A DNA stretch of 35,551 nt from a virus, in IMG/VR virus record IMGVR_UViG_3300013286_000031, positions 1 through 35,551 of that record. One strand, written 5' to 3'. This document shows positions 1-35,551 of the stretch, in pieces (the stretch's first letter is position 1; the number at the start of each line of letters is the position of its first letter). The notes below the pieces were generated by a model. That model saw nothing but the letters and a program-made list of their open reading frames with translations. It did no database searches and was not told where the DNA came from. A program made the position numbers and the translations under genes.

Positions 1-2
1 AG

Positions 3-47
3 ATGAAAATGCGTAAAGCTCGCAAAGGTCGTAAAGCTCGCAAGTAA
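3..47 (+). CDS. Tiny Lys/Arg/Gly-rich basic peptide (14 aa)
   Basis: This open frame encodes MKMRKARKGRKARK and ends TAA. It is almost wholly Lys, Arg, Gly and Ala and closely resembles the 13-aa peptide encoded at 35467-35508 near the other edge. The true start may lie upstream, outside the window, so it could be the tail of a slightly longer peptide. A role such as nucleic-acid binding is only inferred from the charge; a frame this small is not proof of translation. Confidence 0.45.
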   Translation: MKMRKARKGRKARK

Positions 48-75
48 TCCGTAAGGATTGCTTTGGGTGACCAAA
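46..75 (+). other. Two tandem hairpins with GNRA tetraloops
   Basis: Positions 46-50 (AATCC) pair with 55-59 (GGATT) around the loop GTAA. Positions 62-66 (TTTGG) pair with 71-75 (CCAAA) around the loop GTGA. Both stems are perfect five-base-pair stems and both loops fit GNRA, the stable RNA tetraloop class. They start inside the stop codon of the tiny peptide gene and are followed by a third, longer stem at 86-114. This may be a structured 3' UTR, an RNA-stabilising element or part of a small RNA. Function is unknown. Confidence 0.5.
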
Positions 76-85
76 CAAGTCCTAC

Positions 86-114
86 GGGGAGGAGGAAACT
101 AAATAAACCTCCCC
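86..114 (+). terminator. GC-rich hairpin, probable terminator or attenuator
   Basis: GGGGAGG at 86-92 pairs perfectly with CCTCCCC at 108-114 around a 15-base A-rich loop. The following stretch is only moderately T-rich, so termination may be partial. It lies between the tiny peptide genes that follow the portal and the capsid-module promoter at 117-144. Confidence 0.5.
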
Positions 115-116
115 AC

Positions 117-144
117 TTGACAATTGTTATATTTAGATTACGAT
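117..144 (+). promoter_or_regulatory. Sigma70-type promoter for the capsid/tail module
   Basis: A perfect -35 box TTGACA at 117-122 is followed, after 16 bases, by TACGAT at 139-144 (four of six matches to TATAAT). It sits directly after the terminator-like hairpin and 26 bases before the first structural gene at 170. It would let host RNA polymerase transcribe the left arm; no phage RNA polymerase is visible. Confidence 0.55.
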
Positions 145-169
145 TAGCGTTAATTTCATAGGAAAATAT

Positions 170-706
170 ATGGGCGTACCGTCAGACAAGTTAATGGAAA
201 TGATTAAATCCCAAAAGGATGGCGCAACTCCTGGTGGGCTTCCACAAGCACTAGAAGGACCTGGCAATATTTCCGATGCTTCTGCTCCCCCAATGGGATC
301 ACCAATGTCCACTCCTGAACCTAAGATGGGTAATCGGGAAGCCTCAATGATTAACATTTCGATGGCTATGGATTTACTAGAACAAGCATTACCTGCGTTG
401 GGAAGCGAATCAGGTGAAGGTCAAAAACTTCTTTCCGCTATTCGCACCATGACGGGCATCATTGGTCCTAAGAAGTCTAAGGTAAACGAACTTCAACCAA
501 CCGAAATTATGCAAATGCTTCAAACATTACCTCAAGCTGGTGGCGCAACTGCTGAAGGTAAAGCAATGCAACAAGCGCCACAAATCCCAGGTATGTCACC
601 TGGCGGTGGTATGCCTCCTCCTACACCTCTTGGTGCTGGTGGTGGTATGCCTCCTCCTTCTGGCGGTATGCCAGGTGGTATGCCTTCCGCAACTCCAAAA
701 ATGTAA
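170..706 (+). CDS. Pro/Gly/Met-rich phage protein, head-region
   Basis: A 178-aa protein of unrecognised family. Its first half is mixed, with a short predicted helical core around residues 60-100 (SMINISMAMDLLEQ). Its last 45 or so residues are low-complexity Gly-Gly-Met-Pro-Pro-Pro repeats, which should be disordered. AGGA at 160-163 gives a ribosome site for the ATG at 170. It is the first gene after the promoter at 117-144 and lies upstream of the scaffold and capsid genes. A minor head or assembly role is likely from position alone. Confidence 0.75.
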   Translation: MGVPSDKLMEMIKSQKDGATPGGLPQALEGPGNISDASAPPMGSPMSTPEPKMGNREASMINISMAMDLLEQALPALGSESGEGQKLLSAIRTMTGIIGPKKSKVNELQPTEIMQMLQTLPQAGGATAEGKAMQQAPQIPGMSPGGGMPPPTPLGAGGGMPPPSGGMPGGMPSATPKM

Positions 707-715
707 GGAATTACT

Positions 716-901
716 ATGGAACTCTTTAAACCACGTGGATCAGCACAACCACGCAGACCTACCGATAACAACCAAAAAAACGGTCAAGTTATCAATACAC
801 CACGTTTCTCACAGTTTGGTGGCTTAACATCTGCTTCTAAAGCAGGTTTTAAGAACATGATGACTATGAGCCATCCTGGTGACACCAAAAAAGTTATCTA
901 A
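716..901 (+). CDS. Small hypothetical phage protein (61 aa)
   Basis: A basic 61-aa protein without a recognisable domain, containing RFSQFGGLTSASKAGFKNMM. AAGGA overlapping the previous stop supports the ATG at 716. It lies between the Pro/Gly-rich protein and the scaffold candidate in a tightly packed + strand operon. No function is assigned. Confidence 0.65.
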   Translation: MELFKPRGSAQPRRPTDNNQKNGQVINTPRFSQFGGLTSASKAGFKNMMTMSHPGDTKKVI

Positions 902-919
902 AGAAAAAGGGGATAAATC

Positions 920-1441
920 ATGTCTTTAGAAGATCTTTCATTAGAACAACGTGATGAGTTGGCATTGTTAGCCAAGCAATTGTCTGACAATCCAAACACA
1001 CGTAAAGAATTTTTACGAATGACCAAGAAAGTTCGACCTGAGCTTTCAGTGCCAGAACTTGACATTGAGGAATACACTAACTCCAAAGTTAATGATGCCG
1101 AAAAAAGAGTAATGGCTTTAGAATCAAAATTGCGTGAGCGTGATGCAGTTGAAGAACTAAACAAGCGCAGAGCAAAATTAGGTCGTAGCGAAGAAGAAAT
1201 TGCTGAAATTGAAAAAGTAATGCTTGAACAAGGTGTGACTAATCACGAAACAGCAGCTCAATATTTTGATTGGATGAAGCAAGCAGCAACGCCTACTCCA
1301 ATGGGATACAGTTCTAGCCCGATGAATAAGTTTAACCTTGATAAGTATTGGAAAAACCCACAGATGGGCGCTAGAGATGAAGCACAAAAAGCGTTGATGG
1401 AATTGAAAAATCAAAATTCAAGACCAATCGGTTTTAAATAA
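920..1441 (+). CDS. Probable scaffolding protein
   Basis: A 173-aa, highly charged protein, mostly predicted helix with coiled-coil character from about residue 45 to 110 (runs of E, K and R, e.g. NDAEKRVMALESKLRERD). The C-terminus is short and basic. Scaffolds of tailed phages are typically small, helical, charged and encoded directly before the major capsid gene, which is exactly its place. The assignment rests on composition and position, not on a recognised motif. The leader AAGGGGATAA is one of several similar ribosome-binding leaders in this genome. Confidence 0.6.
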   Translation: MSLEDLSLEQRDELALLAKQLSDNPNTRKEFLRMTKKVRPELSVPELDIEEYTNSKVNDAEKRVMALESKLRERDAVEELNKRRAKLGRSEEEIAEIEKVMLEQGVTNHETAAQYFDWMKQAATPTPMGYSSSPMNKFNLDKYWKNPQMGARDEAQKALMELKNQNSRPIGFK

Positions 1442-1443
1442 GT

Positions 1444-1464
1444 AGTAAATAGGGGATATTTACT
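1444..1464 (+). promoter_or_regulatory. Perfect stem-loop in the major-capsid leader
   Basis: AGTAAAT at 1444-1450 pairs perfectly with ATTTACT at 1458-1464 around the loop AGGGGAT. The stem ends just before the ribosome-binding sequence TAGGAG at 1466-1471 and the capsid ATG at 1478. Such leader hairpins commonly stabilise or set the processing of abundant structural mRNAs. There is no T-run, so it is not a convincing terminator. Confidence 0.45.
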
Positions 1465-1477
1465 TTAGGAGTTTATT

Positions 1478-2488
1478 ATGCCAATAGGCGGAGGAATTGT
1501 TCCAGCCTCGGGTTCATCGCAATATAATGAGTTAACATACGTAACTCGTAGAGCGTTTATCCCTAAGCTGGTCGTACAGCTTTACAACAGCACACCTTTG
1601 ATGGCTGCTTTGATTGCAAACAGTCAACAGGCTTCAGGCGGTGTATCCCAAGTTACCGTGCCAGTTCAAGGCGCTCAGTTTGTTAACGCACAATGGTCTG
1701 ACTACTCTGGTTCATTCAATCAGCCAGCAGTTCAGCAAGGTGCATTTAACGCTGAATTTAACTTAAAGTTAATGATTGCCCCAGTGCCTTTCTTGGGTAT
1801 GGAAGGTGCAGTTCAGCAAGATTACGCCATTATTCCATTGATCGAAGCTCGTATGAACGATGCGACCAACGTAATGATGGATGCAATGGCTACTGCGCTT
1901 TATAACAACTACACCAACACACAACAGTTCATTGGATTGCCAGGCGCTATTGATGATGGTACAAACTTAGCTACTTACGGTAACATCAACCGTTCTACAT
2001 ACGCTTGGTGGAAATCAACTCGTTATGCAGCGGGTAACGTAAACCCAACACGTCAAAACGTATTGCAATACATTTCTGGTACTGTCAAAAAAGGCGCTGA
2101 AGTTCCTACTTTTGCCGTTTGCGGTTTTGGCACATGGACTTTGTTAGCACAAGACTATGTAGGTCAAGAACAATACGTTATCACCCCAGGAAACGCTTTT
2201 GATGGCGATTCTAACGGTCCTCAAGCAGCTTTCCGTGCTTTGATGGTCGCTGGTGTTCCTGTCTATCCAGATCCATACTGCCCTGAAGGTATCATGTACT
2301 TCATCAACAGTAACTACTTGAACCTTTATATTCACGATCAAGGTTCTTTTGTATTTACTGGTTTTGAATCTACCTTACCAAACTGGCAGATCGGTTATGT
2401 TGGCGCTGTTTTGATGATTGCCGAATTGGTAAGCACCAAACCTAAGTCAATGACTGTGGTGTCTGGTTATAACTCTATTTCACTATAA
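1478..2488 (+). CDS. Major capsid protein
   Basis: A 336-aa protein with the features of an HK97-fold-type podovirus capsid subunit. The N-terminal arm is followed by SQYNELTYVTRRAFIPKL, a helical stretch containing EARMNDATNVMMDAMATALY, and a C-terminal part with HDQGSFVFTGFESTLPNW that resembles the A-domain region of these proteins. Size and position fit: it follows the scaffold candidate and precedes small decoration-like proteins. It has a strong AGGAG ribosome site. No protease domain or capsid-fused scaffold is visible. Confidence 0.88.
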   Translation: MPIGGGIVPASGSSQYNELTYVTRRAFIPKLVVQLYNSTPLMAALIANSQQASGGVSQVTVPVQGAQFVNAQWSDYSGSFNQPAVQQGAFNAEFNLKLMIAPVPFLGMEGAVQQDYAIIPLIEARMNDATNVMMDAMATALYNNYTNTQQFIGLPGAIDDGTNLATYGNINRSTYAWWKSTRYAAGNVNPTRQNVLQYISGTVKKGAEVPTFAVCGFGTWTLLAQDYVGQEQYVITPGNAFDGDSNGPQAAFRALMVAGVPVYPDPYCPEGIMYFINSNYLNLYIHDQGSFVFTGFESTLPNWQIGYVGAVLMIAELVSTKPKSMTVVSGYNSISL

Positions 2489-2500
2489 GGAGCTGATAAC

Positions 2501-2842
2501 ATGGCACTCGGTTTAAATAAAATCCTCATTGCTGGTACTTATGAAAATACGCCTGGTGCGTATTGGCAAGCTGCCACCAATATCTCTGTAACTACCGCTG
2601 GTAACGTAGTTCCTGCTGGTACTTACATGATGTTTAGTACATCAAACGTAGTTATCCAAGCCGTTTCTAATTACAACGCTACAAGTAACGTGGCTACATT
2701 CTCAAACGTGTATCCAATCAATTCAGGCGGTGTAGTTATTTCTGACGGTGTAAACGTACAATTATTGGCAACCACTAACACTACAGCTCAGTTGATTACT
2801 GTAAACGGTGGTATTCCTGTAACTGGCACATTTAACAGTTAA
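2501..2842 (+). CDS. Small beta-rich virion protein, decoration candidate
   Basis: A 113-aa protein rich in Thr, Val, Asn and Ser, with alternating hydrophobic residues typical of small beta-sandwich head proteins. It lies 12 bases after the capsid gene with its own AAGGAG site. Head decoration or stabilisation is inferred from composition and position. No family is recognised. Confidence 0.65.
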   Translation: MALGLNKILIAGTYENTPGAYWQAATNISVTTAGNVVPAGTYMMFSTSNVVIQAVSNYNATSNVATFSNVYPINSGGVVISDGVNVQLLATTNTTAQLITVNGGIPVTGTFNS

Positions 2843-2852
2843 GGAGCGATAA

Positions 2853-3323
2853 ATGGCTAATTCCGATTCAGTATCACAGTTTTACTTGGATAGTTTTGGC
2901 TATGGTCGTGTTGCTGTTATTAAAGCAACTGCTTTGAATACATCTGGAAATGGCGCTGCCACTGGTATCGTCATTCCTTTTCTTAGCGGTGGTTTAACTA
3001 ATGCAAATGCTACAGTTGGATCTGGAAGCGTTATTCTTAAGACAATTCGTGTACAAAACCCAACAGGTTCTGTAGCTTCAGCGAACGTGTCAATTACTAC
3101 AAGTAATGACGGTAACATCTCAAACGTAGTAGTAGCAAACGTAGTTTTAAGCACTATTACAGGCGCTGGTAAATACCAAGACCTTACTATTGCTGGTAAC
3201 TACGGTGCTAACACAGCCGTATCTGGATACACAACCCAAGCCTTATATGTCAATGTGAACACTGTAAGCGGTAACGCAAACACTGTTGATATTGCTGTTT
3301 ATGGCGATGTAGTTAGTTTCTAA
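2853..3323 (+). CDS. Beta-rich virion protein, decoration candidate
   Basis: A 156-aa protein beginning MANSDSVSQFYLDSFGYGR, followed by a Thr/Val/Asn/Ser-rich beta-type body. Composition resembles the preceding 113-aa protein and suggests another head or decoration component. The stop overlaps the next start (TAATG at 3321-3325), so translation is coupled. The specific role is not determined. Confidence 0.65.
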   Translation: MANSDSVSQFYLDSFGYGRVAVIKATALNTSGNGAATGIVIPFLSGGLTNANATVGSGSVILKTIRVQNPTGSVASANVSITTSNDGNISNVVVANVVLSTITGAGKYQDLTIAGNYGANTAVSGYTTQALYVNVNTVSGNANTVDIAVYGDVVSF

Positions 3324-3658
3324 TGTCTAATATCTTTGTAACCAATCACTCTGACAAACTCTATAAAGATGGATATGGCGGTGTGTTTTATGAGTTTGTG
3401 CCAAGTAAAACAGTAGAAGTACCTGTTGAAGTTGCTAGGCACATATTTGGTTATGGAGAGAACAACAAAGAGCCTTACTTGGCTAGGTTAGGATGGATTA
3501 CAACTTCCAATGATTTAGATAAAGGTTTAGAGATCTTGTCTAAATGGGAATTGTCCACCGAACCACCAAAAAAAAACCAATCGTTATCCCCGTTGGTGGA
3601 AAGAGTACCCTTGCCCATTAAAAAGGCAGGGGGAAAAGTCCTTCAAGCAGTAGCATGA
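3323..3658 (+). CDS. Conserved-looking head-tail region protein
   Basis: A 111-aa protein with an N-terminal beta-type part (NIFVTNHSDKLYKDGYGGVFYEF) and HIFGY...PYLARLGWI in the middle. The C-terminus is Lys/Pro-rich and probably disordered. It is translationally coupled to the upstream gene and precedes the adaptor candidate. Small proteins of this look are common near phage capsid genes, but I do not assign a function. Confidence 0.6.
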   Translation: MSNIFVTNHSDKLYKDGYGGVFYEFVPSKTVEVPVEVARHIFGYGENNKEPYLARLGWITTSNDLDKGLEILSKWELSTEPPKKNQSLSPLVERVPLPIKKAGGKVLQAVA

Positions 3659-3672
3659 TTTATGGAAAATAA

Positions 3673-4557
3673 ATGGCAACCTTATCGAGTTACCTTACCG
3701 AAGTCGAGAGATTGCTCCATGATGCCAACAACAATTTTTATAGTCAGACACAATTAACTGATTACATCAATTCGGCAAGAGAGCGATTAGTCAGAGATAC
3801 TGGGTGCTTACGCACAATCCAGATTGCTCAAGTGCCTTATAAAGTTCCATCATCAAGTGTTATCAATGGTGCTACGCCAGCAAACCCAACTCAATGGGTA
3901 GCAAACACTGCGGTCACAATTAACACTTTTGTATTTAGCAATATTTATATTTATCAATATGCTACAGGCGGAACTTCAGGTTCTTCTGCGCCAGCTTATC
4001 CTAATGCAACAACTAGCAACTACAACAACTACCCACCAAGCACCCCGTTTGCTGATGGCACGGCTACTTTGCAATATGTTGGTAATTGTGAAAATATTTA
4101 CTACTCAACTTTGCCTCAAGGATCAAATACTTTAGACATTATCAATATCAACTTGTATTGGGGGAATACCCGTGTACCGATGGATTATTTATCTTGGTCT
4201 GACTTTAATGCTCGTTTACGGTTTTGGCAAAATTATATCGGCAGACCTTTGGCATTTACCATATACGGTCAAGGTCAAATATATTTCGGACCTGTACCCG
4301 ATCAAATCTACCAATTAGAAATTGATACTGTTGTATTGCCAACAGCTTTAAATTTAAATACAGCATCTACTACCGATGTTATCAACGATCCCTATACAGT
4401 TTGTGTTAAATTTTACGCTGCTTATTTAGCCAAATTTTATGAGCAAAGTTTTGGCGAAGCTGAGATATTTAAGCAACAATACGATAAACAAATTGCTTCT
4501 GTTCTCAATACGGTTTACACCAGGAGAATTCCAAGCGTTTACAGTAGTCCATACTAA
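3673..4557 (+). CDS. Head-tail adaptor candidate
   Basis: A 294-aa protein whose N-terminus (SYLTEVERLLHDANNNFYSQ, then a helix with YINSARERLVRDTGCLR) resembles the phage adaptor proteins that dock under the portal, equivalent in role to tail tubular protein A. A beta-rich, variable insertion spans roughly residues 55-150. The C-terminus returns to helix (YAAYLAKFYEQSFGEAEIFKQQYDKQI). It precedes the nozzle-like protein, the usual podovirus order. Recognition is by motif and order. Confidence 0.68.
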   Translation: MATLSSYLTEVERLLHDANNNFYSQTQLTDYINSARERLVRDTGCLRTIQIAQVPYKVPSSSVINGATPANPTQWVANTAVTINTFVFSNIYIYQYATGGTSGSSAPAYPNATTSNYNNYPPSTPFADGTATLQYVGNCENIYYSTLPQGSNTLDIININLYWGNTRVPMDYLSWSDFNARLRFWQNYIGRPLAFTIYGQGQIYFGPVPDQIYQLEIDTVVLPTALNLNTASTTDVINDPYTVCVKFYAAYLAKFYEQSFGEAEIFKQQYDKQIASVLNTVYTRRIPSVYSSPY

Positions 4558-4559
4558 TT

Positions 4560-6554
4560 ATGGCTGCTGCCGAACAAAAAAAATCATATCAAGTTGTTAA
4601 GCAATTTAAAGGGCTCAACACTAAGGCTAACCGCACTGCTATTGAGGAAGATGAGTTTTCTTGGATTGAAAACGCTCAACCAGTCGGTTATGCCAACATC
4701 AAAATTGTTCCAACTTATAACCAAGTAAGCAATTCTTCTAACGTAGCGGTTACTTGGTCAAATACAGTAAGCCAATTGGCTTCTGTAAACATTGGTTTGT
4801 ATGATTATATTGTTGCTTTTTTAACAGACGGTTCTGCTCAATATTTCAACATTCAAACTGCTGCTACAGGAAACGTAGCCGTTGCAGGTACGTTTTCTAA
4901 CGCTGGAATAAGCTATTCTCAGTGGTACAACGACAGAATGTTAATCCTAGATTCTTTCAAGGGTTTATCTTCTTGGGATGGTAACAACGTAGTTTCCATA
5001 GGATCAGTAGGAGTTGTAGCAATTACCAACAAGGGTTCTGGGTACAATACCGCCCCTACAGTTACTATTTCAGCTCCTAATCAAGCTGGCGGAGTACAAG
5101 CTAACGCTACAGCATCTCTAACTAGCGGTGCAAATACCGTTGGTTTTGTCAGCCTGTCTAATGCGGGATCAGGATATAACGCTGCTCCCACCGTTACTTT
5201 TACGGGTGGGGGTGGATCAAATGCTTCAGCCGTAGCTGCATACACAACTTTTGCTACTGGAACTGTTACCATTAACGTCATTTCTGGAGGCGCTGGATAT
5301 ACCAATGCCTCTAACACTACCGTAACTATCACGGGTGGTGGTGGCTTGGGCGCAGTTGGTAATGCCGTTATTAGCGGTAACGTAGTGACTCAAGTGGTCA
5401 TGACTAACCCAGGATCAGGCTATACCAATAGCGCTAACCTTGTAGTAACCATTTCAGGTGGCGGTGCAACCAATAACGCCACATTGCAAGGCATAGTAAA
5501 CACAACGCAAAACGTGAGCATAGCGACCTTTTCAGGTCGAACATGGGTGGCAGCAGGTCGAACGATCTATTACAGCGCTGCGGGGTCTTATAGCGACTTT
5601 ACAAGCGTTTCTGCTGGATCAATAACCCTAACGGACTCAACCCTTCATGGAAACATTCAGCAGCTTCTTTCTGCTAATAACTTTTTGTATATTTTTGGCG
5701 ATGATTCGATCAACGTATTTTCGGATGTTAGGGTTACTACTAGTGGTACTACTATTTTTACTAACACAAACGTAAGCGCTTCTGTAGGATCAAAACGCCC
5801 TAACGCCATATTCCCGTATTTTCGTTCTGTGTTGTTTATGAACGATTACGGTATGTACGCTCTTGTAGGATCTACCACTTCAAAACTATCAGACAGCTTA
5901 GATGGTATGTTTCCTAATATTGACTTTGCTAGCCCTGTTTATGCTGGTCAAGTTTTAATCAATAATATTTTGTGCGCTGCATTTAACTTTAGATATTACG
6001 ATGCCATATTTACTCAAAGCTATCGCTATATTCAAGCGGTGTTTTTTGAGAAGAAATGGTTTTTAACTAGCCAAAATGACAGCCTTGCTTACATTACTTC
6101 TGTACCCGTTGGCGGTAAAGTAACTTTATATGGCACGTCTGGTCAAAACCTGTACCAGTTGTACTCTAACGCTACCGCTACTATTACCAGCCGTATTCAA
6201 ACCGCATTGATGCCAATGGGTGACCCCATTAGGACTAAACAAGCGTTAAAATTTGCTATTGAAGCTACTAACAGTAACGTAGTTGCATTATCCGCTACCG
6301 TTGACAGTGAAGTTGGCTCTAGCCCTGCATATTCGTTATCTAGTGCAATTATTTGGCAAAATAATTCGTTTGTCACAATTCCTTGGACTAATAATGCTGG
6401 TGCAACTATTAGTTGGGATTCTGTAGGATACGAATTGTATAAATCTGATGCTTCTCAGTATGGAAAATACTTGGGGTTAACAGTAACATCTAATAGTGCG
6501 GGATTTGTCTATAACGGCTTTGAATTTGAACATGAACTGAGAGTGAGATTCTAA
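4560..6554 (+). CDS. Tail nozzle / tubular-B-like protein with inserted repeats
   Basis: A 664-aa protein. Its start (QFKGLNTKANRTAIEEDEFS followed by WIENAQP) and C-terminal half resemble podovirus nozzle or DNA-stabilisation proteins (tail tubular B / P22 gp10 type). Between about residues 155 and 310 lie four divergent repeats of roughly 41-44 residues, each beginning G-(S/A)-GY and continuing with a beta strand (APTVT- or VVTI-like) and a GGGG turn. These look like an added beta-domain array on the tail surface. The stop overlaps the fibre start (TAATG), fitting a coordinated tail module. Confidence 0.72.
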   Translation: MAAAEQKKSYQVVKQFKGLNTKANRTAIEEDEFSWIENAQPVGYANIKIVPTYNQVSNSSNVAVTWSNTVSQLASVNIGLYDYIVAFLTDGSAQYFNIQTAATGNVAVAGTFSNAGISYSQWYNDRMLILDSFKGLSSWDGNNVVSIGSVGVVAITNKGSGYNTAPTVTISAPNQAGGVQANATASLTSGANTVGFVSLSNAGSGYNAAPTVTFTGGGGSNASAVAAYTTFATGTVTINVISGGAGYTNASNTTVTITGGGGLGAVGNAVISGNVVTQVVMTNPGSGYTNSANLVVTISGGGATNNATLQGIVNTTQNVSIATFSGRTWVAAGRTIYYSAAGSYSDFTSVSAGSITLTDSTLHGNIQQLLSANNFLYIFGDDSINVFSDVRVTTSGTTIFTNTNVSASVGSKRPNAIFPYFRSVLFMNDYGMYALVGSTTSKLSDSLDGMFPNIDFASPVYAGQVLINNILCAAFNFRYYDAIFTQSYRYIQAVFFEKKWFLTSQNDSLAYITSVPVGGKVTLYGTSGQNLYQLYSNATATITSRIQTALMPMGDPIRTKQALKFAIEATNSNVVALSATVDSEVGSSPAYSLSSAIIWQNNSFVTIPWTNNAGATISWDSVGYELYKSDASQYGKYLGLTVTSNSAGFVYNGFEFEHELRVRF

Positions 6555-8791
6555 TGTCAGTACCTTATACTTTTGCAACGGCTACTACAGCCCTGCCTTT
6601 ATCCCAGCTAGACACCAACTTTGCTACGCCTATTACCTTAGGCAATACTGCTGTTTATTTAGGAAATACCACCACTACTATCGGCAATTTAACCCTCGCA
6701 AACGCCACAATTACAAGCGGATCGGTTACTTTAGCTAACGTAACTACTACAAACGCTACTGTAACTAACTTTACAAGTTCAAATGTAGCTATAAGTGGCG
6801 GTACTATTAGTAACGTAGCGTTAACTTTAGATGCTATTAACGGAACTCCAATCGGTAACGTAACGCCAAGCACAGGCGTATTTACTAGCGTTACAGACTC
6901 TGGACTTACTACAGGTCGTGTCACCTATGCAACTACTGGCGGTCTATTAACAGACTCTGCCAACCTAACATTTAACGGCACAACACTTACTACAGCTAAT
7001 GATGCGTATATATCAGGTCTTACTGTTGGTAAGGGTGGTGGTTCTAGTGCATTTAATACGGTTGTTGGTAACGGTGCTTTAATTACAAATAGCACAGGTG
7101 TTTATGTTTCTGCTTTTGGTGTTAGTTCTTTAAACAAAAGCACAGCAAATGGAAATTCTGCGTTTGGCGCTTATGCAGCCCAAAATACAAGTTCTGGAGC
7201 AGATAATTCCATTTTTGGTGCTGAAGCATTATCAGCAAATACAACAGGTTCAAGCAATACAGCCATTGGCAGACAAACACTTTACTCAAACACCACCGCA
7301 TCTAACAACACAGCAGTAGGTTTTCAAGCTGGGTATAGTAATACAACTGGTGCACAAGTTACAGCTATTGGTTATGGTGCTTTATACACAAACAATGCTT
7401 CATATAGCACAGCCGTAGGTTATAACTCTGCTAGGTCAAATACAACTGGAGTAGGTCTTACTGCTTTAGGTAGCCAAACTCTATATAGCAATACTACTGG
7501 AACATCAAATGTGGCTATTGGAACTTACGATGGCACTACATTACCTGCTTTATATAGCAACACTACTGGCTCTAGTAATATTGCCGTAGGTACTGGTGCA
7601 CTTCAATCAAACACCACCGCATCTAACAACACAGCAGTAGGCTATCAAGCTGCTTACTTCACTACAACAGGAAATCAATTAGTAGCTATTGGAGGTAACG
7701 CTCTTTTAAGTAATACTACTGGTGTAAACAATATTGGTATTGGTTATAACGCTAATGGCGCAAGCACAACAGCAAATTCAAATATTGGCATTGGCACAAA
7801 CACTTTAGGAGCATTAAATAGTGGTTCAAATATTGGTATTGGTGTGGGTGCTTTGCAATCAACTACAGGCTCTGCAAATACCGCTATAGGCACAAATGCT
7901 TTAATTTATAACACCGCATCTAACAACACAGCAGTAGGTTTTCAAGCTGGGTATAGTAATACTTCTGGTGTACAAAATGTATATTTAGGTCGTTGGTCTG
8001 GATACAATGCAACTAATGCATACAATTGTTTTGTTGGTGATTATTCTGGTTATTCCGTAACATCTGGATCAGTAAATACATTTATTGGTTCAGGTGCTGG
8101 TAATGCAGTAACAACAGGCAATAACAATACTATTCTTGGTGGCTATTCAGGCAATCAAGGCAGTCTAGACATCCGTACAGCAAGTAACTACATTGTATTA
8201 TCTGATGGTGATGGTAATCCACGGCAGGTTATTGACTCTAGTGGTAATTTGTTGGTTGGTACTACAAGTCAAATTGGGCTTGTAACGGCAAGAACAGTTA
8301 TTTCTTCATCTAGTAATTTGCTTGCTTTACAAGCTGGAAACGGCAATGTTGGCGCATATATGACCAATAACAGTGGCACAGCAAACTGGCAACCATTTTC
8401 ATTTTGTAACAACGGCTCAAGCTGGTCACAGATTGGCTCTATTACTTGTACAGCTTCTGCAACCTCCTACAACACCTCATCTGATTACCGCCTAAAAGAA
8501 AACATTGCTCCAATGCAAAACGCATTGAATGCAGTGCAACAACTTAAACCAGTTACTTATAAATGGAAATCTGACGGCTCTAGCGGTCAAGGTTTTATTG
8601 CCCATGAACTTCAAGAAGTAGTACCTGACTGCGTAACTGGCGAAAAAGATGCTGTAGATGCTGAAGGCAAACCAGTTTATCAAGGTATTGACACTTCATT
8701 CTTAGTAGCTACATTAACAGCTGCCATCCAAGAACAACAAGCCCTCATCACCCAACTGCAAGCCGATGTGGCTGCACTTAAAGGAAAATAA
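6554..8791 (+). CDS. Tail fibre with C-terminal S74 intramolecular chaperone
   Basis: A 745-aa trimeric-fibre-type protein. The N-terminal part is Thr/Asn-rich and may attach to the virion. From about residue 150 to 540 there are many degenerate repeats of the form NTAxGxxAxxSNTTG, like the heads of trimeric adhesins. The last 103 or so residues form a peptidase S74 domain: Ser643-Asp644-Tyr-Arg-Leu-Lys648-Glu-Asn is the hallmark self-cleavage site and Ser/Lys dyad, followed by GFIAHELQEVVPD and a C-terminal coiled coil. Established S74 domains fold the trimer and then cut themselves off before the Ser. The gene is thus the likely receptor-binding fibre. Confidence 0.87.
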   Translation: MSVPYTFATATTALPLSQLDTNFATPITLGNTAVYLGNTTTTIGNLTLANATITSGSVTLANVTTTNATVTNFTSSNVAISGGTISNVALTLDAINGTPIGNVTPSTGVFTSVTDSGLTTGRVTYATTGGLLTDSANLTFNGTTLTTANDAYISGLTVGKGGGSSAFNTVVGNGALITNSTGVYVSAFGVSSLNKSTANGNSAFGAYAAQNTSSGADNSIFGAEALSANTTGSSNTAIGRQTLYSNTTASNNTAVGFQAGYSNTTGAQVTAIGYGALYTNNASYSTAVGYNSARSNTTGVGLTALGSQTLYSNTTGTSNVAIGTYDGTTLPALYSNTTGSSNIAVGTGALQSNTTASNNTAVGYQAAYFTTTGNQLVAIGGNALLSNTTGVNNIGIGYNANGASTTANSNIGIGTNTLGALNSGSNIGIGVGALQSTTGSANTAIGTNALIYNTASNNTAVGFQAGYSNTSGVQNVYLGRWSGYNATNAYNCFVGDYSGYSVTSGSVNTFIGSGAGNAVTTGNNNTILGGYSGNQGSLDIRTASNYIVLSDGDGNPRQVIDSSGNLLVGTTSQIGLVTARTVISSSSNLLALQAGNGNVGAYMTNNSGTANWQPFSFCNNGSSWSQIGSITCTASATSYNTSSDYRLKENIAPMQNALNAVQQLKPVTYKWKSDGSSGQGFIAHELQEVVPDCVTGEKDAVDAEGKPVYQGIDTSFLVATLTAAIQEQQALITQLQADVAALKGK
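7294..7344 (+). repeat. 51-bp exact direct repeat in the fibre gene, copy 1
   Basis: The 51 bases are identical to 7912-7962 and encode the adhesin-like unit with SNNTAVGFQAGYSNT. A shorter, partly matching copy starts at about 7612 and keeps roughly the first 30 bases. Exact DNA identity, unlike the degenerate protein repeats around it, points to recent duplication or gene conversion. Confidence 0.9.
7912..7962 (+). repeat. 51-bp exact direct repeat in the fibre gene, copy 2
   Basis: Second identical copy of 7294-7344, in the same reading frame 618 bases away. Recombination between the copies would delete exactly 206 codons and keep the frame, giving a shorter fibre that retains the S74 domain. 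Confidence 0.9.
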
Positions 8792-9111
8792 TGAACACTT
8801 ACACAACTATCATCAACTCGATGTACACAATCCCTAATCCTACGGGATATGTTGTCAATGTACTATTTACCGTATCAGGTACAGACGGCACTTACACAGC
8901 TCATATTGATGGAAACTGTCAATTTAGTCCATCCGAGGGTGGCAACATTACTCCATACGACCAACTTACAGAAGCTGAGGTATTAGGCTGGATTAACGCT
9001 TCTACCGACAATCAAGCTAATTATTATGCCAACATTGATGGTCAAATTTCTTCAATGGTGACCCCGCCCGTGTCACCTTCTAACACACCGCTGCCTTGGG
9101 CAACAGCATAA
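8791..9111 (+). CDS. Small fibre-associated protein (DUF7936-like)
   Basis: A 106-aa protein starting MNTYTTIINSMYTIPNP, with GTDGTYTAHIDGNCQF and a C-terminal PPVSPSNTPLPW motif. This pattern matches my memory of a small phage family found just after tail fibres (DUF7936-like); that family name was not checked. It overlaps the fibre stop by one base and is probably a fibre accessory or chaperone, by position. Confidence 0.65.
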   Translation: MNTYTTIINSMYTIPNPTGYVVNVLFTVSGTDGTYTAHIDGNCQFSPSEGGNITPYDQLTEAEVLGWINASTDNQANYYANIDGQISSMVTPPVSPSNTPLPWATA

Positions 9112-9121
9112 GGGGATTTAC

Positions 9122-9286
9122 ATGGCAATTGCATTAGACCTAGAAGTAAACGAAGTTAACTTTTTGTTACAAACTTTAGGTGAACTTCCTACTAAGACTG
9201 GCGCTTGGACTGTATTGGCTAAGATTAAAACTCAAGCCGATCCACAAGTACCAGCTGAACCACAACCAGAACAACCGCAAGACTAA
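9122..9286 (+). CDS. Small hypothetical protein (54 aa)
   Basis: Encodes MAIALDLEVNEVNFLLQTLG followed by a short helical part and a Pro/Gln/Glu-rich tail. The leader AAGGGGATTTAC gives a good ribosome site. The first 20 residues resemble small phage proteins that recur after fibre genes. Function unknown. Confidence 0.65.
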   Translation: MAIALDLEVNEVNFLLQTLGELPTKTGAWTVLAKIKTQADPQVPAEPQPEQPQD

Positions 9287-9288
9287 TA

Positions 9289-9510
9289 ATGGATTTTCAA
9301 TTACTCTTTAATATCGCTTCAGCAATCATTGGAACAATTTCTGGATGGCTATTTAAAGTCATTTGGGATGCTATTTCTGATCTGAAAGAAGATATTAAAG
9401 AGATTGAACGTGGTTATGTCATGAAAGACGATTACCGAATTGATATTGCAGAGATCAAAGGTATGTTAGCTCGTATCTTTGATCGTCTAGACACAAAAGC
9501 TGACAAATAA
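9289..9510 (+). CDS. Single-span membrane protein with coiled coil
   Basis: A 73-aa protein with a hydrophobic N-terminal segment (residues 3-27, including NIASAIIGTISGWLFKVIW) followed by a charged amphipathic helix (SDLKEDIKEIERG and later AEIKGMLARIFDRLD). Small proteins of this build occur in many phages and are sometimes called holin-like or superinfection-related. The sequence supports only a membrane-anchored helical protein. The stop overlaps the next start. Confidence 0.62.
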   Translation: MDFQLLFNIASAIIGTISGWLFKVIWDAISDLKEDIKEIERGYVMKDDYRIDIAEIKGMLARIFDRLDTKADK

Positions 9511-9851
9511 TGAACATGGAAACTCTCTCTATTGTGAAGTTTGGTGACAAAGAGTCACTGGGAGAGTTTTTGTTTGAAAATGGCACTCAACACCTATTAT
9601 TTTGGGAAACATTGACTGATGCTGGTCAAACTTACTCAAAATTCCCTATTACAGATGCCAATATTGACAACCTAGATGACTGGTTATTGGCTCATCAAGT
9701 AGAGCATCAAGCCATTGCAAGTATCTTAGGATTAAGTAATCCATTCAATATGCTTGATGTAGATTTTAATAAAGAGAATGATTTTTACGATTGGTTAGGT
9801 ACTCATTTCACTATCCATGAGCAAATTGCTTCAACTTTGGGATTAGTATAA
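9510..9851 (+). CDS. Hypothetical acidic protein (113 aa)
   Basis: An acidic 113-aa protein of unrecognised family. Two similar helical segments occur: DDWLLAHQVEHQAIASILGL at about residues 56-75 and YDWLGTHFTIHEQIASTLGL near the C-terminus, suggesting an internal duplication. It overlaps both neighbours by one base (TAATG), so it is part of a coupled set with the membrane protein and the cupin. No function assigned. Confidence 0.62.
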   Translation: MNMETLSIVKFGDKESLGEFLFENGTQHLLFWETLTDAGQTYSKFPITDANIDNLDDWLLAHQVEHQAIASILGLSNPFNMLDVDFNKENDFYDWLGTHFTIHEQIASTLGLV

Positions 9852-10210
9852 TGTTCCCCACCGCCAAAAAAAATCGTGTTTTTGAAGAATCCGAAGAACT
9901 GCAAATTGAACACCATTTTATTGGTGGTGTGTACGCCAAGCGTATGATTTTAAAAGCTGGATCAAGTATTAACAGTCACAAACATAACTTTGACCACATG
10001 AGCATTTTAGCCAGTGGAGTTGTTATGGTAACCGTAGATAAACAAATAAAATCGTATGCTGCACCTGCTCTTATTCAAATAAAAGCAGAAAAAGCACATA
10101 AAATTGCAGCAATTACTGAATGTCATTGGTACTGTATTCATGCTACGGATATTGTTGACCCTGAGTTGATTGATGAATCATTAGTAGTGGAGGAAGAAAA
10201 TGCCATTTGA
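9851..10210 (+). CDS. Single-domain cupin protein
   Basis: A 119-aa protein with a recognisable cupin core: GSSINSHKHNFDHMSILASG at residues 38-56 follows the first cupin motif, with His43, His45 and Asp48 or His49 as likely metal ligands, and AHKIAA with His83 resembles the second motif. Cupins bind metals and cover many reactions as well as pure binding roles. Here it sits between tail and injection genes, so it could be a virion component or a sugar-binding or sugar-modifying accessory. The Glu usual in motif 1 is not in place, so catalysis is uncertain. Confidence 0.68.
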   Translation: MFPTAKKNRVFEESEELQIEHHFIGGVYAKRMILKAGSSINSHKHNFDHMSILASGVVMVTVDKQIKSYAAPALIQIKAEKAHKIAAITECHWYCIHATDIVDPELIDESLVVEEENAI

Positions 10211-11786
10211 TTTTAGTTCCTATAATCCTGGTGGTGGCTCAGTTTCAGTTTCTTTTGATCCTGGACAATTAACTATTGATCCTACATACGGTCCTAGTGG
10301 TGGCATTACGCCTGAGCAGTTTCAAGCGCAAGAAGCTGCTTTAGAGCAAACTTTTTCAACTAGCGTTCCTGAAATTCAAGCAGTTCAAGCGCAACTTCCT
10401 AATTTTCAAGACATACTTCCGCAGGATTTAAGCGCTCAAATCCAAACAATGTCTAATGCGTTGTTAACCCAACAATCTAAGATTCAAGCGCAAGTTCAAT
10501 CGGTAATAACAGATCAAAAAAAAGTTAATGATGCTTATTCATCTTATAAAAATTCTGTAAACGCTTATAACGGTGCTGTAAATGCTTATAATTCTCAATA
10601 CAGGAATTTGATGAACGATGCAGCAGTCATTTTAAGAAGTGGTTTTGGTGATGCAGCAGCAAAAATAAGGGCGCAAGCAGCTCAATTGGCAACCAATGTA
10701 ACAAATACTAAAAATGCGGTCAATAGCACACAAAGCACTTACAATGCTGCTGTAACTGTTTATAAATCAGAAACCGCCAATTTACAATCTTCTATTAGTG
10801 CTTATAACTCTACTTATGCCAATTACACAGGTGCAGTAGCTACAGCTCAAGGTGATGTTAAAGCTGCACAAGATGCAGCAGCAGCAAAACTTAAGGCTGA
10901 CCAACAAGCAGCAGCAGACAAGGCAGCAGCAGATAAGGCAGCAGCGGATGCAGCAGCAGCAGCTCAAGCCAAAGCTCAAGCTGATGCTCAAGCAGCAGCA
11001 GAAGCAAAAGCACAGGCAGATGCCCAAGCAGCAGCAGCAGCTAAGGCAGCAGCGGAAGCACAAGCGACAGCAGATGCTAAAGCTAAAGCCGATGCCGATG
11101 CAGCAGCTAAAGCAGCAGCGGATGCTCAGGCTAAAGCACAAGCAGATGCTCAGGCAGCCGAACAAGCCAAGGCACAAGCCGATGCCCAAGCAAAAGCACA
11201 AGCCGATGCCCAAGCAGCAACTGATGCCCAATCCAAGGCACAAGCGGATGCAGAGGCAGCAGCAAAAGCACAAGCTGATGCTCAAGCAGCGAATGATGCT
11301 AAAGCAAAAAAAGTGGCTGATGAAGCAGCAGCTAAAGCTGCTCAAGATAAAGCGGTAGCGGATCAATTGGCAAAAGAAGCTGCTGATAAGGCTGCTCAGA
11401 CTAAAACCGATGCTACTGGTACTGGCGCAACTGATACAACCACAGTTAATCCACCTACACCTACTCCTGAGCCAACACCGACACCTACTCCTGAGCCAAC
11501 ACCGACACCAACTCCTGAGCCAACACCGACACCAACTCCTGACCAAACACAAACAGGCGCAACTACTTTGCCTGATTTGTTAGTGCCTTATGGACAAAAA
11601 ACAAAAGCATCTCCTTTAACTAGCACTTTTGCTTCTTCAGATGCTTTATCTAGCGCTTTATTGGGAAGTGGTTTAAGCTCAAGACCTGACGTTTCAACCA
11701 CGTCAGAACCGTATTTACTGGGTACAGACGAAGCTAAAAAGAATGTTTGGAATACTGAATCACTTAAAAATGCGTTAGGACTATAA
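10200..11786 (+). CDS. Ala-rich TolA-like helical protein, injection or internal virion candidate
   Basis: A 528-aa protein in three parts. Residues 1-220 are helical with repeated S-x-NAYN-type segments. Residues 220-405 are extreme low complexity (Ala, Lys, Gln, Asp; units such as KAQADAQAAAEAK), predicted to form one very long helix like TolA domain II. Residues 416-450 are a Pro-Thr-Pro-Glu tandem repeat, followed by a Ser/Leu-rich tail. The start ATG overlaps the cupin gene by 11 bases with a strong GGAGGAAG site. It is first of three large genes placed where podoviruses encode ejection proteins. Confidence 0.62.
   Translation: MPFDFSSYNPGGGSVSVSFDPGQLTIDPTYGPSGGITPEQFQAQEAALEQTFSTSVPEIQAVQAQLPNFQDILPQDLSAQIQTMSNALLTQQSKIQAQVQSVITDQKKVNDAYSSYKNSVNAYNGAVNAYNSQYRNLMNDAAVILRSGFGDAAAKIRAQAAQLATNVTNTKNAVNSTQSTYNAAVTVYKSETANLQSSISAYNSTYANYTGAVATAQGDVKAAQDAAAAKLKADQQAAADKAAADKAAADAAAAAQAKAQADAQAAAEAKAQADAQAAAAAKAAAEAQATADAKAKADADAAAKAAADAQAKAQADAQAAEQAKAQADAQAKAQADAQAATDAQSKAQADAEAAAKAQADAQAANDAKAKKVADEAAAKAAQDKAVADQLAKEAADKAAQTKTDATGTGATDTTTVNPPTPTPEPTPTPTPEPTPTPTPEPTPTPTPDQTQTGATTLPDLLVPYGQKTKASPLTSTFASSDALSSALLGSGLSSRPDVSTTSEPYLLGTDEAKKNVWNTESLKNALGL
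11460..11531 (+). repeat. Three tandem 24-bp units encoding Pro-Thr-Pro repeats
   Basis: Three near-identical 24-base units (11460-11483, 11484-11507, 11508-11531) plus a partial fourth, each coding for eight residues of Pro, Thr and Glu. Copy number should be prone to slippage. They join the long helix to the C-terminal tail of the 10200-11786 protein. Confidence 0.85.
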
Positions 11787-12740
11787 ATGGCAAAACTTGA
11801 ACAAACACTAGGCACAGATTTAGCTTCAATTGCTAAATTATTGCGCTCAAAAGGGCGTGGTAAAGATACTGTTCTTGCCCACATTAACCCTAGAGAAGCT
11901 GCCCTTTTAAAACGTCATGGCGGTAGTGGTGACATTAACCCAGATACGGGTTTACCCCAATTTGATGATGGAGAGGATGCTCCAGCTCCAGTAACGGATT
12001 ACAGTGAACCTATGCCTGTTGAGCAAGCACCCGTTGCACAAGTTCCTGTTGAGCAAGCTTCAACTTATGCTTTTAGCCCAGCGGAAACGCAAGCTGGAAG
12101 TCAACGTGATATGTCAACGCCATTTCAAAATGTTAGTCCAGCAGATACATTAGCAGCTAGAAATGCTTTAGGAATGACAAGCGTAGAGCCAGGTCCAGCA
12201 CCTACAGTAGATACTGGTGACAAAACACCTACAAAACCTGGCGGTGGCAAAGATCCGTTTGCAATGCCTAGCCTTGGACAACTTGGCACATTAGGTCTTG
12301 CTGGCGCTTTAGGTGCTTATGGCGCATCACAAGCTCGTAGAGGCGCTGCTCAAACTCAAGCTGCTACTGCACAACAACAACAAATTGCTGCACCTTACCA
12401 ACAACAAGGTCAACAATTGGTTGCTCAAGCTCAAGCAGGACAATTGACCCCTACAAGCCAACAAGCCTTGGAAGCTGCAAAAGCTCAATTGGCTCAATCT
12501 CAATCTAATAGAGGTGGAGTTGGAGCGCAACAATCAGCCAATCAAATAGCCAATATTTATCAAACTTTGTTGGATAATCAATATAAATATGGTTTGCAAG
12601 TCATGCAAATTGGTGACAATATTAGTATTGGTGCTATTAAATCAGGCTTGCAACTAGATCAACAGTTACAAGCATCTACCAATAACTTCTACAGTCAATT
12701 GGCAAGCATTGTTGGTGGTCAACCTATAAGGGTCGCATAA
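11787..12740 (+). CDS. Injection (ejection) protein candidate with hydrophobic segment
   Basis: A 317-aa protein. The N-terminus carries AHINPREAALLKRHGGSGDI (about residues 31-50), a motif I associate with phage internal proteins. Residues about 163-184 are a Gly/Ala/Leu-rich hydrophobic stretch. The C-terminal third is Gln/Ala-rich helix (QQQIAAPYQQQGQQLVAQAQ). A short membrane-active segment plus a long helix fits the gp14-like class of ejection proteins that leave the capsid before DNA. The next gene overlaps by one base. Confidence 0.6.
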   Translation: MAKLEQTLGTDLASIAKLLRSKGRGKDTVLAHINPREAALLKRHGGSGDINPDTGLPQFDDGEDAPAPVTDYSEPMPVEQAPVAQVPVEQASTYAFSPAETQAGSQRDMSTPFQNVSPADTLAARNALGMTSVEPGPAPTVDTGDKTPTKPGGGKDPFAMPSLGQLGTLGLAGALGAYGASQARRGAAQTQAATAQQQQIAAPYQQQGQQLVAQAQAGQLTPTSQQALEAAKAQLAQSQSNRGGVGAQQSANQIANIYQTLLDNQYKYGLQVMQIGDNISIGAIKSGLQLDQQLQASTNNFYSQLASIVGGQPIRVA

Positions 12741-14068
12741 TGGCTGAAACAAATAATGAAAATTTAGCCGAAGCCGTTGGTACGGATTTAAAACAATTTC
12801 CTTTTTTAAAAGAGGAAAAAGCAGCTAAAGAAAAGGCTGTGGAATCTAAGATCAAGGCTGAATCTGCTAAAGAAGGCGAAGTTCTTAAACAAAAAGGACA
12901 AGCGCTAGAAAAAATTGGTGCTGAAGATAAGGCTAAATACGATGAAACCATGAGCTTGATGCAACCTGCTCCTGAGTTTAAGCCTACACAAGACAATATG
13001 ATGGACATTGGAGGCTTGTTTAGCCTAGTAGCTACTATGGGAATTGCTTTAGGTGGCAGTGGAAAGCTCTCATCTTTAAATGCTTTAAACGCTATGGGCG
13101 GTATGCTAAAAGGTTATCAAGCAGGTCGTAAAGACTTGTTTACTAAAGAACAAGCCATTTTTGACAAAGAAACAGCTCGTATTAAAGAAGTAAACGACCG
13201 TTTAATTAAGAATTTAGATCAATATCAAAAGTTAAGAGTCACTGACAAAGAAGCTGCTTTAGTAAAAGCGCAAGAAATTGCATCTACAAATCCTGGTGTT
13301 ATTGCTCAATTAGTGCAATCAGGTCGTGATGACGTAGCTGCTGAAATTGCCAAGCGTAATAGCGATATGCTAATAAAAATGAAAGAATTGGCTACTAAAA
13401 ATGCTATGAGTGGAAAAGGTGGAGGTTCTAAGTCTGCTATTAACGAAAGATTCCAAAATACCGTCATTCGATCTACAAATGAAACATTGCGTTCTCTTGA
13501 ATTGATGGAAAACATTGGTATTGATATTGGAAAAGGTGGTTTAGGTGGCGTAGTTGGCAAGGGAACTTTAACATCTGAAGCCATAGCAAACATTACAAGA
13601 TACATGACTTCTCAAGATCAACTTCGTTATAACGCTGCTGCTGGCGGTATGGCGCTTGAGTTGTCTTATGTAATGAACGGTGGTTATAAGCCAAGCGAAG
13701 GTCAAATCAATGAATTGAAAAACTTGTATTTGGCTACCCCTCAAGATACTTATGAGACTGCTGCGTTTAAGTTTGCCGATGTGGTTGCAAAACTCAAAGC
13801 TGCTATAGAGGTTGCTCCAGCCTATACAGAAGATCAAAAAAGAAGCAATATAATGCTTTTGGAAAAAATTAACAGGTACGCTACTCCTGAAGAAATCCTA
13901 GCTAAGATTAGTGGTGAACAACCCAAACCTGATCCTTATGTGCGTTCAGGGGGAGAAAAACCAAAACCTGCTCAATCTGACATTGACTATTACAAACAAA
14001 ATAAAACACCAGAAACAAAACAAAAATTTATGAATCGTTTTGGTATAGACCCTGACACATTAGGATAA
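12740..14068 (+). CDS. Injection (ejection) protein candidate
   Basis: A 442-aa protein. Residues 20-75 are Lys/Glu/Ala-rich helix, residues 88-108 (GGLFSLVATMGIALGG) are hydrophobic, and residues 120-240 are long amphipathic helix. A more globular C-terminal half follows with a Lys/Pro-rich tail. The order helix, hydrophobic stretch, helix and its position after the preceding candidate suggest a second protein of the DNA-injection complex. No catalytic motif is seen. Confidence 0.6.
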   Translation: MAETNNENLAEAVGTDLKQFPFLKEEKAAKEKAVESKIKAESAKEGEVLKQKGQALEKIGAEDKAKYDETMSLMQPAPEFKPTQDNMMDIGGLFSLVATMGIALGGSGKLSSLNALNAMGGMLKGYQAGRKDLFTKEQAIFDKETARIKEVNDRLIKNLDQYQKLRVTDKEAALVKAQEIASTNPGVIAQLVQSGRDDVAAEIAKRNSDMLIKMKELATKNAMSGKGGGSKSAINERFQNTVIRSTNETLRSLELMENIGIDIGKGGLGGVVGKGTLTSEAIANITRYMTSQDQLRYNAAAGGMALELSYVMNGGYKPSEGQINELKNLYLATPQDTYETAAFKFADVVAKLKAAIEVAPAYTEDQKRSNIMLLEKINRYATPEEILAKISGEQPKPDPYVRSGGEKPKPAQSDIDYYKQNKTPETKQKFMNRFGIDPDTLG

Positions 14069-14070
14069 AA

Positions 14071-15435
14071 ATGGCTGACACACCAGATTGGGCTAAAGAG
14101 CCTACAGTTACAGTATCTTCTGCTCCAGACTGGGCTACATCTCCAGATTCTAGACCAAGTAAATCTATTGCTAAACGCCCTGGTGATCCATCTTTTGTGC
14201 AACAAATGGGTGGTCTTGCCTACGGTGCTGGAACACAATTATTGGGCGCTCCTGGAGAAGCGGAGGAGTTTTTTACTACTAGTGGTAAAGGTGAAAAGCT
14301 ACTAGGAGAAGGTCAATTCTTCCCTACAACAAAACAAGTTCGTGCAGGTCTTAAAGAAGTTGGTGTTAAACCACCTGAAAAGACTAAATTCATGCAAAAA
14401 ACAGGCGAAGTGCTTACTGATGTTGGATTAGCTGTACCTATGGGCGCTAGAACTGTTGGCACAATGGTTGGTAGCACCACTAAAGAAGGTGAGCGTATTG
14501 CGGGCATTGCAGAGCGCCTTGGATTCAAGTTGTCACCATCCCAAGTTCGTGCAGATTCACCTGTAGCTGAAAAAGGTGCTGTTCTAAACGCAAAAAACAA
14601 TCAAACCCTTGCAAACCGATTGGCAAGTAACGGTACTGGCAAAGTTACAGAAGAAATTACTGAAACATTTTTGCGTGGAAGAATTAAGGATCTTGGCAAT
14701 GAATTTGATAAAGTTTACAAAGGTAAAGAATTTAGAATTGCTCCTTCTGTAGAACCTCATCTTGAGAACATTCTTGCTAGGGAACAGGAATTAGGTTTTG
14801 CTGGAGTAAGTGCAGTAAAAGGTGCTGCTCAATCAATTTTGGACAATATTTCTTCTGGAAAAGTTAGGGGAGATGATGTTCAAAGATTGCGTAATGCTTT
14901 AACTCAAGCTGCAAGATCTGCTGGAAGTCGTGGCAAATCCCATGAAATTTACGAATTAGTAGATGTTTTGGATAGGGGTATTGAAAACGCCAATCCAGTT
15001 ATGAAAGCTAAATTAGCTGAAATTAGACCTCAATATCGAAATACAGTCATTCTTGAGGACTTGTACAACTCAGGTGGTATCAAGCAAGGAAATATTAGTT
15101 TAGAACGCCTTGGAAACATGGTTGGAGATAAATCTGCTTTACGCAGAAATCCACAAGATATTGACAATCTTGGGATGCTTGGTAGTCAACTCGGATTGCG
15201 TGCAAGGTGGGAATCTGCGGGTGAAGATATGCCAGGAGTAATTAAAGGCGCTGTAAGAACTCATGGAATTTTGCCAGAAGTAGTAAGAGGTTTAAGTGTT
15301 CCTTTACGCAGCCGACCAGCACGTGTAGCACAGCGTTATGCCAATAGAGAAGCTGGATACACGCAAAGATTAGGCGAAGCATTAGGAACAACCCCAGCAA
15401 TTGAAGGAATTGTTAGACCATCGGATAAAAGATGA
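14071..15435 (+). CDS. Large internal virion protein candidate
   Basis: A 454-aa protein beginning with two DWA-type short repeats (MADTPDWAKEP and SAPDWATSP), a linker, then a Gly/Ala-rich region with weak hydrophobic segments (about residues 50-70 and 110-140), and a mainly helical charged body rich in Arg and Leu. Proteins starting with such DWA repeats recur among internal or injected phage proteins. No transglycosylase or peptidase motif is visible. It ends in ATGA overlap with the next gene. Confidence 0.6.
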   Translation: MADTPDWAKEPTVTVSSAPDWATSPDSRPSKSIAKRPGDPSFVQQMGGLAYGAGTQLLGAPGEAEEFFTTSGKGEKLLGEGQFFPTTKQVRAGLKEVGVKPPEKTKFMQKTGEVLTDVGLAVPMGARTVGTMVGSTTKEGERIAGIAERLGFKLSPSQVRADSPVAEKGAVLNAKNNQTLANRLASNGTGKVTEEITETFLRGRIKDLGNEFDKVYKGKEFRIAPSVEPHLENILAREQELGFAGVSAVKGAAQSILDNISSGKVRGDDVQRLRNALTQAARSAGSRGKSHEIYELVDVLDRGIENANPVMKAKLAEIRPQYRNTVILEDLYNSGGIKQGNISLERLGNMVGDKSALRRNPQDIDNLGMLGSQLGLRARWESAGEDMPGVIKGAVRTHGILPEVVRGLSVPLRSRPARVAQRYANREAGYTQRLGEALGTTPAIEGIVRPSDKR

Positions 15436-15638
15436 GTAAAAAAACAAAAGGATTAAACCCCGATCTTGAGGATGCTGTAGCCAAGCTATTGCGTGAAGTA
15501 ATGGCTGACGAAGGCGCTTCTTTGACTGATAAATGCAAAGTTATTGACCGTATGGTGAATATTGAAAAATTAAAGCAAAAGATTAGTGATGATGAATGGG
15601 GTAGCGGATTTATTGCAGTAGATGATGATGAGGGTTAA
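15432..15638 (+). CDS. Small helical acidic protein (68 aa)
   Basis: A 68-aa protein, NPDLEDAVAKLLREVM then SLTDKCKVIDRMVNIEKLKQ, all predicted helix, with an acidic tail. It overlaps the upstream stop (ATGA). It might be a DNA-packaging or assembly helper; it lies far from TerL, so calling it small terminase would be speculative. Confidence 0.6.
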   Translation: MSKKTKGLNPDLEDAVAKLLREVMADEGASLTDKCKVIDRMVNIEKLKQKISDDEWGSGFIAVDDDEG

Positions 15639-15672
15639 ACTATGTTTTTGTTTAACTTTAAGGGGATATTAA

Positions 15673-15891
15673 ATGGAAGCTGTAGCACTTGTTCGCCTAG
15701 CGTTAGAAATCATCTCAGACCGTTTATTGGTGATATTGTCACTCGGTCTGTCGTTTGGTCTGGCGTGTTGGGCAATGTACGACCCACGTTGGGAAAGGCT
15801 TGCAACAATGGCTTTTTTCAGCATTTTCAGTTATCTTGTCATTAACACTAAGGACAGACTGAAAGCGAAAACTGAACTTAACACTGAATAG
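15673..15891 (+). CDS. Two-span membrane protein, holin candidate
   Basis: A 72-aa protein with two hydrophobic segments, about residues 18-35 (LLVILSLGLSFGLACWAM) and 44-57 (LATMAFFSIFSYLVI), a short turn with DPRWER and a charged C-terminus. Size and topology fit a class II-like holin, and lysis genes lie about 3 kb downstream. AAGGGGATATTAA supplies the ribosome site. The frame-shifted open frame at 15642-15845 over the same DNA lacks this logic and is treated as a shadow. Confidence 0.6.
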   Translation: MEAVALVRLALEIISDRLLVILSLGLSFGLACWAMYDPRWERLATMAFFSIFSYLVINTKDRLKAKTELNTE

Positions 15892-15899
15892 GAACTGAT

Positions 15900-18491
15900 A
15901 TGCCAGATAGCATGATTGTAGTACCCCAACCAGCACAAACTGATCCCGTTGGTAAATATAGGGTTTCAACTCCCCAGTCATTGATTGATACCGACTTTGA
16001 GTACGGTCAACAATCTACTAAATGGGAACAATTGGCGTTAGAAAACAACCGTCAATCATGTTACTACTTTACCAACAACCCATTAAACATTGGATCTATT
16101 ACTGGTAATGGAACAACAACTATTGTCGTTCAATCCAATTCAAACATTGGTGCAAACAAACCAATATTTTTAGAGGAAACACTAGATCCAAATGCTAACG
16201 GGTGGTTTTATACGCAATCATCTAATGCCACGGCAATTATTGTTCAAACAACTAGCAACACAGCTAGTGGTGCTTTATATAATCCTACCGCCACCTATGG
16301 TTATCAAGGTTTCTTTTATACCAATGCAGGTATTCCAGTAGCTGCCTCAAGTTCAATTGCTATTATCCTTACTGGTAGTTTAATTGTGGTAAACACCACA
16401 TACGCACACGGTTTGTCTGCTGGATCTTTGGTTTACATTGTTAATACTACAGGTGTTGCGGGATTAAATAACGCTTGGGTAGTATCTACAATATCATCAG
16501 CAAATCAATTTCAAATTGTTTCCACATTAACTGGTACAGCTACTACTGGAACAGCTCAAGGTACAATTTATGCAAGACCTTCAGGATATGTGGAAACCCG
16601 TGCTTACAACGGTTCTGTAAACTTTACTGCGGGTTCTGCTGTACCAAATCAGCAAATGATCCGTCAAACAAGACGTTATTTCCGTTATCAATCTGGTAAA
16701 GGTATTCAGTTTTCAACTGGTTCTGTACTAAAACCAAGATTATTGACAAGTAACGTCACTGCTAGCGGATCAGTTATTACTGTGGTAACCCGTACTCCAC
16801 ATAATTTGACTACCAACGCAACCATTCAAGTAACTGGGGCAACAGCCAATACTTACAACGGTATTTTCAAAATCCAAAGCGTTCCTAACGCCAATACCAT
16901 TACTTATAACACCGTTAATAACGTCACTCCTGCAAGCAATGTAGCAGTAACGTCAACTGGTTTTCCGCCAAATGTGTATCCTTATGGTTGGTATGGATCA
17001 AGCAACAAGATTGGCTTTTTTGATAGTCAAAACGGTATGTTTTTCCAATTTGATGGTCAAACTTTGTATGCCGTTTACCGAAATAGTACAAACCAATTAG
17101 GCGGTGTTGTTGCTGCAAACCAAGGTAACGCTACTGTTACTGGTACAGGAACGACATTTACAAGCCAGATTAACGTAGGTGATTTTATTGTTATTCGTGG
17201 TCAATCTTATCGTGTTACTAATATTTTTAGTGATACAAGTATGAATATTTCCCCCGAATATATGGGGGCATCCGTTACTCAAGCGTTAATATCAAAAACA
17301 GTTGATTTAAAAATACCTAATTCACAATGGTTAGATCCGTGTGACGGCACAGGTCCTTCTGGATACAACATTGACCTTACCAAAAACCAAATGTGGTTTA
17401 TTGATTACTCTTGGTATGGTGCTGGTGTGATTCGGTGGGGATTAAGAACCACTAACGGCACGATCAATTACGTATATGCTTTACAAAGCAATAACGTGCA
17501 ATCTGGTGCTTATTTGCGCTCTGGTAACTTACCAAGCCGTTATGAATCTAACGGTCAAGGTCCAATAACTACCCTTTATTCAAGTATTACTAACGTAGCA
17601 AACGTTATTCCAGTAGTAAGTTCTTCTGGTTTTAGTCCTTTAGGCGGTACAGTAAAAATTACTGGATCTGCTGTAAATGCTGCTATCGAGTACGCAAACT
17701 ACACAGGTATTATTGCCAATTCAGCTTCAGGATTAGGCTACGATCAGTTAACAGGTGTGACTAGGGGTGTTACAGGTGGAGCTGTTGCAACCGCATTTAC
17801 TGCTGCTTATCCATCAACTAACGCAGTCCCACCAGTATCAGTAGAGTATTCCCCTCCTGATTCTGTAGCGGTTATTTCGCATTGGGGATCATCTGTTGTG
17901 ATGGATGGCGGATTCTCTAATGACGTATCACTGATTTTTAACTACGGTACTACTGCTAACGTGTCAGTTGCCAATGGTGGTGTTGTTCCTATTCTTGCTA
18001 TTCGTGTCGCTCCTAGCGTAGATAACGGCACAGTTGGTACTCTTGGCAATAAAGAGGTTATTAACCGTTTACAGTTGCAATTGCGTGAATTAGGTGTTGT
18101 AACGTCTGGTGCGTTTTTGATTCAATTGATTTTAAATGGTCAGGCAACTAGCTTTAGCGGTACTTTTGCTTCACCAACGCAAAACAACACTTTTACATCA
18201 TCTATTTGCCAAGTCGCTGCAAACTCTAATGCTTCTTCAACCATTACTGGTGGTGAATCAATTGGTGCTGCGTTTACTAATAGCACTGGTCAAACAACCC
18301 TTGATCTGACATCTATTGCAGGTATTGGTAACGCCATTTTGGGCGGTGGATTAAACAATAACGTGCCATCAAACACCACTGCTGGTCAATTTCCAGATGG
18401 TCCAGATATTTTGTATGTAGTAGCAAACAACGTAAGCGGTGGTAGCGCAACTATACTTGCCCGTTTAAGCTGGCAAGAATCTCAAGCATAA
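15900..18491 (+). CDS. Large virion structural protein with repeated beta domains
   Basis: An 863-aa protein. The N-terminus (GKYRVSTPQSLIDTDFEYGQ, then QSTKWEQLALENNRQ) is followed by beta-rich Asn/Thr/Val domains. Two similar modules, near residues 160-220 and 285-345, share the pattern xHxLxxGxxVxIxGxxxxxxNGxxxIxxVxxxNxF (THAHGL-like and TPHNL-like), typical of small tail-associated repeat domains. The middle holds a distinctive Trp/Tyr-rich part (MWFIDYSWYGAGVIRWGLRT). It is probably a major tail or baseplate-like surface component. The position between holin and lysozyme is unusual for such a large structural gene. Confidence 0.65.
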   Translation: MPDSMIVVPQPAQTDPVGKYRVSTPQSLIDTDFEYGQQSTKWEQLALENNRQSCYYFTNNPLNIGSITGNGTTTIVVQSNSNIGANKPIFLEETLDPNANGWFYTQSSNATAIIVQTTSNTASGALYNPTATYGYQGFFYTNAGIPVAASSSIAIILTGSLIVVNTTYAHGLSAGSLVYIVNTTGVAGLNNAWVVSTISSANQFQIVSTLTGTATTGTAQGTIYARPSGYVETRAYNGSVNFTAGSAVPNQQMIRQTRRYFRYQSGKGIQFSTGSVLKPRLLTSNVTASGSVITVVTRTPHNLTTNATIQVTGATANTYNGIFKIQSVPNANTITYNTVNNVTPASNVAVTSTGFPPNVYPYGWYGSSNKIGFFDSQNGMFFQFDGQTLYAVYRNSTNQLGGVVAANQGNATVTGTGTTFTSQINVGDFIVIRGQSYRVTNIFSDTSMNISPEYMGASVTQALISKTVDLKIPNSQWLDPCDGTGPSGYNIDLTKNQMWFIDYSWYGAGVIRWGLRTTNGTINYVYALQSNNVQSGAYLRSGNLPSRYESNGQGPITTLYSSITNVANVIPVVSSSGFSPLGGTVKITGSAVNAAIEYANYTGIIANSASGLGYDQLTGVTRGVTGGAVATAFTAAYPSTNAVPPVSVEYSPPDSVAVISHWGSSVVMDGGFSNDVSLIFNYGTTANVSVANGGVVPILAIRVAPSVDNGTVGTLGNKEVINRLQLQLRELGVVTSGAFLIQLILNGQATSFSGTFASPTQNNTFTSSICQVAANSNASSTITGGESIGAAFTNSTGQTTLDLTSIAGIGNAILGGGLNNNVPSNTTAGQFPDGPDILYVVANNVSGGSATILARLSWQESQA

Positions 18492-18499
18492 GGAAAATC

Positions 18500-18715
18500 A
18501 TGAAAGACGAAAACGGAAAACGCAACAAAATGTTTACGGCTAAAGAATCACAGCCTGTAAGAGTTGAAACCATTAGCGATACTTATGGTCATCATAAACA
18601 CTATCGTTTGGGAACTATGCCAGCGGGGGGTTTTCAATCTGTATGGCGGTTTGAAGATAACCAAGATACTAAAAATAGTTCTAGCTCATTCCCAGGCGGA
18701 AAGAAGGTGTACTAA
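18500..18715 (+). CDS. Small hypothetical protein (71 aa)
   Basis: A 71-aa protein with a His/Tyr-rich centre (SDTYGHHKHYRLGTMPAGGF) and a Ser/Gly/Lys tail. AAGGAAAATC precedes the ATG. It overlaps the next gene by one base (TAATG). Function unknown. Confidence 0.6.
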   Translation: MKDENGKRNKMFTAKESQPVRVETISDTYGHHKHYRLGTMPAGGFQSVWRFEDNQDTKNSSSSFPGGKKVY

Positions 18716-18870
18716 TGAAGGGCGATCAAAAACAAGGTCTTAATTTAAAAGCTATTGGTCAATCAATGAACCCAAAACTCAAGCAAGGTGCTCCTGAAAC
18801 TTTGCCAGTAGCTGCGGGTGTCAAATCTGCCCGTGACTCTCATAAAATAGAGTCAAAAAAGAGTAAGTAA
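18715..18870 (+). CDS. Small basic hypothetical protein (51 aa)
   Basis: Encodes MKGDQKQGLNLKAIGQSMNP followed by a basic tail ending ESKKSK. It is coupled to the previous gene by TAATG, and its stop TAA abuts the TTG start of the lysozyme, so it fills the space exactly. Function unknown; similar short basic proteins surround the lysis genes here. Confidence 0.58.
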   Translation: MKGDQKQGLNLKAIGQSMNPKLKQGAPETLPVAAGVKSARDSHKIESKKSK

Positions 18871-19335
18871 TTGGACAGAAAGCCCGCTGCTGCTATTGTT
18901 GCAAGCGCAGCGGTGCTTGTTAGTCTTGCTGTACATGAAGGATACAAAAGCAACGCTTATCAAGATGTAGGCGGTGTTTATACCGTAGGTTACGGTCAAG
19001 CAGACGGTGTTAAAAAGGGTGACGTTACCGATCCAGTCAGAGCGCTAGTAAAGCTAGAGCAAAGTTTGGATGAACACGCCAAGGGGATGGTGCAATGTAT
19101 TAAAGTACCTATATCTCAAGGAGAATATGATGCTTATCTTGATTTTACCTATAATGTTGGGGTGTCTGCTTTTTGCTACTCAACCCTTAATAAAAAACTT
19201 AATAGCTTGGACTATAACGGGGCTTGCAAAGAGTTGTTAAAATGGAATACGGCTGGCGGTAAAGTTGTTGCGGGATTACAAAAACGTAGAGCAGAGGAAT
19301 ATGAAAAGTGTTCAGCACAATCCAATTCAAACTGA
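18871..19335 (+). CDS. Lysozyme-type endolysin, likely signal-anchor form
   Basis: A 154-aa protein of the T4/P21 lysozyme class (glycoside hydrolase 24), which cuts the glycan chain of peptidoglycan. The catalytic triad is clear: Glu23 in HEGYKSNAY, Asp32 and Thr38, with the family spacing E-x8-D-x5-T, followed by GYG. Residues 6-21 are a weakly hydrophobic Ala/Val segment directly before the catalytic Glu, as in signal-anchor-release endolysins. The start is TTG, because no ATG precedes the catalytic site in this frame. It overlaps the spanin gene by 28 bases. Confidence 0.9.
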   Translation: MDRKPAAAIVASAAVLVSLAVHEGYKSNAYQDVGGVYTVGYGQADGVKKGDVTDPVRALVKLEQSLDEHAKGMVQCIKVPISQGEYDAYLDFTYNVGVSAFCYSTLNKKLNSLDYNGACKELLKWNTAGGKVVAGLQKRRAEEYEKCSAQSNSN

Positions 19336-19721
19336 TTGCTTACATTGTCGCAATAGTTTTGACGTTTTTTGCTGGATGGACTGTGAACGGGTGGCGCTAT
19401 CAAAAAAAAGAAGCAGCGCAAATAATAGCTCAAGAAAAAGCTATTCAACAAAAAATATCACAGAATCAAACAGCAACCGATCAGATCAGGAGAGATAAAG
19501 ATGCTCAAATTAAAGTTATTAACGATCAGCTCGCTAATGCTCTTGTGCAGTTGCGCTCCCGCCCCAGTCGTAGTTCCTACAGCACCAACAATGGACAAGA
19601 CGGCACTGGGAGATCCCTTTCTGCCGAGGATGCAGAGTTTCTTATCAGGGAAGCTACCAGAGCAGACAAAATAAGGACTGCCCTAGATGCCTGTTATAAA
19701 CAATATGATGCGGTTAGATAA
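19308..19721 (+). CDS. Rz: Inner-membrane spanin (Rz-like)
   Basis: A 137-aa protein with a GTG start inside the lysozyme gene, an N-terminal membrane segment (about residues 8-27, FKLIAYIVAIVLTFFAGW) and a long charged periplasmic coiled coil (KEAAQIIAQEKAIQQKISQ). This is the inner-membrane spanin topology: with Rz1 it bridges the periplasm and fuses inner and outer membranes at lysis. The position after the lysozyme and the embedded lipoprotein frame confirm the call. Confidence 0.88.
   Translation: MFSTIQFKLIAYIVAIVLTFFAGWTVNGWRYQKKEAAQIIAQEKAIQQKISQNQTATDQIRRDKDAQIKVINDQLANALVQLRSRPSRSSYSTNNGQDGTGRSLSAEDAEFLIREATRADKIRTALDACYKQYDAVR
19501..19674 (+). CDS. Rz1: Outer-membrane spanin lipoprotein (Rz1-like), embedded in Rz
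   Basis: A 57-aa frame lies wholly inside the Rz gene, in the +1 frame relative to it. It begins MLKLKLLTISSLMLLCSC, a lipoprotein signal with lipobox Leu15-Cys16-Ser17-Cys18, so Cys18 is the probable lipidated residue. The mature protein starts CAPAPVVVPTAPT, the Pro-rich composition known for Rz1 proteins. GGAG at 19489-19492 gives a ribosome site for the ATG at 19501. Outer-membrane anchoring implies a Gram-negative host. Confidence 0.88.
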   Translation: MLKLKLLTISSLMLLCSCAPAPVVVPTAPTMDKTALGDPFLPRMQSFLSGKLPEQTK

Positions 19722-19945
19722 TGCCTAAAAATACCAATCTTTCTGTAGGTCGTGGTGAAAAACAATCGGTTTCTGCTGGTGGTGGATTGACTGCGAAGGG
19801 CAGACGTAAATACAATAGAGCAACAGGTAGCAAACTTAAAGCACCAACTAAATCAGGTCCTAGGCACAAGTCTTTTTGCGCTAGATCAAAAAGTTGGAAA
19901 GGTGAACGAGGTAAAGCAGCTAGAAGAAAGTGGGGTTGTAGATGA
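19721..19945 (+). CDS. Basic small protein, DUF6321-like
   Basis: A 74-aa Lys/Arg/Gly-rich protein with GGGLTAKGRRKYNRATGSKL, then KAPTKSGPRHKSFCARSKSW. This matches a small phage family I recall as DUF6321-like; the name was not checked. The overlaps (ATG over the Rz stop and TGA over the next ATG) show coupling. Possibly a nucleic-acid-binding virion component. Confidence 0.72.
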   Translation: MPKNTNLSVGRGEKQSVSAGGGLTAKGRRKYNRATGSKLKAPTKSGPRHKSFCARSKSWKGERGKAARRKWGCR

Positions 19946-20094
19946 AGCCAGGACTTTATGCAAATATCCATAAAAAGAGAGAGCGTATCCGCAAGGGATC
20001 AGGCGAGAAAATGAGAACGCCTGGTACTAAAGGCGCTCCTACTGCCAAAGCATTTAAACGATCTAAAAAGACTGCAAGAAAATCTAAGCGGTAA
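19942..20094 (+). CDS. Basic small protein (50 aa)
   Basis: Encodes MKPGLYANIHKKRERIRKGS, then GEKMRTPGTKGAPTAKAFKR and a basic tail. The ATG overlaps the previous stop (ATGA). This N-terminus recurs in small phage proteins next to DUF6321-like genes. It is the last gene of the + strand left arm, before the convergent junction. Confidence 0.75.
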   Translation: MKPGLYANIHKKRERIRKGSGEKMRTPGTKGAPTAKAFKRSKKTARKSKR

Positions 20095-20120
20095 CGGCAT
20101 CAATTTGGCAACTGCTAACT

Positions 20121-20150
20121 GTGGGGTGGAAAGCCGAAAAAAATCCCCAC
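20121..20150. terminator. Convergent-junction hairpin, probable terminator
   Basis: GTGGGG at 20121-20126 pairs perfectly with CCCCAC at 20145-20150 around an 18-base loop containing a run of A. It lies in the 97-base gap between the last + gene (ends 20094) and the last - gene (ends 20192). It shares TCCCCACTTG with the hairpin at 86-114. No clear T-run follows on either strand, so efficiency is uncertain. Confidence 0.5.
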
Positions 20151-20191
20151 TTGTTGCATCCTTGAATGTCGGCTTAACTGCCGTTAAATCT

Positions 20192-20992
20192 TTACTCAGT
20201 AGCAATTAGCTGACCTTCAAAAGCATACGATCCAACGTGTGCTAGTTTTACCCAAGGCGCTGCAAACACTTTACCGCCAATCAAACGCCATTCACGGCAA
20301 AAGTGATAGTCCTCAGACAGCAAACGATTTGTTTCAGGCTCAATTGAAGTAGCAAAATACTCTGCAACATCTTCCCCTTGTTTCATTGTCTTATTAAGAT
20401 CAACAACGTCATTAGAATAAGACGGTACATGAGGTCTTAATTTATCAAACACTTCACGCTTAATCATCATAAATCCAGTGCCACCATTAAAAATCTCTAC
20501 TGGTTCATTGATAGGTACAGTAACTTCACCAGCGTAATTTACTAGGTTTACTACAAAGCTGCCTGTATGAAATTTAAGCTGATCTTCTGGTACGCCTTGA
20601 TCCATTGCTCGTCTTACACTGTTCCAATTGATTTCTTTCTTAGGATAGATACCACAAATAACATCTTTGTCAGCCTGAAGCATGGTAATAATATCTCTTG
20701 GGTTAAACAAAATGTCAGCATCAATGAACATTAAATGAGTGCAATTGGTTTTTGCAAATGTTTGAGCTAATGAGTTTCTGGCACGGGTAATTAAGCTCTC
20801 ATTAAACATAAAGCTAAAAGACAGTTGAACTCCATTGTCCGCACATATTTTAGTCAGTTGGAGAATCGACTGAGTGTAAAATCCAGCGCACATACCCCCA
20901 TACATAGGAGTAGCTATAAATACATTAGGTGGTACACGTTCTTTTTTTTCTTCAAACTGCTTTACATCTAGCTTTTTCTTTTTGGTAGCCAT
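20192..20992 (-). CDS. GT-A-type glycosyltransferase
   Basis: A 266-aa protein with a Rossmann-like start (PNVFIATPMYGGMCAGFY) and the segment ITRARNSLAQTF followed by THLMFIDADILFNP. DAD is the DXD metal/nucleotide-sugar motif of GT-A enzymes. GGTGFMMIKREVFDKL and SEDYHFCREW are typical acceptor-site elements of this fold. AAGGAGAAGCA precedes the ATG. It is the last gene of the - strand cassette with radical SAM and ThDP enzymes, so it may transfer a sugar made or altered by those enzymes. Donor and acceptor are unknown. Confidence 0.75.
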   Translation of the reverse strand: MATKKKKLDVKQFEEKKERVPPNVFIATPMYGGMCAGFYTQSILQLTKICADNGVQLSFSFMFNESLITRARNSLAQTFAKTNCTHLMFIDADILFNPRDIITMLQADKDVICGIYPKKEINWNSVRRAMDQGVPEDQLKFHTGSFVVNLVNYAGEVTVPINEPVEIFNGGTGFMMIKREVFDKLRPHVPSYSNDVVDLNKTMKQGEDVAEYFATSIEPETNRLLSEDYHFCREWRLIGGKVFAAPWVKLAHVGSYAFEGQLIATE

Positions 20993-21001
20993 TGCTTCTC
21001 C

Positions 21002-22096
21002 TTAAATAAAGTTGTCGGTACTAGCGTTTACATAATCGTTAATCAATATGTTCTTGTTATCGTTAGAACATTCGTGCATACAAGTAGTTTTAGCATTGAA
21101 TTTCTCAAAGTATTCCTTGGTTTCCTGGCTAAACCATAGGTCTTTAAACCGTTTTCCATCAATAGAACCTATGCAGCCAGTGCTATCGTAGGCTTTGTTG
21201 TGACACGCATACACGTTAAGATCCGCACCGATGACTGGCACGGTTTGCATGATGTAACATCTTTTATAGCTTCGTACACTAGAATGACTGCTGCCAGGAG
21301 TAATGTTATAAGTGCTATTGACACTAAAATTTTCAGAAGTAATAGTTTGGATTTTTGCAAGTTGCTCATTGACTTCATCTGCTATTTCCTTGTGGTAATC
21401 GTAAAAATCAGGCACGTACATTGGGCTAAAACGCACATTCTCAACACCACAATCTTTTAATAACTGACTGTAACCCCATAAATTTTTGTAATTGTTGCGA
21501 TGCACAATATAATTAACCCCTAAATCACAAGTTGCGTCTTTAATGGCAGCAAAGTTCTTGATATTCTTAATTACAGAATCAAAGCTCTTTTCAGGAATGT
21601 TCCTAAAACGCTTCATTTCTGCGCCATCGGTGTAGTCCATGCTGACCCTTACCCACTTGGCTTTTGAAAGCACCTCGGCACGTTCTTTGGCTAAATTTTG
21701 ACCGTTTGTAATAATTGATAGATCAAGCCCTAATTCCAATGTTTCACGCATGATCGGCACAATGTCTGGGTGCATCAATGGCTCTCCACCACCTGAATAA
21801 GTGATTGCTTTTGTACCCATGCGGTGCAAGTCATACAAAATTTCTAACATTTTTTCAGTAGGGATGACATCATCTTCTTTCATATCTTCGTGCATACCAC
21901 TGATAATGTGCTGCTCATCCCCACCATCTTTTACCCTAAAACCAGTGCTATAAACGCAAAAGAAGCACCCGTGATTGCAAATGTTAATTGGCTTGATGCG
22001 AACATATAGCGGTGCTTTAACCTCCCCCGCTCCAAAAGATTTCAGCTTTTCTGGAAAATGAAATATTTTAAAATTGCTATATTTGTTACTTTTCAC
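21002..22096 (-). CDS. Radical SAM protein with SPASM-like C-terminus
   Basis: A 364-aa enzyme. The cluster motif is C40-N-H-G-C44-F-F-C47 (CxxxCxxC), which binds the [4Fe-4S] cluster that cleaves S-adenosylmethionine. SGGGEPLMHPDI carries the GGE motif contacting SAM. The C-terminal 90 or so residues contain several Cys (YKRCYIMQ, YACHNK, GCIGS, TTCMHEC) in a SPASM-like arrangement that would hold extra clusters. SPASM enzymes act on peptides, sugars and other substrates. The start is GTG with GTGA overlap to the upstream E1 beta gene, so the two are co-translated. The substrate is unknown. Confidence 0.85.
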   Translation of the reverse strand: MKSNKYSNFKIFHFPEKLKSFGAGEVKAPLYVRIKPINICNHGCFFCVYSTGFRVKDGGDEQHIISGMHEDMKEDDVIPTEKMLEILYDLHRMGTKAITYSGGGEPLMHPDIVPIMRETLELGLDLSIITNGQNLAKERAEVLSKAKWVRVSMDYTDGAEMKRFRNIPEKSFDSVIKNIKNFAAIKDATCDLGVNYIVHRNNYKNLWGYSQLLKDCGVENVRFSPMYVPDFYDYHKEIADEVNEQLAKIQTITSENFSVNSTYNITPGSSHSSVRSYKRCYIMQTVPVIGADLNVYACHNKAYDSTGCIGSIDGKRFKDLWFSQETKEYFEKFNAKTTCMHECSNDNKNILINDYVNASTDNFI

Positions 22097-22608
22097 ATTA
22101 AATCCTTGTATTCAACAATGATGCAAGATTGGTTTCTTGTTACTGCCAGCTCATACGCTGTTTTAGCAAAATCTTCATTTAAAGCTGTGTAAACAGGTAT
22201 ATTAGTCATTGCACGTAATGCAGTAGAAAAATCTTGAACGTGTGTAGCGCCTGTATATAAAGGTTTTGTAATGTTTCCTACAATACAACGAATGATGACT
22301 TTAGGATCATATTCGCCCTTGCTAATATCATTGATTTTGTCTAAATGGTTAACCAACGCATCCATTGCGTTCATCAAAAAGTCCATTCTTTCAATAAAAA
22401 CAACGGGTTTTAGCCCTGTCAACGACATTCCAATAGCAACACCCATCATAAGATTTTCTGCAACAGGCATTTCTAGTATTTGCTCACCTGGCACGTTTTT
22501 TAAAGTGCCTAATGCTCTACCTTTTTGCAAACCATAGCCGATAAACCGTGTTTTGGGATCTTTACTAAGCTCAGTATTTGAGCTAGTGATCTGCTCTTTA
22601 TATGTCAT
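22093..22608 (-). CDS. ThDP-dependent enzyme, E1 beta-like Pyr subunit (no C-terminal domain)
   Basis: A 171-aa protein like the pyrimidine-binding half of 2-oxoacid dehydrogenase E1 beta or transketolase. MPVAENLMMGVAIGMSLTGL (from residue 47) includes Glu51, which matches the catalytic Glu that activates thiamine diphosphate. PVVFIERMDFLMNAMDALVN matches the conserved E1 beta helix region. E1 beta proteins usually exceed 300 residues; this one ends after the Pyr domain and lacks the transketolase C-terminal domain. It overlaps E1 alpha (ATGA) and radical SAM (GTGA), so subunits are probably made in equal amounts. Confidence 0.82.
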   Translation of the reverse strand: MTYKEQITSSNTELSKDPKTRFIGYGLQKGRALGTLKNVPGEQILEMPVAENLMMGVAIGMSLTGLKPVVFIERMDFLMNAMDALVNHLDKINDISKGEYDPKVIIRCIVGNITKPLYTGATHVQDFSTALRAMTNIPVYTALNEDFAKTAYELAVTRNQSCIIVEYKDLM

Positions 22609-23222
22609 TTTTTGTCTTTGAAAATAATGTGTTTTTTTGTGCCATTGCCAGCATGAGGATAAGTGGCGGTGTATTCATTACGTATTACGCAAGATGGCAT
22701 TTCAAACTTAAATTTGTTGGGATTACGCTCTACTAGCGTTGTGTCCACTGATCTGTTGTTATCTTCAATCACAAACATACAAGGCAAATCCTGACCTTCT
22801 ACAAACATTACAGCCTCGTAAAAGTGACCTTGTTCCTCAGCTCCATCACCTAAAAAACAATATACCCAATTATCGCTACCAGACTTTTTTAATGCGTACG
22901 CTACACCTGCTGCAATAGCGCAAGTGCCAGCCAAAATAGATGAAGTAAAAAAATGACAATCCCTGTCAAAAACAAACATAGAATTGCCACACAAAATGCG
23001 TTCCATAAGCTCAGATTGGGGTATTCCAGCCAATAAAGCGTGATGGTGATTGCGATGAGTGCTGAAAATCCAATCTCCATCCTTCATATCCTTAAATAGA
23101 TCAATTAAAAAATCCTCATTGCCACCCGACAGGTGAATCAAATATGGCAGATCGCCTTCTTCCCAATGATGAGCAACCTTCTTTTCAAACGCAATAAGCT
23201 GCTCTTTAGTGCAATATTCCAT
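22605..23222 (-). CDS. ThDP-dependent enzyme, E1 alpha-like PP subunit
   Basis: A 205-aa protein carrying the diphosphate-binding half. The thiamine diphosphate motif is complete: Gly125-Asp-Gly127, then 27 residues, then Asn155-Asn156. STHRNHHHALLAG matches the E1 alpha element R-x-H before the motif. The open frame extends 25 codons upstream, but ATG at 23222 is chosen because it overlaps the previous stop (TGATG) and the homologous part starts there. E1 alpha proteins usually have well over 300 residues, so this is a reduced form. No E2 or E3 gene is present. Confidence 0.85.
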   Translation of the reverse strand: MEYCTKEQLIAFEKKVAHHWEEGDLPYLIHLSGGNEDFLIDLFKDMKDGDWIFSTHRNHHHALLAGIPQSELMERILCGNSMFVFDRDCHFFTSSILAGTCAIAAGVAYALKKSGSDNWVYCFLGDGAEEQGHFYEAVMFVEGQDLPCMFVIEDNNRSVDTTLVERNPNKFKFEMPSCVIRNEYTATYPHAGNGTKKHIIFKDKK

Positions 23223-23413
23223 CAATAACGCCCAATGGTTAGCCAAAAGCAATAAGCAAATACACCAACAAACGCTAAAGCCCCTACAAAACCCCAAAAC
23301 CAGCTATATTCGCTTTGTTGTGGTCCTTCTATGGCAGTTGCATAGTCAGCATCTCTGAACGCCTCAGAAGCGCTTCTATACGTTTTACCTTCTCCGTAAT
23401 TCCATTGGCTCAT
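23222..23413 (-). CDS. Small C-terminal-anchor membrane protein (63 aa)
   Basis: A 63-aa protein with an acidic soluble N-terminus (GKTYRSASEAFRDADYATAI) and a C-terminal membrane segment (WFWGFVGALAFVGVFAYCFW). AAGGGGATAAC precedes the ATG. It is translationally coupled to the E1 alpha gene, and a hairpin separates it from the resolvase gene, so it heads the cassette. It might tether the cassette enzymes to the inner membrane; this is inference. Confidence 0.65.
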   Translation of the reverse strand: MSQWNYGEGKTYRSASEAFRDADYATAIEGPQQSEYSWFWGFVGALAFVGVFAYCFWLTIGRY

Positions 23414-23429
23414 GTTATCCCCTTAAATA

Positions 23430-23460
23430 GTGCCAGCTTGCCCAAGTAGTTGGCTGGCGC
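23430..23460 (-). terminator. Stem-loop between the recombination and ThDP cassettes
   Basis: An eight-base stem, GTGCCAGC at 23430-23437 with GCTGGCGC at 23453-23460 (one G-U pair), closes a 15-base loop. On the - strand it lies after the RusA stop and before the small membrane protein, followed by TATTTAAGG. The T-run is too short for a strong terminator; an attenuator or RNA processing site is equally possible. Confidence 0.45.
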
Positions 23461-23477
23461 AACCCCTAACTACCTAC

Positions 23478-23861
23478 CTAATTGACGGCAGATTCCCCTT
23501 GAGCTGGTGATTGATCTATTTTGTCAAGCATCACTACGCATCCACCGCCTTTTTTTGGCAAACCTCTACTAATGGATACTCTTTGAACTTGGCAATCATC
23601 ATCAAATACTCCAGCATCTTGTAGCGCATCTAATATGGGTTTAATGCAATTATCAATATCCATCAATTTTTTGGATCTTGGATGTAAAACAATTTCAACC
23701 CACATAGGAGCATTCCCAAACTTGGGAACACGCCATTCCACTACATAATCTGCAACAAACGCCTTGAAATCCCTACCACGTTGACTAATAAACCTACGAT
23801 GCCCACTTGCTATCCAATAATTATTGATTGATGGCGGGTAAGGTAGGTTTATATAAATCAT
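23478..23861 (-). CDS. rusA: RusA-like Holliday junction resolvase
   Basis: A 127-aa protein with the RusA pattern: an N-terminal PYPPSINNYW followed by a basic stretch, then DIDNCIKPILDALQDAGVFD (Asp68, Asp70 and the Asp87-89 cluster as metal-binding residues). RusA enzymes cut Holliday junctions symmetrically to resolve recombination or branched DNA before packaging. The length is typical. It is the last gene of the recombination module and its ATG overlaps the preceding stop (TGATG). Confidence 0.85.
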   Translation of the reverse strand: MIYINLPYPPSINNYWIASGHRRFISQRGRDFKAFVADYVVEWRVPKFGNAPMWVEIVLHPRSKKLMDIDNCIKPILDALQDAGVFDDDCQVQRVSISRGLPKKGGGCVVMLDKIDQSPAQGESAVN

Positions 23862-24001
23862 CAGCAGTTAATTGGTCTAAAAGGTCCTTCGGTATTTATG
23901 TCCCAACAACAAACACCACCAGAGAAATCTCTTTCGCATTTAGTTGCTGCATAAGACATGGAAAATACCATAACTAAGATAACTGTCAGTAGTGTTTTCA
24001 A
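23861..24001 (-). CDS. Secreted Cys-rich microprotein (46 aa)
   Basis: A 46-aa frame with a TTG start encodes MKTLLTVILVMVFSMSYA, a good signal peptide with probable cleavage after Ala18. The mature part is about 28 residues with four Cys (ATKCERDFSGGVCCWDIN and a C-terminal Cys). The TTG start overlaps the previous stop (TTGA) and its stop overlaps the RusA start (TGATG), so it fits exactly between two genes. In-frame ATG codons at residues 11 and 15 are weaker alternatives that break the signal peptide. A periplasmic, disulphide-bonded role is inferred; no family is recognised. Confidence 0.6.
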   Translation of the reverse strand: MKTLLTVILVMVFSMSYAATKCERDFSGGVCCWDINTEGPFRPINC

Positions 24002-24264
24002 AATGGTACTTCTCCATCATTTACACGACCACCAACCTCTTTAGGATAAGTGCCAGCGTTGTCAGGCTTCCAGTTATCCTCTGAAAGAGAGATTAAGCTA
24101 CCTTTAGGGGTTTGCTTAGTCCAGCCAGCAATCTTGAGTGTTTGCCCTGCCTTGTAATCTTCAGAAAGCAATAACGTGCCTTTCCAATCAGGTGAGCGCT
24201 CATGCTTCTTTTCGTTTTGAAATAAAACACCTTTGCCCATCTGGGCGATATGACCATTAGCCAT
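23998..24264 (-). CDS. Small RecT-associated protein with SSB-like acidic tail
   Basis: An 88-aa protein with a beta-rich body (DWKGTLLLSEDYKAGQTLKI, then AGWTKQTPKGSLISLS). It ends NDGEVPF, which resembles the DDDIPF tail by which bacterial SSB recruits partners. The ATG at 24264 is chosen over an upstream in-frame start because AAAGGAAATCAACA precedes it; it overlaps the RecT stop by eight bases. A single-strand-DNA role is plausible given RecT next door, but no OB-fold motif is certain. Confidence 0.68.
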   Translation of the reverse strand: MANGHIAQMGKGVLFQNEKKHERSPDWKGTLLLSEDYKAGQTLKIAGWTKQTPKGSLISLSEDNWKPDNAGTYPKEVGGRVNDGEVPF

Positions 24265-25081
24265 TGTTGATTTCCTTTCTAATTGCTTGGAGTTTTGATA
24301 AGAACTTCGCTGTTGTATTGCCATCAAATGTTTTTGTATATGCTTCATTGACTTCCCTGAACGCTTTTATCTTGGCAAACTTTTCTTCTGCCGTAAATTT
24401 TGGTGACTCATGAATCTTTGCATGAATTTCTGCGTAACCATCAATCCAATCAGATTGGCATATATAACGAGCATAGGGCTCATCTTGCCCAGGAACGAAC
24501 ATAGGCAGTGCCATATCAGGAATATCGTCAGGAATAGCGCTTAAATCGACTACATTAGAAATTACAGATCCCATCTCCTTTACTTCTTTAACCTTGGAGG
24601 TCTGGCTCTCAAAGTTTTCGACTTCATCGGGTGAGTAGAAGCCCGTAACAGATCCTGGAAAAACTGATCTAATCCCCTCTGAAATACAACGGCTTCTAAG
24701 CATCGCTCTGGGGAATTTTTGCCATCCGCTCCCAGGCTTAACAAGACCGATCTTGGTAGCTTGTCCGATAGTCCATGTAACCGCAAGGTTACCCCCGTTG
24801 GGATGTGAAAAAACTCCTGTAACTTGCTCATCTGTATAGTCCTTCCATTCGACCTTACCACCTGCGTTTTGAAAACGTGCCAGCATTGCATCTGCTTTTA
24901 ATGCTGGTCTGCCTTGAATAATGTGAAAATCCCGAGCAGCCGTAGCAGGATGTAATCCTTCTGCTTGTGCGACTGCCATCAATGCAAGAACGCTATTTTT
25001 GTCTTTCATGCCAAATAAACCACTGGCAGCAATAGCCGTAGCCATCTGCTCCATTTCTGAATACGCTACTAAATTGCTCAT
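24257..25081 (-). CDS. recT: RecT-family single-strand annealing protein
   Basis: A 274-aa protein matching phage RecT-type annealing proteins. MEQMATAIAASGLFG leads into ALMAVAQAEGLHPATAARDF, then HIIQGRPALKADAMLARFQN and TKIGLVKPGSGWQKFPRAML, followed by RSRCISEGIRSVFPGSVTGF. These proteins anneal complementary strands exposed by a partner exonuclease, here the YqaJ-type enzyme encoded upstream. ATG at 25081 is preferred over an upstream extension because it has GGAGAAATTATC before it and overlaps the microprotein stop. Confidence 0.87.
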   Translation of the reverse strand: MSNLVAYSEMEQMATAIAASGLFGMKDKNSVLALMAVAQAEGLHPATAARDFHIIQGRPALKADAMLARFQNAGGKVEWKDYTDEQVTGVFSHPNGGNLAVTWTIGQATKIGLVKPGSGWQKFPRAMLRSRCISEGIRSVFPGSVTGFYSPDEVENFESQTSKVKEVKEMGSVISNVVDLSAIPDDIPDMALPMFVPGQDEPYARYICQSDWIDGYAEIHAKIHESPKFTAEEKFAKIKAFREVNEAYTKTFDGNTTAKFLSKLQAIRKEINNG

Positions 25082-25164
25082 GATAATTTCTCCATAATAG
25101 TTAGGATCGTGTCTATGACAGAGCTGGCTGTCATCACCCATATTGCTAAATCAAGGTTATTCAT
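25078..25164 (-). CDS. Single-span microprotein (28 aa)
   Basis: A 28-aa frame, MNNLDLAIWVMTASSVIDTI followed by LTIMEKLS, is one hydrophobic helix with short polar ends. GGAGG lies nine bases before the ATG. The ATG overlaps the end of the upstream gene and its TGA overlaps the RecT ATG (ATGA), so it fills the gap and could couple translation. Either a small membrane protein or a leader peptide for RecT. Confidence 0.45.
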   Translation of the reverse strand: MNNLDLAIWVMTASSVIDTILTIMEKLS

Positions 25165-25573
25165 GTTTAACCGCCTCCGCTGCGTAAGTAGGTCTGTCCT
25201 TATAAAACTTAGCGTGTACGTCCTCAAAATGGACATAATGACCATCAAAACGCATAGTTTCACCTCTAAAAGTCCATACGTTATGATGTATTGAACATTT
25301 AGGATCATTGACAAACTGTTTACCTAAAGTAGTAATTTGCCAAAAACCATTGGCACGTTTAGTAATTGAATCGTGGCATTGCTCCACTAAACCCCAATAG
25401 CGTAACTTTTGAAAATTAGTCCATTGTGTGCGTGTCAATTCAAGATCAGTCAAAGAAACAGGCTCGATTGACAGATAAATTTGCCACAAGCTATTAGCTA
25501 ATCCAGCGTTAAAGCTGTGTTTGTATTCCACAACCTTAGCGCCACAACATTCGCAATAGATGTCCTTATTCAT
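25157..25573 (-). CDS. Cys-motif protein with winged-helix-like region
   Basis: A 138-aa protein. The N-terminus has CECCGAKV (Cys7, Cys9, Cys10), a possible metal site. The centre, LELTRTQWTNFQKLRYWGLV then GFWQITTLGKQFV, has the look of a winged helix. It lies between exonuclease and annealing genes, overlapping the exonuclease by four bases, so a recombination or regulatory role is suggested by context. The family is not recognised. Confidence 0.65.
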   Translation of the reverse strand: MNKDIYCECCGAKVVEYKHSFNAGLANSLWQIYLSIEPVSLTDLELTRTQWTNFQKLRYWGLVEQCHDSITKRANGFWQITTLGKQFVNDPKCSIHHNVWTFRGETMRFDGHYVHFEDVHAKFYKDRPTYAAEAVKHE

Positions 25574-26469
25574 TTGACTAAGAACCTCCGTGATCCTGGA
25601 GTATCAACCACAAACTGATCGTAGATGTCTGGCATGGCTGACTGGAATAGGCTTGAGTTAAACCGCTTAGAATTCTTGGCTGACTTCCAACTTACAAGCG
25701 TAGTGCCATCAACTCCTCTGATTTCTTGATACTCTCCCATCAAGTTACGCACCTGTACTTCAATCTGCTCCTCTGCTGCCTCCATGTGCTTGATCTGTGT
25801 CTTGATGTCTTTAAGCTGTGCTATCGCCCTCTCGACCTGCTGCGTGGCAGTAATGAACCCATCTTTTGATTCGGGGTAAATGATCTTGGTTTGCTCAATG
25901 GTTTCTGCTGGCGGGAGCGTATTAGCTTGGCAATAACCCCAAACGGATGCCATTTTCTTGATGAGATCGTCTTTTTCTTGATCTGTGATGTGGAATTGGA
26001 AAGTATGAAACTCTTGACCGCCAAATAACACAGCCAAAACGACATCATTAACATTGTGACAAGCTGCCTCATGGACAAGTTGGGCATAATCAGCATCAGG
26101 AATCCGATTAGATTCGGGGTCAAACTTAGAACGAACGCTGGCGTTGTAGTTTTTAGCCTCAACAAGCATATTACCGTCAGCACTAATGAAATCGAAATGG
26201 GAACGAAACCAATCATGCTTAGGATGGGTAAGTGCATAGTCTGCTTCCTTCAATTCTTTCTTGAGTTTTTGCTGGGCTAATTTGCCGACAATAGGCTGCA
26301 TAACATGACCCATTTGTACCGCCTCAATACCTGATAAGTCTGGGATCTCTTTCTTGCCTTGCTTCTCAAGAATGACATCCACCATATTGCCATTGGCTAC
26401 TTTACGGCTATCACCACTCCAAATAGCACTACGCCTTATTTCAGGTGCAAAATCGTTTTGATCGTTCAT
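25570..26469 (-). CDS. YqaJ-type recombination exonuclease
   Basis: A 299-aa protein with the lambda-exonuclease/YqaJ core: GDSRKVANGNM near the N-terminus, MGHVMQPIVG (Gly54), SHFDFIS with Asp93, MLVEAKNYN with Glu104 and Lys106, and DYAQLVHEAAC with Gln130. These are the metal and catalytic positions of the PD-(D/E)XK nuclease fold. The C-terminal 100 residues are a coiled coil plus an extra domain. It should resect double-stranded ends to feed RecT, making a two-component phage recombination system. Confidence 0.85.
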   Translation of the reverse strand: MNDQNDFAPEIRRSAIWSGDSRKVANGNMVDVILEKQGKKEIPDLSGIEAVQMGHVMQPIVGKLAQQKLKKELKEADYALTHPKHDWFRSHFDFISADGNMLVEAKNYNASVRSKFDPESNRIPDADYAQLVHEAACHNVNDVVLAVLFGGQEFHTFQFHITDQEKDDLIKKMASVWGYCQANTLPPAETIEQTKIIYPESKDGFITATQQVERAIAQLKDIKTQIKHMEAAEEQIEVQVRNLMGEYQEIRGVDGTTLVSWKSAKNSKRFNSSLFQSAMPDIYDQFVVDTPGSRRFLVK

Positions 26470-26471
26470 TA

Positions 26472-26705
26472 CTATCTCCCAAAAGGTATAGCATCAAGAT
26501 CGTCAAGATCGGCATCTTGCTCATTTACTGGCTCAAACTCAAACGGCTCAAACCACTTGGCAATCTCTCCACAACCAGAGATAGGTAAGTTACGGCAATG
26601 AATAGCTGTCCATGTCTGGACTTGCCCCGTAACCATATGACGGGGTATCTCGGAGGCTTTGCACAGATCACCTGATAGGTGTTTGCAATCAATACAGTAT
26701 TTCAT
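26472..26705 (-). CDS. Small Cys-rich zinc-binding-like protein (77 aa)
   Basis: A 77-aa protein with MKYCIDCKHLSGDLC (Cys4, Cys7, Cys15), Cys37 and Cys45, plausible zinc ligands. The C-terminal half is acidic. AAGGAATTAAAC precedes the ATG. It is placed two bases upstream of the exonuclease gene in the same operon. Small Cys-rich proteins like this are common in phage early regions; function unknown. Confidence 0.7.
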   Translation of the reverse strand: MKYCIDCKHLSGDLCKASEIPRHMVTGQVQTWTAIHCRNLPISGCGEIAKWFEPFEFEPVNEQDADLDDLDAIPFGR

Positions 26706-26778
26706 GTTTAATTCCTTTGTATAGTTAGGTTTAGGTACTACAGATAGAACATTACTACATTACTACGATTAGTGCAAT

Positions 26779-26940
26779 TTATTTGTTAGTTGTTGTTTTT
26801 TCCTCCTTTTCAGTTATGACATCCCCATTACTGTTAATGTAATAAGGCGTACCACTTTCAGTTGCTCTGATCCATTCCCGATACTGGACTTTAGAGTTCA
26901 TCTCCATCCACTTTGCTGCATCATCATCTGCTTTGCTCAT
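26779..26940 (-). CDS. Small early protein (53 aa)
   Basis: Encodes MSKADDDAAKWMEMNSKVQY, then REWIRATESGTPYYINSNGD and a Lys/Glu/Thr tail. A strong AAAAGGAGTGCAACAAA leader precedes the ATG. It is the first gene of the recombination operon after the gene-free stretch. No family recognised. Confidence 0.68.
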   Translation of the reverse strand: MSKADDDAAKWMEMNSKVQYREWIRATESGTPYYINSNGDVITEKEEKTTTNK

Positions 26941-26969
26941 TTTGTTGCACTCCTTTTAAAAATATGATC

Positions 26970-26980
26970 TAATCCGATTA
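26970..26980. promoter_or_regulatory. Short perfect palindrome upstream of the recombination operon
   Basis: TAATCCGATTA is a perfect inverted repeat (five-base arms, central C) 30 bases before the first gene of the recombination operon. It could be an operator half-pair. Only one copy was noticed, so support is weak, and I could not pick a convincing -35/-10 pair next to it. Confidence 0.25.
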
Positions 26981-27302
26981 AGTTTGTTTTAGTCGTGGTT
27001 TTGTTGCCAATCAGTTAGGGGGCTTTCTGATGTTGTAGGCATCGCTACCAAAATCACGATTAAAGCAAATTACACGGGGGCATTACCCACCCCTCCCGCA
27101 TGGTGTAGCGCCAAAGGGAATAAACAAGCTGGCTAGTATCTGGGGGACTCTTACAGGACCGCACCCCTTTAGTTAAGCAGCATAGATAAACGATAGCTAC
27201 CTTCATTTTTGAAGATCCCGCCCAAAGCGGGTTTGGTGCTTAGTAATTCGTGACACGATCAAATGACCACTTACATAGTAAGAATGATTTAAAAGAGTTT
27301 TG

Positions 27303-27335
27303 AGGGGTTTTCTCACAGGCGTGATACTTACCCCT
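27303..27335 (-). terminator. Nested hairpin after the microgene operon
   Basis: AGGGGT at 27303-27308 pairs with ACCCCT at 27330-27335, and inside it TCAC at 27313-27316 pairs with GTGA at 27321-27324. On the - strand it begins 12 bases after the stop of the 31-aa gene and is followed by CAAAACTCTTTT, a modest T-rich tail. It may end most early transcripts here. Confidence 0.4.
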
Positions 27336-27346
27336 TCTCTGTTAGT

Positions 27347-27442
27347 TTAAAGAGCTAGAATAAGCCAAATAAGAGGTAATACAGCTATCGCACAAGCTAT
27401 TAGAATTAGCTTATCAACCCAAGTATCTTTAATAAGTAACAT
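27347..27442 (-). CDS. Single-span membrane microprotein (31 aa)
   Basis: A 31-aa frame, MLLIKDTWVDKLILIACAIA, then VLPLIWLILAL, is a single transmembrane helix with a short charged N-terminus. It has one of the best ribosome sites in the region (AAAGGAGCTTAATT) and starts two bases after the previous stop. Such early membrane microproteins often act on host membrane proteins, but the target here is unknown. Confidence 0.6.
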   Translation of the reverse strand: MLLIKDTWVDKLILIACAIAVLPLIWLILAL

Positions 27443-27444
27443 AA

Positions 27445-27630
27445 TTAAGCTCCTTTTTTGTATAGTTCGACATCTTCCAGCTCCCAATTTCCGAAAGCGA
27501 TTTCCTTCCACTCTGGCTCTACATCACCACCCCAAGCGAGTTCCTCTGCTTCCTCTAAGCTATTGGCTTCAATAAATGCTTCGTGATACACCAGTTGTGA
27601 AGCTACAACCCTGTAAAGTTTGTTCATCAT
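27445..27630 (-). CDS. Small acidic early protein (61 aa)
   Basis: A 61-aa protein, KLYRVVASQLVYHEAFIEAN then SLEEAEELAWGGDVEPEW, of a beta-then-helix build seen in small phage early proteins. Two adjacent ATG codons overlap the upstream stop; the second (27627) may be the real start. Acidic and possibly a host-protein inhibitor by analogy only. Confidence 0.62.
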   Translation of the reverse strand: MMNKLYRVVASQLVYHEAFIEANSLEEAEELAWGGDVEPEWKEIAFGNWELEDVELYKKGA

Positions 27631-27821
27631 TTCACCTCAATAATTTTGTAATCGTCAAAATCAAAATCATCCATAAAACCATCGGAAACAGCTTTCTCAC
27701 AAATAACAATTTCCTCATTAAGAGCTTGAATGGCATCTTCCTCTGTATCAAATAACTCCTCTACATCATTACAAAACCATATAGGCTCATCGTGATACAT
27801 TCTTATCGCATATTTAGACAT
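27627..27821 (-). CDS. Small acidic early protein (64 aa)
   Basis: A 64-aa strongly acidic protein: FCNDVEELFDTEEDAIQALN in the middle, DGFMDDFDFDDYKIIEVK at the end. It overlaps both neighbours in the coupled early operon. The beta-helix outline and FDTEEDAIQAL motif resemble the 61-aa neighbour (LEEAEELA), so the two may be related. The high density of Asp and Glu recalls DNA-mimic or inhibitor proteins; this is inference. Confidence 0.6.
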   Translation of the reverse strand: MSKYAIRMYHDEPIWFCNDVEELFDTEEDAIQALNEEIVICEKAVSDGFMDDFDFDDYKIIEVK

Positions 27822-27981
27822 AATTCACCTCTTTAAAAAAGTGTTTTCCTATATCTAATTCACGATCTATGCTTGAAATTAGTCCGTCATCTTCAATTAA
27901 ACATTCGTCTAAAGCCCAATTTACTAAAGTTGTAAGTCTTTCCAAATGAGCTAAAAGACATAGTTGTTCTGTATTTGTCAT
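27814..27981 (-). CDS. Small helical early protein (55 aa)
   Basis: Encodes MTNTEQLCLLAHLERLTTLV, then NWALDECLIEDDGLISSIDR, mostly helix. The start at 27981 is chosen instead of an in-frame ATG at 28014 because GGGGG precedes it and the ATG overlaps the upstream microgene stop (ATGA). Function unknown. Confidence 0.58.
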   Translation of the reverse strand: MTNTEQLCLLAHLERLTTLVNWALDECLIEDDGLISSIDRELDIGKHFFKEVNYV

Positions 27982-28091
27982 AGTAAAACCCCCTTCTTTA
28001 CAGTAAATGACCAAGCGGGAAAGCTAAGGGCGTTTAAGCCCTGTTTAACGCACCAGTAGCAATAAGCAGCGTATTTGGTTTGTTTGTTCAT
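27978..28091 (-). CDS. Coupled microprotein (37 aa)
   Basis: Encodes MNKQTKYAAYCYWCVKQGLN and ALSFPAWSFTVKKGVLL. Its ATG overlaps the upstream stop (ATGA) and its TGA overlaps the downstream ATG (ATGA), which is hard to explain by chance. Aromatic-rich with two Cys. Function unknown. Confidence 0.55.
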   Translation of the reverse strand: MNKQTKYAAYCYWCVKQGLNALSFPAWSFTVKKGVLL

Positions 28092-28363
28092 GCTGCAACC
28101 TCAAAAACTTCGCAAGCGGTGTAGGTGTCGCTTTTGTCTTTCATAACAAAAACACATCCATCATTAGAGCCACCACAAACATATTGACCGAACCAGCTCA
28201 ATTCTTCCGCTAACTTCATGGCAGCTTTGGCGTGATTTTCTTCGCCATTTAGACTGTAATCCCATGAAATAGTCAGGCTTTGATTGCCGTAGCTTGTCCA
28301 CGCTTTGATTCTTGAACCTTTGGTATTTGTTGGTGAAAGGTATTTAGTTTGGATATATTGCAT
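28088..28363 (-). CDS. First gene of the early - strand operon (91 aa)
   Basis: A 91-aa protein with a beta-rich N-terminal half (KAWTSYGNQSLTISWDYSL), a helix (NHAKAAMKLAEELSWFGQYV) and a beta C-terminus. AAGGAAAATTAAATC precedes the ATG at 28363, about 75 bases after the promoter at 28443-28470. Probably an early host-interaction protein; no family is recognised. Confidence 0.65.
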   Translation of the reverse strand: MQYIQTKYLSPTNTKGSRIKAWTSYGNQSLTISWDYSLNGEENHAKAAMKLAEELSWFGQYVCGGSNDGCVFVMKDKSDTYTACEVFEVAA

Positions 28364-28442
28364 GATTTAATTTTCCTTGTAAGTTAAAAGGCGGGGGATT
28401 CTCACCTGCTGGTTTTACTACTGATTAGACTGCATAGGTATG

Positions 28443-28470
28443 ATTATATACATTAGAAAAGAAAAGTAAA
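28443..28470 (-). promoter_or_regulatory. Sigma70-type promoter for the early - strand operon
   Basis: Read on the - strand, TTTACT (28470-28465; four of six matches to TTGACA) is followed after 16 bases by a perfect TATAAT (28448-28443). It lies in AT-rich DNA about 80 bases upstream of the first early gene at 28363. Confidence 0.55.
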
Positions 28471-28522
28471 CAATCTTTTAAAAATAATAGTTGTGTTGTT
28501 TTTTTGCATAGCTATAATATGA

Positions 28523-28640
28523 CTATAGACTATCTTCTATTTTATATAGGATCTATAGTCTATCTTCTATATGTCATAGGCTACTTAGTACATAGTCTTA
28601 TAGATAGTCAGACGGGGTAACTGAATGGGCTTATAGATAG
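28523..28640. repeat. AT-rich direct and inverted repeats
   Basis: CTATAGACTATCTTCTAT at 28523-28540 recurs as CTATAGTCTATCTTCTAT at 28553-28570, exactly 30 bases later with two changes. CTTATAGATAG occurs at 28597-28607 and again at 28630-28640, 33 bases apart. GACTATC in the first pair reappears inverted (GATAGTC at 28603-28609). Spacing near three helical turns places all copies on one face of the DNA, as in iterons or operators. Confidence 0.6.
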
Positions 28641-28835
28641 CTACTCAACGCCCTCTTACAGTTTTAATAGGGACACCAGAGACGTAAAGCATAGCGCTAC
28701 ACGTTATAACTCATTGATCCATAAGGGAATATGGGTCGGGATCGCTAGATTAAAACAGCATCAACAATCAGCCCTTTGAGATGGGCATGGACCTGTTGTA
28801 GGAGGAGCCCCATTCGCAGCTCCCCCCAAAAAAAA

Positions 28836-29552
28836 TTACAACTTATTGATTGTCTGAGTATTGTCAGTTAAATTGACTGTTTGATGACCGCAGTAGAACT
28901 TACGGCTTAAGATATTGTTTTGATTGAAGATATTGAACGTAGTCCACATCGGACCAGTAGCTACGCCTTCAATGTGCTGGCAATACTTTGATATAGCACC
29001 TATGCCAGTCACGTCTAAACCCCAATCTAAGGTGCAAGAAACCATCCCTGTAGGGGCAGTGGTGACTACTTTTAGCCCCTGATTTGACAATTCCCGTACC
29101 CGTTTCTCAAAGAATTGGGGGTTAAAGTCTGGTAATTGCCCTGATGACGGAGAGGAGTTAATGACCAAAACATCAAAATTCATGTCATACGGTTCATTTA
29201 AGGCGGGGTAATCGAACAGTAAGTCCTCTCTGCAAGCCATAGGAGAGGAAATCTCCAAAATGTTAGATAGGTGATCGAACCATTCTAAGTAGAACGCAAC
29301 CCAATCATGCTGTAGTGGATGGCTATAAAAGTAATTATCTCTACCAATCCAAGCGTTATGAGCGCCAGGCGGGATATTTAACCCTTGCAAGCTGATAGCA
29401 GTATCCTCTACGAGCGGGGTGAGTTGGTCAATGTGAGCAGGATTAACGTGGTGCGTGAACTCTAAGCTCGGGTTTTCCTTGCAAGCCCTACGCAAATAGT
29501 TAAGATGAACTAGGTTATCCCCTAGACGATATTCATTGTATGTGTGTATCAT
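28836..29552 (-). CDS. Glycosyltransferase-like protein (GT-B / heptosyltransferase-like)
   Basis: A 238-aa protein. The N-terminus YNEYRLGDNLVHLNYLRRAC resembles the start of GT9-type heptosyltransferases (R-x-GD-x-x). Near the C-terminus SKYCQHIEGVATGPMWTTFN resembles their donor-binding loop (G-V-x-TGPMH-like). It is shorter than typical GT9 enzymes, so it may be a divergent or reduced member. There is no good ribosome site before ATG 29552. It stands alone on the - strand, divergent from the packaging genes. Remote family call only. Confidence 0.55.
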   Translation of the reverse strand: MIHTYNEYRLGDNLVHLNYLRRACKENPSLEFTHHVNPAHIDQLTPLVEDTAISLQGLNIPPGAHNAWIGRDNYFYSHPLQHDWVAFYLEWFDHLSNILEISSPMACREDLLFDYPALNEPYDMNFDVLVINSSPSSGQLPDFNPQFFEKRVRELSNQGLKVVTTAPTGMVSCTLDWGLDVTGIGAISKYCQHIEGVATGPMWTTFNIFNQNNILSRKFYCGHQTVNLTDNTQTINKL

Positions 29553-29563
29553 GGTGGTATGAT
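29536..29563 (+). promoter_or_regulatory. Extended -10 promoter for the packaging arm
   Basis: TTGTAT at 29536-29541 (three matches to TTGACA), a 16-base spacer, then TATGAT at 29558-29563 (five of six) preceded by TG at 29555-29556, the extended -10 element. It ends 27 bases before the first + gene at 29591. Its -35 half overlaps the start of the divergent glycosyltransferase-like gene, so the two transcription units may interfere. Confidence 0.55.
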
Positions 29564-29590
29564 GAGTGAAGTTATAAGGAGAATATCACA

Positions 29591-29806
29591 ATGAGTATTG
29601 AGGTGGAAAAAAATATACCAATACCCCCTGAGAAAAAGCGCAACGTGTACCCATATAAGGTATTAGAGGTCGGAGAGTCATTCTTTGTGCCAACGGGGAA
29701 AATACAGATTGTCTGCAATGCAAACTACCGCACAGGCAAGCAACTAGGTAAAAAATTTATAGCCAGAAAAGAAAGCGAAGGAGTGCGAGTATGGAGAACG
29801 GAATAA
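29591..29806 (+). CDS. Small phage protein (DUF7303-like)
   Basis: A 71-aa protein with IPIPPEKKRNVYPYKVLEVG, then GESFFVPTGK and a basic C-terminus GKKFIARKESEGVRVWR. The YP...LEVGESFFVP...RVWR pattern fits a small phage family I recall as DUF7303-like; the name was not checked. Such proteins are often nucleic-acid associated. AAGGAG precedes the ATG. Confidence 0.68.
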   Translation: MSIEVEKNIPIPPEKKRNVYPYKVLEVGESFFVPTGKIQIVCNANYRTGKQLGKKFIARKESEGVRVWRTE

Positions 29807-30024
29807 AAGATGCTCAATCAGTACAACAGTACATTGAGAAGGCAGGTGACATAGCCAAGAAACAATATATGCAACGGGTCTGGGAAATGACTAAAGAGCA
29901 AATCTTTCATGAGCTAATGCGGGTTCACGCCAAATCCTCAGAGCTGATGATGCAAGCAGAAGCCGAGTTGCAGTACCTTAGGTCTTTGTTAGATGGTCCT
30001 GAGGATGGGGATGCAAGACATTGA
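29791..30024 (+). CDS. Small helical protein (77 aa)
   Basis: A 77-aa, wholly helical protein (ENGIKDAQSVQQYIEKAGDI, then HAKSSELMMQAEAELQYLRS). It overlaps the previous gene by 16 bases. A coiled-coil oligomer encoded shortly before TerL could be a packaging factor, including a small-terminase-like role, but there is no sequence signature. Confidence 0.55.
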   Translation: MENGIKDAQSVQQYIEKAGDIAKKQYMQRVWEMTKEQIFHELMRVHAKSSELMMQAEAELQYLRSLLDGPEDGDARH

Positions 30025-30250
30025 GCGCTTAAGCAAAGAAAGACTCTTGTATAAGACTGAAATGTTAAGGGCGTTATCTTGCAGAACCAAGAAGCAAAAG
30101 ATAGCCCTTGCAAGCGAGTGGCGAGAGAAATACAGCCCAATGACCTATGACGGTCTTATAAGCCTGGCTAAGAATCATACAGCCCGTTTAAAGGTGGCTT
30201 ATTGGAATTTACCTAACTTTGAAACAAAGCGCATGGAGAAGCACAATTGA
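30005..30250 (+). CDS. Small basic helical protein (about 81 aa)
   Basis: A basic helical protein (ERLSKERLLYKTEMLRALSC, then RTKKQKIALASEWREKYSPM) with TYDGLISLAKNHTARLKVAY. The frame is open from ATG 29993; ATG 30005 or 30011 is more likely, with GAGG nearby. Its stop overlaps the TTG start of the glycosyltransferase gene. It could bind DNA; no family recognised. Confidence 0.55.
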   Translation: MGMQDIERLSKERLLYKTEMLRALSCRTKKQKIALASEWREKYSPMTYDGLISLAKNHTARLKVAYWNLPNFETKRMEKHN

Positions 30251-30957
30251 AAACCGCAGCCGTAGTGACCGTAACTAGGGGTGACCGCCCTTGGGAGTTA
30301 TCCAATTGCATAGCTTCAGTCAAAGCTCAAACTTATCCTGCAAACCATTACATTTTGTGTGACGGTGATTTTGATAACTTTGTAAAGATTAAAAAAAAAT
30401 ATCCTGAGGCAAAAGTCTGTTATTGGGATGGCAAGATTGGCGGGGATGGTTATGCGGGGCAACGCTGGTTAGCGGCTGCTCCCCAACTGGTTACTGAAGA
30501 TGTCACCTTCTTTTGTAATGATGACGATTGGTATGATTCTGACCATGTAGCTTCCATCATGGGCAAGATTGAACAAGGATATGATTGGGCGTATAGCCTT
30601 AGGTCAATTTATGACAAGGAGGGCAACTTTTTGTTTGATGACAATTGCGAAGCCCTAGGAGAGCTACACGATTCATGGAATATTCCTGGTCATCACTTTG
30701 TTGACTGGTGTATGTGGGGAATGAAAACCGTATTCTTAAAACAACTAGCAATTATCCTTAATCAACCTAGCCCGCAGGTGGATAGGCAGTTTTATGAGGC
30801 TGCAACGCAGATAGTTCCTAATTTCACCTCTACCAACAAGCATACGTTTAATTTCAGGCTTGGCGGGGAATGTGGCGTACAAAAAGAGTTCTTTGAAATG
30901 GGCAACCACTCCCTACTACAACGGTTTAACGGTAAGTTGCCTTGGATCATTACATGA
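30247..30957 (+). CDS. Family-2-like glycosyltransferase
   Basis: A 236-aa protein with the GT-A start AAVVTVTRGDRPWELSNCIA, then SVKAQTYPANHYILCDG, and FFCNDDDWYDSDHV carrying the acidic DDD motif for metal and nucleotide-sugar binding. The start is TTG, overlapping the previous stop (ATTGA). It lies directly upstream of TerL and overlaps it, an odd location for a sugar enzyme, which suggests late expression and a role in modifying virion, DNA or cell surface. Donor and acceptor unknown. Confidence 0.75.
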   Translation: MKTAAVVTVTRGDRPWELSNCIASVKAQTYPANHYILCDGDFDNFVKIKKKYPEAKVCYWDGKIGGDGYAGQRWLAAAPQLVTEDVTFFCNDDDWYDSDHVASIMGKIEQGYDWAYSLRSIYDKEGNFLFDDNCEALGELHDSWNIPGHHFVDWCMWGMKTVFLKQLAIILNQPSPQVDRQFYEAATQIVPNFTSTNKHTFNFRLGGECGVQKEFFEMGNHSLLQRFNGKLPWIIT

Positions 30958-32717
30958 GCCAGTTTAACCTCAAGCATTTTTACAACTTTTGTAAGCAACT
31001 CAAAATTGAAACCAAAGAGCAAGGTTTACGAAAGATGGATCATCTATTGGGTACGCAAACCTATGTCATGGATGAAATCAATAAAGGTTTGGCAGATGGA
31101 TGCCATTTTTTTGTTATTTTAAAAGGTAGGCAACTTGGAATCACAACAATCTCCCTCGCTCTTGACCTCTACTGGCACTTCATGCACCCAGGGCTTCAAG
31201 GAACACTTACAACAGATACGGAAGAAAATCGGGATATGTTCCGATCAACCCTTGCCATGTATATGGATGGTTTGCCCAAAGAGTATAAAATCCCGCTCCT
31301 TGCTCACAACCGAAATCAGCTTTCCCTCAAGAATCGAAGCCGATTGTTTTATCAAGTCGCTGGGCTTAGAGCAAAAGGAAGTTTGGGTCGTGGCAAGGCT
31401 ATTACATACCTACATGGAACAGAAACAAGTTCTTGGGGTGACGAAGAAGGACTGGCTTCTCTCTTAGCATCCCTTGCGGAAACTAACCCTGATCGACTGT
31501 ACACGTTTGAAAGTACGGCACGGGGATTTAATATGTTTCACGATATGTACGTCACGGCTAAAAAAGCCCGTACTCAACGTGCCATTTTCTGTGGATGGTG
31601 GCGCAACGAGCTGTATATGCTTGATCCTAAAGACAAGACTTATGAGGTGTACTGGGATGGCAAGCTAACAGGCGAAGAAAAAGAATGGGTTAAAGATATT
31701 AAAAAGCTGTACAACTTTGAGATCAATTCTAGACAGATAGCTTGGTGGCGTTGGAAACTTTACGAAGGTATCAAAGACGATAGCTTGATGTATCAAGAGT
31801 TTCCACCCACTGAAGACTACGCTTTTGTAATGACGGGTACGTCATTCTTTTCTAATGCACGTTGTACGGATGCCGTTAAAAAATTAAAGAAAACAACTTA
31901 TGATTCTTACCGCTATGTCTTTGGTGCTAATTTTCAAGATACTCAAGTTATTAAATCAACAGAGCGCTTGGCAACTCTTAAAATCTGGGAAGAACCAGTT
32001 GATACAGCTTACTATGTTATTGGTGCTGATCCAGCTTACGGCTCTAGTGATTGGGCTGACCGATTTTGTATCCAAGTATTTAGATGTTATTCAGACGGAT
32101 TAGAACAAGTTGCTGCTTTTGCTACTTCAGAATTAAACACTTACCAGTTTGCTTGGATTATTGCCCATCTTGCTGGAGCATATAAAAACTCTACCTTAAA
32201 CCTTGAAATCAATGGTCCAGGTCAAGCAGTTATCAATGAATTGCGTAACCTTAAGCGCCAAGCTGCCAGTATGGGTACAGCCCTAGGCAAAGACTTGCTT
32301 GACGTGTACGGCAATATGCAAAACTACATTTGGCGCAGAAACGATACTCTGGGTGGGGTGTCTAACTCAATTGGCTGGATGACCACCGCTGCCACCAAAG
32401 AGCGGATGCTCACGTATATGAAAGACTTTTTTGAACGTGGCATGATGGACATTTGGGATATGGACACAATTGAGGAAATGAAAACCATTGTTAGAGATGG
32501 TGGATCAATTGAGGCTTCAGGTCGCAATAAAGACGATAGGGTCATTGCTACTGCCCTAGCTTGCGCTGCTTTTGCTGAACAAGTGCAACCTAGATTGATT
32601 ACTGCCAAGCTAACACGACCAATGTCACGGATGCAAGATGACTTTACTCCAGAGCAGTTAACCGTTGGTAGGAATGTAAGTGATTATTTAAAACGCATTG
32701 GGGTGTACGGTAAATGA
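30954..32717 (+). CDS. terL: Terminase large subunit
   Basis: A 587-aa packaging ATPase/nuclease. Residues near 43-52 (ILKGRQLGITTISLA) form the Walker A-like element GRQLGITT of terminases. KAITYLHGTETSSW lies at the Walker B and coupling region. The C-terminal nuclease has VIGADPAYGSSDWADRF (first Asp), LNLEINGPGQAV and KDDRVIATALACAAF (last Asp), the RNase H-like metal site. ATG 30954 is preferred over 30942 because it overlaps the previous stop (ATGA). It translocates DNA into the prohead through the portal encoded downstream. Confidence 0.9.
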   Translation: MSQFNLKHFYNFCKQLKIETKEQGLRKMDHLLGTQTYVMDEINKGLADGCHFFVILKGRQLGITTISLALDLYWHFMHPGLQGTLTTDTEENRDMFRSTLAMYMDGLPKEYKIPLLAHNRNQLSLKNRSRLFYQVAGLRAKGSLGRGKAITYLHGTETSSWGDEEGLASLLASLAETNPDRLYTFESTARGFNMFHDMYVTAKKARTQRAIFCGWWRNELYMLDPKDKTYEVYWDGKLTGEEKEWVKDIKKLYNFEINSRQIAWWRWKLYEGIKDDSLMYQEFPPTEDYAFVMTGTSFFSNARCTDAVKKLKKTTYDSYRYVFGANFQDTQVIKSTERLATLKIWEEPVDTAYYVIGADPAYGSSDWADRFCIQVFRCYSDGLEQVAAFATSELNTYQFAWIIAHLAGAYKNSTLNLEINGPGQAVINELRNLKRQAASMGTALGKDLLDVYGNMQNYIWRRNDTLGGVSNSIGWMTTAATKERMLTYMKDFFERGMMDIWDMDTIEEMKTIVRDGGSIEASGRNKDDRVIATALACAAFAEQVQPRLITAKLTRPMSRMQDDFTPEQLTVGRNVSDYLKRIGVYGK

Positions 32718-33109
32718 GGTCTGTCATACCTAAAATGGAACTTAAACGCATTATGAAACGCTTTATGCAAGACAAAGATCGAGGAATATCAATCCTTTTG
32801 TTTGCTGATTTAGCTGGCGTATCCATAGCCCATATACGAGATGTTTTTTTAGATGAATCAGAACCTTTGACCGAATATATGCAAAGACGGGTTAGCAAAG
32901 CCTACATAGAATGGAAAAATGGTGAAATAGCTGTTATGCAAAATAGGGATAACACTAGGTTTGTGCAATATCGCAAAGAAGCCAAGCCTGACATGGCTAA
33001 AACTACGGGATTACACCTAGTTAACGGAGAGATTAAGATTAAGGTGGGTATTACCAATAGATCTGATTATTCTGTTTTAACACTTGACGAACAATTGAAG
33101 GGGAGATAA
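32714..33109 (+). CDS. HTH-like DNA-binding protein candidate (131 aa)
   Basis: A 131-aa basic protein. ISILLFADLAGVSIAHIRDV (about residues 25-44) has the pattern of a helix-turn-helix, followed by YMQRRVSKAYIEWKNGEIAV. The C-terminus is a beta-type tail (TTGLHLVNGEIKIKVGI). It overlaps the TerL stop (ATGA). It may bind DNA as a packaging factor or a late regulator; small terminases usually precede TerL, so that call is not made. Confidence 0.6.
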   Translation: MRSVIPKMELKRIMKRFMQDKDRGISILLFADLAGVSIAHIRDVFLDESEPLTEYMQRRVSKAYIEWKNGEIAVMQNRDNTRFVQYRKEAKPDMAKTTGLHLVNGEIKIKVGITNRSDYSVLTLDEQLKGR

Positions 33110-33111
33110 CA

Positions 33112-33663
33112 ATGGCAGTTGTAAATGATTTTCACTGTGCAAAGCACGGATACTTTGAATCTAGGGAGGCTAAATGCCCCATGAAAGGATGTCATGAAGA
33201 AGTTATGGTCGTATTTTTGCAAGCTCCTAACCTTATCAGCAACAAAACAAGGTTCACAGACAAATCAACCAAACAACTCGCAATCGAGTTCGATATGTCA
33301 GACATCAAAACAACCCGTGAAGGCGAAAACCAAGCAGGTTACCTCACCCGTAAAAACAAGTTCAAAGAAAAAGACTACGCAGAAGCCGAAAAGTACGCAA
33401 CCCGTAAAAGAGGCAACAAAGACAAAATCAAACCCGTTCCCACTCAAGAAGCGCCAAAAGAAAGCCGTCCAGGTGATGCAGCGATCTGGGGCGGTGGAAT
33501 GAAGGGAATGAATATGCAATCCATTCTTGCGGGTCAATTTGCTAAACCTGTAAGAGATGAGCAAGTAGGCTTGACACCAAATCAAGCAGGGATTATAAAA
33601 GGACCTACAACCCTTGCTGGCGGTACAATGAGAGATCCAGATAACTTGCAAATCAAAAAATGA
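33112..33663 (+). CDS. N-terminal zinc-ribbon-like phage protein (183 aa)
   Basis: A 183-aa protein. FHCAKHGYFESREAKCPMKG, then C, gives a possible Zn site (Cys9, His12, Cys22, Cys27). The remainder is Lys/Pro-rich and probably disordered, with RPGDAAIWGGGMKGMNMQSI. The leader AAGGGGAGATAACA is another AAGGGGA-type site. It is encoded between the HTH candidate and the portal and may be a portal-proximal or packaging accessory. Function unknown. Confidence 0.62.
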   Translation: MAVVNDFHCAKHGYFESREAKCPMKGCHEEVMVVFLQAPNLISNKTRFTDKSTKQLAIEFDMSDIKTTREGENQAGYLTRKNKFKEKDYAEAEKYATRKRGNKDKIKPVPTQEAPKESRPGDAAIWGGGMKGMNMQSILAGQFAKPVRDEQVGLTPNQAGIIKGPTTLAGGTMRDPDNLQIKK

Positions 33664-35285
33664 AAATTCCGTCATCACCTGAAGCTAGAGAAGATTTTTA
33701 TTTAGACATCATTAACAAGTGCATGGTGTCAAAAGAAAGCAGACGGGGTGATTACACAACACTAAGAGCTTATTATTTATTTGGCGCTGGACCTGAACAA
33801 CCACCAGCGTATTTTAATAAAATCCATCCGCATTTAGATCAGTTAACTTCATTTTTATATTCAGCAGAAACAACACGATTTTCAATTGGTTTAGGAGCAT
33901 CTGTACACGCTGCTGAACACCACAAAGCACCAGTCTTAACTCAAGCCCTCAATGATGAGTGGCTAAACTCTAATGCAGACCAAGTATTTTCGACTGCGTT
34001 GACATGGGCGCTTGTGTACAACACCACATTTATTAAGTTGGTGTACAACAAAGGTATTCATCCTTACATGATTGAGCCGTCATCTATTGGCGTCTTACGT
34101 GAGGACACTCCCTATACAGACAGGCAAGAAGCCATTACACAAACTTATTACATTACTAAGTCGGAGCTATACGCCCGTCTGTATTCCCATCCAAAACGTG
34201 AATCTATAGTAAGTCGCATTACGACAGGTACAAAAGTTTCTGATTCAGAAATTCCTGATGCGGTAAATCGTATTGTAATGAGTCAAACCAATCCCACAAT
34301 CTACGGTAACGTAAACCTTGATCTATATGGCATCAATCGCTATAAGGCTCAAGTGGCTGAAGATACAGTAGAAATGACTGAGTTGTGGGTATGGAATGAT
34401 GACACCGAAGATTATCAAGTAGTCACAATGGCTGCTCCTGACATCATTGTTTATGACAGACCTGGAGCATCTTTATTTTTAAAAGGCGAATGTCCTTTTG
34501 TACAAATTGCTCCTAACCCATTGCCTGATTACTATTGGGGAGCTTCTGAAGCACAGCAATTGATTTTATTACAAGAGTTGCGTAACACACGCATGACCGA
34601 GATTTTGGACTTGTTATCTAAACAAGTTGCTCCACCAACAGCATTTAGTGGATTTAGCGGTATTACTGATGAGAAATACTTTGCTATGCAACGTGCTGGC
34701 TCATTGATTGCTTCTGATATGCCTGGCGGTAAAGTAGATCGTTTATCTCCTGAAATGCCACCTGATTTATTTGAAGTGTTGCATGAGATTGACCAAATGT
34801 TTGCTGAGGTATCAGGTATTAGCAATGTATTAAGCGGTAAAGGTGAATCAGGCGTTCGTTCGCAAGGTCATGCAAGTCAATTGGCACGTCTTGGTAGCTC
34901 AAGAGCAAAGAAACGGGCTTTGATAGTTGAAGATAGCCTTGAAAAAGTAGCAACCTTATATCTTAAACTCTTGCAAGCCTATGATGACACTCATTTTAAA
35001 GATGAAGATGGAAAAGCGTTTATTGCTGAACAATTTACTAAAGATTATGTAGTTAAAGTAGATGCTCACTCTAACAGCCCAATATTTACAGAGGATTTAA
35101 AACAATTAGCGTTTAATCTGTTTAAAGCCAAAGCAATTGATGCTGAATCATTGCTTGACTTAACAGAACCACCAATGAAACAATTGCTTAAAGATAAATT
35201 AAAACGCAGAGAGAAGTTGGAAGCCTCACAGCCTAAACAACAAGCTCCTGCGCCTAAAGGCAAGAAAGAACCAGAGGTCGGATAA
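33660..35285 (+). CDS. Portal protein
   Basis: A 541-aa protein with portal traits: an N-terminal helical wing (DFYLDIINKCMVSKESRRGD), a core with YFNKIHPHLDQLTSFLYS, the stem region ILLQELRNTRMTEILDLLSK, and a crown-side GISNVLSGKGESGVRSQGHA. The C-terminal 40 residues are Lys/Gln/Pro-rich. It forms the dodecameric ring at the capsid vertex and docks TerL and the adaptor. Length and place after TerL fit. The start overlaps the previous stop (ATGA). Confidence 0.88.
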   Translation: MKIPSSPEAREDFYLDIINKCMVSKESRRGDYTTLRAYYLFGAGPEQPPAYFNKIHPHLDQLTSFLYSAETTRFSIGLGASVHAAEHHKAPVLTQALNDEWLNSNADQVFSTALTWALVYNTTFIKLVYNKGIHPYMIEPSSIGVLREDTPYTDRQEAITQTYYITKSELYARLYSHPKRESIVSRITTGTKVSDSEIPDAVNRIVMSQTNPTIYGNVNLDLYGINRYKAQVAEDTVEMTELWVWNDDTEDYQVVTMAAPDIIVYDRPGASLFLKGECPFVQIAPNPLPDYYWGASEAQQLILLQELRNTRMTEILDLLSKQVAPPTAFSGFSGITDEKYFAMQRAGSLIASDMPGGKVDRLSPEMPPDLFEVLHEIDQMFAEVSGISNVLSGKGESGVRSQGHASQLARLGSSRAKKRALIVEDSLEKVATLYLKLLQAYDDTHFKDEDGKAFIAEQFTKDYVVKVDAHSNSPIFTEDLKQLAFNLFKAKAIDAESLLDLTEPPMKQLLKDKLKRREKLEASQPKQQAPAPKGKKEPEVG

Positions 35286-35449
35286 TGGCAAGAGGAAACG
35301 TAGCACCTAAAGCAGATCAACCAAGGGTAACTACTGAATCTCTAAAAAGAGATGCACAGCCAACAAATTTGCAGTATCGTGTACAAGGCGTTAAAAGTTT
35401 TGATAGATCTTCTAAAACAAGAGATCTAGGTCGTTCAGTCAGGGGATAG
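35285..35449 (+). CDS. Small basic protein (54 aa)
   Basis: Encodes MARGNVAPKADQPRVTTESL, then KRDAQPTNLQYRVQGVKSFD and RSSKTRDLGRSVRG. It overlaps the portal stop by one base (TAATG). Basic and probably disordered. Its last bases form the start of the duplicated leader found before the tiny peptide genes. Function unknown. Confidence 0.62.
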   Translation: MARGNVAPKADQPRVTTESLKRDAQPTNLQYRVQGVKSFDRSSKTRDLGRSVRG

Positions 35450-35543
35450 TTTAATTGGAGATCAACATGGCTCGCAAAGGTCGCAAAGGTCGTAAAAGCT
35501 GCAAATAAATTCAGTAGGGGATAGCTAACTGGAGATTGATATG
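35434..35543 (+). repeat. Duplicated leader (two copies) of tiny peptide genes
   Basis: Copy 1 (35434-35469) and copy 2 (35510-35543) share TTCAGT, AGGGGATAG, an AT-rich link, TGGAGAT and an ATG at the same place. Copy 1 ends at the ATG of the 13-aa gene, copy 2 at the ATG at 35541. The spacing suggests duplication of a whole leader-plus-peptide cassette. Confidence 0.7.
35467..35508 (+). CDS. Tiny Lys/Arg/Gly-rich basic peptide (13 aa)
   Basis: Encodes MARKGRKGRKSCK with TGGAG seven bases before the ATG. Nearly the same residue pattern occurs in the 14-aa peptide at 3-47 (RKARKGRKARK). The duplicated leader argues for real translation rather than chance. Possibly a condensed-DNA or RNA-binding peptide; the role is unknown. 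Confidence 0.5.
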   Translation: MARKGRKGRKSCK

Positions 35544-35551
35544 TACGGTAG
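35541..35551 (+). CDS. Start of a third tiny peptide gene, cut by the window edge
   Basis: TGGAGATTGAT precedes ATG at 35541, which reads Met-Tyr-Gly before the sequence ends. The leader is the second copy of the one before 35467. If the two edges are joined directly, this frame gives MYGRDENA and stops, so either the gene differs or a few bases are missing between the edges. Confidence 0.35.

What the first reader, a model, noticed from the sequence alone, without database searches (positions are those of the whole stretch)
20192..23222. Reduced ThDP E1 alpha/beta pair, radical SAM/SPASM enzyme and glycosyltransferase in one coupled phage operon
Seen: two ThDP half-enzymes of 205 and 171 residues, with a complete GDG-x27-NN motif and the catalytic Glu51; a CxxxCxxC radical SAM protein; and a DAD-motif glycosyltransferase. 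The ThDP pair and the radical SAM gene are linked by start/stop overlaps (TGATG, ATGA, GTGA). Established: E1 alpha/beta enzymes decarboxylate 2-oxoacids or transfer two-carbon units using ThDP, and radical SAM/SPASM enzymes do difficult C-H chemistry. The E1 beta-type protein lacks its C-terminal domain and there is no E2 or E3, so this is not a normal dehydrogenase complex. Inference: a phage pathway that builds or alters a sugar or small molecule by carbon-carbon chemistry and then transfers it. I know of no described phage system of this composition.
Basis: partly seen in the sequence, partly recalled or inferred. Interest (0 to 1): 0.88.

Follow-up and report, generated by a model that had tools for sequence, protein, structure and literature searches.

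The report
Phage sugar-building cassette with interchangeable parts
A freshwater phage carries a small enzyme cassette that probably oxidises a sugar, adds carbons to it and passes it to a glycosyltransferase, and across about 130 distinct phage and microbial loci the cassette keeps one oxidising enzyme and one carbon-transfer enzyme although each has been swapped repeatedly for an unrelated or distantly related substitute.

Summary
In detail: E1-alpha-like (205 aa), E1-beta-like (171 aa), radical SAM and glycosyltransferase genes lie as described, with the stated overlaps. The ThDP residues are conserved (catalytic Glu51 in 117/117 distinct homologues). There is no E2 and no transketolase C-terminal domain in the whole record.

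What is really there is a two-slot module. Every distinct locus that could be judged carries one dehydrogenase-type gene, a twitch radical SAM (47) or an unrelated Zn alcohol dehydrogenase (83), never both. It also carries one ThDP pair, the mini-E1 (118) or a split mini-transketolase (11), never both; one rSAM locus is cut by a contig end. On the Zn-ADH tree the ThDP partner changes at least 5-7 times, and one swap is allelic between closely related phages.

Most likely the radical SAM oxidises a sugar alcohol, the mini-E1 transfers a two-carbon unit like a transketolase rather than acting as a 2-oxoacid dehydrogenase, and the GT9 protein transfers the product. The chemistry is inferred and the product unknown. 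Limited literature searches found no such phage system.

The parts
22605..23222 (-). Mini-E1 alpha-type (PP-domain) ThDP subunit, 205 aa
   Evidence: E1_dh 8.9e-20; profile matches PDH E1-alpha structures 1.3e-17; phrog_34187 7.6e-71; GD motif invariant in 107 distinct homologues
22093..22608 (-). Mini-E1 beta-type (Pyr-domain) ThDP subunit, 171 aa, without the C-terminal domain
   Evidence: Transket_pyr 1.2e-10 over 11-170; Glu51 invariant 117/117; no Transketolase_C in the record
21002..22096 (-). Twitch-type radical SAM enzyme, 364 aa
   Evidence: Radical_SAM 1.3e-20; CxxxCxxC C40/C44/C47 and four further invariant Cys C280/C298/C339/C343; AF2 model pLDDT 85.6, nearest folds DesII, SkfB, BlsE
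28836..29552 (-).
   Evidence: AF2 pLDDT 93.9; WaaC Z 13.5 (rmsd 3.7, 220 aligned), WaaF and TibC close behind; adjacency in distant phages
20192..20992 (-). GT-A-type (DAD motif) glycosyltransferase, 266 aa; a loose member, present without the cassette in related phages
   Evidence: phrog_1574 4.3e-50; Anp1/GT2 weak; related phages keep it without E1/rSAM

Best explanation
A phage-encoded sugar-tailoring cassette with two catalytic slots plus a glycosyltransferase. Step 1 (inferred): the twitch radical SAM enzyme removes two electrons from a hydroxyl of a sugar, sugar phosphate or nucleotide sugar, making a carbonyl; in sister cassettes a Zn alcohol dehydrogenase does this. Step 2 (inferred): the two-chain mini-E1, a ThDP enzyme reduced to its PP and Pyr domains, transfers a two-carbon ketol unit from a host ketose to or from that carbonyl, as a transketolase would; in sister cassettes a split mini-transketolase does this. 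Step 3 (inferred): the GT9-like protein at 28836-29552 transfers the product, perhaps after activation by host ADP-heptose-type enzymes; the GT-A protein adds a further residue. Shown by data: the proteins, their conserved catalytic residues, the recurrent module, strict one-of-each occupancy of two slots, repeated swaps, the folds. Not shown: any reaction, substrate or acceptor (host surface glycan or virion).
For: Occupancy: 110 distinct E1 loci have rSAM 49, ADH 55, both 0, neither 6. Anchored on the dehydrogenase, the rSAM class (47) has E1 44, TK 2, none 1 (contig end), and the ADH class (83) has E1 74, TK 9, none 0; never both ThDP pairs. Whole-record checks agree. Swaps: 3 dehydrogenase changes on the E1 tree, 2 forced by starred branches, including an rSAM locus nested in the ADH clade; 7 ThDP changes on the ADH tree, 5 forced, as scattered as random labels (shuffled mean 7.6); 2 on the rSAM tree. 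Allelic swap L354/L362 with the same GTx and rSAM (88% nt) and 91%/80% flanks; the replacement pair is Transketolase_N + Transket_pyr. The rSAM has the four auxiliary Cys of a single-cluster twitch domain, as in the dehydrogenase BtrN (PMC9012708, PMC6231123), and its nearest fold is DesII, a TDP-sugar enzyme that dehydrogenates TDP-quinovose (PMC11434129). Precedent for C2 transfer by a two-subunit transketolase onto a ketone: Rif15 (PMC6002545). GT9 fold. ADH-class loci carry an HldE-like kinase in 78/83.
Against: No activity, substrate or product is known. Swaps could diversify the product rather than preserve the reaction. By sequence the window pair is E1-like, not transketolase-like. Twitch rSAMs also include epimerases, and related SPASM/twitch folds a nucleoside decarboxylase; BtrN itself ranks lower than DesII, SkfB and BlsE by fold (Z 16.6 v 22.9-24.6). 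The rSAM class lacks kinase and epimerase genes (1/47 and 2/47), so host supply is assumed; the host is unknown. GT9-like genes also occur without E1/rSAM in related phages.
Confidence: 0.5

Rival explanations
1. Oxoacid route: the mini-E1 decarboxylates a 2-oxoacid (e.g. pyruvate) and adds the resulting acyl carbanion to the keto-sugar made by rSAM/ADH, giving a two-carbon branched sugar as YerE does for yersiniose (YerE from my own knowledge). This is the nearest form of the first reader's reading.
For: Sequence is E1-type, with E1_dh 8.9e-20 and TIGR03182 4.5e-28; PDH E1 can perform carboligations (title and abstract of PMC7696235).
Against: Repeatedly replaced by transketolase-type pairs in the same slot; no E2 and no Transketolase_C.
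Confidence: 0.2
2. Epimerase route: the rSAM is a twitch epimerase, equivalent to the ADH+SDR pair seen in part of the ADH class, and the ThDP enzyme simply builds the ketose precursor (a sedoheptulose-like sugar) for an ADP-heptose-type donor.
For: SDR near 26/83 ADH loci but 2/47 rSAM loci; HldE-like kinase 78/83, epimerase-like 57/83 in the ADH class; twitch epimerases such as HygY exist (title cited in PMC10991966); C190 is nearly invariant.
Against: C190 precedes the predicted strand 191-198, away from the end where SAM normally binds (my reading; no distance measured); most ADH loci have no SDR detected nearby.
Confidence: 0.15
3. Diversification: the slots are exchanged because they give different sugars (receptor or virion masking), so swapped enzymes need not do the same reaction.
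For: O-antigen-like modularity; many different GTs and methyltransferases around the module.
Against: Strict one-of-each occupancy and absence of any locus with two ThDP pairs or two dehydrogenases; conserved partners GTx and rSAM across one allelic swap.
Confidence: 0.13

Closest known systems
2-oxoacid dehydrogenase E1 alpha/beta (PDH, BCKDH)
   Same: Homologous PP and Pyr domains, GDG..N motif, catalytic Glu of the beta chain
   Different: Alpha chain about 150 residues shorter, beta chain lacks its C-terminal domain, no E2 in the record, different partners
Two-subunit transketolases such as Rif15a/b (PMC6002545)
   Same: Overlapping genes for two ThDP half-enzymes in a specialised pathway; transketolase pairs replace the phage pair in 11 distinct loci
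   Different: Window pair is E1-type by sequence; no C2 transfer shown
Twitch/SPASM radical SAM enzymes BtrN, DesII, BlsE
   Same: CxxxCxxC plus four auxiliary Cys (as in BtrN); DesII and BlsE, among the nearest folds, act on nucleotide or nucleoside sugars
   Different: About 15-22% identity; reaction unknown; no ThDP partner known to me for those enzymes
GT9 heptosyltransferases WaaC, WaaF, TibC
   Same: Fold over the whole chain, Z 11.9-13.5
   Different: About 10-14% identity, 238 aa against roughly 320-390, no Pfam GT9 hit; donor unknown
Cyanophage LPS/sugar clusters (S-SM2, P-TIM68)
   Same: Fused E1a-E1b of the same family beside a Zn-ADH and sugar genes
   Different: Zn-ADH instead of radical SAM; much larger cluster with kinase and epimerase

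Membership tests
2-oxoacid dehydrogenase E1 | Homology to E1 PP and Pyr domains | tested here: met
2-oxoacid dehydrogenase E1 | ThDP motif and catalytic Glu conserved in homologues | tested here: met
   GD 107/107, Glu 117/117 (GDG 88/107)
2-oxoacid dehydrogenase E1 | Beta chain with Transketolase_C domain | tested here: not met
   (controls ring in 14 of 14)
2-oxoacid dehydrogenase E1 | E2 acyltransferase partner | tested here: not met
   no PF00198 in the record, controls ring in 10 of 14; a host E2 cannot be excluded
Transketolase | Transketolase_N sequence family | tested here: not met
   E1_dh and weak DXP_synthase_N only; transketolase NCBIfam models far under cut-off
Transketolase | Occupies the same genomic slot as true transketolase pairs, never together with one | tested here: met
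Transketolase | C2 ketol transfer activity | not testable with these tools
   needs an assay
Twitch radical SAM | CxxxCxxC and a truncated C-terminal domain with ligands for one auxiliary cluster | tested here: met
   seven invariant Cys in all, four of them auxiliary; clusters themselves not observed
Full SPASM (seven auxiliary Cys) | CX9-15GX4C-gap-CX2CX5CX3C-gap-C | tested here: not met
   only four auxiliary Cys invariant; motif from PMC6231123
Radical SAM alcohol dehydrogenase (BtrN-like) | Two-electron oxidation of an alcohol | not testable with these tools
   inferred from slot sharing with Zn-ADH
GT9 heptosyltransferase | GT9 fold | tested here: met
   GT9 members rank above the other GT-B glycosyltransferases (Z 11.9-13.5; next GtfD 9.5); one row, 9grx (chain of a photosynthetic supercomplex), scores 12.1
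GT9 heptosyltransferase | PF01075 sequence match | tested here: not met
   no Pfam family; hhalign to cellular GT9 relatives inconclusive
GT9 heptosyltransferase | ADP-heptose as donor | not testable with these tools
   needs an assay

The most novel reading that the evidence does not exclude
Phages and a few microbes share an undescribed way of building a higher-carbon or branched sugar: oxidise a sugar alcohol (radical SAM or Zn-ADH), add a ketol unit with a minimal ThDP enzyme (mini-E1 or mini-transketolase), then transfer it with a GT9-type enzyme, with both catalytic steps repeatedly replaced by enzymes from other families.
Probability: 0.35. Interest if true: 0.85.

Novelty: new variant of a known kind. 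Interest (0 to 1): 0.72.

Why it matters
Phage sugar clusters are known, but here comparative genomics alone points to the reaction types: two slots, each filled by exactly one of two enzyme types, swapped many times. That gives a functional hypothesis for an unannotated PHROG (34187) and for a family of radical SAM enzymes, names the assay to run, and offers a natural case in which a radical enzyme and a zinc dehydrogenase appear to do the same job. If right, it predicts an unknown sugar on phage-infected cells or virions.

Tried and rejected
Normal dehydrogenase complex: rejected, no E2 or C-terminal domain. GTd as the core partner: rejected, since related phages keep it without E1/rSAM. GTx238 by sequence: Pfam, PDB profile search, hhalign and the phage collection gave nothing useful; only the AF2 model placed it. 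GTx238 as strictly tied to E1: not so, 12 of 20 GTx records had no E1, several of them 30-36 kb, and five have GTd nearby. Cell origin of the family: rare in the phyla sampled, phylum of the Desulfobacterales MAG 1/345, of the Parcubacteria MAG 1/333, of the Nanoarchaeota MAG 7/327, a distant subfamily in that of the Omnitrophota MAG 16/237, so no clear donor. My HMMs labelled 'GmhA' and 'NTP' were built from mixed annotations; Pfam shows a HAD-like hydrolase and a cupin, so those two counts are not used. Literature: nothing describing this set in the openly licensed papers searched. Host: not found; no tRNA in the window. The structure of the E1 pair was not predicted (two jobs only, spent on GTx238 and the rSAM).

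Full report
1. The window is a 35,551-base IMG/VR virus record. E1a (22605-23222), E1b (22093-22608), rSAM (21002-22096) and a GT-A-type glycosyltransferase (20192-20992) lie on the minus strand with the stated overlaps. Pfam gives E1_dh, Transket_pyr, Radical_SAM and a weak SPASM. PHROG 34187, 'unknown function', models the two ThDP halves as one 405-residue protein. E1b has no C-terminal transketolase domain, and the record encodes no E2, with positive controls ringing.

2. The family is real and distinct. A profile of 14 E1a members scores those members at about 295-359 bits and the ordinary E1 of the Prochlorococcus genome at 88. In 107 E1a and 117 E1b distinct sequences the Gly-Asp of the ThDP motif and Glu51 are invariant. 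Relatives occur in at least 339 IMG/VR stretches, in a 735-kb uncultured phage, in cyanophages S-SM2 and P-TIM68, and sparsely in cells: 7/327 genomes of the phylum of a Nanoarchaeota MAG, 1/345 for a Desulfobacterales MAG, 1/333 for a Parcubacteria MAG, and a distant subfamily in 16/237 for an Omnitrophota MAG.

3. Gene neighbourhoods. In freshwater relatives of the window phage the order E1a-E1b-rSAM-GT is kept, often with a cargo gene inserted between E1a and E1b. In other phages the order is GTx-E1b-rSAM-E1a among structural genes, or the set lies between terminase and portal. GTx is the relative of window gene 28836-29552; its AF2 model (pLDDT 93.9) is a GT9 heptosyltransferase fold: WaaC Z 13.5, WaaF 12.9, TibC 11.9, next GT-B glycosyltransferase family 9.5. 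Related phages MW202753 and MW202825, and contigs L328, L334 and L342, have the GT-A gene near RusA but no E1 or rSAM, so E1a-E1b-rSAM is an insertable cassette.

4. Two slots. Searching with E1, with rSAM and with Zn-ADH separately and collapsing at 97% gave: 110 E1 loci with rSAM 49, ADH 55, both 0, neither 6; 47 rSAM loci with mini-E1 44, mini-transketolase 2, none 1 (at a contig end); 83 ADH loci with mini-E1 74, mini-transketolase 9, none 0; never two ThDP pairs. The replacement pair is Transketolase_N plus Transket_pyr. Whole-record searches of eight records for the rSAM and eleven for the ADH agree: no record had both the rSAM and the cassette-type ADH, although one cell genome, G003, has ordinary ADH relatives elsewhere at far lower scores.

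5. Swaps are repeated. On the E1a tree the dehydrogenase label changes 3 times (2 forced by starred branches), with L219, an rSAM locus, inside the ADH clade. On the ADH tree the ThDP label changes 7 times (5 forced) against 7.6 for shuffled labels, so partner choice is nearly free. These are quick trees with some long branches. In L354 and L362, flanks of 91% and 80% nucleotide identity surround the same GTx and rSAM (88%) but different ThDP genes.

6. Mechanism. Shown: slot occupancy, swaps, conserved catalytic residues, folds. Inferred: slot 1 oxidises an alcohol, because a Zn-ADH fills it and the rSAM is of the single-auxiliary-cluster twitch type, with four auxiliary Cys as in BtrN (PMC9012708, PMC6231123), and its nearest fold is DesII, which dehydrogenates TDP-quinovose (PMC11434129). 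Slot 2 transfers a C2 ketol unit, because true transketolase pairs fill it; Rif15 shows that a two-subunit transketolase can add such a unit to a ketone (PMC6002545). The GT9-like protein then transfers the product. In the ADH class an HldE-like kinase is near 78/83 loci, with an epimerase, a cytidylyltransferase-like protein, a HAD-like protein and a cupin in the example read, suggesting that the sugar is activated like heptose; the rSAM class lacks these, so I assume the host supplies them. Acceptor and benefit (receptor masking, virion or other glycosylation) are open.

7. Novelty. The parts are known families; the combination, the ThDP reduction to two domains and the two-slot exchange were not found in the papers searched (only openly licensed papers are held). 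I file it as a new variant of phage sugar-tailoring clusters; it would be categorically new only if the product or reaction proves new.

Noticed in passing
L002, L045, L088, L036 and others, between E1a and E1b: A hypervariable insertion point: many sister phages carry a cargo ORF there (a small family MNNEPVAW...LYTHPAKTLTDEEI...AILRKAQEK, DNA methyltransferase-like ORFs, others); the window has none.
   Followed up: partly
window 23222-23413: A 63-aa, probably single-membrane-span ORF directly upstream of E1a (1-base overlap), detected only in the closest relatives.
   Followed up: no
window 30247-30957: A third glycosyltransferase (GT2, 1.9e-8) next to the terminase gene.
   Followed up: no
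L098 19980-20291 (S-SM2 'phosphoheptose isomerase'): The public annotation looks doubtful: a relative of this 103-aa protein matches a HAD-type hydrolase in Pfam, weakly.
   Followed up: partly
L169-L183 (Omnitrophota and one archaeal MAG): A distant subfamily of the E1 pair sits with HddA-like heptose kinase, nucleotidyltransferase, epimerases and what looks like a B12-type radical SAM protein: possibly a related cellular pathway.
   Followed up: partly
L103, L106, L164-L167: DPANN and Desulfobacterales clusters combine the E1 pair with two or more radical SAM proteins and GT9-like genes, some with an old-yellow-enzyme-like flavoprotein and SDR (family names partly by eye).
   Followed up: partly
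L349-L351, L354, L364: In TK-type rSAM cassettes an extra methyltransferase-like gene lies beside the pair; L056, which is E1/ADH-type, has a similar-looking gene.
   Followed up: no
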